DNA from: Georgenia soli
GTDB lineage: Bacteria; Actinomycetota; Actinomycetes; Actinomycetales; Actinomycetaceae
Length of the DNA stretch: 64,000 nt
Direction of reading: 5' to 3'
Assembly (NCBI RefSeq): GCF_002563695.1
Contig: NZ_PDJI01000004.1
Location: forward strand, 2,914,001 to 2,978,000
Positions 1 to 64,000 of the stretch are shown here, piece by piece. The stretch's first letter is position 1; each line of letters opens with the position of its first letter. The position numbers and the translations under genes were made by a program. The notes under the pieces are model-generated. The model ran no database searches and was not told the DNA's origin. It saw only the letters and a list, made by a program, of their open reading frames with translations.

Positions 1-12
1 AGGAGGACTGAG

Positions 13-198
13 ATGGCGAAGACCGCTCTGATCCAGAAGGCCAACCGCAAGCCGAAGTTCGCCGTGCGCGCCTACACCCGCTGCCAGCGCTGCGGGCGCC
101 CGCACTCGGTGTACCGCAAGTTCGGGCTGTGCCGCATCTGCCTGCGCGAGATGGCCCTGGCGGGCCAGCTCCCCGGTGTGACCAAGTCCAGCTGGTAA
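13..198 (+). CDS. rpsZ: 30S ribosomal protein S14, type Z (zinc-binding)
   Basis: Ribosomal protein S14 of the small-subunit head. At 61 aa it is the short zinc-binding form (the zinc-free paralogue is about 100 aa). A zinc ribbon is visible as C24-x2-C27 and C40-x2-C43. The start is set by an AGGAGG ribosome-binding site at 1-6. It is the first complete gene of the spc-operon fragment; the expected upstream genes (rplX, rplE) lie outside the window. rpsH follows 54 bp downstream on the same strand. Confidence 0.97.
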
Positions 199-252
199 CG
201 ACTACGTCGCAGGTCCCGTGAGGAAACCACGACGAGGAAGGGCTGAGGCCCG

Positions 253-651
253 ATGACTATGACCGACCCCATCGCAGACATGCTGACGCGTCTGCGCAAC
301 GCCAACTCGGCGTACCACGAGGCGGTGTCCATGCCGTACTCGAAGCTCAAGGCGAACATCGCCGAGATCCTGAAGGCCGAGGGTTACATCGCCGGCTGGA
401 GCGTCGAGGACGCCGAGGTGGGCAAGAAGCTCAACCTCGACCTGAAGTACGGCCCCAACCGTGAGCGCTCGCTCGCGGGGGTGCGCCGCGTGTCCAAGCC
501 GGGCCTTCGCGTCTACGCGAAGTCCACCAACCTGCCCAGGGTCCTCGGCGGCCTGGGGGTGGCCATCCTGTCCACCTCCTCCGGCCTGCTGACCGACCGC
601 GAGGCACAGAACAAGGGCGTGGGCGGGGAAGTCCTCGCCTACGTCTGGTGA
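253..651 (+). CDS. rpsH: 30S ribosomal protein S8
   Basis: S8 (132 aa) binds the central domain of 16S rRNA and in many bacteria is the translational repressor of the spc operon. The N-terminus ([14 protein letters not shown]) and the C-terminal signature ([12 protein letters not shown] near residues 109-120) are typical of the family, and the length is normal. An ATG at 259 is an alternative start; 253 is preferred because of the GAAGGGC stretch upstream. Its place between rpsZ and rplF is the canonical order. Confidence 0.97.
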
Positions 652-669
652 CCAGGAAGGAAGCAGACC

Positions 670-1206
670 ATGTCTCGAATCGGTAGGCTCCCCGTCCCGG
701 TCCCCGCGGGCGTCGACGTCACCATCGACGGTGCCAACATCACCGTCAAGGGCCCCAAGGGCACGCTGACCCACAACGTGCCGGCGCCCATCTCCGTCAC
801 CCAGGAGGACGGCACGCTGGTCGTGTCCCGTCCGAACGACGAGCGTGAGTCGCGGTCGCTGCACGGCCTGACCCGCACGCTGCTGCACAACCTGGTCATC
901 GGTGTGACCCAGGGCTACTCCAAGGGCCTCGAGATCGTCGGCACCGGTTACCGCGTGCAGGCGAAGGGCTCGGACCTCGAGTTCGCCCTCGGCTTCTCCC
1001 ACCCCGTGTCGGTGACGGCCCCCGAGGGCATCACCTTCACCGTGGAGGGCCCCACGAAGTTCACCGTCTCCGGCATCGACAAGCAGCTCGTCGGAGAGAC
1101 CGCGGCGAACATCCGCAAGCTCCGCAAGCCCGAGCCCTACAAGGGCAAGGGCGTGCGCTACGCCGGCGAGCAGGTCCGCCGCAAGGTCGGAAAGGCTGGT
1201 AAGTAA
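670..1206 (+). CDS. rplF: 50S ribosomal protein L6
   Basis: L6 (178 aa) sits at the base of the L7/L12 stalk and near the sarcin-ricin loop. It starts with [12 protein letters not shown] and ends with the conserved motif GKGVRYAGE plus a basic tail, giving two L6 repeats in a normal-length protein. A GGAAGGAAG ribosome-binding site lies just upstream of the ATG. Only 3 nt separate its stop from rplR, which suggests translational coupling. Confidence 0.97.
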
Positions 1207-1209
1207 GCG

Positions 1210-1581
1210 ATGGCTATCTCCGTCAAGGGCAAGGGCAAGAACGTCGCCCGCACGCGCCGCCACCTGCGGGTGCGCAAGCGCATCAGCGGCACGGCCGAGC
1301 GCCCCCGCCTCGTGGTCACGCGCTCCAGCCGCCACATGGTCGCCCAGCTCGTGGACGACACCACCGGCCGCACGCTGGCCTCCGCCTCGACCCTCGAGGC
1401 CGACCTGCGCTCCGCCGAGGGCGACAAGGTCGCCAAGGCCCGCCGGGTCGGCGAGCTCGTCGCCGAGCGCGCGAAGAGCGCCGGTGTCGAGGCCGTCGTC
1501 TTCGACCGAGGCGGCAACAAGTACCACGGGCGGGTCGCGGCCGTCGCCGACGGCGCCCGCGAGGGTGGTCTGACCCTGTGA
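1210..1581 (+). CDS. rplR: 50S ribosomal protein L18
   Basis: L18 (123 aa) binds 5S rRNA and anchors it to the large subunit. The protein has the usual basic N-terminal segment ([18 protein letters not shown]) and the C-terminal motif [12 protein letters not shown]. It starts 3 nt after rplF and has no strong ribosome-binding site of its own, so it is probably read by reinitiating ribosomes. The order rplF-rplR-rpsE is the standard bacterial one. Confidence 0.97.
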
Positions 1582-1615
1582 CCAAGCAGAGCGTACGAGA
1601 GCAGAGGAACATCTG

Positions 1616-2317
1616 ATGGCTGCACCGCAGCGAGGCAGGGCCGGCGGCCCGGCCACCGGCTCGGGCGAGAACCGCGAGGGCGGCAACCGCCGCGACGGCG
1701 GCCGCCAGGGCGGCGGCCGTCGCGACAGCAACCGTCGCGGGGCCGAGGACAAGAACCAGTACATCGAGCGCGTCGTCACGATCAACCGCGTCGCCAAGGT
1801 CGTGAAGGGCGGTCGTCGCTTCAGCTTCACCGCCCTGGTCGTGGTCGGCGACGGCGACGGCACCGTCGGCGTGGGCTACGGCAAGGCCAAGGAGGTGCCC
1901 GCGGCGATCGCCAAGGGCGTCGAGGAGGCGAAGAAGAACTTCTTCCGCGTCCCCCGCGTGGCCCGCACCATCCCGCACGCCGTGACGGGCGAGGCCGCTG
2001 CCGGCGTCGTCTTCCTGCGCCCGGCCTCCCCGGGTACCGGAGTCATCGCCGGTGGTCCCGTCCGCGCCGTCCTGGACTGCGCCGGGATCCACGACATCCT
2101 GAGCAAGTCGCTCGGGTCGTCCAACGCGATCAACATCGTCCACGCCACCGTGGCGGCGCTGAAGGGGCTCGAGCAGCCCGAGGCCGTCGCCGCTCGTCGT
2201 GGCCTGCCCCTGGAGCACGTGGCCCCGGCCGCGCTGCTGCGGGCACGGGCCGAGGGCGAGGCCAAGGAGCGCGAGGACAAGGCGGCCGCCGAGGCCGGCG
2301 TCGGGGCGGGTGCGTGA
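1616..2317 (+). CDS. rpsE: 30S ribosomal protein S5
   Basis: S5 is involved in translational accuracy and mRNA entry. The core, with an N-terminal dsRNA-binding-like fold ([19 protein letters not shown]) and the S5 C-domain, covers roughly residues 45-205. At 233 aa it is longer than typical homologues (about 165 aa). The excess is a Gly/Arg/Asn-rich N-terminal extension of about 40 residues and an Ala/Glu/Lys-rich tail, both seen in actinobacterial S5. Its stop overlaps the rpmD start by one base. Confidence 0.96.
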
Positions 2318-2499
2318 TGGCTCAGCTCAAGGTGACCCAGACCAAGTCCGTCATCGGCGGCAAGCAGAACCAGCGCGAGACGCTGCGCTCGCTGGGCCTC
2401 AGGCGCATCGGCCAGTCGGTCGTGCGTGAGGACAAGCCCGAGGTCCGCGGCATGATCACGACGGTGGCGCACCTCGTCTCCGTCGAGGAGGTCGACTGA
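2317..2499 (+). CDS. rpmD: 50S ribosomal protein L30
   Basis: L30 (60 aa), a small large-subunit protein with the typical core [27 protein letters not shown]. The ATG at 2317 is chosen because it overlaps the rpsE stop (TGATG), giving translational coupling; a GTG at 2314 is also in frame but would overlap rpsE further. Two bases after its stop, rplO begins. Confidence 0.95.
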
Positions 2500-2501
2500 C
2501 C

Positions 2502-2984
2502 ATGGCCGATTCCAAGAACACGCCCGAGACGCCGGCGTCGACCCCCCTGCGGGTCCACCACCTGCGTCCGGCCCCCGGGGCGAAGTCCGCCAAGATCCGC
2601 GTCGGTCGCGGTGAGGGCGGCAAGCGCGGCAAGACCGCCGGCCGCGGTACCAAGGGCACCAAGGCCCGGTACCAGGTGCCGGAGCGGTTCGAGGGCGGGC
2701 AGATGCCGCTGCACATGCGGCTGCCCAAGCTCCGCGGGTTCAAGAACCCGAACCGCACCGAGTACCAGGTGGTGAACCTGGAGAAGCTCGGCGCGCTCTA
2801 CCCCGAGGGTGGCACCGTCACCCGCGAGGACCTCGTCGCCAAGGGCGCCGTGCGCGCCGGCCAGCTCGTCAAGGTCCTCGGGACCGGCGAGCTCGGCGTC
2901 AAGCTCGAGGTCAGCGTCGACGCGTGGTCCGCGTCGGCGAAGGAGAAGATCGAGGCAGCCGGCGGATCCATCTCCGCCGAGTGA
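2502..2984 (+). CDS. rplO: 50S ribosomal protein L15
   Basis: L15 (160 aa) is an assembly protein of the 50S subunit. The glycine-rich segment [19 protein letters not shown] and the following [15 protein letters not shown] are family hallmarks. It is the last ribosomal gene of this transcription unit. A strong hairpin follows 7 nt after the stop, and secY has its own promoter-like element, so secY-adk-map may form a separate unit. Confidence 0.96.
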
Positions 2985-2990
2985 GCCAGG

Positions 2991-3027
2991 GATGCGGGCG
3001 GTCCGGCACAGCCGGGCCGCCCGCATC
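2991..3027 (+). terminator. Intrinsic-type hairpin after rplO
   Basis: A 16-bp stem (2991-3006 pairing with 3012-3027, one G-U pair) with a 5-nt loop lies 7 nt past the rplO stop. No T-tract follows, which is usual for high-GC actinobacterial terminators. It would separate the spc ribosomal genes from secY. Confidence 0.7.
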
Positions 3028-3199
3028 GTCGTCGTGACGGTGGGGCGTACCGGGGGACCGCCCCACCACCGCGGCGGACGTCGCAGAGCTGCGGCGCAGG
3101 CCCGCCCTCGAGCGACGGCGACGCCGCCCGTCGCCGACGACGGCGCCGTCGTCAGGACCACCCTCCCCACCGCCACGTGCGTGTCACCACGAAAGACGC

Positions 3200-3231
3200 G
3201 TGACGTGAACCTGATCCGGGCGCGATAGTCT
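3200..3231 (+). promoter_or_regulatory. Candidate promoter for secY-adk-map
   Basis: A good actinobacterial -10 box TAGTCT lies at 3226-3231, with GTGACG or TGACGT at 3200-3206 as a poorly spaced -35. It sits between the rplO terminator hairpin and secY, giving a leader of about 60 nt. The -10 is convincing; the -35 is not. Confidence 0.45.
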
Positions 3232-3300
3232 GACCGACGGCCCGTGCCGCAGAGTCGGGCACGACGTCCCCGGAACGGGCCCCGATCAGCAGGAGGAAGA

Positions 3301-4596
3301 TTGCTCAGCGCATTCGCCCAGGCGTTCCGCACGCCTGACCTACGGCGCAAGCTGCTCTTCACGCTGGGGATCATGGCGATCTTCCGGCTCGGCACGTTCA
3401 TCCCCGCGCCGGGGGTCTCGTACCCCAACGTCCAGCAGTGCCTCGCCAGCGCGGGCACCGCGGACCTGCTCGGCATGGTGAACCTCTTCAGCGGAGGGGC
3501 GCTGCTCCAGCTGAGCGTCTTCGCGCTGGGGATCATGCCGTACATCACCGCCAGCATCATCGTGCAGCTCATGCGCGTCGTCATCCCGCGCTTCGAGGAG
3601 CTGCACAAGGAGGGCCAGGCCGGAACGGCCAAGCTCACCCAGTACACCCGCTACCTGACGATCTTCCTGGCGGTGCTGCAGTCGTCCGTCATCGTCACGG
3701 TGGCGAACACCTCGCTGTTCCCCGGCTGCCCCGTGATGCCGATCCCCAACGACTCGCCGGTCAACCTGCTGCTGACCATCACCGCGATGACCGCGGGCAC
3801 CGGCCTGATCATGTGGCTGGGCGAGCTCATCACCGAGCGCGGCGTCGGCAACGGCATGTCGCTGCTGATCTTCACCTCGATCGCGGCGTCCTTCCCCGGC
3901 TCCTTCGGCTCGATCCTCCAGAGCAACGGCGGCGTCGCCCGCTTCCTCGTGGTGATCGCGCTGATCCTGCTGATCACGCTCCTCATCGTCTACGTCGAGC
4001 AGTCCCAGCGCCGCGTGCCGGTGCAGTACGCCAAGCGCATGGTCGGCCGCCGGATGTACGGCGGCTCGTCCACCTACATCCCGATCAAGATCAACATGGC
4101 GAACGTGATCCCGGTGATCTTCGCGTCCTCGCTCCTCGCGCTGCCGACGCTCGCCGCCCAGTTCGCGGACCAGTCCGCCGGCTGGGTGCAGTGGGTCCTC
4201 GTCAACGTCGCCAACCCGCAGGCGCCGCTGTACCTGGCGATCTTCGCGCTGCTGATCCTGTTCTTCACGTTCTTCTACACCTCGATCACGTTCAACCCCG
4301 AAGAGGTCGCGGACAACATGAAGCGCTACGGCGGCTTCATCCCCGGCATCCGGGCGGGCCGGCCGACGGCCGAGTACCTGCAGTACGTGATCACCCGCAT
4401 CACCACGGTGGGCGCCATCTACCTGACGCTGGTGGCTCTCATCCCGACCGTCGTCTTCGCCCAGATGGGCATCAACCAGCAGATGATGGCGTTCGGCGGA
4501 ACCTCGGTCCTCATCGTCGTGGGCGTCGGCCTGCAGACGGTGAAGGAGATCGACTCCCAGCTCCAGCAGCGTCACTACGAAGGGTTCCTGCGATGA
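3301..4596 (+). CDS. secY: Protein translocase subunit SecY
   Basis: SecY forms the membrane channel of the Sec translocon with SecE and SecG, exporting proteins and inserting membrane proteins. The 431-aa protein has about ten hydrophobic segments and motifs such as [11 protein letters not shown] in TM1 and the cytoplasmic loop with [17 protein letters not shown]. The TTG start at 3301 is chosen because an AGGAGG site sits at 3291-3296, and the resulting N-terminus [17 protein letters not shown] matches the family. A GTG at 3244 would add 19 non-conserved residues. The stop overlaps adk (ATGA). Confidence 0.97.
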
Positions 4597-5171
4597 GCGC
4601 ACGACTGGTCCTGCTCGGCCCGCCCGGGGCCGGCAAGGGCACCCAGGCCGCCCGGATCTCCGAGCGCCTGAACGTCCCGGCCATCTCCACCGGCGACATC
4701 TTCCGCGCCAACGTCGCCGAGCAGACCGAGCTCGGCAAGCGGGCGCAGCGGTACATGGACGCCGGCGAGTACGTGCCTGACGAGGTCACCAACGCCATGG
4801 TGCGCGACCGCCTCGCCCAGACCGACGCCGTCGACGGGTTCCTGCTGGACGGCTACCCCCGCACCGCGGACCAGGTGGCCGAGCTCGACGGCATGCTGGC
4901 GACCGCGGGCACACGCCTGGGCGCCGTCGTCGAGCTGACCGCCGACACCGACGAGGTCGTCACCCGCCTGCTCAAGCGCGCCGCCGAGCAGGGCCGCGCG
5001 GACGACACCGAGTCTGTGATCCGCCGGCGCCTCGAGGTCTACGCCGAGCAGACCGCCCCGCTCGCGGACCTCTACGCCGAGCGCGGCCTGCTGGTGCAGG
5101 TCGACGGCATCGGCGCCCTGGACGAGGTCACGGACCGCATCATGACGGCGCTCGAGCCGAAGCTGGCCTGA
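4593..5171 (+). CDS. adk: Adenylate kinase (short form)
   Basis: Catalyses AMP + ATP to 2 ADP, setting the adenylate energy charge. The 192-aa protein has the P-loop GPPGAGKGT at residues 9-17, the AMP-binding segment STGDIFR and the DGYPRT motif. The LID is short and without zinc cysteines, as in actinobacterial enzymes, which explains the length below the roughly 215 aa of long forms. Its ATG overlaps the secY stop, so translation is coupled. Confidence 0.97.
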
Positions 5172-5187
5172 CCCGACGCCACCCACG

Positions 5188-5219
5188 CGGCGCGGCCCGG
5201 CACGCCAGGGGCCGCGCCG
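5188..5219 (+). terminator. Hairpin between adk and map
   Basis: A perfect 11-bp GC-only stem (5188-5198 with 5209-5219) with a 10-nt loop lies in the 72-bp adk-map gap. It could be a partial terminator or a processing site, since map shares strand and neighbourhood with adk in most genomes. Confidence 0.5.
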
Positions 5220-5243
5220 CCGTCGTCCCCGGAAGGAGCGGAC

Positions 5244-6077
5244 GTGTTCGGCCGCGAGAAGATCGAGTACAAGACCCCGGACCAGGTGCGCACCATGCGC
5301 AGGGCGGGGCTCGTCGTCGCCGACATCCACGCCGCCCTGCGGGAGGCGGTCGCGCCCGGGATGACGACGGCGGAGCTGGACGCCGTCTCCGCCGACGTGA
5401 TCGCCCGGGCCGGGGCGACGTCCAACTTCCTCGGCTACTACGGCTACCCGGCGACGGTGTGCATCTCCGTCAACGAGGTCATCGTCCACGGCATCCCGGG
5501 CGACCGGGTCATCGCGGAGGGCGACCTCGTCTCCTTCGACTGCGGCGCGATCGTCGACGGTTGGCACGGCGACGCGGCGTTCTCGCTCGTCGTCGGCGAG
5601 GGCACGGAGAGCGACCAGGCGCTGGTCGAGGTCACCGAGGAGGCGATGTGGGCGGGGATCGCCGCCCTCGCCACCGGCGACCGGCTCGGGGTGGTGGGGA
5701 ACGCCGTGGAGACGGTGGTGGAGAGGGCGGCCGAGGAGCGCGGCCTGACCCTGGGGATCGTCCAGGAGTACGTCGGCCACGGCATCGGCTCGGCGATGCA
5801 CCAGCCGCCCGAGGTGCTCAACTACCGTACCCGCGAGAAGGGGCCGCGGCTGAGGCCGGGGATGTGTCTCGCGGTGGAGCCGATGCTCACCGCCGGCAGC
5901 CCGGAGAGCGAGATCCTCGACGACGAGTGGACCGTGGTCACCCTCGACGGCTCCAGAGCGGCGCACTTCGAGCACACCGTCGCCATCGGCGAGAAGGGCA
6001 TCTGGGTGCTCACCGCACCCGACGGCGGGGCGGAGCAGCTCGCCGCCCGCGGCGTCACCGTCGCGCCGCTGGACTGA
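5244..6077 (+). CDS. map: Type I methionine aminopeptidase
   Basis: Removes the initiator methionine from nascent proteins. The 277-aa pita-bread-fold enzyme shows the metal ligands of the family in order: two Asp in SFDCGAIVDGWHGDAAF, His in VGHGIGSAMH, Glu in AVEPM and Glu in FEHTVAI. The GTG at 5244 is preceded by GGAAGGAGC. In many actinobacteria map is followed directly by infA; here about 12 kb of accessory genes intervene. Confidence 0.96.
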   Translation: MFGREKIEYKTPDQVRTMRRAGLVVADIHAALREAVAPGMTTAELDAVSADVIARAGATSNFLGYYGYPATVCISVNEVIVHGIPGDRVIAEGDLVSFDCGAIVDGWHGDAAFSLVVGEGTESDQALVEVTEEAMWAGIAALATGDRLGVVGNAVETVVERAAEERGLTLGIVQEYVGHGIGSAMHQPPEVLNYRTREKGPRLRPGMCLAVEPMLTAGSPESEILDDEWTVVTLDGSRAAHFEHTVAIGEKGIWVLTAPDGGAEQLAARGVTVAPLD

Positions 6078-6253
6078 GATCCCCCGGGACCGGGGCTGCT
6101 CGTGCCGAGGCCTTCCGAGGACCTCCGTCCCACCTCACCGGGGGCGCCGGCAGGCGCTGACGCCCGCTGTGACGGTCCGGGAACGCTCCCGCACGGACGC
6201 GGACGGGCTGGAACTAATACCAGGACCGGCTGCGGATAGCAAGAACTGGGAGC

Positions 6254-8818
6254 GTGAAACCGAGGTGTGTCTCCGCCTTCCTCGGTACCTTGATGATCCG
6301 GACGGAGGCCACCCCTGGGCCACCGCCGGTGGTACGAGGGGTGTGGGCCGTGGCGACAGCTCTGCGAGCGACGCGTTCTCGTCCACGTGTGCCCCGCGAC
6401 CTCGTCGTGGACGACGCGGTCCTCGAGATCCTCGCCGAGCAGGCACCGCTCACGGTGGTGCGCGGTCCCCGCGGGTACGGCAAGTCCGCCACGCTCAACG
6501 CCTGGCTCTCCGCCTCGCCGCCCGAGCACCAGGTGGTGCGGGTCGCCCTCTCTCGCGAGGCGAACGACGCCGAGGAGTTCTGGCGCATCCTCGACGGGGA
6601 GCTGACCCAGGCCGGCGTGCTGGACGGTGAGCCGGCCGCCGACCACCGAACCCGGGTCGTGCTCGCGCTGGCCCGGCGCTCGGAGCCGCTGACCGTCGTC
6701 ATCGACGACTACCACCACGCCGGCCGGCTCGAGACCGCGGCGGACATCGACGACGAGCTCGTGGAGCTGGTCCGCCAGAACGACCAGCTCTACCTCGTCG
6801 TCGCGAGCCGCACCACGCGGGCCATCGAGACCTCGGGCAGCCTCTCGGTCGACGTCGCCCTGGTCTCCCCGCGCGAGCTGAAGCTGCGCGCCCCCGAGGT
6901 GCTGGGGCTCGCCGGCCGGCTCGGTGTCCCGCTCAACGAGCGCGAGGCCGAGCGCCTCGCCACCGGTTTCGCGGGCTGGCCGGCCGCCATCCGTGACGTC
7001 CTGGTCCGGTCGCGCGGCGAGGGCGGGAAGATCAACCTCGCGCTGGCCGACGACTACATCGCCAGCATGGTGCGCGACCTTCGTCACGAGCAGGTGCGCA
7101 CGTTCCTCCTGCGCACCGCCGTCCCCGACTGCTTCGACGCCGAGCTGGCTGAGCTGGTCAGCCCCGGCGACTCCACGCTGACCATCCTGCGCAACGTCCG
7201 CGCGGCCGGGCTGCTGGGCGAGGAGATCGTCGGCGAGCGGCGGGTGTACTCCTACGCGCCCATCGTGCGGCAGGCGCTCGTGCGGATGCTCGCGGAGTCG
7301 CGCCCGGACGAGCTGCGCGAGGTGCACCGGGCGCTGATGACCCGCTGCCTGCACAAGCGCGACCACGTGGCGGCGCTCGTGCACGCCATCCACGCCGGAG
7401 CCTGGACGACGGCGGAGCAGGTGATGGAGGACGAGTGGCACCACCTCGTCACGCAGGAGCCGGCGGTCCTCATGGCGGCGGCGCGGCTGATCCCGCCCGA
7501 CATCGTCGCCGAGCGCCCGCGCTTCCAGGTCGCCCGGGACGAGGTGGACGGCGCCCTCACGACGGGGCGGCCGGGCCGGGACCTGATCTGGCCCACCGGT
7601 GACATCCGTGGACTGACGGCCGAGATCGGCCCGACGGCGCTGCGCAACGGCATGGGCGCCACCACGTTCGCCCTGCTGCAGTGGGGCGTCGCCGCCGTGC
7701 TCGCCGGGGACGAGTCCTCGGCGCTGTACGCCTTCGGCCGCGCCCGGACCGTCGCCCAGGAGGCCGGCGAGGGCCCGGCGGCCGTCGCGCTCGCGACGCT
7801 GGGTCTGGCGGGCACCCACGCGATCTACGGCGACGTCACCATCGCCGCCTCCTGGCTGAGGGACGAGTCGCTGCGCACCCCCGAGGAGAGGCCCCCGGAG
7901 CTGGCCGGGTACGTCGCCTACTGGGAGCGCCTCATCCGTGCCCTCGTCGCCCTCGACCGGCTCGACCCCGACGCCGGCCACCTCGTGGCCGCGATGCTCG
8001 AGCGCACGCGGCGTGACGAGATCTGGGGTCTGGAGGTCATGGTCCACGCCGTGAGCGCGGCGGTCTCCGGCGAGCCCGGTGACATCGCGAGGTGGGCCGC
8101 CAACGTCCGGGCCGCGCGCCACTACCTCCCGCAGGGGCGGATGGCCGAGATGGTGCTGCGCGCCACCGAGGTCGAGGTCCTCCTGGTGGGCGGGCTGTTC
8201 GACGACGCCCGGCACGTGGCCCGCAACCTCCCCGTCAACGCGGTGAGCATGTCCACCCACGCCCGCCTCGCGCTGGCGGGCGGGGAGTACCGGCAGGCGG
8301 CCACCCGCGCACGGGAGGCCCTCGAGCACCCGGCCCTCTCCCAGCGCTCGGTCATGGAGTGCCAGCTCGTCCTGGCCGCGGCGCACCACGCGCTGGGGGA
8401 GCGGGCGGCCGCTCGCGCCGCCTTCGCCGAGGCGGTGCGCACCGCGTACGCGTCGGGGCAGCGCCGGCCCCTGCTCGTGCTGCGCCACAGCGTGTTCACG
8501 GCGCTCGCCGCCGGGGACCAGCGCGTGCTGGGGCTGTGGCCCGAGGTGTACCGGCCCAGCGAGCGTGAGACGGCCGAGGAGCCGCGCGGCGGACTGACGG
8601 AGCTGCTCACCCCGCGTGAGCTGGAGGTCCTCCAGGCCCTGCACCAGCACACCGGCGCGGTGCCGATCGCCGAGGTGCTGGGCCTGTCGGTCAACACCGT
8701 CAAGTCGCACCTGCGCAGCGTCTACCACAAGCTCGGCGTGACGAACCGCTCCGGCGCCCTGCGCCGCGCGGACGAGCTCGACCGGGCGGGTCCCCCGGGG
8801 CACGTCGGGACGGGCTGA
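6254..8818 (+). CDS. MalT/LuxR-type ATP-binding transcriptional regulator, copy 1
   Basis: A large (up to 854 aa) STAND-type regulator. The Walker A motif GPRGYGKS is at residues 71-78 and a Walker-B-like LTVVIDDYHH near 155. A long Ala/Leu-rich helical-repeat region fills the middle, and a C-terminal LuxR/GerE helix-turn-helix covers about residues 788-850 (TPRELEVLQAL, SVNTVKSHLRSVYHKLGV). In this family ATP and an inducer drive oligomerisation and DNA binding; the inducer here is unknown. The first 29 residues are doubtful: GTG at 6341 is a plausible later start, and neither start has a clear ribosome-binding site. One base separates it from its paralogue. Confidence 0.85.
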   Translation: MKPRCVSAFLGTLMIRTEATPGPPPVVRGVWAVATALRATRSRPRVPRDLVVDDAVLEILAEQAPLTVVRGPRGYGKSATLNAWLSASPPEHQVVRVALSREANDAEEFWRILDGELTQAGVLDGEPAADHRTRVVLALARRSEPLTVVIDDYHHAGRLETAADIDDELVELVRQNDQLYLVVASRTTRAIETSGSLSVDVALVSPRELKLRAPEVLGLAGRLGVPLNEREAERLATGFAGWPAAIRDVLVRSRGEGGKINLALADDYIASMVRDLRHEQVRTFLLRTAVPDCFDAELAELVSPGDSTLTILRNVRAAGLLGEEIVGERRVYSYAPIVRQALVRMLAESRPDELREVHRALMTRCLHKRDHVAALVHAIHAGAWTTAEQVMEDEWHHLVTQEPAVLMAAARLIPPDIVAERPRFQVARDEVDGALTTGRPGRDLIWPTGDIRGLTAEIGPTALRNGMGATTFALLQWGVAAVLAGDESSALYAFGRARTVAQEAGEGPAAVALATLGLAGTHAIYGDVTIAASWLRDESLRTPEERPPELAGYVAYWERLIRALVALDRLDPDAGHLVAAMLERTRRDEIWGLEVMVHAVSAAVSGEPGDIARWAANVRAARHYLPQGRMAEMVLRATEVEVLLVGGLFDDARHVARNLPVNAVSMSTHARLALAGGEYRQAATRAREALEHPALSQRSVMECQLVLAAAHHALGERAAARAAFAEAVRTAYASGQRRPLLVLRHSVFTALAAGDQRVLGLWPEVYRPSERETAEEPRGGLTELLTPRELEVLQALHQHTGAVPIAEVLGLSVNTVKSHLRSVYHKLGVTNRSGALRRADELDRAGPPGHVGTG

Positions 8819-8819
8819 G

Positions 8820-11279
8820 ATGAGCGGGCCGTCCCACGGCGCGGAGCAGCACAGGGGGGACGGTCGCGGGCTACCTCGCGTGCCGGCCGCCTTCACACCG
8901 TCGCCGGCGGCCGAGCGGGCGCTGCAGAACCTCCCGCCGCTCGTCGTCCTCCAGGCGCCGCGGGGGTACGGGAAGACGACGACGGCGTCCGCCTGGCTGC
9001 GCCGGCCCGACCTGCCCGACCACGACCTGGTCTGGGTGGGGCTGCCGCCGCGCGCCGTCGGCCGCGACGAGTTCTGGTCGGAGCTGCACGACGCCGTCGT
9101 CCGTGCCGGGTACGACGACCCGGGCCCCGTGCTGGACGGCCGGGGGCTGGGACTGGCCGCGCAGAAGCGGTTCCGCCACCTGGTGATCGTCGTGGACAGC
9201 TTCGAGCGGCTGACGGACGAGAGCGTCGACGAGGAGCTCGTCGACCTCGCGCAGCGGCACGAGAACCTCCACCTGGTGCTCCTCACCCGGACCGTCCGCC
9301 CGGTGGTCTCCCTCGCCCGCGCGGCCGCGCCCGAGGCGGTGGTCCTCCAGCCGTCCGACTTCGTGCTGACCCCCGACCAGGTCCGCCAGCTGGGGGAGGA
9401 GCTGGGCGTGCCCGTCACCGAGAGGGCGGCCGCCGCGCTCTGCACGGGGCTCTCCGGCTGGCCCGGCCTCGTGCGGGTCGCGCTGCTGACCGCGAGCTTC
9501 GGCGAGGACGGGGAGCCCGTCGTCGACCTGTTCTCGATCGCCGACTACCTGCGCATCGTCCTGCAGGATCTCTCGGTGGACGGGGTGGACGCCGTGCTGA
9601 CCTCGCTCGCCGTGCCCGAGTCCTTCACGCCGGAGCTGGCCGAGCAGCTGGTCGGTGCGGAGAACATCGAGCAGATGGAGGGCATCCTCGTCCGGATGCG
9701 CCGCGCCGGGCTCCTCGTGACGAAGGGGGAGGGCACGTTCGCGTACCCCGTCATCATCCGGGACGCGGCGAACCTGCTGCTGCGCGAGGACGACCCGGCC
9801 CGGTACTGGCGGCTCAACGCCGACGTCGCCCGGCTGTGCCGCGGGGCGGGCCAGTTCCCCGAGGCGCTCGAGCACGCCATGCGCTCGCAGGACGCGGAGC
9901 TCGTCGCCGAGGTGGTGGAGGAGTCCTGGCAGGGTCTGCTCGCGGCCGACCGCGGCAAGCTGCGGGACGCGCTCGGCCACCTGCAGCCGGCGGCGCTGGC
10001 GGGCAGCCCCACGATGGTGGCGCTGCGCGACCACGTCGCCCCGCCGGAGCTGCCGCGCTGGTTCCTGGAGGCCGTACAGTCCGACCTGCCGGTGATCCAG
10101 CCCGGGAGCAGCACGCTGGCCATCGCGCACGACGAGGCCGACGAGCCCGGGGTGTCCGCGGCACTCCTCGAGCTCGCCCACGTCCTGCTCGGCGAGGCCG
10201 ACACCGTCGGCGCCGCGTACGCCTGCTACGACGCCGTGCGCCGGGCGACCGACGACGACGAGAGGCTTGTGCGCGAGGCGGGCGCCGGCGTCGCGCTGAC
10301 CACGGCGCTCCTGGGGCAGCTGCAGGGTGCCAGCCACTGGATGGACTGGGTGCTGGAACGCCCTGACCCGCCACCCGGGCCGCTCGAGACCGTGGCCCGC
10401 ATCGTGGTGCCGGCGTTCCTGCGGCTCGACCGGCTCGATGACGTGGACCTTCCCGAGCGGCCGCCCGACCTGCCCGAGTCGCACCAGTGGCTCGAGACCC
10501 TGGTGGTCTACGTCTGGGTGGGCCGGTCCCTCCACCTGGGCAGGCCCGCCGAGGTGCTCGGCGACGTGGAGCAGTACCGCGACCGCAACCGGCACCGGCC
10601 CGGGACGTGGCTCGGGCAGTCGCTGCTCTCCGCCGCGCTGATCGACCTGTGCATCGCCACCGACCAGCTCGCCCGCGGCCGGGAGATCGGGAACCTGGCC
10701 GGGCCGCGGCGCTTCGAGAGCGGCCTGCTGCGCGCCGCCCTGGCGCGTCTCGCCCTGTACTCCGGCGACGACCAGCTGGCGCTGGACCTGACGCGGGACG
10801 CGCCCTCGATCGCGCCCGTGCGGCCGCGGGTGGCGCTCAAGCTCAGCCTCGTGCGGACGGTCGCGGCGCACCGGACCGGCCAGCGCGCGCTCGCGCAGGA
10901 GGCGATGCACCTGGCGACGCGCATCGTCGAGCGCACCGGCATGCTCCGGCCTTTCCTGCTGGTGCCGCGCGCGGACCTGGAGAACGTGGCCGCAGGCCTG
11001 CCGCAGAGCAAGGCCCTCCTGGAGAAGCTCGACGAGGCCGCCGTCTCCGGGCCGTTCCCGGAGGCGGTCCGCGTCGAACCGCTCAGCGGCCGCGAGATCC
11101 ACGTGCTCCGCGAGCTGGCCACCGGCCGACCCGTCCCCATCATGGCGCGTCGCCTGTTCGTCTCCGAGAGCACCGTCAAGACCCAGGTGCGGAGCATCTA
11201 CCGCAAGCTGGGGGTGCACTCCCGCGCCGAGGCGCTGGAGCGTGGGCGCCTCCTCGGGCTTCTCCCGCCGCAGGACTGA
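8820..11279 (+). CDS. MalT/LuxR-type ATP-binding transcriptional regulator, copy 2
   Basis: An 819-aa paralogue of the preceding gene with the same plan: Walker A APRGYGKT at residues 46-53, a Walker-B-like HLVIVVDSFERL near 117-128, a long helical middle, and a C-terminal LuxR helix-turn-helix (SGREIHVLRELATG, SESTVKTQVRSIYRKLGVHSRAEAL). The ATG begins 1 nt after the upstream stop, so the two are co-translated and may work as a pair or hetero-oligomer. Its position just before the TasA/SipW-type exported genes makes it a candidate regulator of them; that link is inferred from neighbourhood only. Confidence 0.85.
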   Translation: MSGPSHGAEQHRGDGRGLPRVPAAFTPSPAAERALQNLPPLVVLQAPRGYGKTTTASAWLRRPDLPDHDLVWVGLPPRAVGRDEFWSELHDAVVRAGYDDPGPVLDGRGLGLAAQKRFRHLVIVVDSFERLTDESVDEELVDLAQRHENLHLVLLTRTVRPVVSLARAAAPEAVVLQPSDFVLTPDQVRQLGEELGVPVTERAAAALCTGLSGWPGLVRVALLTASFGEDGEPVVDLFSIADYLRIVLQDLSVDGVDAVLTSLAVPESFTPELAEQLVGAENIEQMEGILVRMRRAGLLVTKGEGTFAYPVIIRDAANLLLREDDPARYWRLNADVARLCRGAGQFPEALEHAMRSQDAELVAEVVEESWQGLLAADRGKLRDALGHLQPAALAGSPTMVALRDHVAPPELPRWFLEAVQSDLPVIQPGSSTLAIAHDEADEPGVSAALLELAHVLLGEADTVGAAYACYDAVRRATDDDERLVREAGAGVALTTALLGQLQGASHWMDWVLERPDPPPGPLETVARIVVPAFLRLDRLDDVDLPERPPDLPESHQWLETLVVYVWVGRSLHLGRPAEVLGDVEQYRDRNRHRPGTWLGQSLLSAALIDLCIATDQLARGREIGNLAGPRRFESGLLRAALARLALYSGDDQLALDLTRDAPSIAPVRPRVALKLSLVRTVAAHRTGQRALAQEAMHLATRIVERTGMLRPFLLVPRADLENVAAGLPQSKALLEKLDEAAVSGPFPEAVRVEPLSGREIHVLRELATGRPVPIMARRLFVSESTVKTQVRSIYRKLGVHSRAEALERGRLLGLLPPQD

Positions 11280-11863
11280 GGCACAAGCTTCGTCAGGCGC
11301 GCACCCGCACCTGAGCGCTGCCTGGCAGGCGGCTGTACGGAGGGTGAGGAACCGTTTTCACCCTCGCATCCCCTTCCGGTCGCGCTGACAACTTTCGCTC
11401 TTCGCGGTGTCCTGGATGTACGGCTTCCGGGCAGCACGGGGAGCCGCGGCCGACGGCGGTGACGCGGCAATGGCGGCGCGTCACCACCGCCGGACTCACC
11501 GAGACTGCGGGGTCGCCCACCTTCCCCCGGGATGGGCGGCCCCGCTCTCGTGCGCCTGGGCGCGGCTGCTCGGCCGGCCTTCTCCCCGTGCCTCGACCCA
11601 CGCAACCTCAGGGTGAGCCGGGCACGCCGCCGGGAGGGTGAGCGCCGGACGGCCGTCCCGCCCGGACGTCACCACCAGCCCACCCTCGGTTGACGCCCGG
11701 GGTGTCCGAAAGCCACCCCCTGTCAGTCATCCGGCTCTCGTCCGTAAAGCTCCCTGTGCGGTGACGGCCCCGCTGGTGCGATGGACGCAGTCGAGGTCGA
11801 CACCGCGGGCCCCTTCCGGGCGCCCGAGAGCCGGCCACCGAGTCCTCCCGGGGAGTGAGCTTC
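11280..11863 (+). other. 584-bp non-coding region upstream of the surface-protein cassette
   Basis: No supported gene is seen. It contains a hairpin at 11340-11365 (8-bp stem GAGGGTGA/TCACCCTC, 10-nt loop), probably ending the regulator transcript. Near 11700 there is a shorter GGGGTG/CACCCC hairpin with a GAAA-containing loop, next to a TTGACG hexamer at about 11690. The length and folding suggest a long 5' leader or operator region for the cassette starting at 11864. No known riboswitch consensus was recognised. Confidence 0.5.
11340..11365 (+). terminator. Hairpin downstream of the tandem regulators
   Basis: Arms 11340-11347 and 11358-11365 form a perfect 8-bp stem with a 10-nt loop containing GTTT, 60 nt after the stop of the second regulator. 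It is modest in stability compared with the other terminators in the window. Confidence 0.4.
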
Positions 11864-14458
11864 ATGCGTCCAGCACCAGGACGACGTCGCACCAGGGCCC
11901 TCTCCCGGACGCGCGCCTCCGTGGCCGGGCTGCTGAGCGCGGCGCTCCTGTGCACCGGCAGCGCCGCGGTGGCCGCGGCGGAGACGAGCGATCCCACGAC
12001 GACGGCCACGGAGACGACGGCGGAGCTGGCAAGTGCGGCCGTCGAGCCCTCCGGCCTCCTCTGCCCGGACGGGACCACGCCCGACGCCGAGGCGCTCGCC
12101 GTCGCGACGCCGGAAGAGATCGAGGCGGCGCTCGCGGCCGGTGAACCGATTCCTGGCTGCGACGGGACTGCCGCCGCCGTCGAAGGCGCGCCGGACGCCC
12201 CAGCTGACGCCGTCGAGCAGCCGGTGTCGAACGTGGAGCCGGCAACCGGCGAGACCACGGAACCGACGCGTGACTCCACAGACCCCGCTGAGAACGCCCC
12301 GGCGGCCGAGACACCCGCGAGCCCCGGTGCCGCCACCCTGGCGGGTGCGCTGGAGATCACCCCCATGGCCGCCGTCGCCTCCGGTGCCGCGCTGCGCGGC
12401 GGCTTCGAGGTGGACGGGAACGTCACGCGCGGCGACCTCACGGGCAGCACCGGCGACGACTGGGACAACGTGTCCTTCGACTCCGCGATCGACGGGCTGA
12501 AGGACACGACGCAGTTCAGCGGCAACAACACGAAGGAGGACGCCGCGCCCTCCGGCTGGCAGCCCGGCACCGGCACCGCGAGCGACCAGGCCGACATCGA
12601 CCGGATCTGGGCGCACGACCGCGTGGACGGCGGCACGCAGTGGCTCTATCTGGGCTTCTCCCGGGACACCGGGTCCGGTTCCATCGGCTACTCGCTCGAG
12701 CTGAACCAGAGGAGCAACGTCACCAACGGCGGCGGCGTGAGCGTGCCGAACCGTACGGCCGGTGACCTGCGCGTCGGCTTCACCCAGTCCGGGAACGGGC
12801 CGCTCTCCCTGGTCGAGGTCGCACGATGGTCCGGCACCGGGACGGCCGGGTCCTGGTCGACCGTGGGGTTCTCGAACGCGGACATCCTCGGGTTCTCCAA
12901 CGTCGCCAACCTCGCGGCGACGGGGCCGTTCCCGGCCATGGCGACGAGCACGTTCGTCGAGGCTGCTTTCAATCTCTCCCAGCTGGACCAGGCCACGACC
13001 TGCACTCGGGCGGGGTTCGTCCAGGCCAACCTGCGCAGCCGACAGTCGCAGTCCATGACGTCGCAGCTCAAGGACTACGCCGTCGTCCCGGTCAGCATCC
13101 CGCCGCGGTGCGCCGACCTCACGATCAGGAAGCAGGACGAGGCGGGCGAGCTCCTGACGGGTGCGGAGTTCACCGTCAGTCCCAGCCCCTACGGCGGGAC
13201 CTCCGACCTCGTGGTGGTCGACGGCGGGGCGAACGACTCCGACGGGACCGCGGACGGCGTCATCTCCCTGCGGACCAGCGTGTTCGGTCAGTACTCGGTG
13301 ACGGAGACGAAGGCTCCGAAGGGTTACCTCCTCGCGAAACCCAGAAGCCAGAGCTGGACCGCGGCCGCGTACCAGCAGAAGACGCTCACCTTCGTCGACC
13401 CGCTCGGGACCGCGAGGTGGACCAAGATCGACGAGACCGGTGCGCCCGTAGCAGGGGCGACCTTCACCCTGGCGCCGACCGGCAGGGACGACGACGCGCT
13501 GGACCTGCTGGGTGCGGACTACAGGCTGGTCGTCACCGACAACGGTGCGAACGACACCGATCCGATCGCCGGGAGCCTCAAGGTCGAGGGCCTTTACACC
13601 GGCAGGTGGACGCTCACCGAGACGGCCGTGCCCGCGGGCTACGACCCGCAGCGGCTCCCGGCCCCGATCTCCTTCACGATCGGTGACGAGACGCCGAACT
13701 CCGGCGCCCGCCCGGCCCACGACCTCGGCCCGCTGGTGAACCACCGGCTTACGACGGTGACGATCGTCAAGACCGTCACGCCGCGGCTGACGCCCGCCGG
13801 GGTGCGTCCTCCGGACGAGCCGGGCGCGGGCTGGCAGTTCCACGCGGAAGCCGCGGCCGACGTCACCGTCCAGGGCTCCGGGCTGACCGGCTCCGACGGC
13901 AGGACAGTCTTCTCCCTCTCGATCCCCGCCGGCAGGACCACCGTCCCGCTCACGGTCGATGAGGAGATGAAGCCGGGATTCACGATCGCGCCGCAGGACG
14001 GCAGCAACGCCGTCTGCACCGCGAACGGCGAGGCCGTCGCCGTGACCAACGGTGACCCGGCGGCAGACCCCTACGGGTTCGAGGTGGCGGTGCCTGCCGG
14101 CTCTGCGGTCACCTGCTACGTCGACAACCGCGAGCTCGAGGCGGGCGTCGACATCGTCAAGCGTGCCTGGCTGGTCCCGCCGGGGCAGGAGCCGACCGAC
14201 GGCGCAGAGCTAACGAGTGGCCGTTATCAGGAGCTCGTCTTCGACCCCGAGGGCATGACCCGTCCCGACGTCGTGTCCGGCACGACCGTCTGGTGGAGCT
14301 ACACGGTCGAGAACACCGGTGAGCTGAGCCTCGACGACCTGGTGGTGACGGACGACGTCGTCGCCCCCATGCCCGACGACCCGATCTGCACGATCCCAAG
14401 ACTCGGTGCCGGTGGCTCGTTCACCTGCATCGGAAACGGTCCCGTCACGAAGCAGTGA
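11864..14458 (+). CDS. Secreted multidomain SpaA-like surface protein
   Basis: An 864-aa exported protein. An Arg-rich N-terminus and hydrophobic segment (about residues 18-40, ending in AVAAAE) form a signal peptide. A Thr/Ala/Pro-rich linker runs to about 165 and a beta-rich head to about 420. Two SpaA/Cna-B prealbumin-like domains follow, with the paired Lys and Glu expected for isopeptide bonds (LTIRKQD with SVTETKAPKGY; WTKIDE with TLTETAVPAGY). Next come a third beta domain and the start of a DUF11-like domain. No LPxTG motif or membrane anchor is present and the last domain looks cut short. The ATG at 11864 has GGGGAG at 11850-11855; a GTG at 11855 is less likely. Confidence 0.8.
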   Translation: MRPAPGRRRTRALSRTRASVAGLLSAALLCTGSAAVAAAETSDPTTTATETTAELASAAVEPSGLLCPDGTTPDAEALAVATPEEIEAALAAGEPIPGCDGTAAAVEGAPDAPADAVEQPVSNVEPATGETTEPTRDSTDPAENAPAAETPASPGAATLAGALEITPMAAVASGAALRGGFEVDGNVTRGDLTGSTGDDWDNVSFDSAIDGLKDTTQFSGNNTKEDAAPSGWQPGTGTASDQADIDRIWAHDRVDGGTQWLYLGFSRDTGSGSIGYSLELNQRSNVTNGGGVSVPNRTAGDLRVGFTQSGNGPLSLVEVARWSGTGTAGSWSTVGFSNADILGFSNVANLAATGPFPAMATSTFVEAAFNLSQLDQATTCTRAGFVQANLRSRQSQSMTSQLKDYAVVPVSIPPRCADLTIRKQDEAGELLTGAEFTVSPSPYGGTSDLVVVDGGANDSDGTADGVISLRTSVFGQYSVTETKAPKGYLLAKPRSQSWTAAAYQQKTLTFVDPLGTARWTKIDETGAPVAGATFTLAPTGRDDDALDLLGADYRLVVTDNGANDTDPIAGSLKVEGLYTGRWTLTETAVPAGYDPQRLPAPISFTIGDETPNSGARPAHDLGPLVNHRLTTVTIVKTVTPRLTPAGVRPPDEPGAGWQFHAEAAADVTVQGSGLTGSDGRTVFSLSIPAGRTTVPLTVDEEMKPGFTIAPQDGSNAVCTANGEAVAVTNGDPAADPYGFEVAVPAGSAVTCYVDNRELEAGVDIVKRAWLVPPGQEPTDGAELTSGRYQELVFDPEGMTRPDVVSGTTVWWSYTVENTGELSLDDLVVTDDVVAPMPDDPICTIPRLGAGGSFTCIGNGPVTKQ

Positions 14459-14462
14459 CGGG
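14441..14462 (+). terminator. Hairpin overlapping the surface-protein stop codon
   Basis: A perfect 8-bp inverted repeat CCCGTCAC/GTGACGGG with a 6-nt loop. The TGA stop (14456-14458) lies inside the right arm. It precedes the first TasA-like gene by 55 nt and may act as an attenuator that makes the downstream genes differ in level from the large surface protein. Confidence 0.5.
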
Positions 14463-14516
14463 CTGACCCCCCCTGGCCCGCTGGAAGCAGCAGCCATCCC
14501 CCCGAAAGGAAAGACG

Positions 14517-15188
14517 ATGAACAACAAGACCAAGGGCGCTCTGGCGGGCGTCGCCGGGGTCGCGATCCTCGCGGGCGGCACCACGTTCGCCCTCTGGAGC
14601 GACAGTGACAAGGTCGACGGAGGCGAGATCACCTCCGGCAACCTCGACGTTGCTGCTCTCGGCGGAGACTGGTACGACACCTCAGCCGACCGTGCAGATA
14701 GGGACACTACGGTGCCGTTCTCCGGTGTCTCTGCGCACAAGATCACCAGCATCGGCTCGTATCGAGTGGTCCCGGAGGACACCCTCCAGATGGTGCAGGG
14801 CCTCGACATCGGCCTGGAGGGTGACAACCTCCAGGCTTCGCTGAAGGTCGTCGTGCCAGCTGCACTGGACGCGAACGACGGTGTCGAACTGAGCTACGAA
14901 GTTTTCCGTGACGGAGTCGTCGTGCAGCCCAGCAAGGCCCTGGGTAGTGCCTTCGACATGCGGATCCAGGCCGGCCAGAGTGGCCAGGATCAGGGGGACC
15001 CCGATCCCGGAGTTCTCGTCATCGACGAGATCGACACCGACGGTGTCGCGGATCTGGGCGTCGTCATCACCGCGAAGTTCCTGGACCAGGACGACCAGGA
15101 CCTCGTCACGACGACTCTGGCGGACCTTGCCGACATCACCGTCGAGCTCAAGCAGGTTCGCGACGGCTCTGGCTTCAAGACCAACTGA
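14517..15188 (+). CDS. TasA/camelysin-like exported protein with SipW-type signal peptide, copy 1
   Basis: A 223-aa exported protein. The N-terminus has basic residues, a hydrophobic core and the box FALWSD at residues 24-29, the pattern of actinobacterial alternate-type signal peptides cleaved by SipW-like peptidases. The mature part is beta-rich and acidic. In Bacillus, TasA proteins with related signals form matrix fibres; fibre formation here is inference. The ATG is chosen from AAAGGAAAG 4-12 nt upstream. The peptidase gene follows 68 bp downstream. Confidence 0.8.
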   Translation: MNNKTKGALAGVAGVAILAGGTTFALWSDSDKVDGGEITSGNLDVAALGGDWYDTSADRADRDTTVPFSGVSAHKITSIGSYRVVPEDTLQMVQGLDIGLEGDNLQASLKVVVPAALDANDGVELSYEVFRDGVVVQPSKALGSAFDMRIQAGQSGQDQGDPDPGVLVIDEIDTDGVADLGVVITAKFLDQDDQDLVTTTLADLADITVELKQVRDGSGFKTN

Positions 15189-15256
15189 CCCACCCCCCAT
15201 CCGTGGAGGGGCGGACGCACGGCCGCCCCTCCACCACCACAGGGAAGGAGAGTGAC

Positions 15257-15856
15257 ATGAGCGCCAGGACCAAGGACCAGAGCTGGCTCGCCGGCCTGAC
15301 CTCCGTCGTGACGGCGACCGTCCTGGTCGTCGCGGTCGCGCTCGCCGTCGCTCTCGCGCTCGTCCCGCGTCTGCTGGGCGGGGGAGCGCTGACCGTGCTC
15401 ACCGGTTCGATGGAGCCGACCCTCTCGCCGGGCGACATGGTCGTCGTCCGGCCGGTGGAGGCCGGCGACGTGCGCGTCGGTGACGTGGTCACCTTCCAGC
15501 CCGTCTCCGACGACCCGACCCTGATCACGCACCGCGTGGTCGCCAAGCAGGTCGGGTCGTCGGGGACCACCTTCGTCACCCGCGGCGACGCCAACGGGGC
15601 GGACGACGCCCCGATCGTCGGCGACCAGATCATGGGCGAGGTCGTCTACCACGTCCCGTACGTGGGCCACCTGGCGGTCTGGGTCGGTGGCAGCAAGCAG
15701 GGGATCGTCGTCGCCACCGGCGCCGCGCTCCTGGCCTACGCCGCCCTCATGTTCCTGCGCCCCCAGCGCCGCTCCGCCGTCGAGGACGACGACGCAGCCG
15801 AGCTCGGCGCCCCGGCCGCCACTCCCGTCGCCGCCGAGCAAGGAGTCTCGTCATGA
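15257..15856 (+). CDS. sipW: SipW-like signal peptidase I (ER-type Ser/His)
   Basis: A 199-aa membrane serine protease. One membrane segment (about residues 12-40) is followed by the catalytic box TGSMEPTLSPGD with Ser51. Where typical bacterial enzymes have a catalytic Lys, the motif THRVV carries His92, as in SipW and eukaryotic/archaeal signal peptidases. A second hydrophobic segment lies near 160-180, before an acidic tail. It sits among three genes with SipW-type signal peptides, so it very probably processes them. GGAAGGAG lies upstream of the ATG, and its stop overlaps the next gene (ATGA). Confidence 0.88.
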   Translation: MSARTKDQSWLAGLTSVVTATVLVVAVALAVALALVPRLLGGGALTVLTGSMEPTLSPGDMVVVRPVEAGDVRVGDVVTFQPVSDDPTLITHRVVAKQVGSSGTTFVTRGDANGADDAPIVGDQIMGEVVYHVPYVGHLAVWVGGSKQGIVVATGAALLAYAALMFLRPQRRSAVEDDDAAELGAPAATPVAAEQGVSS

Positions 15857-16458
15857 CCGCCACGTCGCGGCTCGCGATCACCGGCACGGCGCTGGTCGTC
15901 GCGGTCGGTGCGGGCGCCGCCACCTACGCCCTCTGGACGGCCGACGGCGACGCCCCCGCCGGCGTCATCACCGCCGGTGACCTCGACATCGCCCTGAGGC
16001 CCGACAGCTTCACCTGGCAGGAGACCTCGCCCGACGTCGCCGCACAGCAGTCGGGCACGACCCGGGACTCCTTCGCCGAGTTCGTCGCCATGAGCGGCGA
16101 CACCTTCACGGTCAGCCAGGGCTTCACCACCACCCTCGAGGGCGACAACATGCTCGGGGTGCTCAGCGTCAGCTGGGGCACGCAGCCCCAGCTGCCCGCC
16201 GGGGTCTCCGCCAGCTACCGGGTGCTCGACGCGGCCGACGCCGAGGTGGCCTCGGCCCGCCTCGGCCAGCGGGTCGAGGTCCGCGACCTGCCCGTCGGCG
16301 AGGAGAGCTGGACGGTCGAGGTGGACCTGACCTTCGCGGAGGACAAGCCGGATCGCTACACCACCTTCTCGGGGACCGACCCGGTCGAGATCACCGACCT
16401 CGGCACGATCGTCGTCGACCTCGACCAGGTGCGCACCGGAACGGGGTTCGAGCAATGA
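15853..16458 (+). CDS. TasA-like exported protein with SipW-type signal peptide, copy 2
   Basis: A 201-aa exported protein. Its signal peptide ends in the box YALWTAD (residues 25-31), like the neighbouring copies, and is followed by a beta-rich acidic domain. It resembles copy 1 in motifs such as TAGDLDIAL and the segment LEGDNMLGVLSV (copy 1: LEGDNLQASLKV), so the two are diverged paralogues. The ATG overlaps the peptidase stop and the gene's own stop overlaps copy 3, indicating tight co-translation. Confidence 0.8.
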   Translation: MTATSRLAITGTALVVAVGAGAATYALWTADGDAPAGVITAGDLDIALRPDSFTWQETSPDVAAQQSGTTRDSFAEFVAMSGDTFTVSQGFTTTLEGDNMLGVLSVSWGTQPQLPAGVSASYRVLDAADAEVASARLGQRVEVRDLPVGEESWTVEVDLTFAEDKPDRYTTFSGTDPVEITDLGTIVVDLDQVRTGTGFEQ

Positions 16459-17222
16459 ACGCCTTCGGAACACCTCGACGCGCACTCGTCGGCGTGGCAG
16501 CCCTCGCTGTCGCCCTCGGAGCGGGCACGGGCACCGCCCTCGCGCTGTGGGACGACACCGAACAGTTCAGCGCAGAGGTCGGCTCCGGCATGGTCGGGTT
16601 CGCCATCGGCAAGCCCGGCGCAGCGGACCGCACCGTCGCCGCCGGTCCGGCCGACCGGTTGGCCTTTCCCCTCGGCCCGGACGAGGCCACGACGCTGCTC
16701 GACACCGGCGAGGTCGCCGTCGGGATCCAGGTCGATGCGCGCGCGGACGGCAACAAGGGGCTGAGCTACGCACTCGACCTGCCGGACCTTCCGGCTGACT
16801 CGATTTTCGGCAGCTCGACCGTCCGGGTCTACCGCGTCGACTCAGCCGCAGCCTGCTCCGCCCATGGCATTACCGGCCGCCCGCCCGCGGCCACGTACAC
16901 GCCGGCCGACCCTGACGGCGACGGCACCTTCGAGCCGGGCCCGGCCGGCTGGGACCGCACGTGGGCCAGCTCGACTCCCGTGCGCGCGGACTACGACGAC
17001 GACTGGACGGCGACGGAGTACTGGTGCGTCGTCGCCACCCTCGGCGACCTGCCGGACGAGGGCTCGTACACCAACACGGCCACCGTGTCGGTCGAGGTGG
17101 ACGGGGACACCTACACCGCTGAGGACACCTGGCGTGCCGACGTCACCACGGCCGCCGACCCTGCGGACGAGCCGACGCACACGATCAACTTCACCCACAG
17201 CACGACCCGGCCGGGGGAGTGA
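16455..17222 (+). CDS. TasA-like exported protein with SipW-type signal peptide, copy 3
   Basis: A 255-aa exported protein. It begins with a basic and hydrophobic signal region ending in ALALWDD (residues 28-34), which again matches the SipW-type cleavage pattern. The mature region is Asp/Thr-rich and predicted beta, with two cysteines (SAAACSAHG and EYWCVVA) that could form a disulfide outside the cell. It is more divergent from copies 1 and 2 than they are from each other. The start overlaps the previous stop (ATGA). Confidence 0.75.
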   Translation: MNAFGTPRRALVGVAALAVALGAGTGTALALWDDTEQFSAEVGSGMVGFAIGKPGAADRTVAAGPADRLAFPLGPDEATTLLDTGEVAVGIQVDARADGNKGLSYALDLPDLPADSIFGSSTVRVYRVDSAAACSAHGITGRPPAATYTPADPDGDGTFEPGPAGWDRTWASSTPVRADYDDDWTATEYWCVVATLGDLPDEGSYTNTATVSVEVDGDTYTAEDTWRADVTTAADPADEPTHTINFTHSTTRPGE

Positions 17223-17227
17223 GCGCA

Positions 17228-18025
17228 ATGACGACCAAGACGTGGTGGCGCACCTCGTTGACGGCGCTGGTGCTGGCGGCCGCGGTGGCCACGCCCGCCG
17301 GCACCGCCCTGGCCGCGCCCGCCGGCGGCGACGCCAGGGGAGTGGACGCGATCTCGCTGTCCTGGGACGGCTCCGAGTACGCGGCCTCGACCAGCGAGAG
17401 CTTCCTCGGTGTGCCGGTGTCCGTGCCGGGGGACACCGCCGCACGCACCCTCACCGTGCGCAACGACGGCCCCCGTCAGGGCGTGCTGACGGCGGAGATC
17501 GTCAACGTCGAGCTGCTCGACCCGGAAGCCCCGGACGAGCACCACAACCCCGACCACGAGGACCCCGACGGCAGCGGCGCCCCCTTCGGCGACCCGTACG
17601 CGGGTGCCGGCGACCAGGGTGACTTCTACGACGACGTCACCGTGGGCTGGGAGACCGCAGACGGCGCCGGTTCCGCCTCGTTCAGCGCTCTCGACACCGA
17701 CGGCGGACGCCAGATCGGGCAGGTGGCGCTCGGCAGGGGCGAGACGACCGAGGTGACGATCAGCTACGAGTTCCCCTACGACGCGACCTCGGGGAACCGC
17801 GCCAACGTGCCACCCCGGCTGGCCTCCTTCGACGTGCTGCTGACCATCCGGGGCGACGACGCAGCCGCCCCGCCCGCCAGGCCCGGCAGGCCGGGCCGCC
17901 CGTCGCTGTCCACGACCGGCGCGGACGTCCTCTGGCTTGGTGCCGCCGCCGTGCTCGCCGTCGTGACCGGGAACGAGCTGCGCCGACGGGCGGGCCGCAC
18001 CAGACAGCGTGACGCCACCGCGTGA
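17228..18025 (+). CDS. Exported protein with sortase-like C-terminal anchor
   Basis: A 265-aa protein of unknown function closing the cassette. A conventional signal peptide ends near ALAAPAGG. The central beta-rich domain contains a His/Asp-rich stretch (DEHHNPDHEDPDG) that could bind metal. The C-terminus has a Pro/Arg linker, LSTTG, a hydrophobic segment (VLWLGAAAVLAVVTG) and Arg residues. This is the layout of a sortase signal with Ser in place of Pro in LPxTG, though a simple membrane anchor is also possible. The ATG at 17228 is preferred (GGGGGAG 8 nt upstream); GTG at 17219 overlaps the previous gene. Confidence 0.7.
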   Translation: MTTKTWWRTSLTALVLAAAVATPAGTALAAPAGGDARGVDAISLSWDGSEYAASTSESFLGVPVSVPGDTAARTLTVRNDGPRQGVLTAEIVNVELLDPEAPDEHHNPDHEDPDGSGAPFGDPYAGAGDQGDFYDDVTVGWETADGAGSASFSALDTDGGRQIGQVALGRGETTEVTISYEFPYDATSGNRANVPPRLASFDVLLTIRGDDAAAPPARPGRPGRPSLSTTGADVLWLGAAAVLAVVTGNELRRRAGRTRQRDATA

Positions 18026-18060
18026 CGCCGGGCGGAGCACGGCTCGACCGCCCCACAGAC

Positions 18061-18102
18061 CACGGGTCCGCCCTCCCTTCCCCCGGGGAGGGCGGGCCCG
18101 TG
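18061..18102 (+). terminator. Strong hairpin ending the TasA/SipW-type cassette
   Basis: A 17-bp stem (18061-18077 with 18086-18102, one G-U pair) and an 8-nt loop, 35 nt after the last cassette gene. This is among the strongest hairpins in the window and cleanly separates the accessory block from infA. Confidence 0.75.
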
Positions 18103-18200
18103 CCGCCGGGCGTGGCGGCGCCTGAGGTAGCCTGTGGGGACGCCTCCCGCCCCACCCCCGGAGAACGATCTCCGGGTGATGTCGGTCACCGGCCACCCGG

Positions 18201-18230
18201 TTCCCCGGGTGTGGCGTGATGCCGTAGGAT
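18201..18230 (+). promoter_or_regulatory. Candidate infA operon promoter
   Basis: TTCCCC (18201-18206), an 18-bp spacer and TAGGAT (18225-18230) give a leader of about 85 nt to infA. A second possible -10 (TAGCCT) lies near 18127. Together they would restart transcription of the ribosomal genes after the inserted block. Confidence 0.5.
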
Positions 18231-18323
18231 GGACCGCTGGGCATGGCTTCACCTTCGTCGCGCTTGCGCGGCAACCGTGGAGAGCCATCACCATGACAGC
18301 AGCAACCAACGTGAGCGGGAGTA

Positions 18324-18545
18324 ATGGCGAAGAAGGACGGCGTCATCGAGATCGAGGGCAGTGTTGTCGAGGCTCTTCCCAACGCGATGTTCCGCGTCGA
18401 GCTGAGCAACGGGCACAAGGTTCTCGCCCACATCTCGGGCAAGATGCGCCAGCACTACATCCGGATCCTCCCTGAGGACCGTGTGGTCGTCGAGCTGAGC
18501 CCGTACGACCTCACCCGGGGTCGCATCGTCTACCGCTACAAGTAA
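18324..18545 (+). CDS. infA: Translation initiation factor IF-1
   Basis: IF-1 (73 aa) is an OB-fold protein that occupies the A site during initiation. The start [27 protein letters not shown] and the end GRIVYRYK match the family over its full length. GGGAG lies 4 nt upstream of the ATG. It heads the infA-rpmJ-rpsM-rpsK unit. Confidence 0.97.
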
Positions 18546-18607
18546 CCACCACGAGCGAGACGCCGTCGGCGGACCTGGGTCCACCGTGCGCGGCGGCGGA
18601 GGAAGAC

Positions 18608-18721
18608 ATGAAGGTCAAGCCCAGCGTCAAGAAGATCTGCGACAACTGCAAGGTGATCCGTCGGCACGGCCGCGTCATGGTCATCTGCACCAACGTTCGC
18701 CACAAGCAGCGCCAGGGCTGA
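18608..18721 (+). CDS. rpmJ: 50S ribosomal protein L36
   Basis: L36 (37 aa), starting [14 protein letters not shown]. The zinc-binding residues C11, C14, C27 and H32 mark it as the zinc (C+) form. GGAGGAAG lies just upstream of the ATG. The order infA-rpmJ-rpsM is canonical. Confidence 0.97.
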
Positions 18722-18867
18722 GACCCTGACCGCCGGGAGCAGCGCCCCGGCACCGCGCACCACCGAACGTCGTCGGCAACGACGGCGCGACCCCCGGCTC
18801 GGAGGCCGGGGCCCGCTACCGCGGGATGGGGGTGCGGAAGACCTCCGACCCACAACAGGAGTCAAAG

Positions 18868-19248
18868 TTGGCACGTCTCTCAGGCGTCGACCTTCCCCGC
18901 GAGAAGCGGCTCGAGGTTGCGCTCACCTACATCTACGGCGTCGGCCGCACCCGCGCGGCCGAGACGCTCGCCGCCACCGGCGTGAGCCCTGACCTCCGCG
19001 TCAAGGACATGACCGACGCGGACCTCGTCGCGCTGCGTGACTACATCGAGGGCAACTTCAAGGTCGAGGGTGACCTCCGCCGCGAGGTCGCCGCGGACAT
19101 CCGCCGCAAGGTGGAGATCGGCAGCTACCAGGGTCTGCGCCACCGCCGTGGCCTGCCCGTCCACGGTCAGCGCACCAAGACCAACGCGCGTACCCGCAAG
19201 GGCCCGAAGCGCACCGTCGCCGGTAAGAAGAAGGCCGGCAAGAAGTAG
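18868..19248 (+). CDS. rpsM: 30S ribosomal protein S13
   Basis: S13 (126 aa) contacts the large subunit through bridges B1a and B1b. It opens with [25 protein letters not shown] and ends with the basic tail [19 protein letters not shown]. The TTG at 18868 is chosen because AGGAG sits 8 nt upstream and the N-terminus then matches homologues; a GTG at 18832 would add unconserved residues. Confidence 0.96.
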
Positions 19249-19315
19249 CAGTCCGAACCCGGTGCCCAGCCGGCGCCGGACCGGTCCGACGACCTCACAG
19301 GAGTAGGAAACCTCT

Positions 19316-19726
19316 ATGCCCCCCAAGTCCCGTACGGCTTCGCCGGCGGCGCGCAAGCCGCGCCGCAAGGAGCGGAAGAACGTCTCCCACGGCCACGCCT
19401 ACATCAAGAGCACCTTCAACAACACCATCGTGTCCATCACGGACCCGAGCGGTGCCGTCATCGCCTGGGCCTCCTCCGGCCAGGTCGGCTTCAAGGGCTC
19501 GCGCAAGTCGACCCCGTTCGCCGCGCAGATGGCCGCCGAGGCCGCTGCCCGCCGCGCCCAGGAGCACGGCATGAAGAAGGTCGACGTCTTCGTGAAGGGT
19601 CCCGGCTCCGGCCGCGAGACCGCGATCCGCTCCCTCACGGCCACCGGCCTCGAGGTCGGCTCGATCCAGGACGTCACGCCGCAGGCGCACAACGGCTGCC
19701 GCCCGCCGAAGCGTCGCCGCGTCTGA
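19316..19726 (+). CDS. rpsK: 30S ribosomal protein S11
   Basis: S11 (136 aa) lies in the small-subunit platform. The C-terminal signature [15 protein letters not shown] and the core [19 protein letters not shown] are diagnostic. Unlike in many actinobacteria, rpsD does not follow; a strong terminator hairpin does. Confidence 0.97.
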
Positions 19727-19737
19727 GAGACGCGTCC

Positions 19738-19778
19738 ATGCAGCGGGGTGCGCGCGATGCGTGCGCACCCCGCTGCAT
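19738..19778 (+). terminator. Strong hairpin after rpsK
   Basis: A perfect 16-bp stem (19738-19753 with 19763-19778) and a 9-nt loop start 12 nt after rpsK. It occupies the place where rpsD is found in other lineages and splits the alpha operon before rpoA. Confidence 0.75.
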
Positions 19779-19868
19779 GACCTCAGCACCACCCTGCCGT
19801 ACGGACAGATGTCGGCAGGTCCTCGCCCGGACGTCATATAGCGGACGTCGGCTGAAAGGAACCCCCAA

Positions 19869-20894
19869 GTGCTCATCGCACAGCGCCCCGCACTGACCGA
19901 AGAGGTCGTCTCCGACTACCGCTCGCGGTTCGTCATCGAGCCCCTCGAGCCCGGTTTCGGCTACACCCTCGGCAACTCGCTGCGTCGCACCCTGCTCTCC
20001 TCCATCCCGGGTGCCGCCGTGACCAGCATCCGCATCGACGGCGTGCTCCACGAGTTCTCGACCGTTCCCGGTGTCAAGGAGGACGTCACCGAGATCATCC
20101 TGAACATCAAGAACGTCGTCGTCTCCTCGGAGAACGACGAGCCCGTCGTGATGTACCTGCGCAAGCAGGGCCCGGGCGTCGTCACCGCCGGTGACATCAC
20201 CCCGCCGGCCGGTGTCGAGGTGCACAACCCCGACCTGCACATCGCCACGATCAACTCCAAGGGCAAGCTGGAGATCGAGCTCACGGTCGAGCGCGGCCGC
20301 GGCTACGTCTCCGCGGTGCAGAACAAGAGCGCGGACTCGGAGATCGGCCGCATCCCGGTCGACTCCATCTACTCGCCGGTCCTGAAGGTCACCTACAAGG
20401 TCGAGGCCACGCGCGTCGAGCAGCGCACCGACTTCGACAAGCTGATCGTCGACGTCGAGACCAAGAACGCGATCGCCCCGCGCGACGCGCTCGCCTCCGC
20501 CGGCAAGACGCTGGTCGAGCTGTTCGGTCTGGCGCGCGAGCTCAACGTCGAGGCCGAGGGCATCGAGATCGGCCCGTCCCCGACGGACGCTGCGCTCGCC
20601 CAGGACCTCGCCCTGCCGATCGAGGACCTCGGTCTGCTGTCCCGCTCGTACAACTGCCTCAAGCGCGAGGGCATCCACACGGTGGGCGAGCTCGTCGCCC
20701 GCTCGGAGGCCGACCTCCTCGACATCCGCAACTTCGGCGCCAAGTCGATCGGCGAGATCAAGGAGAAGCTCGCGGGTCTGGGTCTGAACCTCAAGGACAG
20801 CCCGGCCGACTTCGACCTCGCCACCCACCCGGGCGCGGCCGACGACGAGGACGCCTACGGCGACATCCAGTTCAGCGACGAGCAGCCCAGCTGA
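19869..20894 (+). CDS. rpoA: DNA-directed RNA polymerase subunit alpha
   Basis: The alpha subunit (341 aa) dimerises to nucleate RNA polymerase assembly. The N-terminal domain carries [17 protein letters not shown] and [15 protein letters not shown]. The C-terminal domain ([21 protein letters not shown] helices, [17 protein letters not shown]) binds UP elements and activators, and an acidic tail ends the protein. The GTG at 19869 follows GAAAGGAACC. A short AT-rich stretch (CATATAGC near 19835) is a weak promoter candidate. Confidence 0.97.
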
Positions 20895-20927
20895 CCTGCT
20901 CACCCGACATAACTACTAGGAGACATC

Positions 20928-21578
20928 ATGCCTACACCCGCCAAGGGTCCCCGTCTGGGTGGCAGCCCCGCGCACGAGCGGCTCATGCTGGCCAACCTGG
21001 CCACCGCGCTGTTCGAGCACAAGCGGATCACCACGACCGAGCACCGCGCCAAGCGCCTGCAGCCGGTCGCGGAGAAGCTGATCACGCTGGCCAAGCGCGG
21101 CGACCTCCACGCCCGCCGCAAGGTCATGACCACCGTGCGCCGCAAGGACGTCGTCGCCGAGCTGTTCGAGCAGACGGCCGCGCAGTTCGCCGAGCGCAAC
21201 GGCGGCTACACCCGCATCACGAAGGTGGGCCCCCGCAAGGGTGACAACGCCCCCATGGCGGTCATCGAGCTCGTGCTCGAGCCGGTCAGCCCGAAGCAGG
21301 CCACCGTGCGTGAGGCCGAGAAGGCCACCGCGCGCGCCGCCAAGGCCGAGGCCCCCGCCGCCGAGGCGCCGGCCGAGGAGGAGGTCGCCGAGACCACCGC
21401 CGAGGCCGTCGAGGCGGAGGCGCCGGGCGAGCAGGGTTCCGCCACGGAGGCCGTCGAGGCCGAGGCGACCGTCGAGGCGCAGCAGGACGAGGCGGAGAAG
21501 TCCGCCGCCGCGGCCAGCGAGCAGGCCACCGACGCCCAGGCCGGTCAGTCCAAGGGATCGACCGACCCGCGCAAGTGA
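20928..21578 (+). CDS. rplQ: 50S ribosomal protein L17 with acidic C-terminal extension
   Basis: L17 (216 aa) lies near the exit tunnel. The family core is residues 1-125 ([41 protein letters not shown]). The remaining 90 residues are an Ala/Glu-rich low-complexity tail, common in Micrococcales but absent in the short E. coli protein. A terminator hairpin follows. Confidence 0.96.
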
Positions 21579-21620
21579 TCCACCCGCGGGGGTGACGCCA
21601 TCGGCGTCGCGCCCGTCCCG

Positions 21621-21651
21621 AGGGGCCCGGACCGTCAAGGTCCGGGCCCTT
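21621..21651 (+). terminator. Hairpin after rplQ
   Basis: A 13-bp stem with one G-U pair (21621-21633 with 21639-21651), a GTCAA loop and TT at the end of the right arm. It ends the rpoA-rplQ unit directly before the -10 box of the next gene. Confidence 0.75.
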
Positions 21652-21665
21652 CGCGCGCCCGCCCC

Positions 21666-21677
21666 TAGTCTGGGCAC
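21666..21677 (+). promoter_or_regulatory. Leaderless -10 box of the alpha/beta hydrolase gene
   Basis: TAGTCT at 21666-21671 lies 6 nt before the GTG start at 21678. Transcription would begin at or next to the start codon and there is no ribosome-binding site, so the mRNA is probably leaderless. Confidence 0.6.
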
Positions 21678-22451
21678 GTGAGTGCTCCCACCGTCGTGCT
21701 CGTGCACGGCATCCGCGCCTCGCGCACCATGTGGCTGCGCCAGCTCGCCGCCCTCGACGCGGCCGGCGTGCCCGCCGTCGCGCCAGACCTCCCGGGCCAC
21801 GGCGTGCGGGCCGGGGAGGACTTCAGCGTCGCAGGCGCTCTCGACACGATCGAGTCGGTCGTCGCGGGGATCGAGGGGCCGTTCGTCGTCGCCGGCCTGT
21901 CCCTGGGCGGGTACCTCACGCTCCACTGGGCCGCCCGGACCACCCGCCGTCCGGAGGCCCTGCTCGCGGCCTCGTGCACCACCCAGCCGCGCGGGCCGGG
22001 CCTGTCGGTCTACCGCCGCCTGGCGGCGCTGATCGCCCGGCTACCCGACGGCGGAGCCGGGCTCAACGACCTCATGGCCCGCCGGTTCCTCCCCGAGCCG
22101 GCACGGGCGGACCTCGCCGCCGGCGGCATGACGATGTCCGTCATGTCGGCCGCCCTGGAGGGGATGGCACAGGTCGACGCCCTGGCCGACGTCGCCCGCA
22201 TCGACGTGCCGATCTGGTTCGTCAACGGCCGGTGGGACCACTTCCGCGGGCACGAGCGGCGCTTCCTCGCCGCGGCGCGCCAGGGCCGCCTCGTCGTCGT
22301 CCCCGGCGCGACGCACCTGGTGTCCCTCGTCCGGCCCGTGGCGTTCAACCGGGTCCTGCTCGACCTCGTGGACGAGGTGGCGTCGGACCGGGCGGACGCG
22401 GTCACGGGACCCGCGGATCACGTCCCGGTACCCGCAGGTCCCAGGCCCTGA
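21678..22451 (+). CDS. Alpha/beta-fold hydrolase
   Basis: A 257-aa protein with the alpha/beta-hydrolase plan: oxyanion HG near residues 10-11, PDLPGHG, nucleophile elbow GLSLGG with Ser75, and a C-terminal GATHLVSL carrying the likely catalytic His. The acid residue is probably in the segment around NGRWDHF. The substrate is unknown; the closest general types are esterases and lyase-like hydrolases. It has a leaderless promoter, and its last 50 bp overlap the 3' end of the convergent ROK-kinase gene. Confidence 0.8.
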   Translation: MSAPTVVLVHGIRASRTMWLRQLAALDAAGVPAVAPDLPGHGVRAGEDFSVAGALDTIESVVAGIEGPFVVAGLSLGGYLTLHWAARTTRRPEALLAASCTTQPRGPGLSVYRRLAALIARLPDGGAGLNDLMARRFLPEPARADLAAGGMTMSVMSAALEGMAQVDALADVARIDVPIWFVNGRWDHFRGHERRFLAAARQGRLVVVPGATHLVSLVRPVAFNRVLLDLVDEVASDRADAVTGPADHVPVPAGPRP

Positions 22452-23184
22452 CGCCGCCCACGATGCCGGCGGAGTTGGGGACGATGACGACGTCGTCACC
22501 CAGCCGGGCGAGCACCTGCGGGGTGATCCGGCGCGAGTTCCCGCCGCCGAGGTAGAGGCGGTCCCAGAGGTACATCGGGCGCAGCGCCTCGACGACGTTG
22601 CGCACCCGCCGCGACCACATGGCGTCCCCGAGCCGCAGCCGCTCGTGCTCGCCGATGTAGTCGTCGTAGGTCAGGCCCCACTTGACCGGCCCCTGGCTGA
22701 GCTCGACGTGCGGCGCGAGCGTCCCGCCGTCGAACACGGCGTTGCCGAGCCCGGTGCCCAGGGTCACGATCATCTCCAGGCCCGCGCCGGTGATCGCGCC
22801 GGCGCCGTGCACCTCCGCGTCGTTGAGGACCAGGGCGGGGACGCCCAGCTCGCGCTCGACCGCGCCCTTCATGTCGAACCCGGACCAGTGCAGCTCCAGC
22901 TCGGGCAGCACACGCGTCCGTGGCCCGGCCTTGGTGATGTAGTGCGGGGTGTGGATGACGACGCCGTGGCGCAGCATGCCGGGCATCCCCACCGTGACGC
23001 GGTCCGCGCGGGGGAGCTGCTCCGCGAGGGAGGCGATGGTCCGCACCAGCCGGGAGGGCGGCAGCGGGTACGGGGTGGTGGCCCGCACGGGCTGGGCGTG
23101 CATGGTGCCGGCGGCGTCGAGCACCGAGGCCTTGATGCCGCCGCCGCCGCAGTCGACGGCGAGCGTGGCGGTCGAGGGCTTCAC
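22402..23184 (-). CDS. ROK-family sugar kinase, polyphosphate glucokinase-like
   Basis: A 260-aa kinase of the ROK/hexokinase fold. The phosphate-binding loop is VDCGGGGIKAS (residues 10-20) and the catalytic base lies in LNDAEVHGAG, followed by LGTGLGNAVF. The compact length and these motifs resemble actinobacterial polyphosphate/ATP glucokinases, so glucose phosphorylation is the most likely role; the phosphate donor cannot be told. It lies 9 bp past the P-loop kinase on the same strand but has its own TAGTCT -10 box 6 nt before the GTG start. Confidence 0.7.
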   Translation of the reverse strand: MKPSTATLAVDCGGGGIKASVLDAAGTMHAQPVRATTPYPLPPSRLVRTIASLAEQLPRADRVTVGMPGMLRHGVVIHTPHYITKAGPRTRVLPELELHWSGFDMKGAVERELGVPALVLNDAEVHGAGAITGAGLEMIVTLGTGLGNAVFDGGTLAPHVELSQGPVKWGLTYDDYIGEHERLRLGDAMWSRRVRNVVEALRPMYLWDRLYLGGGNSRRITPQVLARLGDDVVIVPNSAGIVGGVRAWDLRVPGRDPRVP

Positions 23185-23196
23185 TGCGCGAGACTA
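23185..23196 (-). promoter_or_regulatory. Leaderless -10 box of the ROK kinase gene
   Basis: On the minus strand, TAGTCT (positions 23196-23191) precedes the GTG start at 23184 by 6 nt, overlapping the end of the upstream kinase gene. No ribosome-binding site is needed or seen. Confidence 0.6.
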
Positions 23197-23664
23197 TCGC
23201 GGAGGCCCGCTCGCCCCGGTCCCCGCGACCAGGAGGGCCTCCACCGCGTCGGCGAGCTCGGCCAGAGGCCGGCGGGCGTCCAGCTCGAGCGTGGCACCCC
23301 GTCGGAGCAGGGGCTCGACGGTGTCGACGTGAAACCGGATCTCGGCCCGCTGGGCCGCGGTCGTGCCGTACGGGTTGCCGGTGCGCGTGGCCACCCGCCG
23401 GAGCAGGACGTCCAACGGTGCGCTGAGGAGCACGACGTGGTCGAAGCGGTCGTAGAACCGGCCCTGGTTCTCCACCGTGCCGGAGACGACGAGGTCGCGG
23501 TGCGAGGCCAGCAGCAGGCCCACCCTTGCCTCGTCCCACCTGCCGTCCGGCAGGACCCAGCCGTCGTAGTCCGTGTCGACGGTCACGTGCCCGCGGACCT
23601 TCAGCTCGTCGAGCAGGGTGGACTTCCCCGTCCCGGACATCCCCGTCAGCAGCACGCGCGCCAT
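23194..23664 (-). CDS. Small P-loop kinase/ATPase of unknown substrate
   Basis: A 156-aa single-domain protein with Walker A GMSGTGKST at residues 8-16, followed by VTVDTDYDGW (a nucleoside-kinase-like Asp) and a LID-like segment RVATRTGNPYG. The size and layout resemble shikimate/gluconate-type kinases and uncharacterised AAA_33-like ATPases; no substrate can be assigned. Its ATG begins 3 nt after the selB stop, so it is probably co-transcribed with selAB. A link to selenium metabolism is unproven. Confidence 0.7.
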   Translation of the reverse strand: MARVLLTGMSGTGKSTLLDELKVRGHVTVDTDYDGWVLPDGRWDEARVGLLLASHRDLVVSGTVENQGRFYDRFDHVVLLSAPLDVLLRRVATRTGNPYGTTAAQRAEIRFHVDTVEPLLRRGATLELDARRPLAELADAVEALLVAGTGASGPPR

Positions 23665-23667
23665 GGG

Positions 23668-25533
23668 TCACCCGCGACGCGCGGCGGGGGTGACCTCACG
23701 CCGGTCGTCGGGCAGGCGCCGGGTGAGTCCCTGCCGGTCGAGGTGGTCCAGCAGGGGCAGCACGACGCGGCGCGAGGTGCCGAGCCGGACCCGCGCCTGG
23801 CTGGTGGTGAAGGGCTGCGGCAGCTCCGCGAGCCAGGCCGCGGCACGGCCGGCGGCGTCCGAGGGGAGCACGATGCCGGGCGCGGGCCGCAGCAGCCGTC
23901 CGGCGCGGGCGGCGGCGGCGAGGGCCCGCTCGTCGAGGCGCAGCTCACGCAGCCGGTCGGCCGTGGGGGCCGCGAACGGGGCGTCGGCGAGCTCGGCGTC
24001 CAGCGTCTCCAGCGCGGCGGCGAGCGCCGCGGGCAGCCCGTCGCCACGGCCCGCGAGCGTCACCCGGCCGTTGCGGAGCGTCAGCGGTGGGCGCAGGGCG
24101 GCCCTGAGCAGGCGCTCGGGCACACCGAGGCGGGCGGCGAGCGCGCCGGGCGGCACGCCAGGGTCGAGGGGATGGGCGGCGTCGTGCTCGCCGACGAGGC
24201 GGGCGGCGTCGGCCCGGGCCCGCTCGGCACGCTCGGTCGACATCACCAGGCCCGCGTCGACGACGCCGTGCTCGGCGGCGCCGGAGGTGGGCACACCGAT
24301 GCGGCGCAGCAGCGCGAGGTCGGCGACCCCGCCGCGCCGGGCGAGCTCGCGCGGGAGGCGGGGTGCGCCGTCGGCGTCCGCGAGCGCCTGGGCCCGCCGC
24401 GCCCCGGCACCGCGGCGGGTGAGGGCGGGCGGGGCGGGATCCAGGACGACGACGCCCCACAGGGCCCGGCTGCCCGGGTCGCGGAGGAGGGCGCGGTCGC
24501 CGATCCGCAGGGGGAGCGGGCGGCGCAGCCGCAACCGGGCGAGCTCCCCGCCGAGCGGGCGGTGGTGCACCTCCACCGACGCGGCGCCGACGTGCAGCAG
24601 GGGCCGCTGCGGCGGGGCGGCGGACGACTCGGGCGTCGGGGAGGAGATGACGTCTCGGGGAGGAGTTGACGTCTCGGCGAGAGGGAGAGGGGGGAGGGGG
24701 TGGTGGGTGGCGGCGTCGCCGACCCGCCGCAGGCGCACGTCCACGACGTCGGTGACGTGCCAGGCGTCGGGGGTGACCAGCACGGAGCCCCGCTCCAGCC
24801 CCTCGTCGTCGCCGGCGAGGCCCAGGGCCACGCGGGCGACGCCGACCGCCTCCGGCACGGCACGGCCGAGCGACTGGACCGCCCGGACGCGGACGGTCCC
24901 GCCGTCGTGCGTGAGCCGGTCCCCGGGCGCGACGCGGCCCGCGGGCAGCGTGCCGGTGACCACGGTGCCCGTCCCACGCACCGTGAAGCGGCGGTCCACC
25001 CACAGCCGCACGTCCGCCTCCCGCTCCGGCGGCGGGACCTGGGCCAGGACCTCGGCGAGGGCGGCGGTCAGCTCGGGCAGCCCCGCGCCGGTGACCGCGC
25101 TGACGGGGACGACGCGGGCGCCGCGCAGCGAGGTGCGGTCCACCTGCTCGCGGGCGCGCGCCGCCGCGGGGCCGGGGTCGGCGAGGTCGGCCCGCGTGAC
25201 GGCGACGACGCCGCGGGAGACCCCGAGCCCGTCCAGGGCGGCGAGGTGCTCGGCCGTCTGCGGCATCCACGGGTCGTCGGCGGCGACCACCAGCAGCGCC
25301 ACCGGCACCGGTCCGACGCCGGCGAGCATCGTGGGGACGAACCGCTCGTGGCCCGGGACGTCGACGAACGCGACGTCGCCGGCGCCGGGCAGGGCGGTCC
25401 AGCAGAACCCGAGCTCGATGGTCAGGCCGCGCCGGTGCTCCTCGGGCAGCCGGTCCGGGTCGGTGCCCGTCAGGGCGCGGACGAGGGTGGACTTGCCGTG
25501 GTCCACGTGCCCCGCGGTGGCGACGACGTGCAC
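23668..25533 (-). CDS. selB: Selenocysteine-specific elongation factor SelB
   Basis: SelB (621 aa) brings Sec-tRNA to UGA codons followed by a SECIS hairpin. The N-terminal GTPase has AGHVDHGKST (residues 7-16), the switch region RRGLTIELGF and DVPGHERFV. EF-Tu-like beta domains follow, and the C-terminal half has the winged-helix repeats that bind SECIS RNA. A Pro/Ser-rich linker near residues 288-310 (TSTPPRDVISSPTPESS) is encoded by a 19-bp tandem repeat and looks lineage-specific. The GTG start lies 3 nt after the selA stop. Confidence 0.93.
   Translation of the reverse strand: MHVVATAGHVDHGKSTLVRALTGTDPDRLPEEHRRGLTIELGFCWTALPGAGDVAFVDVPGHERFVPTMLAGVGPVPVALLVVAADDPWMPQTAEHLAALDGLGVSRGVVAVTRADLADPGPAAARAREQVDRTSLRGARVVPVSAVTGAGLPELTAALAEVLAQVPPPEREADVRLWVDRRFTVRGTGTVVTGTLPAGRVAPGDRLTHDGGTVRVRAVQSLGRAVPEAVGVARVALGLAGDDEGLERGSVLVTPDAWHVTDVVDVRLRRVGDAATHHPLPPLPLAETSTPPRDVISSPTPESSAAPPQRPLLHVGAASVEVHHRPLGGELARLRLRRPLPLRIGDRALLRDPGSRALWGVVVLDPAPPALTRRGAGARRAQALADADGAPRLPRELARRGGVADLALLRRIGVPTSGAAEHGVVDAGLVMSTERAERARADAARLVGEHDAAHPLDPGVPPGALAARLGVPERLLRAALRPPLTLRNGRVTLAGRGDGLPAALAAALETLDAELADAPFAAPTADRLRELRLDERALAAAARAGRLLRPAPGIVLPSDAAGRAAAWLAELPQPFTTSQARVRLGTSRRVVLPLLDHLDRQGLTRRLPDDRREVTPAARRG
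24636..24673 (+). repeat. 19-bp tandem direct repeat inside selB
   Basis: Two adjacent 19-bp copies (24636-24654 and 24655-24673) differ at a single base, and a partial third copy (TCGG) follows. They encode the Pro/Ser-rich interdomain linker of SelB. The unit is not a multiple of 3, so the two copies are read in different frames. Confidence 0.85.
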
Positions 25534-25536
25534 GAC

Positions 25537-26862
25537 TCAGCCCCCCAGCGCCGCCGCGGCCGCGCGAACCGCGGCGACCAGCTCCTCGTCCTGCTCGGGC
25601 GGGACGGTGCGCAGGTCCAGCAGCAGCCGGTCGTGCTCGACCCTCCCGACGACCGCGGGCGTGCCCCGCCGCAGCATCGTCGCGAACCGCACCGGCAGGG
25701 TGACCGCGGCGCTGGGCAGCTCGACGCCCGGGGCGCCGCCGCCGCCCACGGCGGCGCGGCTCTCCTCGGCGCCTGCCGCGACGGCGTCGTCGGCCAGCCG
25801 GGCGGCGAGGGCCCGGGCACGGCCCAGGAGCTCTGCCGGCTCGGCCTCGAGCGCGGCCCTCACGGGCGGGGTGGGGCCGGTCAGGGTCGCCTCGAGGGCG
25901 GCGAGGGTGAGCTTGTCGACGCGGAGGGCCCGGGCGAACGGGTGGCGGCGCAGCGCCTGCACGAGGTCCGCCCGCCCCAGGAGCAGTCCCGCCTGTGGCC
26001 CGCCGAGCAGCTTGTCGCCCGACGCGGTCACCAGGGCGGCGCCCGCGCGCAGGGTGGTGGTGGCGTCCGGCTCGTCCGGCAGCCGCGGGTGCGGCGCCAG
26101 CAGGCCGGAGCCGATGTCGGCGACGACGGGCACCGGCAGGCGCGACAGCTCGCCGACGGGCACCGAGGAGGTGAAGCCCGAGACGAGGAAGTTGGACGGG
26201 TGCACCTTCAGCACGAAGGCGGTGTCGTCGTCGACGGCCGCGGCGTAGTCCTCCAGGCGGACCCGGTTGGTGGTCCCGACCTCGCGCAGGGTGGCGCCCA
26301 CGGACTCCAGCAGCTCCGGGATGCGGAAGCCGTCGCCGATCTCGACCATCTCCCCGCGGGCCAGGACCACGTTCCGGCCGGCGGCCAGCCCCAGCGTGAC
26401 CAGCGCAAGGGCGGCGGCGCCGTTGTTGACCACGTGCACGCCGCCGGCGTCGGGGACCGCGGCGGCCAGCGCCGCGAGCGCGCCGGAGCCCCGGGGGCCG
26501 CGCCGGCCGGTGGCCAGGTCCAGCTCCACGTCGGTGGGCCCGGCGGCGAGGGTGAGCGCCTCGAGCGCCGCGGCGGACAGCGGCGCCCGGCCGAGGTTGG
26601 TGTGGACGACGACGCCCGTCGCGTTGACCACCCGGCGCAGCGTGGTCGCCGCCTCGGGCAGGGCGGCCACCGCCGCGTCGGCGACCTCCTCCGGGGCGAG
26701 CTCCCCGGCGCGGCAGCGCTGCTGCGCCGTCGTCACCGCGTCCTTCACGAGCCGGCGCCCGAGCCGGGCGACGGCGGCGACCAGGCGCGGGTCGGCCAGC
26801 ACGGCGTCCGTGCGCGGGGTGGCGCGGCGGAGGTCCGCCGCGGCGTCGGTCGTCTTCGGCAC
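25537..26862 (-). CDS. selA: L-seryl-tRNA(Sec) selenium transferase
   Basis: SelA (441 aa) is a PLP enzyme that converts Ser-tRNA-Sec to Sec-tRNA-Sec using selenophosphate. Visible motifs are VVNATGVVVHTNLGRAPLS, the PLP loop with SGDKLLGGPQAG (Lys284) and VKVHPSNF-type residues. The length is typical (about 460 aa). The GTG at 26862 is chosen because AGGAGGG lies 6 nt upstream. It starts 16 bp after the tRNA-Sec gene on the same strand, so selC-selA-selB form one unit. Confidence 0.94.
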   Translation of the reverse strand: MPKTTDAAADLRRATPRTDAVLADPRLVAAVARLGRRLVKDAVTTAQQRCRAGELAPEEVADAAVAALPEAATTLRRVVNATGVVVHTNLGRAPLSAAALEALTLAAGPTDVELDLATGRRGPRGSGALAALAAAVPDAGGVHVVNNGAAALALVTLGLAAGRNVVLARGEMVEIGDGFRIPELLESVGATLREVGTTNRVRLEDYAAAVDDDTAFVLKVHPSNFLVSGFTSSVPVGELSRLPVPVVADIGSGLLAPHPRLPDEPDATTTLRAGAALVTASGDKLLGGPQAGLLLGRADLVQALRRHPFARALRVDKLTLAALEATLTGPTPPVRAALEAEPAELLGRARALAARLADDAVAAGAEESRAAVGGGGAPGVELPSAAVTLPVRFATMLRRGTPAVVGRVEHDRLLLDLRTVPPEQDEELVAAVRAAAAALGG

Positions 26863-26878
26863 GCTGACCCTCCTGAGC

Positions 26879-26973
26879 TGGCGGAGGCGGACGGGAATCG
26901 AACCCGCCTGGCCGGGGTGCCCGGCCACAACGGTTTTGAGGACCGCGCCCGTCACCAGACGAGGTACGCCTCC
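26879..26973 (-). tRNA. selC: tRNA-Sec (anticodon TCA)
   Basis: A 95-nt tRNA including an encoded CCA. Anticodon TCA is at 26939-26937. It has the hallmarks of selenocysteine tRNA: a GGAGGCG acceptor stem, a 6-bp D stem with a 4-nt TGGT loop, a long variable arm (GGCCGGG/CCCGGCC, 7 bp) and a T arm CGGG-TTCGATT-CCCG. It decodes the UGA of the formate dehydrogenase gene encoded 1.7 kb away and is placed directly upstream of selA. Confidence 0.95.
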
Positions 26974-27026
26974 GCGGCTCACCCTAGCGGGAGCCGGCGG
27001 GGGACGGACGGTTGGCCGCGAAGGGG

Positions 27027-27063
27027 TGGACCGGTGCTGAGGCCCCGGCCTAGGCTCGCGTGT
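27027..27063 (+). promoter_or_regulatory. selD promoter, leaderless
   Basis: TGGACC (27027-27032), an 18-bp spacer and TAGGCT (27051-27056), then 7 nt to the GTG start at 27064. It lies in the short divergent region between selC and selD and would drive selD and probably the fdh genes. Confidence 0.6.
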
Positions 27064-28056
27064 GTGACCGCGACGACGCAGCCGCTCAGACTCACCCAGT
27101 ACGCCGCCGGCGGCGGCTGCGCGTGCAAGGTCCCGCCCGGCGAGCTTGAACGCGTGCTCGGCACGCTGACGCTGCCCGCGGGCGGGGATCTGCTGGTCGG
27201 CCTGGAGAACGGGGACGACGCCGCGGCGGTGCGCATCGAGGGCGGCCGGGCGCTCATCGCGACGGCCGACTACTTCACCCCCGTGGTCGACGACCCCTAC
27301 GAGTGGGGCCGCATCGCCGCCACGAACGCCCTCTCGGACGTCTACGCCATGGGCGGCACGCCCGTCGTGGCGGTCAACCTCCTGTCCTGGCCCCGCAGCA
27401 CCATCCCGTTCGAGATCGCGGCGGAGGTGCTGCGCGGCGGTGCGGACGTGTGCGCCGACGCGGGCACCTTCCTCGGCGGCGGGCACAGCGTGGACGACCC
27501 CGAGCCCAAGTACGGGCAGGCCGTCACCGGGCTCGCCGACGCCGACAAGCTCCTGCGCAACGACGCCGCCGAGGCCGGCCTGCCGCTGACGCTGACGAAG
27601 CCGCTCGGCCTCGGCGTCCTCAACAACCGGCACAAGGCCACCGGCGAGTGGTTCGAGGAGGCGGTCGCGCAGATGACCACCCTGAACCGGGACGCCGCCG
27701 CGGCCGCCCTGGCGGCGGGCGCCCGCAGCGCCACCGACGTCACCGGCTTCGGCCTGCTCGGCCACCTGTACAAGCTGGTCCGGGCCAGCGGCGTCAGCGC
27801 CGTCGTCGACTCCGCCGCCGTGCCCTACGTCGACGGCGCCCGCGACGCGCTCGCGGACGGGTTCGTCCCCGGCGGGAGCCGCCGCAACCTGGACTGGGTC
27901 CGCCCCCATCTCCGTTCCGACGTCGGGGAGGACGAGCTGATCCTGCTCGCGGACGCGCAGACGTCCGGCGGGCTGCTGGTGGTGGGTGAGGTGCCGGGCT
28001 ATCCCGTCGTGGGGGAGCTGGTGCCCGCCGGCGAGCACGCGATCCGGGTGCGCTGA
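27064..28056 (+). CDS. selD: Selenide, water dikinase (selenophosphate synthetase)
   Basis: SelD (330 aa) makes selenophosphate from selenide and ATP, the Se donor for SelA. The active-site loop GGGCACKV carries Cys19 and Lys22, equivalent to Cys17 and Lys20 of E. coli, so this is a Cys rather than Sec form. Further motifs are TADYFTPVVDDPYEWGRIAATNALSD-type metal Asp residues and ATDVTGFGLLGHL. The GTG at 27064 follows a -10 box by 7 nt. It lies divergent from selC-selA-selB and 60 bp upstream of the selenoprotein gene. Confidence 0.95.
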   Translation: MTATTQPLRLTQYAAGGGCACKVPPGELERVLGTLTLPAGGDLLVGLENGDDAAAVRIEGGRALIATADYFTPVVDDPYEWGRIAATNALSDVYAMGGTPVVAVNLLSWPRSTIPFEIAAEVLRGGADVCADAGTFLGGGHSVDDPEPKYGQAVTGLADADKLLRNDAAEAGLPLTLTKPLGLGVLNNRHKATGEWFEEAVAQMTTLNRDAAAAALAAGARSATDVTGFGLLGHLYKLVRASGVSAVVDSAAVPYVDGARDALADGFVPGGSRRNLDWVRPHLRSDVGEDELILLADAQTSGGLLVVGEVPGYPVVGELVPAGEHAIRVR

Positions 28057-28116
28057 CCAGCCGGACAGGGCACCATCAGGGACCAGGACGTTCCGACGTC
28101 AGGAAGGGGCAGGGCC

Positions 28117-31100
28117 GTGGTAGGCAAGGTCTTCCTCGACTGGCCGGTGGTGCGGCAGCTGACCGGCGCCGACCTGCTCGGCCGCGGCAGGGCCGTCCGC
28201 TCGGCGCGGACGGACGCGCTGACCGCCCGCACGACGACGGCGGACCGGGTGGCGCGCAGCGTCTGCCCCTACTGCGCCGTCGGCTGCGGGCAGCGCGTCT
28301 ACGTCAAGGACGAGCAGGTCGTGCAGATCGAGGGCGACCCCGACAGCCCGATCTCGCGGGGACGGCTCTGCCCCAAGGGGTCGGCCAGCAAGAGCCTCGT
28401 CACCAACCCGGCCCGTCTCAGCACGGTGCGCTACCGCCGGCCGTACGGCACCGAGTGGGAGGACCTGCCGCTCGACGTCGCGATGGAGATGATCGCCGAC
28501 CGGGTGGTGAAGGCCCGGGAGCAGACGTGGCAGGACCTCGACGAGAGGGGCCGGAAGGTCCGGCGCACGCTCGGCATCGCCAGCCTGGGCGGGGCGACGC
28601 TCGACAACGAGGAGAACTACCTCATCAAGAAGCTCTTCACCGCCCTCGGCGCGCTGCAGATCGAGAACCAGGCGCGTATTTGACACTCCTCCACGGTCCC
28701 CGGTCTGGGGACCAGCTTCGGGCGCGGCGGCGCCACAGGTTTCCAGCAGGACCTGGCCAACGCTGACTGCATCGTCATCCAGGGTTCCAACATGGCCGAG
28801 GCCCACCCGGTGGGCTTCCAGTGGGTCATGGAGGCCAAGCGACGCGGCGCGAGGGTGATCCACGTCGACCCCCGCTTCACCCGCACCAGCGCGCTCGCGG
28901 ACCAGTTCGTGCCGCTGCGCGCCGGGACGGACATCGTCTTCCTCGGGGCGATCATCAACTACGTGCTCAGCAACGAGCTCGACTTCCGCGAGTACGTGCT
29001 CGCCTACACCAACGCCGCCACCATCCTCGACGAGCGCTTCACCGACACCGAGGACCTCGACGGGCTCTTCTCCGGCTTCGACCCGGAGCGGCGCAGCTAC
29101 GACACCGACAGCTGGCAGTACGCCGAGGCGGCGCCGGAGGAGGGGCGGGAGGAGCACGAAGCGGACCGGGAACGGGCGAGCGCCCGGCCGATGGAGCACG
29201 AGACCCACGGCCTGCAGGTGCAGGGCCACCCGCCGCGGGACGAGACGCTGCAGGACCCGCGCACCGTCTACCAGGTGCTCAGGCGACACTTCTCGCGCTA
29301 CACCCCGGAGATGGTCGAGGAGGCGTGCGGGGTCCCGCGCGAGGACTTCCTCAAGGTCGCCGAGGCGTGGGTGGCGAACTCCGGGCGCGAGCGGACCACC
29401 GCGCTCGTCTACAGCGTCGGCTGGACCCAGCACAGCGTGGGCGCCCAGTACATCCGCACCGGCGCCATCCTCCAGCTGCTGCTCGGGAACATGGGCCGGC
29501 CCGGCGGCGGGATCCTGGCCCTGCGCGGGCACGCCAGCATCCAGGGCTCGACCGACATCCCGACCCTGTTCAACCTGCTGCCCGGCTACCTGCCCATGCC
29601 GCACGCCGACGAGCACCAGGACCTGCAGACCTGGATCGACAGCATGCGCCAGCCCGGGGCCAAGGGCTTCTGGAAGCAGGCCGACGCGTACGCCGTCAGC
29701 CTCCTCAAGGCCTACTGGGGGGAGGCGGCGACGGCGGAGAACGACTTCGCCTTCGACTACCTGCCCCGCATGACCGGGGACCACGGCACCTACCGCACCG
29801 TGCTCGACATGATCGACGGCAAGGTCAAGGGCTACTTCCTGCTCGGGCAGAACCCGGCCGTCGGCTCCGCCCACGGCCGGGCGCAGCGCCTCGGCATGGC
29901 CAACCTCGACTGGCTGGTGGTGCGCGACCTGTACGAGATCGAGAGCGCCACGTTCTGGAAGGACGGCCCGGAGGTCGCCACCGGGGAGATCGTGCCGGAG
30001 GAGTGCCGCACCGAGGTCTTCCTCATGCCCGCCGCCTCGCACGTGGAGAAGGAGGGCACCTTCACCCAGACGCAGCGGATGCTGCAGTGGCGGGAGAAGG
30101 CGGTCGACCCCACCGGGGACCGCCGCTCGGAGCTGTGGTTCTTCTACCACCTGGGCCGCCTGGTCCGGGAGCGGCTGGCGGGCTCGACCCTCGAGCGGGA
30201 CCGGCCGGTGCTGGACCTGGCGTGGGACTACCCGACCCACGGGCCGACGGCGGAGCCGAGCGCCGAGGCCGTGCTGCGGGAGATCAACGGCTACGAGGTG
30301 GCAACCGGGCGGGAGCTGTCCACCTTCACCGAGATGCGCGCCGACGGCTCCACCGTGGGCGGCTGCTGGATCTACACCGGCGTCTACGCCGACGGCGTCA
30401 ACCAGGCCGCGCGGCGCCGGCCCGGGTCCGAGCAGTCGTGGGTGGCGCCCGAGTGGGGCTGGGCGTGGCCCGCGAACCGGCGCATCCTCTACAACCGCGC
30501 CTCCGCGGACCCGCAGGGCCGCCCGTGGAGCGAGCGCAAGGCCTACGTGTGGTGGGACGAGGACGCGGGGGAGTGGACCGGGCACGACGTGCCCGACTTC
30601 GAGCGCACCAAGCCGCCGTCGTACCGGCCGCCCGAGGGGGCCGACGGCACGGAGGGCCTGGCGGGCGACGACCCGTTCATCATGCAGGGCGACGGCAAGG
30701 GGGCGCTGTACGTGCCCACCGGCCTGCTCGACGGGCCGCTGCCCACGCACTACGAGCCGGTGGAGTCCCCGTTCCGCAACCCGCTGTACGGGCAGCAGGC
30801 CAACCCCACCCGGGTGGAGTACCGGCGGGCCGACAACCCGGTCCACCCGAGCCCGGCGCCGGAGCAGGCGGACGTGTTCCCGTACGTCTACACCACCTCC
30901 CGCCTGACAGAGCACCACACGGCCGGGGGCATGAGCCGGACCCTGGAGTACCTCTCCGAGCTGCAGCCCGAGATGTTCGTCGAGGTCTCCCCGCAGCTGG
31001 CGGCCGAGCGGGGGCTGGAGCACATGGGCTGGTGCCACGTGGTCACGGCCCGCTCCGCCGTCGAGGGGCGCGTCATGGTCACCGACCGCCTGCGGCCGCT

Positions 31101-31407
31101 GCGGGTCGAGGGCCGGACGATCCACCAGGTGTGGCTGCCCTACCACTGGGGCTCCGGCGGCCTGGTGACGGGCGACTCCGCCAACGACCTGTTCGGCATC
31201 TCCCTCGAGCCCAACGTGCTCATCCAGGAGACCAAGGCCGGCACGTGCGACGTGCGGCCGGGACGGCGGCCCACCGGGACGGCGCTGCTGGACTACGTCG
31301 CGGGCTACCGCCGTCGGGCCGGGATCCTGGACGGGGACGGCGGGGACATCGTCACCGCGCGGCAGCCCGACACCCGCCAGACAGAGGAGGGCGACCATGG
31401 CCGGTAG
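28117..31407 (+). CDS. fdhA: Selenocysteine formate dehydrogenase, alpha (molybdopterin) subunit
   Basis: Oxidises formate to CO2 at a bis-MGD Mo or W centre. Read through the in-frame TGA at 28681-28683 as Sec189, it is 1096 aa, typical for FdnG-like alpha subunits. C50, C53, C57 and C85 (CPYCAVGC, GRLCPKG) bind a 4Fe-4S cluster, and Sec189 sits in the family motif ARI-U-HSSTVPGLGTSFGRGG. Selenocysteine is indicated by the SECIS hairpin 11 nt downstream and the adjacent sel genes; without it the gene would look broken. There is no twin-arginine signal peptide at the N-terminus. The beta-subunit gene overlaps its 3' end by 11 bp. Confidence 0.93.
28695..28713 (+). promoter_or_regulatory. Bacterial SECIS element in fdhA mRNA
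   Basis: A perfect 7-bp stem GGTCCCC/GGGGACC with apical loop GGTCT begins 11 nt after the TGA codon. The GGUCU loop is the same as in the E. coli fdhF SECIS, which SelB recognises, and the spacing fits bacterial elements. Confidence 0.9.
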
Positions 31408-32407
31408 GAACAGCCTTTTCGGGCCCGTCGACCCGGCCCAGGACGCCGGGTACGAGGCACCGCCCGCGCGCAAGGGCTTCTTCACCGACACCAGCGTGTG
31501 CATCGGGTGCAAGGCGTGCGAGGTGGCGTGCAAGGAGTGGAACCTCCTGCCCGACGACGGGTTCGACCTGCTCGGGTCCTCCTACGACAACACCGGCGCG
31601 CTCGGGGCGAACACGTGGCGGCACGTGGCGTTCGTGGAGCAGCCGGCCGGCCGGGTCGCCCCGGTGTCGCTGGGCATGCCGGGCGTCGGCCCGCCCGCCG
31701 GTGCGCTCGCCCCGTCCGGTGCCTCCGCAGGCGGTCTGGGCCCGCCCGCCCCGGCCGAGGGAGCGCCGAACCTCCTGGAGGCTCTCGACGGCGGCACGGA
31801 GACGGAGGGCGACGGTCACCCGGACTTCCGCTGGCTCATGTCCTCGAACGTCTGCAAGCACTGCACGCATGCCGCGTGCCTCGACGTGTGCCCCACCGGG
31901 GCGCTGTTCCGGACGGAGTTCGGCACCGTCGTCGTCCAGGACGACGTGTGCAACGGCTGCGGCTACTGCGTGGCCGCCTGCCCGTTCGGGGTCATCGAGC
32001 GGCGCAAGGGGCCGGCCGGGGCACGCAACGTCGGCATCGCCCAGAAGTGCACGCTCTGCTACGACCGGATCGGCGACGGCCTGGAGCCCGCCTGCGCCAA
32101 GGCGTGCCCCACGGAGTCGATCCAGTACGGCGACCTCGACGAGCTGCGCGAGCGCGCCGACGCGCGGGTACGCCGGCTGCAGGACGAGGGCGTGGAGGGG
32201 GCCCGCCTGTACGGACACGACCCCCACGACGGCGTCAGCGGCACCGGCGCCTTCTTCCTGCTCCTCGACGAGCCCGAGGTGTACGGGCTTCCCCCGGACC
32301 CGGTGGTCACCACCCGGGACCTGCCCCAGATGTTCAACCGGGCCGGCATGGCCGGGCTCGCCCTGCTCGCGGGCGCGGCCCTGTCCTTCCTCGGGGGGCG
32401 CAGGTGA
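31397..32407 (+). CDS. fdhB: Formate dehydrogenase, beta (ferredoxin-like) subunit
   Basis: A 336-aa electron-transfer subunit with four 4Fe-4S cluster motifs, the first being C35-x2-C38-x2-C41-x3-C45 (CIGCKACEVACK). Others are CKHCTHAACLDVCP, CNGCGYCVAACP and CTLCYDRI with CAKACP. A Pro/Ala/Gly-rich insert lies at about residues 90-130. The C-terminus has one hydrophobic segment (AGMAGLALLAGAALSFL), a likely membrane anchor. It carries electrons from the alpha subunit to the NrfD-type subunit, whose start overlaps its stop. Confidence 0.93.
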   Translation: MAGRNSLFGPVDPAQDAGYEAPPARKGFFTDTSVCIGCKACEVACKEWNLLPDDGFDLLGSSYDNTGALGANTWRHVAFVEQPAGRVAPVSLGMPGVGPPAGALAPSGASAGGLGPPAPAEGAPNLLEALDGGTETEGDGHPDFRWLMSSNVCKHCTHAACLDVCPTGALFRTEFGTVVVQDDVCNGCGYCVAACPFGVIERRKGPAGARNVGIAQKCTLCYDRIGDGLEPACAKACPTESIQYGDLDELRERADARVRRLQDEGVEGARLYGHDPHDGVSGTGAFFLLLDEPEVYGLPPDPVVTTRDLPQMFNRAGMAGLALLAGAALSFLGGRR

Positions 32408-33426
32408 CCGGGACGACGGCGGACCGGGACACTCGTGGCCGCGGCGGCCGGCGCCGCACCCACGGCGGCGAGACGGCGATGGTGCCCCCGGCGGAGTTCA
32501 CGTCCTACTACGGCCGGCCCGTGGTCAAGCCGGCGCCGTGGACGTGGGAGATCCCCGCCTACATGTTCGCCGGCGGGCTCGCGGCCGGCTCCTCCCTGCT
32601 CGGCGCGGGCGCGGATCTCGCCGGCCACGAGGCACTGCGCCGGTCCGGCCGGCTCACGGCGCTGGGCGCGCTCGGGTTCTCCATGGCAGCCCTCGTCTCC
32701 GACCTGGGCCGTCCGGAGCGGTTCCTCAACATGATGCGCACCGTGAAGGTCACGTCCCCGATGTCAGTGGGCACGTGGATCCTGGCGCTCTACGGCCCGC
32801 CGGCGGGGCTGGCCGCCGCCGCGGAGGTCGCCGGGATGCTGCTGCCCGGCAGCAAGGCTGCGCCGGTGCGGCTGCTGGTCGCGGCCGGGCGCCCCGCGGG
32901 CCTCCTCGCCGGGCTGTTCGCGCCACCGGTCGCCGCGTACACGGCCGTGCTTCTCTCCGACACCGCCACCCCGTCGTGGCACGAGGCCTATCGCGAGCTG
33001 CCCTTCGTCTTCTGCGGGTCCGCCGCCGCGGCCGCCGGGGGGCTGGCTGCCGCGATCGTGCCGCCGGAGCAGGCGGGGCCGGCGCGGCGCCTCGCGGTCG
33101 GTGGGGCGGTGGCCGAGGCCCTCGCGGAGCACCGCATGGAGCGGTCGATGGGGATCACCGCGGAGCCGTTGCGCACCGGCGTCCCGGGACGGCTCATGCG
33201 CGCCGCGCGGGTCCTCACGCTCGCGGGGGCGGCCGGGACGCTGCTCGCGGGCCGCAGCCGCGCCGTCGCCGTCGCCTCCGGGGCGGCCCTCCTGGCAGGT
33301 TCGGTGTGCACCCGGTTCGGGGTGGTGCGCGCGGGCATCGCGTCGGCGCTCGACCCCAGGTACACGGTGGTGCCGCAGCGCGAGCGCGTGGACCGCGGGG
33401 AGCCCGTGCGACACGTGGCCGGATAG
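32404..33426 (+). CDS. nrfD: NrfD/PsrC-like membrane subunit of formate dehydrogenase
   Basis: A 340-aa polytopic membrane protein with about eight hydrophobic segments starting near residue 50 (IPAYMFAGGLAAGSSLL) and the NrfD-type motif SDLGRPERFLNMM. Such subunits pass electrons to quinone. Here it replaces the heme-b FdnI gamma subunit, so no cytochrome is expected. GTG at 32404 overlaps the fdhB stop (GTGA); an ATG at 32479 is an alternative that removes an Arg-rich leader. Confidence 0.85.
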   Translation: MTGTTADRDTRGRGGRRRTHGGETAMVPPAEFTSYYGRPVVKPAPWTWEIPAYMFAGGLAAGSSLLGAGADLAGHEALRRSGRLTALGALGFSMAALVSDLGRPERFLNMMRTVKVTSPMSVGTWILALYGPPAGLAAAAEVAGMLLPGSKAAPVRLLVAAGRPAGLLAGLFAPPVAAYTAVLLSDTATPSWHEAYRELPFVFCGSAAAAAGGLAAAIVPPEQAGPARRLAVGGAVAEALAEHRMERSMGITAEPLRTGVPGRLMRAARVLTLAGAAGTLLAGRSRAVAVASGAALLAGSVCTRFGVVRAGIASALDPRYTVVPQRERVDRGEPVRHVAG

Positions 33427-33525
33427 GACGCGGGGCGCGCAGCCCACCTGTGCAGGGTCGCGTACGTTCACCTGCCCACGTCCCTTGCCGGCCGAGGTCG
33501 ACCAGTGCCCCTCGGTCGAGAGATC

Positions 33526-33564
33526 GCTACAACTTCGGTGCGGATTCCGCACCGAATCTGTAGC
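33526..33564. repeat. 39-bp near-perfect palindrome downstream of nrfD
   Basis: 18-bp arms (33526-33543 and 33547-33564) with two mismatches and a 3-nt centre; the innermost 10 bp TTCGGTGCGG/CCGCACCGAA are perfect and the outer 6 bp GCTACA/TGTAGC are perfect. It lies 100 bp past nrfD, away from the likely terminator. It could be a bidirectional terminator, a recombination site or a protein-binding site. Confidence 0.75.
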
Positions 33565-33614
33565 GGTCTGCCGGGAGGAGGGCGCATGACCGGTCACGAG
33601 CGCGGACGCGAGGA

Positions 33615-33650
33615 AGGAGGAGGGCCCCGACGTCGCGGGACCCTCCTCCT
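33615..33650. terminator. Hairpin between convergent fdh and formaldehyde dehydrogenase genes
   Basis: A 15-bp stem with one mismatch (33615-33629 with 33636-33650) and a 6-nt loop, 77 bp beyond the stop of the minus-strand dehydrogenase. Its place between convergent genes suggests it serves the dehydrogenase and perhaps both directions. Confidence 0.6.
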
Positions 33651-33726
33651 GGCAGGTGGTCAGCGGGCGGACCGGGCCGTCACTGCCCGAGCCGGTCAGC
33701 CCGTCGACGGATCGCCGGCCGCCGGA

Positions 33727-34944
33727 TCAGCTCGACGGGACCATGCCGTGCGGGTCGAGCACGTACTTCTTGGCCGCGCCCTTGTCGAACTCCTCGTAGC
33801 CCCGCGGCGCCTCGTCGAGCGAGATCGGCGTCGCGTTGACGTTCTTGGCGATCTGCACCTTGTCGTGGAGGATCGCCATCATCAGGCCGCGGTGGTACTT
33901 CATCACCGGGCACTGGCCGGTGGTGAAGGACAGCGACTTCGCCCACCCGGTGCCGAGGCTGATCGACAGCGACCCGACCTTGGCCGCCTCGTCCACCCCG
34001 CCCGGGTCGCCGGTCACGTACAGCCCCGGGATGCCGAGCGCACCGCCGGCCGCGGTGAGCCCCATGAGGGAGTTGAGCACCGTGGCGGGGTGCTCCGTCT
34101 GAGCCTCCTTGCCGTGACCCCTCGCCTCGAACCCGACCGCGTCGACGCCGCAGTCGACCTCGGGCACACCGAGGATCTGCTCGATCTGGTCCTTCGGGTC
34201 GCCCTTGGAGACGTCGACGGTCTCGCAGCCGAAGCTGCGCGCCTGGGCGAGCCGCTCCTCGTTGAGGTCGCCGACGATGACGACGGCCGCGCCGAGGAGC
34301 TGGGCCGCGGTGGCCGCCGCGAGACCCACCGGTCCGGCACCCGCGATGTACACGGTGGAGCCGGTGGTGACCCCGGCCGTGTACGCGCCGTGATAGCCGG
34401 TCGGGAAGATGTCCGAGAGCATGGTCAGGTCGAGGATCTTCTCCATCGCCTGGTCCTTGTCCGGGAACTTCAGCAGGTTCCAGTCGGCGTACGGCACGAG
34501 CACGTACTCGGCCTGCCCGCCTACCCAGCCCCCCATGTCGACGTACCCGTACGCCGAGCCGGGACGGTCCGGGTTGACGTTGAGGCAGATGCCCGTCTTG
34601 CGCTCCTTGCAGTTGCGACAGCGACCGCACGCGATGTTGAAGGGGACCGAGACGATGTCGCCCTCCTTGATGAACTCCACGTCCCGCCCGACCTCGACGA
34701 CCTCGCCGGTGATCTCGTGGCCCAGCACCAGCCCCTCGGGGGCGGTGGTGCGGCCACGCACCATGTGCTGGTCGGACCCGCAGATGTTCGTCGAGACGGT
34801 CTTCAGGATCACGCCGTGGTGGACCTGGCGGCCCACGTTCGCCGGGTTGACCCCGGGCCCGTCCTTCAGCTCGAACTCGGGATAGGGGGTGTCGATGACC
34901 TCGACCTTCCCCGGACCTGCGTAGCTCACAGCCTTGTTGGTCAC
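33727..34944 (-). CDS. fdhA: Glutathione-independent formaldehyde dehydrogenase
   Basis: A 405-aa zinc-dependent, medium-chain NAD enzyme that oxidises formaldehyde to formate without a thiol cofactor in characterised members. Catalytic zinc ligands include C55 (CGSDQH) and the GHE motif. The structural zinc lobe has four Cys in ACGRCRNCKERKTGIC. The Rossmann motif is GAGPVGLAAA, and the QVHHGVILKTVSTNICGSD opening is typical of the Pseudomonas-type enzyme. The GTG at 34944 is chosen from AGAAGGAGC upstream. Its product feeds the neighbouring formate dehydrogenase; the symbol fdhA here is that of the Pseudomonas enzyme. Confidence 0.88.
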   Translation of the reverse strand: MTNKAVSYAGPGKVEVIDTPYPEFELKDGPGVNPANVGRQVHHGVILKTVSTNICGSDQHMVRGRTTAPEGLVLGHEITGEVVEVGRDVEFIKEGDIVSVPFNIACGRCRNCKERKTGICLNVNPDRPGSAYGYVDMGGWVGGQAEYVLVPYADWNLLKFPDKDQAMEKILDLTMLSDIFPTGYHGAYTAGVTTGSTVYIAGAGPVGLAAATAAQLLGAAVVIVGDLNEERLAQARSFGCETVDVSKGDPKDQIEQILGVPEVDCGVDAVGFEARGHGKEAQTEHPATVLNSLMGLTAAGGALGIPGLYVTGDPGGVDEAAKVGSLSISLGTGWAKSLSFTTGQCPVMKYHRGLMMAILHDKVQIAKNVNATPISLDEAPRGYEEFDKGAAKKYVLDPHGMVPSS

Positions 34945-35099
34945 GAAACTGCTCCTTCTTCGACGTCGTTGTGCGAAACAGGAAGCCGGCCGGTCCGAGT
35001 CCTGGGGGCGGCCGACCCCCAACAGCCTGCCACGCCGGAGGGGGGTCCGTCACGGGTCGGGGGCTGATCCGCCCCGACCGCACCGGGGGAACGACGGGT

Positions 35100-35111
35100 T
35101 AGCCTCTGGCG
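35100..35111 (+). promoter_or_regulatory. Leaderless -10 box of truA
   Basis: TAGCCT (35100-35105) precedes the GTG start at 35112 by 6 nt. No ribosome-binding site is present, and the -35 region is poorly conserved (CCGACC near 35074). Confidence 0.6.
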
Positions 35112-36047
35112 GTGAGCACCTCACCCTCTGCCCCGGCCCCGGACAGCTCGCCGGGGCCGGCCCCGACGGCGGAGCTGCGGGTGCGCCTCGACCTCGCCTA
35201 CGACGGCACCGAGTTCGCCGGGTGGGCCCGTCAGCCCGGGCTGCGCACCGTCCAGGGCGCGCTCGAGGACGCGCTCACCACGGTGCTCCGCCTGCACCGG
35301 CCGGCGCGACTGACCGTCGCGGGCCGGACGGACGCGGGCGTCCACGCGCGAGGCCAGGTGGCGCACGTCGACGTGCCCCGCGAGGCCTGGGAGGCGCTGC
35401 CGGGCCGCAGCGACCGCACGCCCGCCGAGGCGCTGGTCAGCCGGCTCGCCGGGGTGCTGGGACGCGGTGGCGTGCCCCGCGGCAGCAGCGACGTCGTCGT
35501 CCGGCGTGCCGGTGAGGCGCCCCCGGGGTTCGACGCCCGCTTCTCGGCCGTGTGGCGCCGCTACGTCTACCGCGTCGCGGACGCGACGGCGCTCCGTGAC
35601 CCGCTCCGCCGGCGCGACGTGCTCTGGCACGGGCGCGAGCTCGACGTCGCCGCGATGGACGTCGCCGCCCGGCTGCTGCTCGGCGAGCACGACTTCGCCG
35701 CCTACTGCAAGCCCCGTGAGGGCGCCACGACCATCCGCACCCTGCTCGAGCTGGAGTGGCGGCAGGTGCCGGCCGGTGAGCCCGACGCCGGTCTCGTGGT
35801 GGCGACCGTGCGTGCGGACGCGTTCTGCCACTCGATGGTCCGGGCCCTCGTCGGTGCGTCGCTGGCCGTGGGCGAGGGACGCCGGCCCTCCTCCTGGCCC
35901 GCGGAGGTCCTCGCGGCGGGCGTGCGCGAGCCGTCCGTGACGGTGGCGCCGGCCCACGGGCTCACCCTCGAGGAGGTGGCCTATCCCGACGACGCCCGTC
36001 TCGCCGAGCGCGCCGCGCAGGCGCGGGCGGTGCGCACGCTGGGGTGA
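35112..36047 (+). CDS. truA: tRNA pseudouridine(38-40) synthase TruA
   Basis: Isomerises uridines 38-40 in the anticodon stem-loop of tRNAs. The 311-aa protein has the catalytic Asp74 in [12 protein letters not shown], the N-terminal [15 protein letters not shown] and the C-terminal [20 protein letters not shown]. It usually follows rplQ in the alpha operon; here it lies 13 kb away, between formaldehyde dehydrogenase and fdhD, with its own promoter. It converges with fdhD. Confidence 0.94.
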
Positions 36048-36077
36048 GAGCACGGCGGGGGCGGCCAGGCGGTGCCT

Positions 36078-36094
36078 GCGGGTCTACGACCCGC
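36078..36094. terminator. Small hairpin between truA and fdhD
   Basis: A perfect 7-bp stem GCGGGTC/GACCCGC with a 3-nt loop overlaps the fdhD stop codon and lies 31 bp past truA. It is a possible shared terminator for these convergent genes. Confidence 0.4.
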
Positions 36095-37010
36095 CGCGGG
36101 GCTGCGCCGTTGCGTGCCGGGACCCGGCCGGTGCGCTCAGGCCTGCGACGGTCCGCCGGGGCCCCTCGACGATCTGCTCCTGGCCCGCGTAGACGTTCAG
36201 GCCGTCGCCCCGGCTGAACCCGACGAGCGTCATCCCCGCCTCGTGCGCCAGGTCGACGGAGAGCGCGGAGGGCCCGCTGACGGCGGCGAGGACGGGGACG
36301 CCCGCCATGCGCGCCTTCTGCACCAGCTCGAAGGAGGCCCGGCCGGAGACCTGCAGCACGGTGCCGGCGAGCGGCAGCCGTCCCTCGCGCAGGGCCCAGC
36401 CGACGACCTTGTCGACGGCGTTGTGCCGGCCCACGTCCTCACGCAGGCACAGCAGCCGGGCTGCGCCGTCGTCGTCGACGGAGAACAGGGCCGCGGCGTG
36501 CACCGCGCCCGTGCTGGCGAAGACCTGCTGGCCCTCGCGCAGCCGGTCGGGGAGCGCCAGGAGCTCCGGCAGCGGCACCCGGACCGGGTCGTCCTCGACC
36601 GAGAACCGGGACGCCCGGGCCACCGCCTCGATGGACGCCGTGCCGCAGATCCCGCAGGAGCTCGAGGTGTAGACGTGACGCGCCTGGGCGGGGTCGGGGC
36701 CCCGGACCCCCGGCGCGAGGCGGACGTCGACGACGTTGTAGCTGGGCGTGCCGTCCGGGTTCACGCCCGGTCCGTACGCGAGGGACGCGAGCTGGTCGGC
36801 GTCCCACACGACGCCCTCGGACACGAGGAACCCCGCGACGAGGTCGAAGTCGCCGCCCGGCGTGCGCATCGTGACGCTCCACGGGACCCCGCCGAGGCGG
36901 ATCTCCAGGGGCTCCTCGCCCGCGAGGGTGTCGGCCCGACGGCGGGTGCCGCCGTCGGCCCGCAGGTGCAGCACGGGGTGCCGCCGGGTCACGCGCAACA
37001 CCCACCCCAC
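36084..37010 (-). CDS. fdhD: Formate dehydrogenase sulfurtransferase FdhD
   Basis: FdhD passes sulfur from a cysteine desulfurase to the Mo cofactor of formate dehydrogenase, a step needed for activity. The 308-aa protein has the paired cysteines C119 and C122 in SSSCGICG, the motif DTLAGEEPLEIRL and the C-terminal GRASFELVQKA and REDVGRHNAVDKVVG. GTGs at 37010, 37001 and 36989 are possible starts; 37010 is used here without a decisive ribosome-binding site. Its presence 2.7 kb from the fdh operon fits a shared role. Confidence 0.92.
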   Translation of the reverse strand: MGWVLRVTRRHPVLHLRADGGTRRRADTLAGEEPLEIRLGGVPWSVTMRTPGGDFDLVAGFLVSEGVVWDADQLASLAYGPGVNPDGTPSYNVVDVRLAPGVRGPDPAQARHVYTSSSCGICGTASIEAVARASRFSVEDDPVRVPLPELLALPDRLREGQQVFASTGAVHAAALFSVDDDGAARLLCLREDVGRHNAVDKVVGWALREGRLPLAGTVLQVSGRASFELVQKARMAGVPVLAAVSGPSALSVDLAHEAGMTLVGFSRGDGLNVYAGQEQIVEGPRRTVAGLSAPAGSRHATAQPRGGS

Positions 37011-37052
37011 CCTCTTCCCGGCGGGGCCGCCGCGGTGCGGTCGGCCGGGAGG

Positions 37053-37577
37053 TCAGCTCCGTCCGTCCGGGTCGATGGTGCCACCCTCGTCAACCGCCCC
37101 CTCGCCCTCGACGTGCATCGCGGCCTCCTCCGGCATGAAGCGGGCGCCGTCGACGCCCACGTCCTCCGCGAGGATGTCCTGGGACTCGCCGGGCAGGTCC
37201 TCGGGCCCGTCGTCGTCCGGCTCGGCGACGATGCGGCCCACGGTCGTCTCCTCCACGCCGTCCGGCGCGGGCTCACCGCTCGGTCCGGGGCCGGCGTAGG
37301 GGGAGGAGTCCGCGTCGGCGGGCTGGTCCTCCCACACCTCCGGCTCCTCCCGGGCCAGCCGGTCGTCGATGGTCTCGCCCTCGCGCTGGCCGGCCTCGGT
37401 GAGGTCCAGGCCCGCCAGGGGGTCGTCGTCGGGGGCCGTGATCCCCTCGTCGAGCACGTCGCCGGAGGGGTTGTCGAGGAGGACGTCGTCCTCGCCGGGC
37501 TGCCAGGAGTCGTCGGGGACGTACTGGTCCTCACCGGGGCCTGCAGACGGGTTCACATCCGTGTTGTCGGTGCTCAT
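37053..37577 (-). CDS. DUF5709-type acidic protein
   Basis: A 174-aa, strongly acidic, probably disordered protein of the actinobacterial DUF5709 type. It has segments such as EDQYVPDDSWQPGEDDVLLD and LDEGITAPDDDPLAG, and ends with MPEEAAMHVEGEGAVDEGG. It contains no cysteine and no membrane segment. The function of the family is unknown. A shorter relative sharing the EEAAMH motif lies immediately upstream on the same strand. Confidence 0.75.
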   Translation of the reverse strand: MSTDNTDVNPSAGPGEDQYVPDDSWQPGEDDVLLDNPSGDVLDEGITAPDDDPLAGLDLTEAGQREGETIDDRLAREEPEVWEDQPADADSSPYAGPGPSGEPAPDGVEETTVGRIVAEPDDDGPEDLPGESQDILAEDVGVDGARFMPEEAAMHVEGEGAVDEGGTIDPDGRS

Positions 37578-37684
37578 GACGCCAGCGTGCCACCGGGAGA
37601 GCCACCCCGCATCGGGTGGTGCCGGCGCTCACAGACGGTGCCTCCGGGACCGCGGACCCGGTCCGGCGGACGGGTCGGACGCTC

Positions 37685-37969
37685 TCAGCGCAGGCGGTAC
37701 CAGGCGTTGTCGTCGGGCTCGTCGTCCCCGGTGAGACCGCCGTCGCCGTCGCGCACAAGATGCATCGCGGCCTCCTCGGCGCAGCGCTCGCCGGGCGTGC
37801 GAAGCTCCTCCTCGGCCAGGACGTCCTGCCACTCGCCGACCTCGTCGGAGGGGTCGTCGTCGTCCGGCAGGGCGACCAGCTGACCCACCCGCCGGTCGGG
37901 CTCGTCGTAGGCGTCATCGGAGAACGGTTCGGGGTCCCGGCCGGGCGGCCCGTACTCGTCGCGGTCCAT
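37685..37969 (-). CDS. Short acidic DUF5709-like protein
   Basis: A 94-aa acidic protein (MDRDEYGPPGRD...) with CAEEAAMHLVRDGDGGL near its end. It matches the C-terminal EEAAMHVEGEG region of the larger neighbour, so the two are likely paralogues of different length. The ATG at 37969 is preferred over GTG 38080, which would add a basic, unconserved stretch. It is divergent from rplM. Function unknown. Confidence 0.6.
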   Translation of the reverse strand: MDRDEYGPPGRDPEPFSDDAYDEPDRRVGQLVALPDDDDPSDEVGEWQDVLAEEELRTPGERCAEEAAMHLVRDGDGGLTGDDEPDDNAWYRLR

Positions 37970-38102
37970 GCCAGAGTGCCCCCCGGAGCCTGGGACGCGG
38001 TGGGCAGGAGGTCCCTTGCCACGGTGCCGCCTGCCGCCGTCGGAGCGTGGGTGGGAGTGCGGCATCGTGGCAGGTCTCACGGGAACTGGTCATCACAACC
38101 TT

Positions 38103-38132
38103 TTGACCCCGCCGACTGCGTGCCGGTAGTCT
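38103..38132 (+). promoter_or_regulatory. rplM-rpsI promoter
   Basis: TTGACC (38103-38108), an 18-bp spacer and TAGTCT (38127-38132) form the best-matching sigma-A-type promoter in the window. The predicted start near 38139 gives a leader of about 150 nt before rplM. Confidence 0.75.
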
Positions 38133-38144
38133 TGGACCTCGTTG

Positions 38145-38200
38145 TGCATCCCCATGCGCTCCCCGGTGCTCCCACTCGCCGGTTCAGGGGCGCGGATGCA
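38145..38200 (+). promoter_or_regulatory. Structured 5' leader of rplM
   Basis: Within the leader, TGCATC (38145-38150) pairs with GATGCA (38195-38200), and inner GCG and CCCC/GGGG blocks extend the stem with bulges. Ribosomal leaders of this kind can bind the encoded protein, but no known L13 or S9 leader family was recognised. Confidence 0.4.
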
Positions 38201-38289
38201 GGCAGCGAGCAAGACCAGACCATGGGGTCCGCAGTGCCGCCATAGCTGCGCCCCGACGAGAGAACGCTGAAGAAACGAAGGCTACGCCC

Positions 38290-38733
38290 GTGCGCACGTA
38301 CACACCGAAGCCCGGCGACGTCACGAAGAACTGGTACGTCATCGACGCTACCGACGTCGTCCTCGGCCGACTGGCGACCCAGGTCGCCACCCTGCTCCGT
38401 GGGAAGCACAAGCCGACCTTCGCCCCGCACGTGGACAACGGCGACTTCGTCATCGTCATCAACGCTGACAAGGTTGCTCTGACCGGAAGCAAGCGCGAGA
38501 ACAAGCTCGCGTACCGCCACTCCGGCTACCCGGGCGGGCTGAAGGCCACCAACTACGCCGAGCTCCTCGCCCGGTTCCCGGAGCGCGCCGTGGAGAAGGC
38601 TGTCCGCGGCATGCTCCCCAAGAACACCCTGGGGCGCGCCCAGCTCAGCAAGCTGAAGGTCTACGCCGGTGCGGAGCACCCGCACAGCGCGCAGAAGCCG
38701 CAGACCTTCACCATCACCCAGGTCGCCCAGTAA
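38290..38733 (+). CDS. rplM: 50S ribosomal protein L13
   Basis: L13 (147 aa) is an early assembly protein of the 50S subunit. The N-terminus [28 protein letters not shown] and the motif [11 protein letters not shown] with [13 protein letters not shown] are diagnostic. GTG start after CGAAGG. The pair rplM-rpsI, upstream of glmM, is the standard actinobacterial arrangement. Confidence 0.97.
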
Positions 38734-38775
38734 GCGCCTCGCGCCTGCGGCACAGAACAGGACTGAAGGAGAACT

Positions 38776-39267
38776 GTGGCTGAGACCACTTCCGACATCG
38801 AGCTGGACGACGAGAACGTCCCCAGCAGCTACACCACCGAGAGCGAGGCCGCGGGGACCGGGCAGGGTCAGTCGCTGACCGCGCCGGGCCATGCCCTCGG
38901 TCGCCGCAAGGAGGCGGTCGCCCGGGTGCGTCTCGTCCCCGGCTCCGGCGAGTGGAAGATCAACGGGCGTTCGCTCGAGAACTACTTCCCGAACAAGCTG
39001 CACCAGCAGCTCGTGAGCTCGCCGTTCACGCTGCTCGACATCGCCGGCCGCTTCGACGTCATCGCCCGCATCAACGGCGGTGGCACCTCGGGCCAGGCCG
39101 GTGCCCTGCGCATGGCCATCGCCCGCGCCCTGAACGAGATCGACCGCGAGTCGAACCGTCCGGCGCTGAAGAAGGCCGGCTTCCTCCGGCGCGACGACCG
39201 TTCGGTCGAGCGCAAGAAGGCCGGTCTCAAGAAGGCCCGTAAGGCCCCGCAGTACTCGAAGCGCTGA
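38776..39267 (+). CDS. rpsI: 30S ribosomal protein S9
   Basis: S9 (163 aa) reaches the P site with its C-terminal tail, here ending APQYSKR. The core begins at [23 protein letters not shown], preceded by an acidic, Ser/Thr-rich N-terminal extension of about 40 residues common in actinobacteria. GTG start with GAAGGAG 6-12 nt upstream. A strong terminator follows. Confidence 0.97.
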
Positions 39268-39280
39268 TCAGCGCCTCGTC

Positions 39281-39317
39281 CGCGGCCCCGCACCGAGATG
39301 TCTCGGGCGGGGCCGCG
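39281..39317 (+). terminator. Terminator after rpsI
   Basis: An 11-bp GC stem (39281-39291 with 39307-39317) stacks through one bulged A onto a 6-bp CCGAGA/TCTCGG stem with a 2-nt loop, making a 17-bp hairpin 13 nt after the rpsI stop, followed by TT shortly after. Confidence 0.8.
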
Positions 39318-39404
39318 TTGCGTCCGGGCGGGCGTGACGCGTCCTGCCGCCCGGCGAGGTGGCACGATGGACGCCGCGCAACCGACCCACTCGGAGGTAA
39401 AACC

Positions 39405-40754
39405 ATGGCTCGACTCTTCGGCACCGACGGCGTGCGGGGCCTCGCCAACCGCGACGTCACCGCAGAGCTCGCCCTCGGCCTCGGCGCGGCGGCCGCCCGC
39501 GTGGTCACCGCCTCCGGCGAGTTCTCCGGGGCCCGTCCGCGCGCGGTGATCGGCCGTGACACCCGGGTGTCCGGAGAGTTCCTCTCCTCGGCGCTGGCCG
39601 CCGGGCTCGCCAGCGCCGGCGTGGACGTCACCGAGGTCGGCGTGCTGCCCACCCCGGGCATCGCCCACCTGACGGCGAGCACCGACGTCGACCTCGGCGT
39701 CGTCATCTCGGCCTCGCACAACGCCATGCCCGACAACGGCATCAAGTTCTTCGCCCGCGGCGGGTTCAAGCTCGAGGACGCGATCGAGGACCAGATCCAG
39801 GCGACCCTCGACGTCGAGTGGGACCGCCCCGTGGGGGCCGACGTCGGCCGCATCAGCAACGACGTGGCCCTCGCCGACCGCAACTACATCGACCACCTCG
39901 TGGCGGCGGCCGGGCAGCACCTCGACGGCGTGCGCATCGCCGTGGACTGCGCGAACGGCGCGGCCAGCGACATCGCACCGCTCGCGCTGCGGGAGGCCGG
40001 GGCCGACGTCGTCGTCATCAACGCCTCGCCCGACGGGCGCAACATCAACGACGCCTGCGGCTCCACGCACCCCGAGCAGCTCCAGGCCGTCACCGTCGCC
40101 TCCGAGGCCGCCTTCGGCGTGGCCTACGACGGCGACGCCGACCGCTGCCTCGCCGTCGACCACACCGGTGCGCTGGTCGACGGTGACCAGATCATGGGTC
40201 TGCTGGCCACGGCCATGAAGGAGACCGGCGCGCTCGTCGACGACACGCTGGTCGTCACCGTCATGTCCAACCTCGGCCTGCTGCTGGCGATGCGGGACGC
40301 CGGGATCAGGACGGTCCAGACGGGCGTCGGCGACCGCTACGTGCTCGAGGCGATGCGCGCCGGCGGCTACACCCTCGGCGGTGAGCAGTCGGGCCACATC
40401 ATCAACTCCCACTACGCCACGACCGGCGACGGCATCCTCACCTCCCTCCTGCTGGCGGCCCGGGTGGTCAACACCGGCCGGTCGCTCGCGGACCTCGCCT
40501 CGATCGTCACCCGGATGCCGCAGGTCCTCGTCAACGTCAAGGGCGTGGACAAGGCGCGGGCGGCCGACGACGAGGGCGTCGCCGACGCCGTCCGACGGGC
40601 CGAGGCCACGCTCGGCGACACCGGCCGGGTGCTCCTGCGTCCGTCCGGCACGGAGCCGCTCGTCCGGGTGATGGTCGAGGCCGCCACGATGGACGAGGCG
40701 GAGGTCGTCGCCCACGGTCTCGCGGACGTCGTCGAGGAGCGCCTGGCGCTCTGA
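39405..40754 (+). CDS. glmM: Phosphoglucosamine mutase
   Basis: Interconverts glucosamine-6-phosphate and glucosamine-1-phosphate for peptidoglycan precursors. The 449-aa protein opens with [12 protein letters not shown], has the phosphoserine loop [11 protein letters not shown] (Ser104), the Mg site DGDADRC and the C-terminal [12 protein letters not shown]. The ATG follows GGAGGT with a 6-nt spacer. It acts just after GlmS, encoded 2.1 kb downstream. Confidence 0.96.
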
Positions 40755-40844
40755 GCCTGACCTTGGGTGCGGAGGCCGCGCTTCTCCACGGAACCGTCAC
40801 ACTTCAGGGGGACATCCCTGATACCGGCGGCCCTCCTCGTGTCG

Positions 40845-40850
40845 TACCTT
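40845..40850 (+). promoter_or_regulatory. Candidate -10 of the DedA gene
   Basis: TACCTT at 40845-40850 would give a leader of about 43 nt to the DedA start, which has its own GGAAGGA site. The -35 region is not distinct. Confidence 0.35.
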
Positions 40851-40899
40851 TGCAGGGACGTCCCCGGAGTGCCGGGTGCCGGCCCGGCGGAAGGACACC

Positions 40900-41628
40900 A
40901 TGGAGCTGATGCAGGCCGTGGAGGCGTTCGTCCTGGGCCTGGCCGGATCCCCGTGGATCCTCCTGGCCGTGGCCGTGCTGGCCACGATCGACGGGTTCTT
41001 CCCGCCGGTGCCCAGCGAGTCGATCGTCATCGCGGTCGCGGCGCTCTCCGTCAACGGTGACGCGCCGAGCCTGTGGTTCCTGGTCCTGGCCGCCGCCGTC
41101 GGGGCGTTCTGCGGCGACCTGATCGCCTACACCATCGGCTCCAAGGTGCCCGTGGAGAACCTGCGCGTGCTGCGCGGCCCCCGCGGCCAGGCGTCGCTCG
41201 CCCGGGCGAAGCGGGCGCTGGCCCTGCGCGGCACCGTCTACATCCTCTCCGCCCGGTTCATCCCCATCGGTCGGGTCGCCGTCAACATGACGGCGGGCGC
41301 CGTCGGCTACCCGCGCAAGCGCTTCATCGCGATCGCGGCGATCGCGGCGGTGGTGTGGGGCGGGTACTCGACGCTCATGGGCCTCGGGGCGGGGACCTAT
41401 CTGCACGAGCACCCGCTGATCGCCGTGGCCGTCGGTGTCGCGGGCGGGGTCGTGGCGGGCATCCTCGTCGACAGGCTCCTCAGCGTGGTGCAGCGGCGCT
41501 GGTTCCCCGACGTCCCGCCGCCCGCGGTGCGCATGCACGTCGAGGGCGACGACGACGCGGAGGACGGTGAGGAGGACGCTGCCCGCTCGGCCGAGGCGGA
41601 GGAGCGGGGCACCACCAGCGCCGCCTGA
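40900..41628 (+). CDS. DedA/SNARE-associated family membrane protein
   Basis: A 242-aa membrane protein of the DedA family, whose members have been linked to undecaprenyl-phosphate or lipid recycling and membrane potential. Features are an N-terminal re-entrant segment with DGFFPPVPSES, the GAFCGDLIAYTIG segment, and the conserved RFIPIGRVAVNMTAG with its Arg residues. The C-terminal 40 residues form an acidic tail. GGAAGGA lies upstream of the ATG. The flanking cell-wall precursor genes fit a role in envelope lipid traffic, though this is not shown. Confidence 0.85.
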   Translation: MELMQAVEAFVLGLAGSPWILLAVAVLATIDGFFPPVPSESIVIAVAALSVNGDAPSLWFLVLAAAVGAFCGDLIAYTIGSKVPVENLRVLRGPRGQASLARAKRALALRGTVYILSARFIPIGRVAVNMTAGAVGYPRKRFIAIAAIAAVVWGGYSTLMGLGAGTYLHEHPLIAVAVGVAGGVVAGILVDRLLSVVQRRWFPDVPPPAVRMHVEGDDDAEDGEEDAARSAEAEERGTTSAA

Positions 41629-41649
41629 GCCAGCGCCGTCGGGGTGCCC

Positions 41650-42612
41650 TCAGAGCTTGCGCAGCCGCATGCGGTGCATGCGGTGGTCCTCCGCCTTGGT
41701 CAGGACCAGCGTCGCCCGACCGCGCGTCGGGAGGATGTTCTGCGCGAGGTTCGGCGCGTTGATCGACTCCCAGATCTCCTCCGCCTTGGCCACGGCCGCG
41801 GCGTCGTCGAGGTCGGCGTAGCGGCGGAAGTAGGACGCCGGGTTCGCGAAGGCGGTGCGCCGGAGCTTGAGGAAGCGGTCGACGTACCACCGCTTGATGT
41901 CCCGGGTGCGCGCGTCGACGTAGATGGAGAAGTCGAAGAAGTCGCTCACCGCCATCGAGGCGGTGCCGTCGGCCCGGGCCCGGGCGGGCGCGAGGACGTT
42001 GAGGCCCTCGACGATGAGCACGTCGGGGTGGCGCACCACCTGGCGGCGGTCGGGCAGGATGTCGTAGGTCACGTGGTCGTACAGCGGTGCGCTGACCTCG
42101 TCGGCGCCGCCCTTGACCTCCGCCACGAAGCGCAGCAGGGCCCGGCGGTCGTAGGACTCGGGGAAACCCTTGCGCTCGAGCAGCCCGCGGCGCCGGAGCT
42201 CGGCGTTGGGGTAGAGGAACCCGTCGGTCGTGATGAGGTCCACCCGCGGGGTCTGCGGCCAGCGGCGCATCAGCTCGCGCAGCAGGCGGGCCGCGGAGGA
42301 CTTGCCCACCGCCACCGACCCGGCGACGCCGATCACGTACGGCGTCCGAGTGGCCCGCTCGCCGAGGAACGTGGACGTCGCCCGGTGCAGGGCGCCGGTC
42401 GCGGCCGCGTAGAGCTGGAGCAGGCCCGAGAGCGGGCGGTACACCACGTCGACCTCCGCCAGGTCGATCGGGTCCCCGAGACCGCGGAGGTTGATCACGT
42501 CCGCAGTGGTCAGGGGCAGCGGGGTCGAGGCGGCCAGCCGGGACCACGAGGCGCGGTCGAACTCGACGTAGGGGTTGGCGGCGGCGGACGTCGTCGTACG
42601 CGGGTAGGACAC
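41650..42612 (-). CDS. coaA: Type I pantothenate kinase
   Basis: Phosphorylates pantothenate, the first step of coenzyme A synthesis. The 320-aa protein has the P-loop [11 protein letters not shown] (residues 95-105), [34 protein letters not shown] motifs and [11 protein letters not shown]. Length and motifs fit the bacterial type I enzyme. GTG start at 42612; a GAGACT hexamer 7 nt upstream may be its -10 box. It is divergent from glmS and convergent with the DedA gene. Confidence 0.95.
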
Positions 42613-42831
42613 GGCGCACAGTCTCTCGCACCGCGGGCCCTGTGTGAGACGCCGCACCGTTCCATGGGCGTCCGACGCCGACTGCGCCTGTTCCGATGCG
42701 GCGCCGGTGGGGCCGCCGACCGCGCGCGGCGTTGCTGCGCGGTGGGCAGACTCGGGAGCGGTGGGCGTGTCCACCAGCAGTCGGCGTCCGTCCGCAGGAC
42801 CGAGACGCACGGGACGGGCCCGGTCGGAAGT

Positions 42832-42843
42832 TATCCTGCAACC
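42832..42843 (+). promoter_or_regulatory. Leaderless -10 box of glmS
   Basis: TATCCT at 42832-42837 lies 6 nt before the ATG at 42844. There is no ribosome-binding site and no room for a 5' ribozyme, so control must differ from the glmS ribozyme of Bacillus. Confidence 0.65.
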
Positions 42844-44700
42844 ATGTGTGGAATCGTCGGGTACGTAGGCCCCGCAACCCCCAGCACCCGCCCCCTGGAC
42901 GTCGCCATGGAGGGCCTGGCCCGCCTGGAGTACCGCGGCTACGACTCGGCCGGCGTCGCGCTCGTCACCCCGGAGGGACTGGCCACCGCCAAGCGGGCCG
43001 GCAAGCTCGCCAACCTCCGCGGCGCCCTGGAGGAGGACCCGCTGCCCGGCGCGACCGCCGCGATCGGGCACACCCGCTGGGCCACCCACGGCGGGCCCAC
43101 GGACACCAACGCCCACCCGCACGTGAGCGAGGACGGCAGCCTCGCCGTCATCCACAACGGCATCATCGAGAACTTCGCCGCCCTCAAGGCCGAGCTCCTC
43201 GCCGACGGCGTGACCTTCACCTCGGAGACGGACACCGAGGTCGTCGCCCACCTCCTCGCCCGCACGATGAACGGCTCCGCGGACCTCACCGCCGCGATGC
43301 TCTCCGTCACCGCCCGCCTCGAGGGCGCCTTCACGCTGCTGGCGGTCCACGCGGACCAGCCCGGCACCGTCGTCGGGGCGCGCCGCAACTCGCCCCTCGT
43401 CGTCGGGCTCGGCGAGGGGGAGAACTTCCTCGGCTCCGACGTCGCCGCCTTCATCGCCTTCACCAAGGAGGCCATGGAGGTCGACCAGGACCAGGTCGTC
43501 ACCCTCTCCGCCGACGGCGTGCGCGTGGTCGACGCCGCGGGCGCCGAGGTCCACCCCCGCCGCTTCACCGTCGACTGGGACGCCGCCGCGGCCGTCAAGG
43601 GCGGGTTCCCGACCTTCATGGAGAAGGAGATCCACGACCAGCCCAAGGCCGTCGCGGACACCCTGCTGGGCCGCACGGACGGGCATGGCAACCTGGTCCT
43701 GGACGAGCTGCGCATCGACGAGGCCATCCTGCGCAGCGTCGACAAGATCATCGTCATCGCGTGCGGCACCGCCGCGTACGCCGGGCACGTGGCCAAGTAC
43801 GCCATCGAGCACTGGTGCCGTATCCCGGTCGAGGTGGAGCTGGCGCACGAGTTCCGCTACCGCGACCCGGTGGTCAACGAGAAGACGCTCGTGGTGGCCA
43901 TCTCCCAGTCCGGGGAGACCATGGACACGATCATGGCGATCCGCCACGCGCGCGAGCAGGGTGCGAAGGTCCTCGCCGTCGTCAACACCCACGGCTCCAC
44001 CATCGCCCGCGAGTCCGACGCCGTGCTCTACACGCACGCCGGCCCCGAGGTCGCCGTCGCCTCCACGAAGGCGTTCCTCGCCCAGATCACCGCCTGCTAC
44101 CTCCTCGGCCTGTACCTGTCCCAGCTGCGGGGCAACAAGTACGTCGACGAGGTCGCCGGCTACCTCGAGGAGCTGGGGAAGCTCCCCGCCAAGATCCAGC
44201 AGGTCATCGACGGCGAGGAGAACGTCAAGGAGGTCGCGCGCTCCATGAAGGACGCCACCTCCGTGCTGTTCCTGGGCCGGCACGTCGGCTACCCGGTGGC
44301 CCTCGAGGGTGCGCTCAAGCTCAAGGAGCTCGCGTACATCCACGCCGAGGGCTTCGCCGCCGGCGAGCTCAAGCACGGGCCGATCGCCCTGATCGACGAG
44401 GGCCAGCCGGTCTTCGTGATCGTGCCGACGCCGCGCCGGCCCACCCTGCACGCCAAGGTCGTCTCCAACATCCAGGAGGTGCGCGCGCGTGGCGCCCGCA
44501 CCCTGGTCATCGCCGAGGAGGGCGACGAGGCGGTCACCGAGTTCGCCGACGTCGTCTTCCGGGTCCCGCAGACCCCGACGCTGATGATGCCGCTGGTCAC
44601 CGTGGTGCCGCTGCAGATCTTCGCGCTGGCCCTGGCCTCCGCGAAGGGCCTCGACGTGGACCAGCCGCGCAACCTCGCCAAGTCGGTGACGGTGGAGTGA
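42844..44700 (+). CDS. glmS: Glutamine-fructose-6-phosphate aminotransferase (isomerizing)
   Basis: Makes glucosamine-6-phosphate from fructose-6-phosphate and glutamine, entry step to UDP-GlcNAc. The 618-aa protein has the Ntn nucleophile Cys2 (MCGIVGYVG) and the glutaminase motifs [10 protein letters not shown] and IIENFA. Two SIS isomerase domains follow ([36 protein letters not shown]) and the family C-terminus AKSVTVE. A leaderless promoter precedes it. Its stop overlaps a 27-codon frame that leads into acpS. Confidence 0.97.
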
Positions 44701-44780
44701 CGACGGCGGAGCCCGGCACGACGGCGGAGCGCGGCAGGGCGGCGGAGCCCGGCATGGCGGGCCGGGCGGGCCCGGCATGA
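44697..44780 (+). CDS. Possible 27-aa repeat peptide bridging glmS and acpS
   Basis: A 27-codon frame starts with GTG overlapping the glmS stop (GTGA) and ends with TGA overlapping the acpS ATG (ATGA). It encodes three near-identical hexapeptides ([18 protein letters not shown]) from an 18-bp tandem repeat. Whether it is a real peptide or a coupling device that carries ribosomes from glmS to acpS is open; the exact 4-base overlap at both ends is the only positive sign. Confidence 0.35.
44701..44754 (+). repeat. Three tandem 18-bp repeats between glmS and acpS
   Basis: Copies at 44701-44718, 44719-44736 and 44737-44754 share the core CGGCGGAGCxCGGCA. Copy 2 differs from copy 1 by one base and copy 3 by two. 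They fill most of the 76-bp glmS-acpS gap. Confidence 0.85.
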
Positions 44781-45127
44781 TCGTCTCCGTGGGGATCGAC
44801 GTCTGCGACGTCGAGCGGTTCGTCGCCGAGCTCGAGCGCGTCCCGCGGCTGCGCGACAAGATCTTCACCGCCGAGGAGCGCGACCTGCCGGACGCCTCCC
44901 TCGCGGCCCGTTTCGCGGCCAAGGAGGCCATCGCCAAGGCCCTCGGCGCGCCCGCCGGCATGCGGTGGCACGACTGCACCGTGCACCGCATCGACGGCGG
45001 CGCGCCCGTCGTCGAGCTCCGCGGCACCGTGGCGGCACGCGCCGCGGAGCTGGGCATCACCCGCTGGCACCTGTCGATCTCGCACGACGCCGGCATCGCG
45101 TCGGCGATGGTGGTCGCCGAGTCCTGA
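44777..45127 (+). CDS. acpS: Holo-[acyl-carrier-protein] synthase
   Basis: Transfers the 4'-phosphopantetheine arm of CoA to acyl carrier protein. The 116-aa protein shows [11 protein letters not shown] with metal ligand Asp8, [13 protein letters not shown] with the second acidic ligand, and WHLSISHD near the end. No clear ribosome-binding site precedes the ATG; translation is probably coupled through the overlapping upstream frame. CoaA, which supplies CoA, is encoded close by. Confidence 0.93.
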
Positions 45128-45198
45128 GCGCGGCCGGGCGACGCCCCGCGCGAGCGGGTCCCAGGACGCCGCCGGCCGCACGGGGCACGATGGGGCCC

Positions 45199-46776
45199 AT
45201 GATCCGAGCCCACAGCGCAGCGGCCGTGCGGGCCGCGGAGGAACCGCTCCTGGCCGCCGGCGAGCCGCTCATGGCGTCCGCCGCCTTCGCCCTCGCCACC
45301 CACGTCGTCGCGGAGCTGCGCGCCCGCGGCCGGGTCGCCGGGTCCGTGGTGCTGCTGCTCGTCGGCGGCGGCAACAACGGCGGGGACGCCCTGTTCGCCG
45401 GCACGCATCTGGTGCGGCGTGGCTGCCAGGTGCACGCCGCGCTGGTCTCCGACGGCGTCCACGAGGGGGGTCTCGCGGCCGCCCGCGCCGCCGGGGTGCG
45501 CGTCCACCGCGTCCTCGACGCCGCCGACCCGGCCGCCGCCGTCGTCGACCTCGCCCGCCGCTGCGGGGTGTGGGTGGACGCGGTGACCGGCATCGGTGCC
45601 CGGGGTCCGCTGCGCGGGCCGGCCGCCCCGGTGGTCGCCGCGCTCGCCGCCGAGCGGTCGGCGTGGCCCCAGGAGCCCGTGGTCGTGGCGGTGGACGTCC
45701 CCAGCGGGATCGGCGTCGACGACGGCACCGTGGAGGGCCCCGTGCTGCCCGCCGACGTCACGGTCACCATGGGCACCGCCAAGCCCGGGCTGCTCCTGCC
45801 GCCCGCCGCCGGCCTGGCGGGCCGCGTCGAGGTGGTCGCGCTCGGTCTCGACGGCACCCTCGCGGCCGAGCCGCCCGCCGCGTGCTCCCTCACCGCCGCG
45901 GACGTGGCCGACCTGTGGCCCGTGCCCGGCCCCGACGACCACAAGTACACGCGCGGCGTGCTGGGCATCGCGGCCGGGTCGCAGACGTACCCGGGGGCCG
46001 CCGCGCTCGCCACCGCCGGCGCCCTGCGCACCGGCCTGGGCATGGTCCGCTACCTCGGCCCGGAGGTGCCTGCCGACCTCGTGCGCACTCTCCATCCCGA
46101 GGTGGTCACCGTTCCGGGGCGCGTCCAGGCCTGGGTGCTCGGCTCGGGCGTCGACCCGGCCGACGCCGCCCGCACCGCCGAGCTCCACGAGCACCTCTCG
46201 GCGGCGCTGGCCGCGCGCCTGCCGGTGGTCCTGGACGCGGGCGCGCTGACGCTGCTGCAGGAGGACACGCGCCTGCCCGACCTGCCGGCCACCGCCGTCC
46301 TCACCCCGCACGCCGGCGAGCTCGCCCAGCTGCTCACCGCGTGCGGGGAGGAAACCGCGCGGGAGGACGTCACCGCCGCCCCGGCCCGGCACGCCCGGCT
46401 CGCCGCCGAGATCACCGGAGCGACCGTGCTGCTCAAGGGCCCGACCACCGTGGTCGCCGCTCCCGCCGGGCCCCTGTTCGCCCAGCAGGACGCCACGCCC
46501 TGGCTGGCCACCGCCGGCGCGGGGGACGTGCTCGCCGGCGTCCTCGGCGCGCTGCTGGCCGGCTACGGCGACCTGATCGCCTCCGGCACGCACGACGGGG
46601 CCCACCTGCCCGCGTCCCTCTCGGCGGCGGCCGCGCTGGTGCACGGGCGGGCCGCCCGGATCGCCGCCGGCCTGCCGCCCGGACCGGGGGAGGGGCGGGC
46701 GCGGACGGGCGTCCCGATCACCGCCGGCGACGTGGCGGCGGCCGTCCCGGCGGCGCTGCGCACGGTCCTCGGCTGA
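45199..46776 (+). CDS. nnr: Bifunctional NAD(P)H-hydrate epimerase/dehydratase
   Basis: Repairs damaged NAD(P)HX. The 525-aa fusion has an N-terminal epimerase domain with GGGNNGGD (residues 56-63) and the Asp-containing [12 protein letters not shown]. The C-terminal ribokinase-like ADP/ATP-dependent dehydratase carries [23 protein letters not shown] and [21 protein letters not shown]. An ATG at 45190 is an equally possible start adding three residues. It lies upstream of alr, as in many actinobacteria. Confidence 0.94.
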
Positions 46777-46797
46777 GGGGGTGGGAGACTGGGGCGC

Positions 46798-48012
46798 GTG
46801 AGTTCTCCCGTCCGCACGACCCCGACCGACCTGGCGGCAGCCGCCGTGGCACACCCCGCCCGCGCCGTCGTCGACCTCTCGGCGGTCCGCCACAACGTCG
46901 GCGTGCTGGCCCAGGCGGCACCGACGGCGCAGGTCATGGCCGTCGCGAAGGCCGACGCGTACGGGCACGGCCTCCTGCCCGTGGCCCGCGCCGCGCTCGC
47001 GGGCGGGGCCACCTGGCTCGGGGTCGCCCAGCTGCCCGAGGCGCTCGAGCTGCGCGCCGGCCTGGACGCGGCCGCCGGCCCGGCGGGCCCGCGCCCGCGC
47101 ATCCTCACCTGGATCTTCGCCCCCGGCGCCCCGCTCGGGCGCGCCCTCGAGGCCGACCTGGACGTCTCCGCCTCCGCGCCGTGGGCGGTCGAGGAGATCG
47201 CCGCGGCGGCCCGCGCCACCGGCCGCACCGCCCGGGTCCACCTCAAGGTCGACACCGGCATGGGCCGCGGCGGCGCCCGCCCCGAGGCCTTCGGCGACCT
47301 GCTCCACGCCGCCCTGCGCGCCCGGTCCGAGGGCACGGTCGACGTCGTCGGGATCTGGTCCCACCTCGCCTGCGCCGACGAGGTCGACAACCCCGTCACG
47401 GCACGGCAGACCGCCGTCTTCACCGCCGCCCTCGACCAGGCCGCGCGGGCGGGCGTGCGCCCCGAGGTCCGCCACCTCGCGGCCTCCTCGGGGACCCTGT
47501 TCCACCCCGCCACCCACTTCGACCTCGTCCGCCCCGGGATCGCCGTCTACGGCCTCACCCCGGCGCCCGACGTCGCCGGCTCCGCCGCGCTCGGGCTGCG
47601 GCCCGCGATGCGGCTGGAGGCCCGGCTCACCGTGGTCAAGCCCGTCCCGGCCGGGACCCCGCTGTCCTACGGGCACACCGCCCGGACGAGCACGGACACC
47701 CACGTCGCCGTCGTCCCCCTCGGCTACGGTGACGGGATCCCACGGGCCGCGTCGAACCGCGGCCCGATCACCGTGGCCGGGCGCCGGCTGCACGTCGCGG
47801 GCCGCGTCTGCATGGACCAGCTCGTCGTCGACCTCGGCCCCGAGGGGGCCGACGTGCGCGAGGGCGACACGGCCGTCCTCTTCGGGGAGGGCGACGACGT
47901 CCCCTCCGCGGACGAGTGGGCCGAGGCCAGCGGCACCATCAACTACGAGATCGTCACCCGGCTCGGTGCCCGGGTGCCGCGCCTGCACGTCGACCCGGAG
48001 GCACGCCCGTGA
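46798..48012 (+). CDS. alr: Alanine racemase
   Basis: A PLP enzyme making D-alanine for peptidoglycan. The 404-aa protein has the PLP lysine K51 in [24 protein letters not shown], and the C-terminal domain with SYGHTARTS and GRVCMDQ near the catalytic Tyr/Cys positions. The GTG at 46798 follows a GAGACT hexamer by 7 nt, a weaker leaderless promoter candidate. The stop overlaps tsaE (GTGA). Confidence 0.95.
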
Positions 48013-48542
48013 CGTACACGCTGACCCTCGCCGACCCCGACGCCACCCGCGACCTCGGGCGGCGCCTCGCGGCCTTGCTGCGGGCGGGGGACCTCGTCCT
48101 CCTCTCGGGCGACCTCGGGGCCGGCAAGACCACGCTCACCCAGGGCATCGGCGACGGGCTCGGGGTCCGCGGCCAGGTGGCCTCCCCGACCTTCATCATC
48201 GCCCGCGTGCACCCGTCGCTGGGCGCCGGCCCGGACCTGGTGCACGTGGACGCCTACCGGCTGGGCTCGCTCGACGAGGTGGACGCCCTCGACCTCGACA
48301 CGTCCCTGGAGGACTCCGTCACCGTGGTCGAGTGGGGGGAGGGCAAGGTCGAGGCGCTCTCCGCCGACCGGCTGGAGATCCACGTGCGGCGCCCGCGCGG
48401 CTCCGACGGCGCACCCGACGCGGCCTCCCCCCTGCTGGAGGAGCTCGGCGCGCCGGCCGCCCGCGAGGTGGAGGTCCGGCCCGTCGGGCAGCGCTGGGCG
48501 GGGATCGACCTCACCGCCGCGCTGAGCACCGGACGGCCGTGA
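48009..48542 (+). CDS. tsaE: tRNA t6A biosynthesis ATPase TsaE
   Basis: The P-loop ATPase partner of TsaB-TsaD in making threonylcarbamoyl-adenosine at position 37 of ANN-decoding tRNAs. The 177-aa protein has [15 protein letters not shown] (P-loop residues 34-42), [10 protein letters not shown] and HVDAYRL. The C-terminal 30 residues are extra relative to the usual 150 aa. GTG start overlaps the alr stop. The order alr-tsaE-tsaB-rimI-tsaD is typical, but tsaD is 11 kb away here. Confidence 0.92.
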
Positions 48543-49366
48543 GCCTCCCGCGGCGCACCGTGCGGGGCGCGCTGACCGCGCTGCTCGTGGTGCTCCTCGC
48601 CGTCGTCCTCTCCCCGGGGGCCGCGGCGACCCCCGAGCCCGGTCCGGCGGCGCAGACACCGCCGGTGGCCGAGGGCGTGCCGGACCAGGTCGCCCAGTGG
48701 TTCCGCTCCAAGGCCGGCGACGTGATCGCCACCCAGGGCGGCGCGGAGCTCGACCTCGGCGCCGAGCAGCGCGCCGCCGTCCAGCTCGGGCTCGTGCGCA
48801 CCGTCACCACCTGGTCCGCCGGCTTCCGCTCCCCGGGCGGCGACCCCCAGCCGCCCCTGGAGACGACGTCGCGATGGGTCAGCCCGATCGACCTGGACGG
48901 GCAGGGGGTCGGGGTCCTGGTGGCTGGCCTCGACGGCACCGGCACCGTCGTGGCCGAGCAGCTGCGCCACAGCCCGGACCTCGCGGACGCGTTGCTCGAG
49001 CTCGCGCCGGAACGCCCCGCCATCCACGACGTGCCCCTCGACGCGTGGTTCACGGTCGCCGACGGCGACGTCCTGCCGCTCGACGACGCCGCGCACGCCG
49101 CCCTCGCCGGGGCCGTCCCGCTCGAGGTCTACCGCTCCTTCGTCCAGGAGCGCTACGCGGTGTCGAACCCGAACCAGCCCGGCTCGGCCGTGCCCGACGA
49201 GCACTCCTGGGCGCCGGCGGTCTGGGTGGCCGCCGCCCTGCTGCTGCTCCTCGGCTGGGCCGGGGTCGTCGTGTGGCTGCGCCGGGAGAACGAGGCCGCC
49301 GACGTCCGCGAGCACCGCCCGCCCCGCCCGCGAAGCCTGCCGCGTTCCCGGCCCGGGCGACGCTGA
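48539..49366 (+). CDS. Secreted, membrane-anchored protein of unknown function
   Basis: A 275-aa protein translationally coupled to tsaE (GTGA overlap). It has an N-terminal signal peptide (residues 5-30, ending SPGAAATPEPG), an extracellular mixed domain of about 180 residues without cysteines (motifs WVSPIDLDGQGVGVLVAGLDG, AWFTVADGDVLPLDD), a C-terminal membrane segment (VWVAAALLLLLGWAGVVVWL) and a basic cytoplasmic tail. No family was recognised. Its place inside the t6A cluster is curious; translational coupling rather than function may explain it. Confidence 0.7.
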   Translation: MSLPRRTVRGALTALLVVLLAVVLSPGAAATPEPGPAAQTPPVAEGVPDQVAQWFRSKAGDVIATQGGAELDLGAEQRAAVQLGLVRTVTTWSAGFRSPGGDPQPPLETTSRWVSPIDLDGQGVGVLVAGLDGTGTVVAEQLRHSPDLADALLELAPERPAIHDVPLDAWFTVADGDVLPLDDAAHAALAGAVPLEVYRSFVQERYAVSNPNQPGSAVPDEHSWAPAVWVAAALLLLLGWAGVVVWLRRENEAADVREHRPPRPRSLPRSRPGRR

Positions 49367-49409
49367 CCGGTTGCCGACGCCGCTGAGCGGACGCGGCGCC
49401 GAGGCGCAC

Positions 49410-49421
49410 TACCCTGGACCG
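49410..49421 (+). promoter_or_regulatory. Leaderless -10 box of tsaB
   Basis: TACCCT at 49410-49415 lies 6 nt before the GTG start at 49422; no ribosome-binding site is seen. Confidence 0.55.
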
Positions 49422-50129
49422 GTGCGCATCCTGAGCCTGGACACCTCCGGCGGCAGCTCCGTCGCCCTCGTCGAGACCGGCCCCGGCGGCGTCAGCGTGC
49501 TCGACCGGGCGGAGGGGGCCGACCCGCGCCGCCACGCCGAGAGCCTCGCCCCGCTCATCGCCGGTGTCCTCGACGGTGCGCCGGACCCCGTCGCCGTCGC
49601 CGTCGGCACGGGCCCGGCGCCCTTCACCGGTCTGCGCGCCGGGCTGGTGACGGCGCACGTCTTCGCCCGCGGCCGCGGGCTGGAGGTGCTGGGCGTGTGC
49701 TCCCTCGACGTCCTGGCCCGCCAGGCGCTCGACGTGCTCGGCCCGCGGGACGGCACCGCCGAGGTGCTGGTGGTCACCGACGCGCGCCGCAAGGAGGTCT
49801 ACTGGGCCCGGTACCGGGCCGAGGGTCTCGACGACGTCGCCCGGCTCGCGGGGCCCGAGGTCGCCGCCCCGGCCGTGGTGGCCGAGGCGCACGCGGCCGC
49901 GCTCGCCGAGGGCCTCGCCGTCGCCGGTGCGGGGACGGTCCTCTACCCCGAGCTGCTGCCGGGCACGCCCGGGCTGCCGGTCGCCGTGGACCCGGCCGTG
50001 CTGGCCCGGATCGCCGCTGCCCGGCTCGCTGCCCGCGAGGCCGGCCGGGACGTCGAGCTCGGGACCGAGCCGCGATACCTGCGCCGGCCCGACGTGCACC
50101 CGGCCGCGGCGCCCAAACGGGCGTCCTGA
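49422..50129 (+). CDS. tsaB: tRNA t6A biosynthesis protein TsaB
   Basis: A non-catalytic ASKHA-fold partner that activates TsaD. The 235-aa protein starts MRILSLDTSGGSS and has VAVGTGPAPFTGLRAGL, typical of TsaB/YeaZ. The GTG at 49422 is chosen because it follows a -10 box by 6 nt and matches homologous N-termini; an upstream GTG frame start adds 17 unconserved residues. rimI follows 5 bp downstream. Confidence 0.92.
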   Translation: MRILSLDTSGGSSVALVETGPGGVSVLDRAEGADPRRHAESLAPLIAGVLDGAPDPVAVAVGTGPAPFTGLRAGLVTAHVFARGRGLEVLGVCSLDVLARQALDVLGPRDGTAEVLVVTDARRKEVYWARYRAEGLDDVARLAGPEVAAPAVVAEAHAAALAEGLAVAGAGTVLYPELLPGTPGLPVAVDPAVLARIAAARLAAREAGRDVELGTEPRYLRRPDVHPAAAPKRAS

Positions 50130-50134
50130 CCCGG

Positions 50135-50635
50135 ATGGACGTGCGGCTGCGCCCCCTGCGCCTGGACGACCTCGACCGCGTCATGGAGCTGGAGGACCAG
50201 CTCTTCGGACCGGGCGCCTGGAGCCGCGGCGCGTACGTCGAGGAGCTCACCACGGCCCCGGGACGTACCTACGTGGCCGCCGTCGTCGGCACTGAGGAGC
50301 GGGAGCGGCTGGTCGGCTACGCGGGCCTGGCGGCCGCGGACGAGGCACAGGTCATGACCGTCGGCGTGGACGCGGCCTACCGCCGGCGCGGCATCGGCGC
50401 CCGGCTCGTCGACTCCCTCCTCGCGGCGGCACGCGAGCACGGGGCCCGCACCGTGCTGCTCGAGGTGCGAGCGAGCGACGAGGGGGCGCAACGGCTGTAC
50501 CGCCGGGCGGGGTTCGAGCCGGTCGGACGCCGGCGCCACTACTACCAGGCGGAGCGCGAGGACGCCGTCGTCATGCGGGCCCGGCTGACACCCTCGCCCG
50601 GACCGGTCGGGACGGAAGGAGCAGGGCGTGCGTGA
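50135..50635 (+). CDS. rimI: Ribosomal-protein-alanine N-acetyltransferase
   Basis: A 166-aa GNAT acetyltransferase, by homology and context RimI, which acetylates the N-terminus of S18. The acetyl-CoA loop is RRRGIGA within VDAAYRRRGIGARLVDSLL; LEVRASDEGAQRLYRRAGFEPVGRRRHYY is the usual C-terminal signature. It sits 5 bp after tsaB and overlaps the next gene by 8 bp. Confidence 0.9.
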   Translation: MDVRLRPLRLDDLDRVMELEDQLFGPGAWSRGAYVEELTTAPGRTYVAAVVGTEERERLVGYAGLAAADEAQVMTVGVDAAYRRRGIGARLVDSLLAAAREHGARTVLLEVRASDEGAQRLYRRAGFEPVGRRRHYYQAEREDAVVMRARLTPSPGPVGTEGAGRA

Positions 50636-51488
50636 GCAGGTGCTGGTGACGGCGGAGGAGCTCGCCCAGGAGCTCGCCTCGGCGCGGCCGCCCGCCGTGC
50701 TCGACGTGCGGTGGTCGCTCGCCCGGCCCGACGGGCGCGCGGACTTCCGTGCCGGCCACGTCCCCGGTGCGGTGTTCGTGGACCTCGAGACCGAGCTGGC
50801 CGCCCCGCCCAGCGCGGCAGCCGGCCGCCACCCGCTCCCCGACCCCGCGGACCTGCAGGCCGCGGCCCGGCGCTGGGGGCTGCGCCGGGGGAGCCGCGTC
50901 GTCGTCTACGACGACGTCGGCGGCACCTCCGCCGCCCGCGCCTGGTGGCTGCTGCGCTGGGCCGGCCTGGAGGACGTGCGCATCCTCGACGGTGCCCTCG
51001 CCGCCTGGACCCGGGCGGGCGGGGCGCTGGAGAGCGGCGACGTCGTGCCCTCGGCGGGCGACGTCGTGCTCCCGCTGGCCGCGGGCACCGCCGGCCCCGG
51101 CATGCCCACCACGGACGCCGACGGCGCGGCCGCCTGGCCGGGCCACGGCCTCCTCCTCGACGCCCGGGCGCCGGAGCGTTACCGCGGCGAGGTCGAGCCG
51201 GTCGACCCGCGCGCCGGTCACGTCCCCGGCGCCCGCAGCGCCCCGACGACGGCGAACCTGGGGGAGGACGGGACGTTCCTGCCGGAGGGCGAGCTGCGCC
51301 GTCGCCTCGCGGAGGTGGGCGCTGACGAGGGGGCCGCCGTCGCCGTCTACTGCGGCTCCGGTGTCACCGCCGCGCACGCGGTCGCGGCCCTGGCCAGCAT
51401 CGGCGTCGACGCCGCCCTGTACCCGGGCTCGTGGTCCCAGTGGTCCGCGGACCCCGCACGACCCGCTGCGACGGGTGCCCGGCCCTGA
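50628..51488 (+). CDS. Sulfurtransferase with two rhodanese domains
   Basis: A 286-aa tandem rhodanese protein. The inactive N-terminal domain has LDVRWSLARPDGRADFRAGHVPGAVFVDL. The C-terminal domain carries the catalytic Cys242 in YCGSGVTAAH, the loop type of 3-mercaptopyruvate or thiosulfate sulfurtransferases. The donor cannot be decided. GTG at 50628 has GGAAGGAGC upstream and overlaps the rimI stop by 8 bp, so it is co-translated. Confidence 0.88.
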   Translation: MREQVLVTAEELAQELASARPPAVLDVRWSLARPDGRADFRAGHVPGAVFVDLETELAAPPSAAAGRHPLPDPADLQAAARRWGLRRGSRVVVYDDVGGTSAARAWWLLRWAGLEDVRILDGALAAWTRAGGALESGDVVPSAGDVVLPLAAGTAGPGMPTTDADGAAAWPGHGLLLDARAPERYRGEVEPVDPRAGHVPGARSAPTTANLGEDGTFLPEGELRRRLAEVGADEGAAVAVYCGSGVTAAHAVAALASIGVDAALYPGSWSQWSADPARPAATGARP

Positions 51489-51732
51489 CGGTGGATGACG
51501 GTGCTCGACGCGTCTCTCCGGGCTCCGCGACCGCCGCGCCCGACCGTGCCCGACGGGAGGTGAGTGGCTTTTCTGAACTCCCGAAGAGGCCGTCCCGTTC
51601 CCGCCGCGGCGTGTGAGGTCAGCCACACGACATGGAACTGACACCCCGTCATTTCGGCCGGTCGGCCCCCCCTCGGTCGCCGTCGGCCTCCCCGCGGGAC
51701 GGGCCGTGGCCGGACTGTGACCCAGCACTCGG

Positions 51733-51746
51733 TACCATCAGGACTC
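51733..51746 (+). promoter_or_regulatory. Possible leaderless -10 of the sdh operon
   Basis: TACCAT at 51733-51738 lies 8 nt before the sdhC ATG at 51747, which has no ribosome-binding site. The rest of the 258-bp gap after the sulfurtransferase shows no gene. Confidence 0.45.
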
Positions 51747-52442
51747 ATGGTCACGTCCACAGTGCCGACGACGCCGCGCCGAGCCAGATACACCACCGTC
51801 GCCCTGAAGTGGGCGATGGCGATCTCCGGCATCCTCTTCGTCCTCTTCGTCCTTCTCCACATGTACGGCAACCTCAAGGCCTTCTCCGGCCAGGAGGCCT
51901 TCGACGGCTACGCCGCCAGCCTGCGCACCCTGCTGTACCCGTACCTCCCCCACGAGGGCTTCCTGTGGATCCAGCGCGTGGTGCTGCTGGTTGCCGTCGT
52001 GGTGCACGCCGGGGCGGCCATCGCGCTCTGGCGCCGGGCCCGCACCGCACGGCCGCAGCGGTACGTCGTCACCAGGCGCACGGCGCAGACCTACTCGGCG
52101 CGCACCGTGCGCTGGGGCGGTCTCATCCTGCTCGCCTTCATCATCTTCCACCTGCTGCAGTTCACGACCCTGACGATCAACGTCGGCGGTGAGTTCGACA
52201 GCCCGTACGAACGGCTCGTGGCCGCGTTCTCGCACTGGTGGCTGTACCTCGTCTACCTGGTCGCGATCGTCATGCTCACCATGCACGTGCGCCACGGCGT
52301 GTGGAGCGCCCTGCAGACGCTGGGCGCCTCGGACCGCAGCCGCCAGCGGGCGATCAACCTTCTCGCGTACGTCGTCGCGGCGGCCCTGCTGATCGGGTTC
52401 ATGCTCCCGCCCACCGCCATCCTGCTCGGCTTCGTGAACTGA
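51747..52442 (+). CDS. sdhC: Succinate dehydrogenase cytochrome b subunit
   Basis: A 231-aa membrane anchor with five hydrophobic segments of the b558 type found in three-subunit succinate:quinone oxidoreductases. Candidate heme ligands are the His residues in [24 protein letters not shown] and TMHVRHG. It holds both hemes alone, so no sdhD is needed or present. The ATG at 51747 is chosen because the N-terminus then matches the family; an ORF start 30 bp upstream is not supported. Confidence 0.93.
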
Positions 52443-52456
52443 GGACTGAACTACTG

Positions 52457-54438
<1,982 letters not shown>

Positions 54439-54442
<4 letters not shown>

Positions 54443-55182
54443 AGATCACCCTCAAAGTCATGCGCCAGGCCGGCCCGCACGCCGAGCCGCGCCTGGTGGC
54501 CTACGAGCTTCTGGGTGTCACGGAGGACATGTCGTTCCTCGAGATGCTCGACGTCCTCAACGAGGAGCTCACCGCCCGCGGCGAGGACCCGGTGGCGTTC
54601 GACTCCGACTGCCGCGAGGGCATCTGCGGCATGTGCGGCATCATGATCAACGGCCAGGCCCACGGTCCGGAGCGCACCACCACGTGCCAGCTGCACATGC
54701 GCTCCTTCAAGGACGGCGACACGATCACCCTCGAGCCGTGGCGCGCCAGCGCGTTCCCGGTCATCAAGGACCTCGTCGTGGACCGCTCGGCCTTCGACCG
54801 CATCATCCAGGCCGGCGGCTACATCTCCGTCAACACCGGCGCGGCCCCGGACGCCCACGCCACCCCGGTGCCCAAGGAGAACGCGGACCGCGCCTTCGAG
54901 GCCGCCGCCTGCATCGGCTGCGGCGCCTGCGTGGCCGCGTGCCCGAACGCCTCCTCGATGCTGTTCACCGCCGCGAAGGTCACCCACCTCGGCCTGCTGC
55001 CTCAGGGCCAGCCGGAGCGTGAGGCCCGCGTGGTCAACATGCTGCAGCAGCAGGACGCCGAGGGCTTCGGCGGGTGCACGAACATCGGCGAGTGCGCCGC
55101 GGTGTGCCCGAAGGAGATCCCGCTCGACGTCATCAGCACCCTCAACGCCGACCTCGGCCACGCGCTCGTGCGCAACAAGTAG
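54439..55182 (+). CDS. sdhB: Succinate dehydrogenase iron-sulfur subunit
   Basis: A 247-aa subunit relaying electrons from FAD to quinone. It contains a 2Fe-2S site (C58, C63, C66, C83), a 4Fe-4S motif [12 protein letters not shown] and a further Cys cluster [15 protein letters not shown] start overlaps the sdhA stop. A terminator hairpin 70 bp downstream closes the sdhCAB operon. Confidence 0.96.
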
Positions 55183-55252
55183 CACCGGCCCCGCGTGCGG
55201 CGCCCCGCCGCCCCGCGTGGCAGCCGCCCCCGCGGGAGATCCGCCCGCGAGT

Positions 55253-55282
55253 CAGGCCCCCGGTCCTCGGACCGGGGGCCTG
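55253..55282 (+). terminator. Terminator of the sdh operon
   Basis: A perfect 14-bp stem (55253-55266 with 55269-55282) with a minimal loop, 70 nt after sdhB. The remaining non-coding stretch to 55517 holds only a weak promoter for the next operon. Confidence 0.75.
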
Positions 55283-55467
55283 CGCCGTCTCAGGGCCTGG
55301 TACCTGGGTGCCCCTCCGCAGGCGCGCCCAGCGGTCGGGGGGCGGCGGCCGTCGCGTACCGCACGTGCTCGGGCGAGGGCGCCCGGGCCGCGTGCACGAG
55401 CCCCGCGCGCCGTCTCACGGCGTGGTACCCGCGCCGGCCCACGTGGGCGCGCGTCCGTCGTCGGGGT

Positions 55468-55497
55468 TAGGTTGAGGAACGGCGGGGCGTCCGCCGT
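55468..55497 (+). promoter_or_regulatory. Candidate -10 and leader hairpin of the peptide ABC operon
   Basis: TAGGTT (55468-55473) is a plausible -10. It is followed by a small perfect hairpin ACGGCGG/CCGCCGT (55479-55485 with 55491-55497) in the short leader, then a GAGAGGAAC ribosome-binding site. Confidence 0.45.
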
Positions 55498-55517
55498 CGT
55501 GAGAGGAACTTCGATCG

Positions 55518-57032
55518 ATGAGAACCAACCGCCGGACCCTTCCGGCCGTCGCCGCCCTGCTCGCCACGATGGCACTCGTCGTCGGCTGCGGGTCCGGGGG
55601 CGGTGGTGACGACGCGACCGGGGGAGGCGCCTCCGACGCCGAGATCCACGTCGGCTCGCTGTACGAGCCGCAGAACCTGAGCAACGTGGACGGCGGGGGC
55701 CAGGGCGTCACCGAGGCGCTCAACGGCAACGTGTACGAGGGCCTGTTCAAGCTGACCGACGACGGCGAGGTCGAGAACCTCCTGGCCGAGGACTACACGG
55801 TCAGCGACGACGGTCTCACCTACACCGTCACCCTCCGCGACGGCGTCACGTTCCACTCCGGCAAGAAGCTCACCGCCGAGGACGTTCGCAAGAGCGTCGA
55901 GCGGGTCGTCGCGGAGAACTCCCAGTCCGCCCGGAAGTCCTCGTTCGAGCCGCTCGCCTCCGTGGAGGCCACCGACGACCGGACGGTCGTCTTCACGCTC
56001 GACACGCCCTCGATCTCCTTCCCCTACAACCTCAGCTACGTCTGGATCGTCAACACCGACGCCGGGGACCTCAAGACGCAGGAGGACGGCACCGGGCCCT
56101 ACACCGTCGGGGACTGGACCCGCGGCTCGAGCCTGACGCTGAACCGGTGGGACGAGTACTGGGGCGACCCCGCGGCCAACGCCGAGGTCGTGTTCCACTA
56201 CTTCACCGACGCCAGCGCCATGGGCAACGCCCTGCTGACCAACGAGGTCGACGTCCTCACCTCGGTCCAGAGCCCCGACGCCCTGGCGCAGTTCGAGAAC
56301 AAACCGGACTACACGATCGCGGAGGGCACCTCCACCACCAAGGAGCTCCTCGCCTTCAACGACCGGGTCGCGCCGTTCGACAACGTCCAGGTCCGCAAGG
56401 CCGTCTACTCGGCGATCGACCGCGAGAAGCTGCTCAGCTCGATCTGGGGCGACTACGGGACGCTCATCGGCTCGATGGTCCCGCCGACGGACCCCTGGTA
56501 CGAGGACCTCACCGACGTCAACCCCTACGACCCTGCCCTCTCCGAGAAGCTCCTCGCCGAGGCGGGCTACCCGGACGGGTTCTCCTTCACGCTCGACACC
56601 CCCACCTACGACCCCCACCCGACCGTGGCCGAGTTCGTGCAGAGCGAGCTGGCCAAGGTGGGCATCACCGTGAAGATCAACCCGATCTCCGCCGACGAGT
56701 GGTACACGAAGGTCTTCCAGAACCACGACTTCGAGGCCACGCTCCAGGAGCACGTCAACGACCGCGACGTCGTCTGGTACGGGAACCCCGACTTCTACTG
56801 GGGCTACGACAACCCGCAGGTCACTGCGTGGGTGAAGGAGGCCGAGCAGGCCAAGACCCCGGAGGAGCAGACCGCGAAGCTGCTCCAGGTGAACCGGCAG
56901 ATCGCGGAGGACGCGGCCAGCGCGTGGCTGTACCTGTACCCGCAGATCGTCGTCTCCTCCAGCGACGTCACCGGCTACCCGGTCAACGGCCTGAACTCCC
57001 AGTTCTTCGTCTACGACATCACCAAGAGCTGA
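55518..57032 (+). CDS. Peptide/nickel ABC transporter substrate-binding lipoprotein
   Basis: A 504-aa extracellular binding protein of the SBP_bac_5 (DppA/OppA/NikA) class. The lipobox LVVGC places the lipidated Cys at residue 24, followed by a Gly/Asp-rich linker. Motifs AEDVRKSVERVV and GTGPYTVGDW are typical. The ligand (di- or oligopeptide, or metal chelate) cannot be inferred. First gene of a five-gene import operon. Confidence 0.92.
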   Translation: MRTNRRTLPAVAALLATMALVVGCGSGGGGDDATGGGASDAEIHVGSLYEPQNLSNVDGGGQGVTEALNGNVYEGLFKLTDDGEVENLLAEDYTVSDDGLTYTVTLRDGVTFHSGKKLTAEDVRKSVERVVAENSQSARKSSFEPLASVEATDDRTVVFTLDTPSISFPYNLSYVWIVNTDAGDLKTQEDGTGPYTVGDWTRGSSLTLNRWDEYWGDPAANAEVVFHYFTDASAMGNALLTNEVDVLTSVQSPDALAQFENKPDYTIAEGTSTTKELLAFNDRVAPFDNVQVRKAVYSAIDREKLLSSIWGDYGTLIGSMVPPTDPWYEDLTDVNPYDPALSEKLLAEAGYPDGFSFTLDTPTYDPHPTVAEFVQSELAKVGITVKINPISADEWYTKVFQNHDFEATLQEHVNDRDVVWYGNPDFYWGYDNPQVTAWVKEAEQAKTPEEQTAKLLQVNRQIAEDAASAWLYLYPQIVVSSSDVTGYPVNGLNSQFFVYDITKS

Positions 57033-57111
57033 CAGCCTGACAACCGAGCGGACCGGCGCCCCGGGGCGTCCGGTCCGCGCCACGCGGCCACGACGACGAG
57101 AGGAGGTTCCA

Positions 57112-58077
57112 GTGACCCGTTACGTCGCCCGGCGGACGCTGTTCCTGGTGCTCTCCCTCGCCGTCGCGATGGTGGTGATCTTCGCGCTGCTGCGCCTGCT
57201 GCCCGGCGACCCGGCGAACGCGCTGCTCTCGATCGACGCGACCCCGGAGCAGATCGCCGCGGCCCGTGAGCAGGTCGGGGCCGACGAGCCGGTGCTCACG
57301 CAGCTCACCACCTGGGTCGGGCAGGTTCTCTCCGGCAACCTCGGCACGTCGTTCATCAGCGGGCGCGAGGTGCTGCCCGACGTCGTGGACCGCCTCGCGG
57401 TGACGATCCCCCTCACGCTCATCTCCTTCGTCATCGCCGCCGTCCTGGCGAGCGTCGTCGGCTTCGTGGCCGCCTACCGGGCGGACCGGTGGTACGGGAT
57501 CGCGCTCTCGGGGCTGGCGCAGCTCGGCATCGCGGTCCCGGTGTTCTGGGTCGGCATGATCCTGGTGTGGGTCTTCGCGCTGACCCTGGGCCTGTACCCC
57601 TCCGGCGGCTACCCGCGCGAGGGCTGGGAGGAGCCGGCCGAGACGCTGCGCTACCTCGCCCTGCCGGTCGCGACCATCGTCACGGTGATGACCGCCTCCC
57701 TCGCCCGGTACGTGCGCTCCGCCTCCCAGGACGCGCTGGGCAGCGACTACCTGCGCACCGCCCGCTCCCTGGGCAGCAGCCTCCCGCGCGCGTTCTGGCG
57801 GCACGGGGCGCGCAACGCCTCGGTGCCGGTCATCGCGATCCTCGGGGTGGAGCTGGCGACGACCCTGCTCGGTGCCGTGGTCGTCGAGAGCGTCTTCTCC
57901 CTGCCCGGTCTGGGCAGCATGCTCGTCCGCGCGATCGCGCAGCACGACTACCCGAGCATCCAGGGCGTCCTCCTCGTCACCACCCTCCTGGTGCTCCTCA
58001 TCGGCTTCGCCGCCGACGTCCTCCAGCGGGTCGTCGACCCCCGGCTGCGGGCCCGCACGGCGGGGAGGGCGGCATGA
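57112..58077 (+). CDS. Peptide-type ABC transporter permease, DppB-like
   Basis: A 321-aa inner-membrane permease of the DppB/OppB class with about six membrane segments. An N-terminal ARRTLFLVLSLAVAMVVIF segment precedes the extracytoplasmic LPGDPANALL, and the EAA loop has RTARSLGSSLPRAFWRHGARNA. GTG start with GAGAGGAGG upstream. Its stop overlaps the next permease (ATGA). Confidence 0.93.
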   Translation: MTRYVARRTLFLVLSLAVAMVVIFALLRLLPGDPANALLSIDATPEQIAAAREQVGADEPVLTQLTTWVGQVLSGNLGTSFISGREVLPDVVDRLAVTIPLTLISFVIAAVLASVVGFVAAYRADRWYGIALSGLAQLGIAVPVFWVGMILVWVFALTLGLYPSGGYPREGWEEPAETLRYLALPVATIVTVMTASLARYVRSASQDALGSDYLRTARSLGSSLPRAFWRHGARNASVPVIAILGVELATTLLGAVVVESVFSLPGLGSMLVRAIAQHDYPSIQGVLLVTTLLVLLIGFAADVLQRVVDPRLRARTAGRAA

Positions 58078-58988
58078 CGACGCCGGATCTCGAGCCCGTC
58101 GCGGTCGACCCCGCCGAGGGTGCACCCGCCGCCGGTCCGGCGGGCACGGGGGCCACGGGCGCCGGTCGCCGCCGGCGCCGCCGCTCGCCCACCCTGGTCA
58201 TCGGTCTCGTGCTGCTCGCCGTCGTGACCGCCGTGGCGCTGGTGTCGCTCGTCTGGCTGCCCTACGAGCTCTCCGACACCTCCGGCGGGCGGCTGGAGCC
58301 GCCCGGCCCGCAGCACTGGCTGGGCACGGACACGCTCGGCCGCGACCTGTTCAGCCAGACGATGGTCGGCACCCGCATCGCGCTCACCGTCGGCCTCGGG
58401 GCCACGGCGGTGGCGATCGTGATCGGGGTGCTCGTCGGCGTCCTCGCCGCCCTCACGCCGCCGTGGCTCGACGACACCGTCGCCTCCGCCCTCGACATCC
58501 TCATCGCGTTCCCGACGCTCCTGCTCGCCATGCTCGTCGTCGCCGCGCAGGGCTCGAGCATGTGGACCGTCGTGCTCGCCATCGGGATCGGCTCCTCCGC
58601 CATCGCGGCGCGCTTCACCCGCATCCTGAGCCGGCGTGTGCTCGCGCAGCAGTACGTCACCGCCGCCCGCACGTCCGGCACCGGCACCCTCGGGCTGGTG
58701 GTCCGGCACGTGCTGCCGAACATCTGGCCGAGCCTCGTGGTCAACGTCGCCGTCCTGTTCGGCGTGGCCGTGCTGGCCGAGGCGAGCCTGTCCTACCTCG
58801 GACTGGGCGTGCCGCCGCCGAACGCCTCGCTGGGCCGCCTCCTGCAGGAGGCCCAGGGCACCGTGACCACGGCGCCGTGGGCCGCGATCGCGCCCGGACT
58901 CGTCATCGTCGCCATGGTCCTGGGGGCCAACTTCCTCGCGGACGGCCTGCGCGACCGCTTCGACCCGGCCCGGAGGGGGAACCGATGA
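58074..58988 (+). CDS. Peptide-type ABC transporter permease, DppC-like
   Basis: A 304-aa permease of the DppC/OppC class. A 35-residue Ala/Gly/Arg-rich cytoplasmic N-terminus is followed by a first membrane segment, the conserved HWLGTDTLGRDLFSQTM, and the EAA motif with ARTSGTGTLGLVVRHVLPNIWP. Start and stop overlap the flanking genes by 4 bp, indicating one tightly coupled operon. Confidence 0.93.
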   Translation: MTTPDLEPVAVDPAEGAPAAGPAGTGATGAGRRRRRRSPTLVIGLVLLAVVTAVALVSLVWLPYELSDTSGGRLEPPGPQHWLGTDTLGRDLFSQTMVGTRIALTVGLGATAVAIVIGVLVGVLAALTPPWLDDTVASALDILIAFPTLLLAMLVVAAQGSSMWTVVLAIGIGSSAIAARFTRILSRRVLAQQYVTAARTSGTGTLGLVVRHVLPNIWPSLVVNVAVLFGVAVLAEASLSYLGLGVPPPNASLGRLLQEAQGTVTTAPWAAIAPGLVIVAMVLGANFLADGLRDRFDPARRGNR

Positions 58989-59830
58989 ACGACGGCGCCC
59001 CCGTGCTCGCGGTCGACCGCCTCACCGTCGAGGCCGACGGCGGACAGCGCCTCGTCGACGACGTCTCCTTCACCCTGCACCCGGGGGAGCGGCTCGGCGT
59101 CATCGGCGAGTCCGGCTCCGGCAAGTCCCTCACCTCCCTGGCCGTCGCCGGACTGCTCGCGCCCGGGCTCACCGCCCGCGGCTCGGTCCGCCTCGCGGGC
59201 ACGGAGGTCGTGGGCGCGCCCGAGGCGACTCTGAACCGCGTGCGAGGCTCCGCCGTCGCCCTCGTCTTCCAGGAGCCCCTGACCGCCCTCGACCCCCTGA
59301 TGCGGGTCGGTCGGCAGATCGGCGGCCCGCTGCGGCGCCACCGCGGGTTGCGCGGGGCGGCGCTGCGCGCGGCGGTGCTCGACCTCATGGCCGAGGTCTC
59401 CCTCCCGGAGCCGGAGCGGCTGGCCAGGTCCTTTCCGCACGAGATGTCCGGCGGTCAGCGCCAGCGCGTGGCGATCGCGATGGCGCTCGCGTGCGACCCC
59501 ACGGTCCTGATCACCGACGAACCCACCACCGCCCTCGACGTCACCGTCCAGGCGGAGATCCTCGAGCTGCTGCTGCGCGTGGTGCGCGAGCGCGGAACCG
59601 CGCTGGTGTTCGTCTCGCACGACATGGCGGTGGTCTCCCAGGTGGTGCAGCGGGTCATCGTCATGCGGTCCGGCGCGGTCGTGGAGGAGGGGGACGTCGC
59701 CGAGCTCGTCGCCGCCCCGCGCCACCCCTACACGCAGCGGCTCGTCGAGAGCGCCCGGACGCTCGACGCCACGCTCGGCGGGCGACCGCCCGCCGCGGGA
59801 CGGGACGCGACGGCGGTGGAGCACCGATGA
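58985..59830 (+). CDS. Peptide-type ABC transporter ATPase, DppD-like
   Basis: A 281-aa ATP-binding subunit. Walker A is GESGSGKS (residues 41-48), the signature is MSGGQRQR, Walker B is VLITDEPTTALD and the switch His is in VFVSHD. The C-terminal 30 residues lack the Cys-rich Fe-S segment seen in some DppD proteins. Pairs with the next ATPase gene. Confidence 0.92.
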   Translation: MNDGAPVLAVDRLTVEADGGQRLVDDVSFTLHPGERLGVIGESGSGKSLTSLAVAGLLAPGLTARGSVRLAGTEVVGAPEATLNRVRGSAVALVFQEPLTALDPLMRVGRQIGGPLRRHRGLRGAALRAAVLDLMAEVSLPEPERLARSFPHEMSGGQRQRVAIAMALACDPTVLITDEPTTALDVTVQAEILELLLRVVRERGTALVFVSHDMAVVSQVVQRVIVMRSGAVVEEGDVAELVAAPRHPYTQRLVESARTLDATLGGRPPAAGRDATAVEHR

Positions 59831-60600
59831 CCGCGCTGCTCGGCCTCGACGACGTGACCTACCGCTACCGCGGGGCGCACGCCGCCGCCCTGGACGGGGT
59901 GACGCTCCCCGTCGAGGAGGGGGTGAGCCTCGGCGTCGTGGGGGAGTCGGGGTCCGGGAAGTCCACCGCCCTCTCGCTGCTGCTGGGGCTGGCCCGGCCG
60001 ACGGCGGGCCGGGTGCTGCTCGACGGCGCGCCGCTGGACCTGTCCGACAGCGGGCGCCGCCGCGGGTTCCGCCGGCGGGTGCAGGTGGTGTTCCAGGACC
60101 CCTACTCCTCGCTGGACCCGCGCCAGCGCGTGGACCGGATCGTCGCCGAGCCGCTGGTCTCGCTCCGGCTCAGCCGCGGCCGGGCGGCCCGGGCCGCGGT
60201 GCTCGACGCCCTGGCGTCGGTCGACCTCGAGGCGGACGTCGCGGGCCGGTACCCGCACGAGTTCTCCGGCGGTCAGCGCCAGCGCATCGCCATCGCCCGG
60301 GCGCTCGTGACCGGGCCCCAGGTGCTGCTGGCCGACGAGCCGGTCAGCGCGCTCGACCTCAGCACCCGGCTCGGCGTCATCGGCCTGCTCGAGCGGCTCA
60401 AGCGGGAGAAGGGCCTCACCGTGGTCATGGTCTCCCACGACGTCAGCGCCGTCGCGGCGCTGTGCGAGCGCACCGTCGTGCTCAAGGACGGCCGGGTGGT
60501 CGAGCAGGGCAGCACGCGTGAGATCCTTGACGACCCGAAGGAGCCGTACACGAAGCGGCTCATCGCCGCGATCCCGCGGATCGCGGTCGGCTCCGCCTGA
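59827..60600 (+). CDS. Peptide-type ABC transporter ATPase, DppF-like
   Basis: A 257-aa ATP-binding subunit with Walker A GESGSGKS (39-46), the Q-loop [13 protein letters not shown] typical of the OppF/DppF class, signature FSGGQRQR and Walker [13 protein letters not shown]. It is shorter than E. coli DppF (about 330 aa) at the C-terminus. ATG overlaps the previous stop. Last gene of the importer operon. Confidence 0.92.
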
Positions 60601-60638
60601 CGGCCACGGCACCGGTCGGCGGCACGCGCGGGCGCGAC

Positions 60639-60650
60639 TACCCTGGTCCG
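60639..60650 (+). promoter_or_regulatory. Leaderless -10 box of tsaD
   Basis: TACCCT at 60639-60644 lies 6 nt before the GTG start at 60651, the same hexamer and spacing as at tsaB, whose product acts in the same complex. Confidence 0.6.
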
Positions 60651-61694
60651 GTGAGCGAACCTCTCATCCTCGGCATCGAGACCTCCTGCGACGAGACCGG
60701 CTTCGCCGTCGTGCGTGGCCGGGAGCTGCTCGCCGACGTCACCGCGTCCTCCATGGAGGAGCACGCCCGGTACGGCGGCATCGTCCCGGAGGTCGCCTCG
60801 CGCGCCCACCTGGAGGCCTTCGTCCCCACCCTGGACGCCGCGCTCGAGGCCGCCGACGTCGACCTCGGTCAGCTCGACGGCATCGCCGTCACGGCGGGGC
60901 CGGGCCTCGTCGGCTCGCTCACCGTCGGCGTCTCCGGCGCCAAGGCCCTCGCGCTCGCGACCGGCAAGCCGCTCTACGGGGTCAACCACGTCATCGGCCA
61001 CGCGGCCGTCGACGAGCTCGTGCACGGCCCGTTCCCCGACCGGTTCGTCGCGCTGGTGGTCTCCGGCGGCCACACGTCCCTGCTGCTGGTCGACGACATC
61101 GCCACCGGCGTCGTCGAGCTCGGGCAGACCCTCGACGACGCGGCGGGCGAGGCGTTCGACAAGGTCGGCCGCCTCCTGGGCCTGCCGTACCCCGGCGGCC
61201 CTCACGTCGACAGGCTCTCCCGCGAGGGCGACCGGGACGCCATCCGCTTCCCGCGCGGCCTGACCTCGGGCAAGGACAAGGCGCGCCACCCCTACGACTT
61301 CTCCTTCTCCGGCCTCAAGACCGCCGTGGCGCGGTACGTCGAGGCCTGCCAGGACCGCGGGGAGGAGGTGCCCGCGGCCGACGTCGCAGCAGGCTTCTCT
61401 GAGGCCGTCGCCGACGTGCTGGTCACCAAGTCGCTCGCGGCCTGCGAACGCAGCGGGTGCGACACCCTCGTCATCGGCGGAGGGTTCTCCGCGAACTCCC
61501 GGCTGCGCGAGCTCGCCGCCGAGCGGGCGGCGGAGCGTGGCATCACCGTGCGGATCCCGCCCATCCGCTACTGCACCGACAACGGGGCCATGATCGCGGC
61601 ACTGGGCTCGGCGCTCGTGCGGTCCGGCGCGGCGCCGTCGCCGCTGGACCTGCCGACCGACTCGGGCATGCCGCTGGAGCTCGTGCGGGTCTGA
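60651..61694 (+). CDS. tsaD: tRNA N6-adenosine threonylcarbamoyltransferase TsaD
   Basis: The catalytic subunit that transfers threonylcarbamoyl to A37 of tRNA. The 347-aa protein starts with [15 protein letters not shown], has metal ligands H113 and H117 (NHVIGH), [11 protein letters not shown], and the C-terminal [13 protein letters not shown]. It has its own leaderless promoter behind the ABC operon, 11 kb from tsaB and tsaE. Confidence 0.96.
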
Positions 61695-61763
61695 GAGCAG
61701 GACGCCTGCCCCACGCCGGCTGAGGGTGCCCGGGGCGGCTCGGGGCGCCGCGGCGTCAGAGAG

Positions 61764-62330
61764 TCAGCTCTGCCCGGTGGCTCTCCCGGCGCGCCCGCGC
61801 AGTGCCGGCACCGCCCGCCACGGGCGTGCGGCCGCGACGAAGGCCGCGAGAGCGACGACGAGGGTCCAGGGGAAGCCCTCCTGCCACCCGACGGAGGTCT
61901 CCCGCGGTGTGTTGACGACGGTGAGCTCGGCCCACAGCAGGCGCGCCGTCGCGCCGTCGGCTCCCGCGGCCGGGGCAACCTGCCACAGTGCGGAGGCGAA
62001 GACCGCGGCGGCCAGCAGCCAGACGGTGAGCCACCCGGCGGCGGCTGCCGCGCCGAGCCCCCAGCGGGGCCGCCGCGGGTCGAGCAGCTCGCTGTACTCG
62101 GCGGCCAGCCGTCGGGCCGGGCCGAGCGACCGGATCGCCTCGTGCATGGAGGTGTCCGCGGCGGCGGCGTCGAGGTCGCCGCGCAGCTGCTCGACGAGGG
62201 CCCGGCGCTGCGCCGACGGGTAGTCGTCGTCCAGCCACAGCACGAGCGCGAGCAGGTACCGCTCGCGGCGGAGCCGGTCGCGCAGACCTGGACGGGGCAC
62301 GGCCGGGGCGGCCGGGGTGGGTGCGGTCAT
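61764..62330 (-). CDS. Membrane protein with HAAS-type cytoplasmic domain
   Basis: A 188-aa protein. Residues 15-85 form a helical soluble domain with RRERYLLALVLWLDDDYPSAQRRALVEQLRGDL, resembling HAAS/DUF1700-type domains that sit next to PadR regulators. Hydrophobic segments follow (WLTVWLLAAAVFASALW near 100-116; LVVALAAFVAAARPW near 158-172). Its start overlaps the padR stop (ATGA), so the two are co-translated. It is probably a signalling or envelope-stress partner of the regulator; the exact role is unknown. Confidence 0.7.
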   Translation of the reverse strand: MTAPTPAAPAVPRPGLRDRLRRERYLLALVLWLDDDYPSAQRRALVEQLRGDLDAAAADTSMHEAIRSLGPARRLAAEYSELLDPRRPRWGLGAAAAAGWLTVWLLAAAVFASALWQVAPAAGADGATARLLWAELTVVNTPRETSVGWQEGFPWTLVVALAAFVAAARPWRAVPALRGRAGRATGQS

Positions 62331-62704
62331 GGTCGTGCCTCCGGGGCGGGTCGGGCCCGGCGCGGGCCGGGGGTCAGGACGACGGCGACGACGTCGCCGA
62401 GCTGCTGCCAGCTGCGTCGCTGGACGCTGAGGTGAGTGAGGCCGGCGTCGGTGGGGGTGTAGTACTTCCGCGCCGGCCCCTGCGCGGAAGGCACGAGGTA
62501 GGAGGCCAGGTGGCCGTCGCGCTCGAGCCGTGTCAGCACGGGGTACACCGACCCCGTCGAGACGTCGGTCAGGCCCGAGTCCCGCAGCCGTGTCACGAGC
62601 TCGTAGCCGTAGGAGTCCTGCTCACGGAGCAGGGCGAGCACCAGCATGGGCAGGACGCCCTTGAGGAGCTGGGGGTCCCGGGTGGCCGGGGGGCGTTCTG
62701 CCAT
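62327..62704 (-). CDS. PadR-family transcriptional regulator
   Basis: A 125-aa winged-helix regulator with the PadR core LLKGVLPMLVLALLREQDSYGYELVTRL, TGSVYPVLTRLERDGHL and the wing with RKYYTPTDAGL. PadR proteins usually repress their own operon or nearby transporter genes. The ATG at 62704 has no ribosome-binding site but follows a good leaderless promoter. It is paired with the HAAS-type membrane protein. Confidence 0.88.
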   Translation of the reverse strand: MAERPPATRDPQLLKGVLPMLVLALLREQDSYGYELVTRLRDSGLTDVSTGSVYPVLTRLERDGHLASYLVPSAQGPARKYYTPTDAGLTHLSVQRRSWQQLGDVVAVVLTPGPRRARPAPEARP

Positions 62705-62739
62705 GGACGCAGGCTATAGGCGCTACTCGGTATCAGCAA
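62705..62739 (-). promoter_or_regulatory. padR promoter with putative autoregulatory operator
   Basis: On the minus strand: TTGCTG (62739-62734), a 17-bp spacer and TAGCCT (62716-62711), then 6 nt to the ATG, a leaderless promoter. The spacer contains TACCGAGTA (62732-62724), a TAC-N3-GTA dyad like the ATAC/GTAT cores of known PadR operators, well placed for autorepression. Confidence 0.5.
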
Positions 62740-62796
62740 ATAGCAGGTGTCGGCGAGTACAGAGATGCGGTGCCGGGCCGGGCTCCCGTACACCCT

Positions 62797-62921
62797 GGCG
62801 TCGAGTCCGGACCGCGCTGGCGTCGAGCCCGACCGCCCCGGCGTCGAGTCCTGAGCGCCCGGCGTCGAGCCCGACCGCCCGGCGTCGAGCCCGACCGCCC
62901 GGCGTCGCGTGCGGAGCGCGC
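62797..62921. repeat. Tandem 20-22-bp repeat array (6 units)
   Basis: Six contiguous units beginning GGCGTCG start at 62797, 62819, 62840, 62861, 62881 and 62901. Units 4 and 5 (20 bp) are identical and the outer units are degenerate. It lies in the 245-bp gap between the ligase 3' end and padR. There are no spacers, so it is a minisatellite, not a CRISPR array. Confidence 0.85.
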
Positions 62922-62949
62922 GGAGGTGGTGCTGCTCCGCCGACCGGCC

Positions 62950-64000
62950 TCAGAGAGGGCGGCCGGCGCGCATCTCTTCGATGAGCGAGGTGACGACGGC
63001 ATCGAGGTCGGCACCCTGGGCGACGCGGAGCTGACGCTGGTAGGAGGCGCCGTCGTCGAGGATCTTCCCGACCAGGGCGAGGTCCTCGGCGCAGCCGAGG
63101 CGCTCCGCCACCGGCTCCAGCTCGACGAGCATGGCCGCCACGGTGTCGGTGACGAGCTCCTCGTCCCCCGAGCCGTCCCGGATGAGGATCGCGTCCATGC
63201 CGTACCGGGCGGAGCGCCACTTGTTCTCCACCACGAACCACCGGGGAGCGGTGGGCAGCTGCTCGCCACGGTCGAGCATGTCGGAGTAGTGCTCCACCAG
63301 GCAGTGCGTCAGGGCCGAGGTGGCGCGCAGCTCCTGCATGTTGGTCGCGGCGTCGCACACCCGGACCTCGATCGTCCCCAGGGAGGGGGAGGGGCGGATG
63401 TCCCACCGCAGCTCGGAGAAGGTGTCGATGACGCCGGTGCGCGTCATGTCGTCGACGTAGCTCTCGAGGTCCTCCCAGCGGTCGAACTGGTAGGGCACGC
63501 CGGCGGTGGGCAGCTGCTGGAACATCATGGCGCGGTTGGACGCGTAACCGGTGTTCTCACCGCCCCAGAACGGCGAGGAGGCGGACAGCGACTGCAGGTG
63601 CGCGAACCGCGTGAGCAGGGCCTGCATGATGGGCAGCACCTTGGAGCGGTCCTCGATGCCGACGTGCACGTGCACGCCGTACAGCAGCATCTGCCGGCCC
63701 CACCAGCGGGTGCGGTCGATCAGGGTGGCGTAGCGCTCGCGGTTGGTCACGCGCTGGTACGCGGGGCGCGCGAACGGGTGGGAGCCGGCGCTGGCGAGCT
63801 CGATACGGAGGGGATCGGTCACGGCGCGCAGGTCGTCGATCGCGCGCTGCAGGTCCGCCGCCGCCCCGCCGACCGTGCGGCACACGCCGGAGACCACCTC
63901 GACGGTGTTGACCAGGAGCTCGGGGTGGACGTGGGGATGCGGCCGGCCCTCCGGTCCGGCGACCCCCGCCAGGACCGTCTCGGCGGCCTGGCGCAGATCG
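62950..64000 (-). CDS. Glutamate-cysteine ligase, YbdK/GCS2 type (partial)
   Basis: The 3' part (about 350 codons) of a gene that starts beyond the right edge. It has the GCS2 features HPELLVNTVEV, TGVCRTV-like SGVCRTVGG, YGVHVHVGI, SLSASSPFWGGENTGYASNR and EVRVCDAA. Members ligate glutamate and cysteine, or act as general carboxylate-amine ligases. In actinobacteria, which use mycothiol, the true role is uncertain. The stop is at 62950-62952. Confidence 0.88.
   Translation of the reverse strand, partial: DLRQAAETVLAGVAGPEGRPHPHVHPELLVNTVEVVSGVCRTVGGAAADLQRAIDDLRAVTDPLRIELASAGSHPFARPAYQRVTNRERYATLIDRTRWWGRQMLLYGVHVHVGIEDRSKVLPIMQALLTRFAHLQSLSASSPFWGGENTGYASNRAMMFQQLPTAGVPYQFDRWEDLESYVDDMTRTGVIDTFSELRWDIRPSPSLGTIEVRVCDAATNMQELRATSALTHCLVEHYSDMLDRGEQLPTAPRWFVVENKWRSARYGMDAILIRDGSGDEELVTDTVAAMLVELEPVAERLGCAEDLALVGKILDDGASYQRQLRVAQGADLDAVVTSLIEEMRAGRPL

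Follow-up and report, generated by a model that had tools for sequence, protein, structure and literature searches.

A conserved six-gene cassette next to two LuxR/STAND regulators in Georgenia soli: a candidate wall-anchored TasA-type fibre with a strand-accepting tip adhesin

What do the eight genes between map and infA do in Georgenia soli, and do they belong together? In the window (the whole stretch of 64,000 nucleotides that was analysed, from a genome of 4.27 Mb) map reaches to 6077 and infA begins at about 18324. The insertion between them consists of two regulator genes and six secretion genes. All eight are long open frames, as a preliminary description of this DNA had proposed, and they recur in relatives. 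Its coordinates hold too, except for the start of regulator 1, which probably lies near 6350 instead of 6254 because the similarity to relatives starts there or shortly after (Table 1). The 4-bp overlaps it reported are found between sipW and tasA2, between tasA2 and tasA3, and between tasA3 and the last gene. The order of the six genes, which we call the cassette, is adhesin, tasA1, sipW, tasA2, tasA3 and a gene whose product ends in a sortase signal (the base gene).

We propose that the six genes at 11864-18025 encode a wall-anchored TasA-type fibre with a tip adhesin, which is most likely completed by TasA3. We consider this reading moderately probable. TasA1, TasA2 and TasA3 would be exported with SipW-type signal peptides and cut by the SipW-like peptidase of the cassette. 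The cleavage would free N-terminal arms, and the subunits would then be joined, like those of Bacillus TasA, by donor-strand exchange. The product of the last gene would be the base, attached to the wall by sortase. The product of the first gene would be the end cap, which combines a variable adhesive head with a DUF7507 domain that lacks its last part. Because that part is missing, the stump could accept strands from a fibre subunit, and it has no arm to hand on. With its base anchored in the wall, its shaft processed by SipW and an adhesin that accepts strands, the fibre would thus have tip, shaft and base. Gene content, gene order, the truncation and the complementary residues are observed, whereas assembly, polarity, the donor, the bond and the regulation are inferred. 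The strand-deficient end of the adhesin, the probable role of the sorting-signal protein as base and the likeness of TasA3 to the missing strands go beyond the preliminary description.

Table 1. Features of the insertion between map and infA (positions in the window).
Feature	Position	Strand	Basis or score
Regulator 1: LuxR (GerE), STAND/AAA-like NTPase part, ~820 aa	6350..8818	+	profile scans, relatives
Regulator 2: LuxR/STAND paralogue, 28% identical to regulator 1	8820..11279	+	
Hairpin that separates regulators from cassette and may terminate the regulator unit	11507..11545	+	z -4.1
Tip-adhesin candidate: Sec-type signal, variable head (SpaA here), end inside DUF7507	11864..14458	+	
Truncated C-terminal DUF7507/CLIPPER_2 domain of the adhesin	14135..14455	+	
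Stump residues: Lys codon; Asp codon; Asn-bearing strand absent	14159-14161; 14351-14353	+	
TasA1: predicted beta-sandwich with SipW-type signal peptide and extended N-terminal arm	14517..15188	+	
SipW-like (ER/archaeal-type Ser/His) signal peptidase I	15257..15856	+	TIGR02228
TasA2: SipW-type secreted subunit	15853..16458	+	model score below cut-off
TasA3: secreted subunit, SipW-type signal, C-terminal part resembling the DUF7507 end	16455..17222	+	signal below cut-off
TasA3 stretch matching DUF7507 columns 86-108; conserved Asn codon 17073-17075	17055..17144	+	
Base/anchor candidate with Sec-type signal and conserved PGD/NDGP core; sorting-type signal at the C-terminus (17906-18022)	17219..18025	+	
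Strong hairpin 3' of the cassette, 17-nt arms; not conserved in EYE_87	18061..18102	+	
infA, downstream border of the insertion	18324..18545	+	

Do the two regulators belong to this system? A GerE helix-turn-helix domain is found in both, the AAA matches are weak and below cut-off, and Walker A motifs can be read directly in both. The earlier label "MalT-like" is apt only loosely. With the MalT-like LAL regulators the pair shares an AAA/STAND-like part, the GerE domain and a length of about 820 residues. However, it scores 128.5 and 98.9 bits against NF003420, far below the cut-off of 537 bits, and differs in standing in tandem in the map-infA slot.

With regulator 2 as query, pairs are found in all eight congeners, in other genera and in one other family. 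The pair lies just upstream of infA in each of the eight congeners. At 15 of 16 regulator loci map is on the contig and is followed by the pair either directly or after one or two genes; the contig of the sixteenth (G002) begins after map. The cassette adjoins the pair in a single congener, Georgenia sp. EYE_87 (G001), the nearest relative among the sets searched. Neither tasA3 nor the base protein has a match at the SipW loci examined from the other seven (G002-G008, one further SipW locus of G003 being left out of the comparison). The preliminary description suggested a two-protein switch dedicated to the cassette, and named missing synteny as evidence against it. Synteny is largely missing, with the pair lacking the cassette in seven of eight congeners, which counts against a dedicated pair.

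The regulators may then be unlinked to the cassette altogether: the map-infA slot would merely tolerate insertions and the regulators would control unrelated genes. We rate this as only slightly improbable. It would agree with the seven congeners and with the slots that hold the pair alone (G004, G005, G006, G101 and G116, the last with its cassette away from the slot). Among 396 genomes of the order, regulator 1 occurs in 24 (E up to 1e-100) and the base gene in 29 (E up to 1e-8), with both in nine. The hairpin between pair and cassette, nearly identical in EYE_87, also fits separate units.

What speaks against unlinked regulators is the nature of their other neighbours. In five genomes map and regulator 1 are separated by a gene for a polyprenyl sugar transferase (PF02397), recognised by Pfam scan in G007 and G008 and by a similar C-terminus in G003, G015 and G084. 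In G048 the stretch from regulator 2 to infA holds a polysaccharide cluster (PF13440, PF02397, PF04932 and others), a protein of 1892 residues with an LPPTG-signal end, and then the cassette. G016 and G071 likewise carry the cassette on the contig of the pair, at a distance of some 26-36 kb. In G010 the slot contains a protein of 2482 residues with an IPPTG end, and the cassette is elsewhere. All identified companions are thus extracellular-matrix genes. Hence, going by gene neighbourhood, the pair plausibly controls matrix genes, and at the Georgenia soli locus these would probably include the cassette.

Other LuxR-type proteins adjoin cassettes elsewhere, which also argues against unlinked regulators. 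Of 27 cassette stretches (25 distinct loci), 11 contain LuxR-domain proteins of at least 600 residues, compared with none of 19 comparison loci of 377 kb, in a count for which the profile is partly circular. Two of the eleven (L098, L099) carry response-regulator hybrids, not STAND proteins. In Nesterenkonia, Brevibacterium, Leucobacter and Frigoribacterium the regulator points towards the cassette and ends at most 160 bp away or overlaps it, and in Enteractinococcus a LuxR-type regulator lies 181 bp upstream of the cassette. The regulators of these five genera belong to a single family, with 36-48% identity over almost their whole length, that is not close to the Georgenia pair. The LuxR association is therefore recurrent, with different regulators. 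Regulation of the neighbours, as suggested earlier, loses ground because the pair is separable from the cassette, but gains some from the matrix genes in the slot and from the LuxR-STAND proteins beside cassettes elsewhere. The recurrent LuxR-type neighbours offer a starting point for the study of matrix regulation in these actinobacteria.

The cassette itself is a conserved unit. Its six-gene order recurs in Nesterenkonia, Paeniglutamicibacter, Brevibacterium, Leucobacter, Frigoribacterium, Enteractinococcus, Cellulomonas and one Microbacterium, as well as in families f1, f13 and f8. Order or content deviates in f19, f20, Arthrobacter castelli and Microbacterium sp. UFMG61. The Cellulomonas uda cassette sits immediately upstream of secY, behind genes for ribosomal proteins (read by eye), apparently a separate insertion into the same large cluster. 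Among the literature matches listed there is no description of the cassette or of a natural split isopeptide adhesin. The conserved order and a weak match of TasA1 to the TasA fibre bear out the earlier view that the genes form a dedicated surface system and bring their own signal peptidase.

The three TasA-like proteins had been described as carrying FALW-type signal peptides. TasA1 passes both models for SipW-dependent signal peptides (TIGR04089, 83.2 bits against a cut-off of 60; TIGR04088, 30.6 against 19). TasA2 (TIGR04089, 46.4 bits) and TasA3 (TIGR04088, 15.1 bits) fall below the same cut-offs, although a similar signal is readable in each. The TasA/camelysin family PF12389 (cut-off 22.5 bits) is reached by none; TasA1 comes closest with 14.8 bits. 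For the predicted structure of TasA1 the first-ranked Foldseek match is the TasA fibre 8aur, a weak match, and its VIA list includes several donor-strand subunits. Residues 1-38 of this model have low confidence.

The predicted Ser/His signal peptidase is confirmed by TIGR02228 (94.3 bits against 51.85), with Ser and His readable; it stays below the Bacillus SipW equivalog NF046067 (73.9 against 190 bits). The sortase-signal-like character of the last protein also stands. All nine complete homologues show, by eye, an LxxTG-like motif together with a hydrophobic stretch and a tail of basic residues (a tenth sequence of alignment A1 is cut by a contig end). The motif at this locus is LSTTG, and the NCBIfam LAXTG model gives 17.5 bits against a cut-off of 65.

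How could the first protein be held by such a fibre? It is indeed SpaA-like (PF17802, 73 bits), and it has no anchor. Its C-terminus matches DUF7507 at positions 18-76 of 105 (21.7 bits against a cut-off of 27). DUF7507, renamed CLIPPER_2, is according to PMC12617251 typically seven-stranded with a likely isopeptide bond, the residues being a Lys, an Asp and, close to the end, an Asn. The Georgenia soli adhesin does not have the complete seven-stranded domain with all three residues. The same holds throughout the relatives. In all 28 recognised cassette adhesins (24 in alignments, L187-L189 in A8, and L199) the last DUF7507 domain ends near position 77 of 105, and between a few and about 20 residues follow. 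The isopeptide Asp is present in 28 of 28 stumps and the Lys in 25 (absent in L064, L173 and L199), and an NTAT-type Asn strand is recognisable in none. Pfam matches in 12 cassette genomes place the end of each of the 12 cassette adhesins at DUF7507 position 69-78. None of the 85 other DUF7507 matches in these genomes is truncated: 79 extend to at least position 93, and the six shorter ones are followed by at least 117 residues without a stop. In Cellulomonas uda both conditions meet in one adhesin, in which the penultimate DUF7507-like domain is nearly complete and the terminal one is cut.

The missing part may have a counterpart in TasA3. In a profile comparison the adhesin aligns to DUF7507 columns 2-81 (probability 98%, E 7e-15) and TasA3 to columns 86-108 (23 columns; probability 33%, E 5e-4 as a single comparison), so that the two proteins tile the domain. 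A TasA3 alignment of seven sequences matches the same columns with a probability of 6%. In 100 column shuffles of TasA3 the best score is 17.6, compared to 29.5 for the real profile. No match to these columns is made by the TasA1, TasA2 or base profile. The TasA3 segment reads approximately GxYxNTATVxAxxPxGxxVxxxDxW. Its Asn is shared by 23 of the 25 TasA3 sequences in the alignment; Cellulomonas uda has Asp instead, and the other exception is L173, whose adhesin is among the three without Lys. No Lys column of TasA3 reaches 85% (one inspected column, 16 of 25). The residues expected of one complete domain are therefore complementary between the two proteins.

Thus TasA3 would be the likeliest donor, and its C-terminal Asn could bond with the adhesin Lys. 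In the covalent form the adhesive head would be welded to a TasA-type fibre without a ligase. That the Lys/Asp half of the adhesin and the Asn strand of TasA3 pair as a natural split isopeptide domain, with an intermolecular bond formed on secretion, is a tentative extension that we think rather unlikely. The match is short, and the Asn is also present in seven of ten cassettes without a recognised Lys-bearing adhesin, which counts against the pairing.

Alternatively, the N-terminal arm of TasA1 (or TasA2) could complete the adhesin non-covalently, while the TasA3 Asn would be structural only within TasA3. This is somewhat unlikely in our judgement. In its favour, the tasA1 gene lies directly 3' of the adhesin gene in the f1/f13/f8-type and most named cassettes, the TasA1 arm is conserved (GGxITxGNLDV), and PMC9674648 and PMC10151520 describe Bacillus TasA and TapA as giving N-terminal strands. 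An arm donor leaves unexplained, however, why the stump conserves Lys and Asp and why TasA3 matches the missing columns.

The stump could also be an atrophied, non-functional domain. A single ancestral stop codon could be inherited and a truncated domain need not fold, in which case the secreted adhesin would be set free or retained in the matrix with no specific docking. Yet the end is nearly constant although the last two domains are only 24-38% identical to those of Georgenia soli (75% in EYE_87), and the isopeptide-type residues are retained. Meanwhile the heads on this stump were replaced: SpaA in Georgenia soli and EYE_87, VWA in several cassettes (passing the Pfam cut-off in Leucobacter but not in the four f1/f13 cases) and CshA_NR2 in Cellulomonas uda. 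We consider atrophy quite unlikely. Amyloid or loose matrix polymers in place of an ordered fibre are very unlikely: TasA was earlier reported as amyloid, but by cryo-EM TasA is a donor-strand assembly (both in PMC9674648), and dedicated base and end proteins are conserved.

The proposed fibre combines features of several known systems. As in Bacillus tapA-sipW-tasA and B. cereus sipW-tasA-calY, a SipW-type peptidase stands beside SipW-dependent subunits with an N-terminal arm, and the TasA fibre is the top, though weak, fold match of TasA1. In contrast to these, the cassette has three subunits below or outside PF12389, a base with a sorting signal and a large, variable adhesin whose isopeptide domain is cut short. 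Its neighbours are of LuxR type, whereas SinR control is described for B. subtilis (PMC9674648). In PMC10151520 TapA has a complete Ig domain that donates and cannot accept; the adhesin would be its mirror image, accepting and unable to donate. The stump belongs to the family described in PMC12617251, with Lys and Asp as expected but with the Asn part missing from its chain.

If the proposal is correct, TasA-type fibres gain a tip-shaft-base organisation, which would explain both the interchangeable adhesive heads and the hold on the actinobacterial wall. The tip adhesins of type 1 and P pili (FimH, PapG) have an N-terminal head and a strand-deficient Ig-like C-terminal domain that accepts a strand and cannot donate one. 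The cassette adhesin would work alike, with a head and a strand-deficient C-terminal domain. It differs in domain family and Gram type and lacks about two strands, and no chaperone or usher gene was matched among the eight proteins scanned. The engineered SpyTag/SpyCatcher likewise has Lys and an acid on one chain, with the candidate Asn strand here on another; the cassette pair would be natural and made of two products of one operon, and its bond is hypothetical. A split isopeptide bond, should it exist, would make the pair a natural equivalent of SpyTag/SpyCatcher and a source of new tag/catcher pairs. It would also be a new lock between adhesin and fibre, comparable to the FimH-shaft joint but covalent and Gram-positive.

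Sortase-built pili of the SpaA type have SpaA or VWA heads and an LxxTG-type base. The cassette has the same heads and type of base. It differs from them in shaft subunits without sorting signals and in having no sortase gene of its own; the genome encodes five sortases.

Upstream of the adhesin, the first gene of the cassette, several blocks of sequence are nearly identical in Georgenia sp. EYE_87, and they could be the site of operators or of a leader. Farther along the window lies a stretch with a G+C content of about 79-81%, above that of the flanking sequence.

In the related genome G048 (L093, L102, L100) a polysaccharide biosynthesis cluster and a giant protein ending in LPPTG separate the regulator pair from the cassette. 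The cassette of Cellulomonas uda lies amid ribosomal protein genes directly 5' of secY, whereas the Georgenia insertion site is between map and infA. Outside this map-infA slot, two cassettes each have a response-regulator/LuxR hybrid nearby, and the two hybrids are related to each other across their C-terminal part.

In f20, one family of cassette carriers, short proteins that may be diverged adhesins precede the TasA genes.

The Georgenia soli genome carries two further SipW genes. A protein adjoining one of them passes the cut-off of PF12389, the TasA/camelysin family; this pair is a more classical TasA/camelysin locus.

Coordinates of the features (L numbers, stretches around matches)
Feature	Location
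Conserved blocks	window 11330-11560
High G+C	window 23500-26500
Cellulomonas uda cassette	L196:4852-13503
Response-regulator/LuxR hybrid	L098:15270-18041
Response-regulator/LuxR hybrid	L099:1111-3003
Short proteins, f20	L063:13328-14428
Short proteins, f20	L175:3695-5083
Additional SipW gene	C4:508531-509708 (L001, L077)
Additional SipW gene	C4:1437006 (L066)
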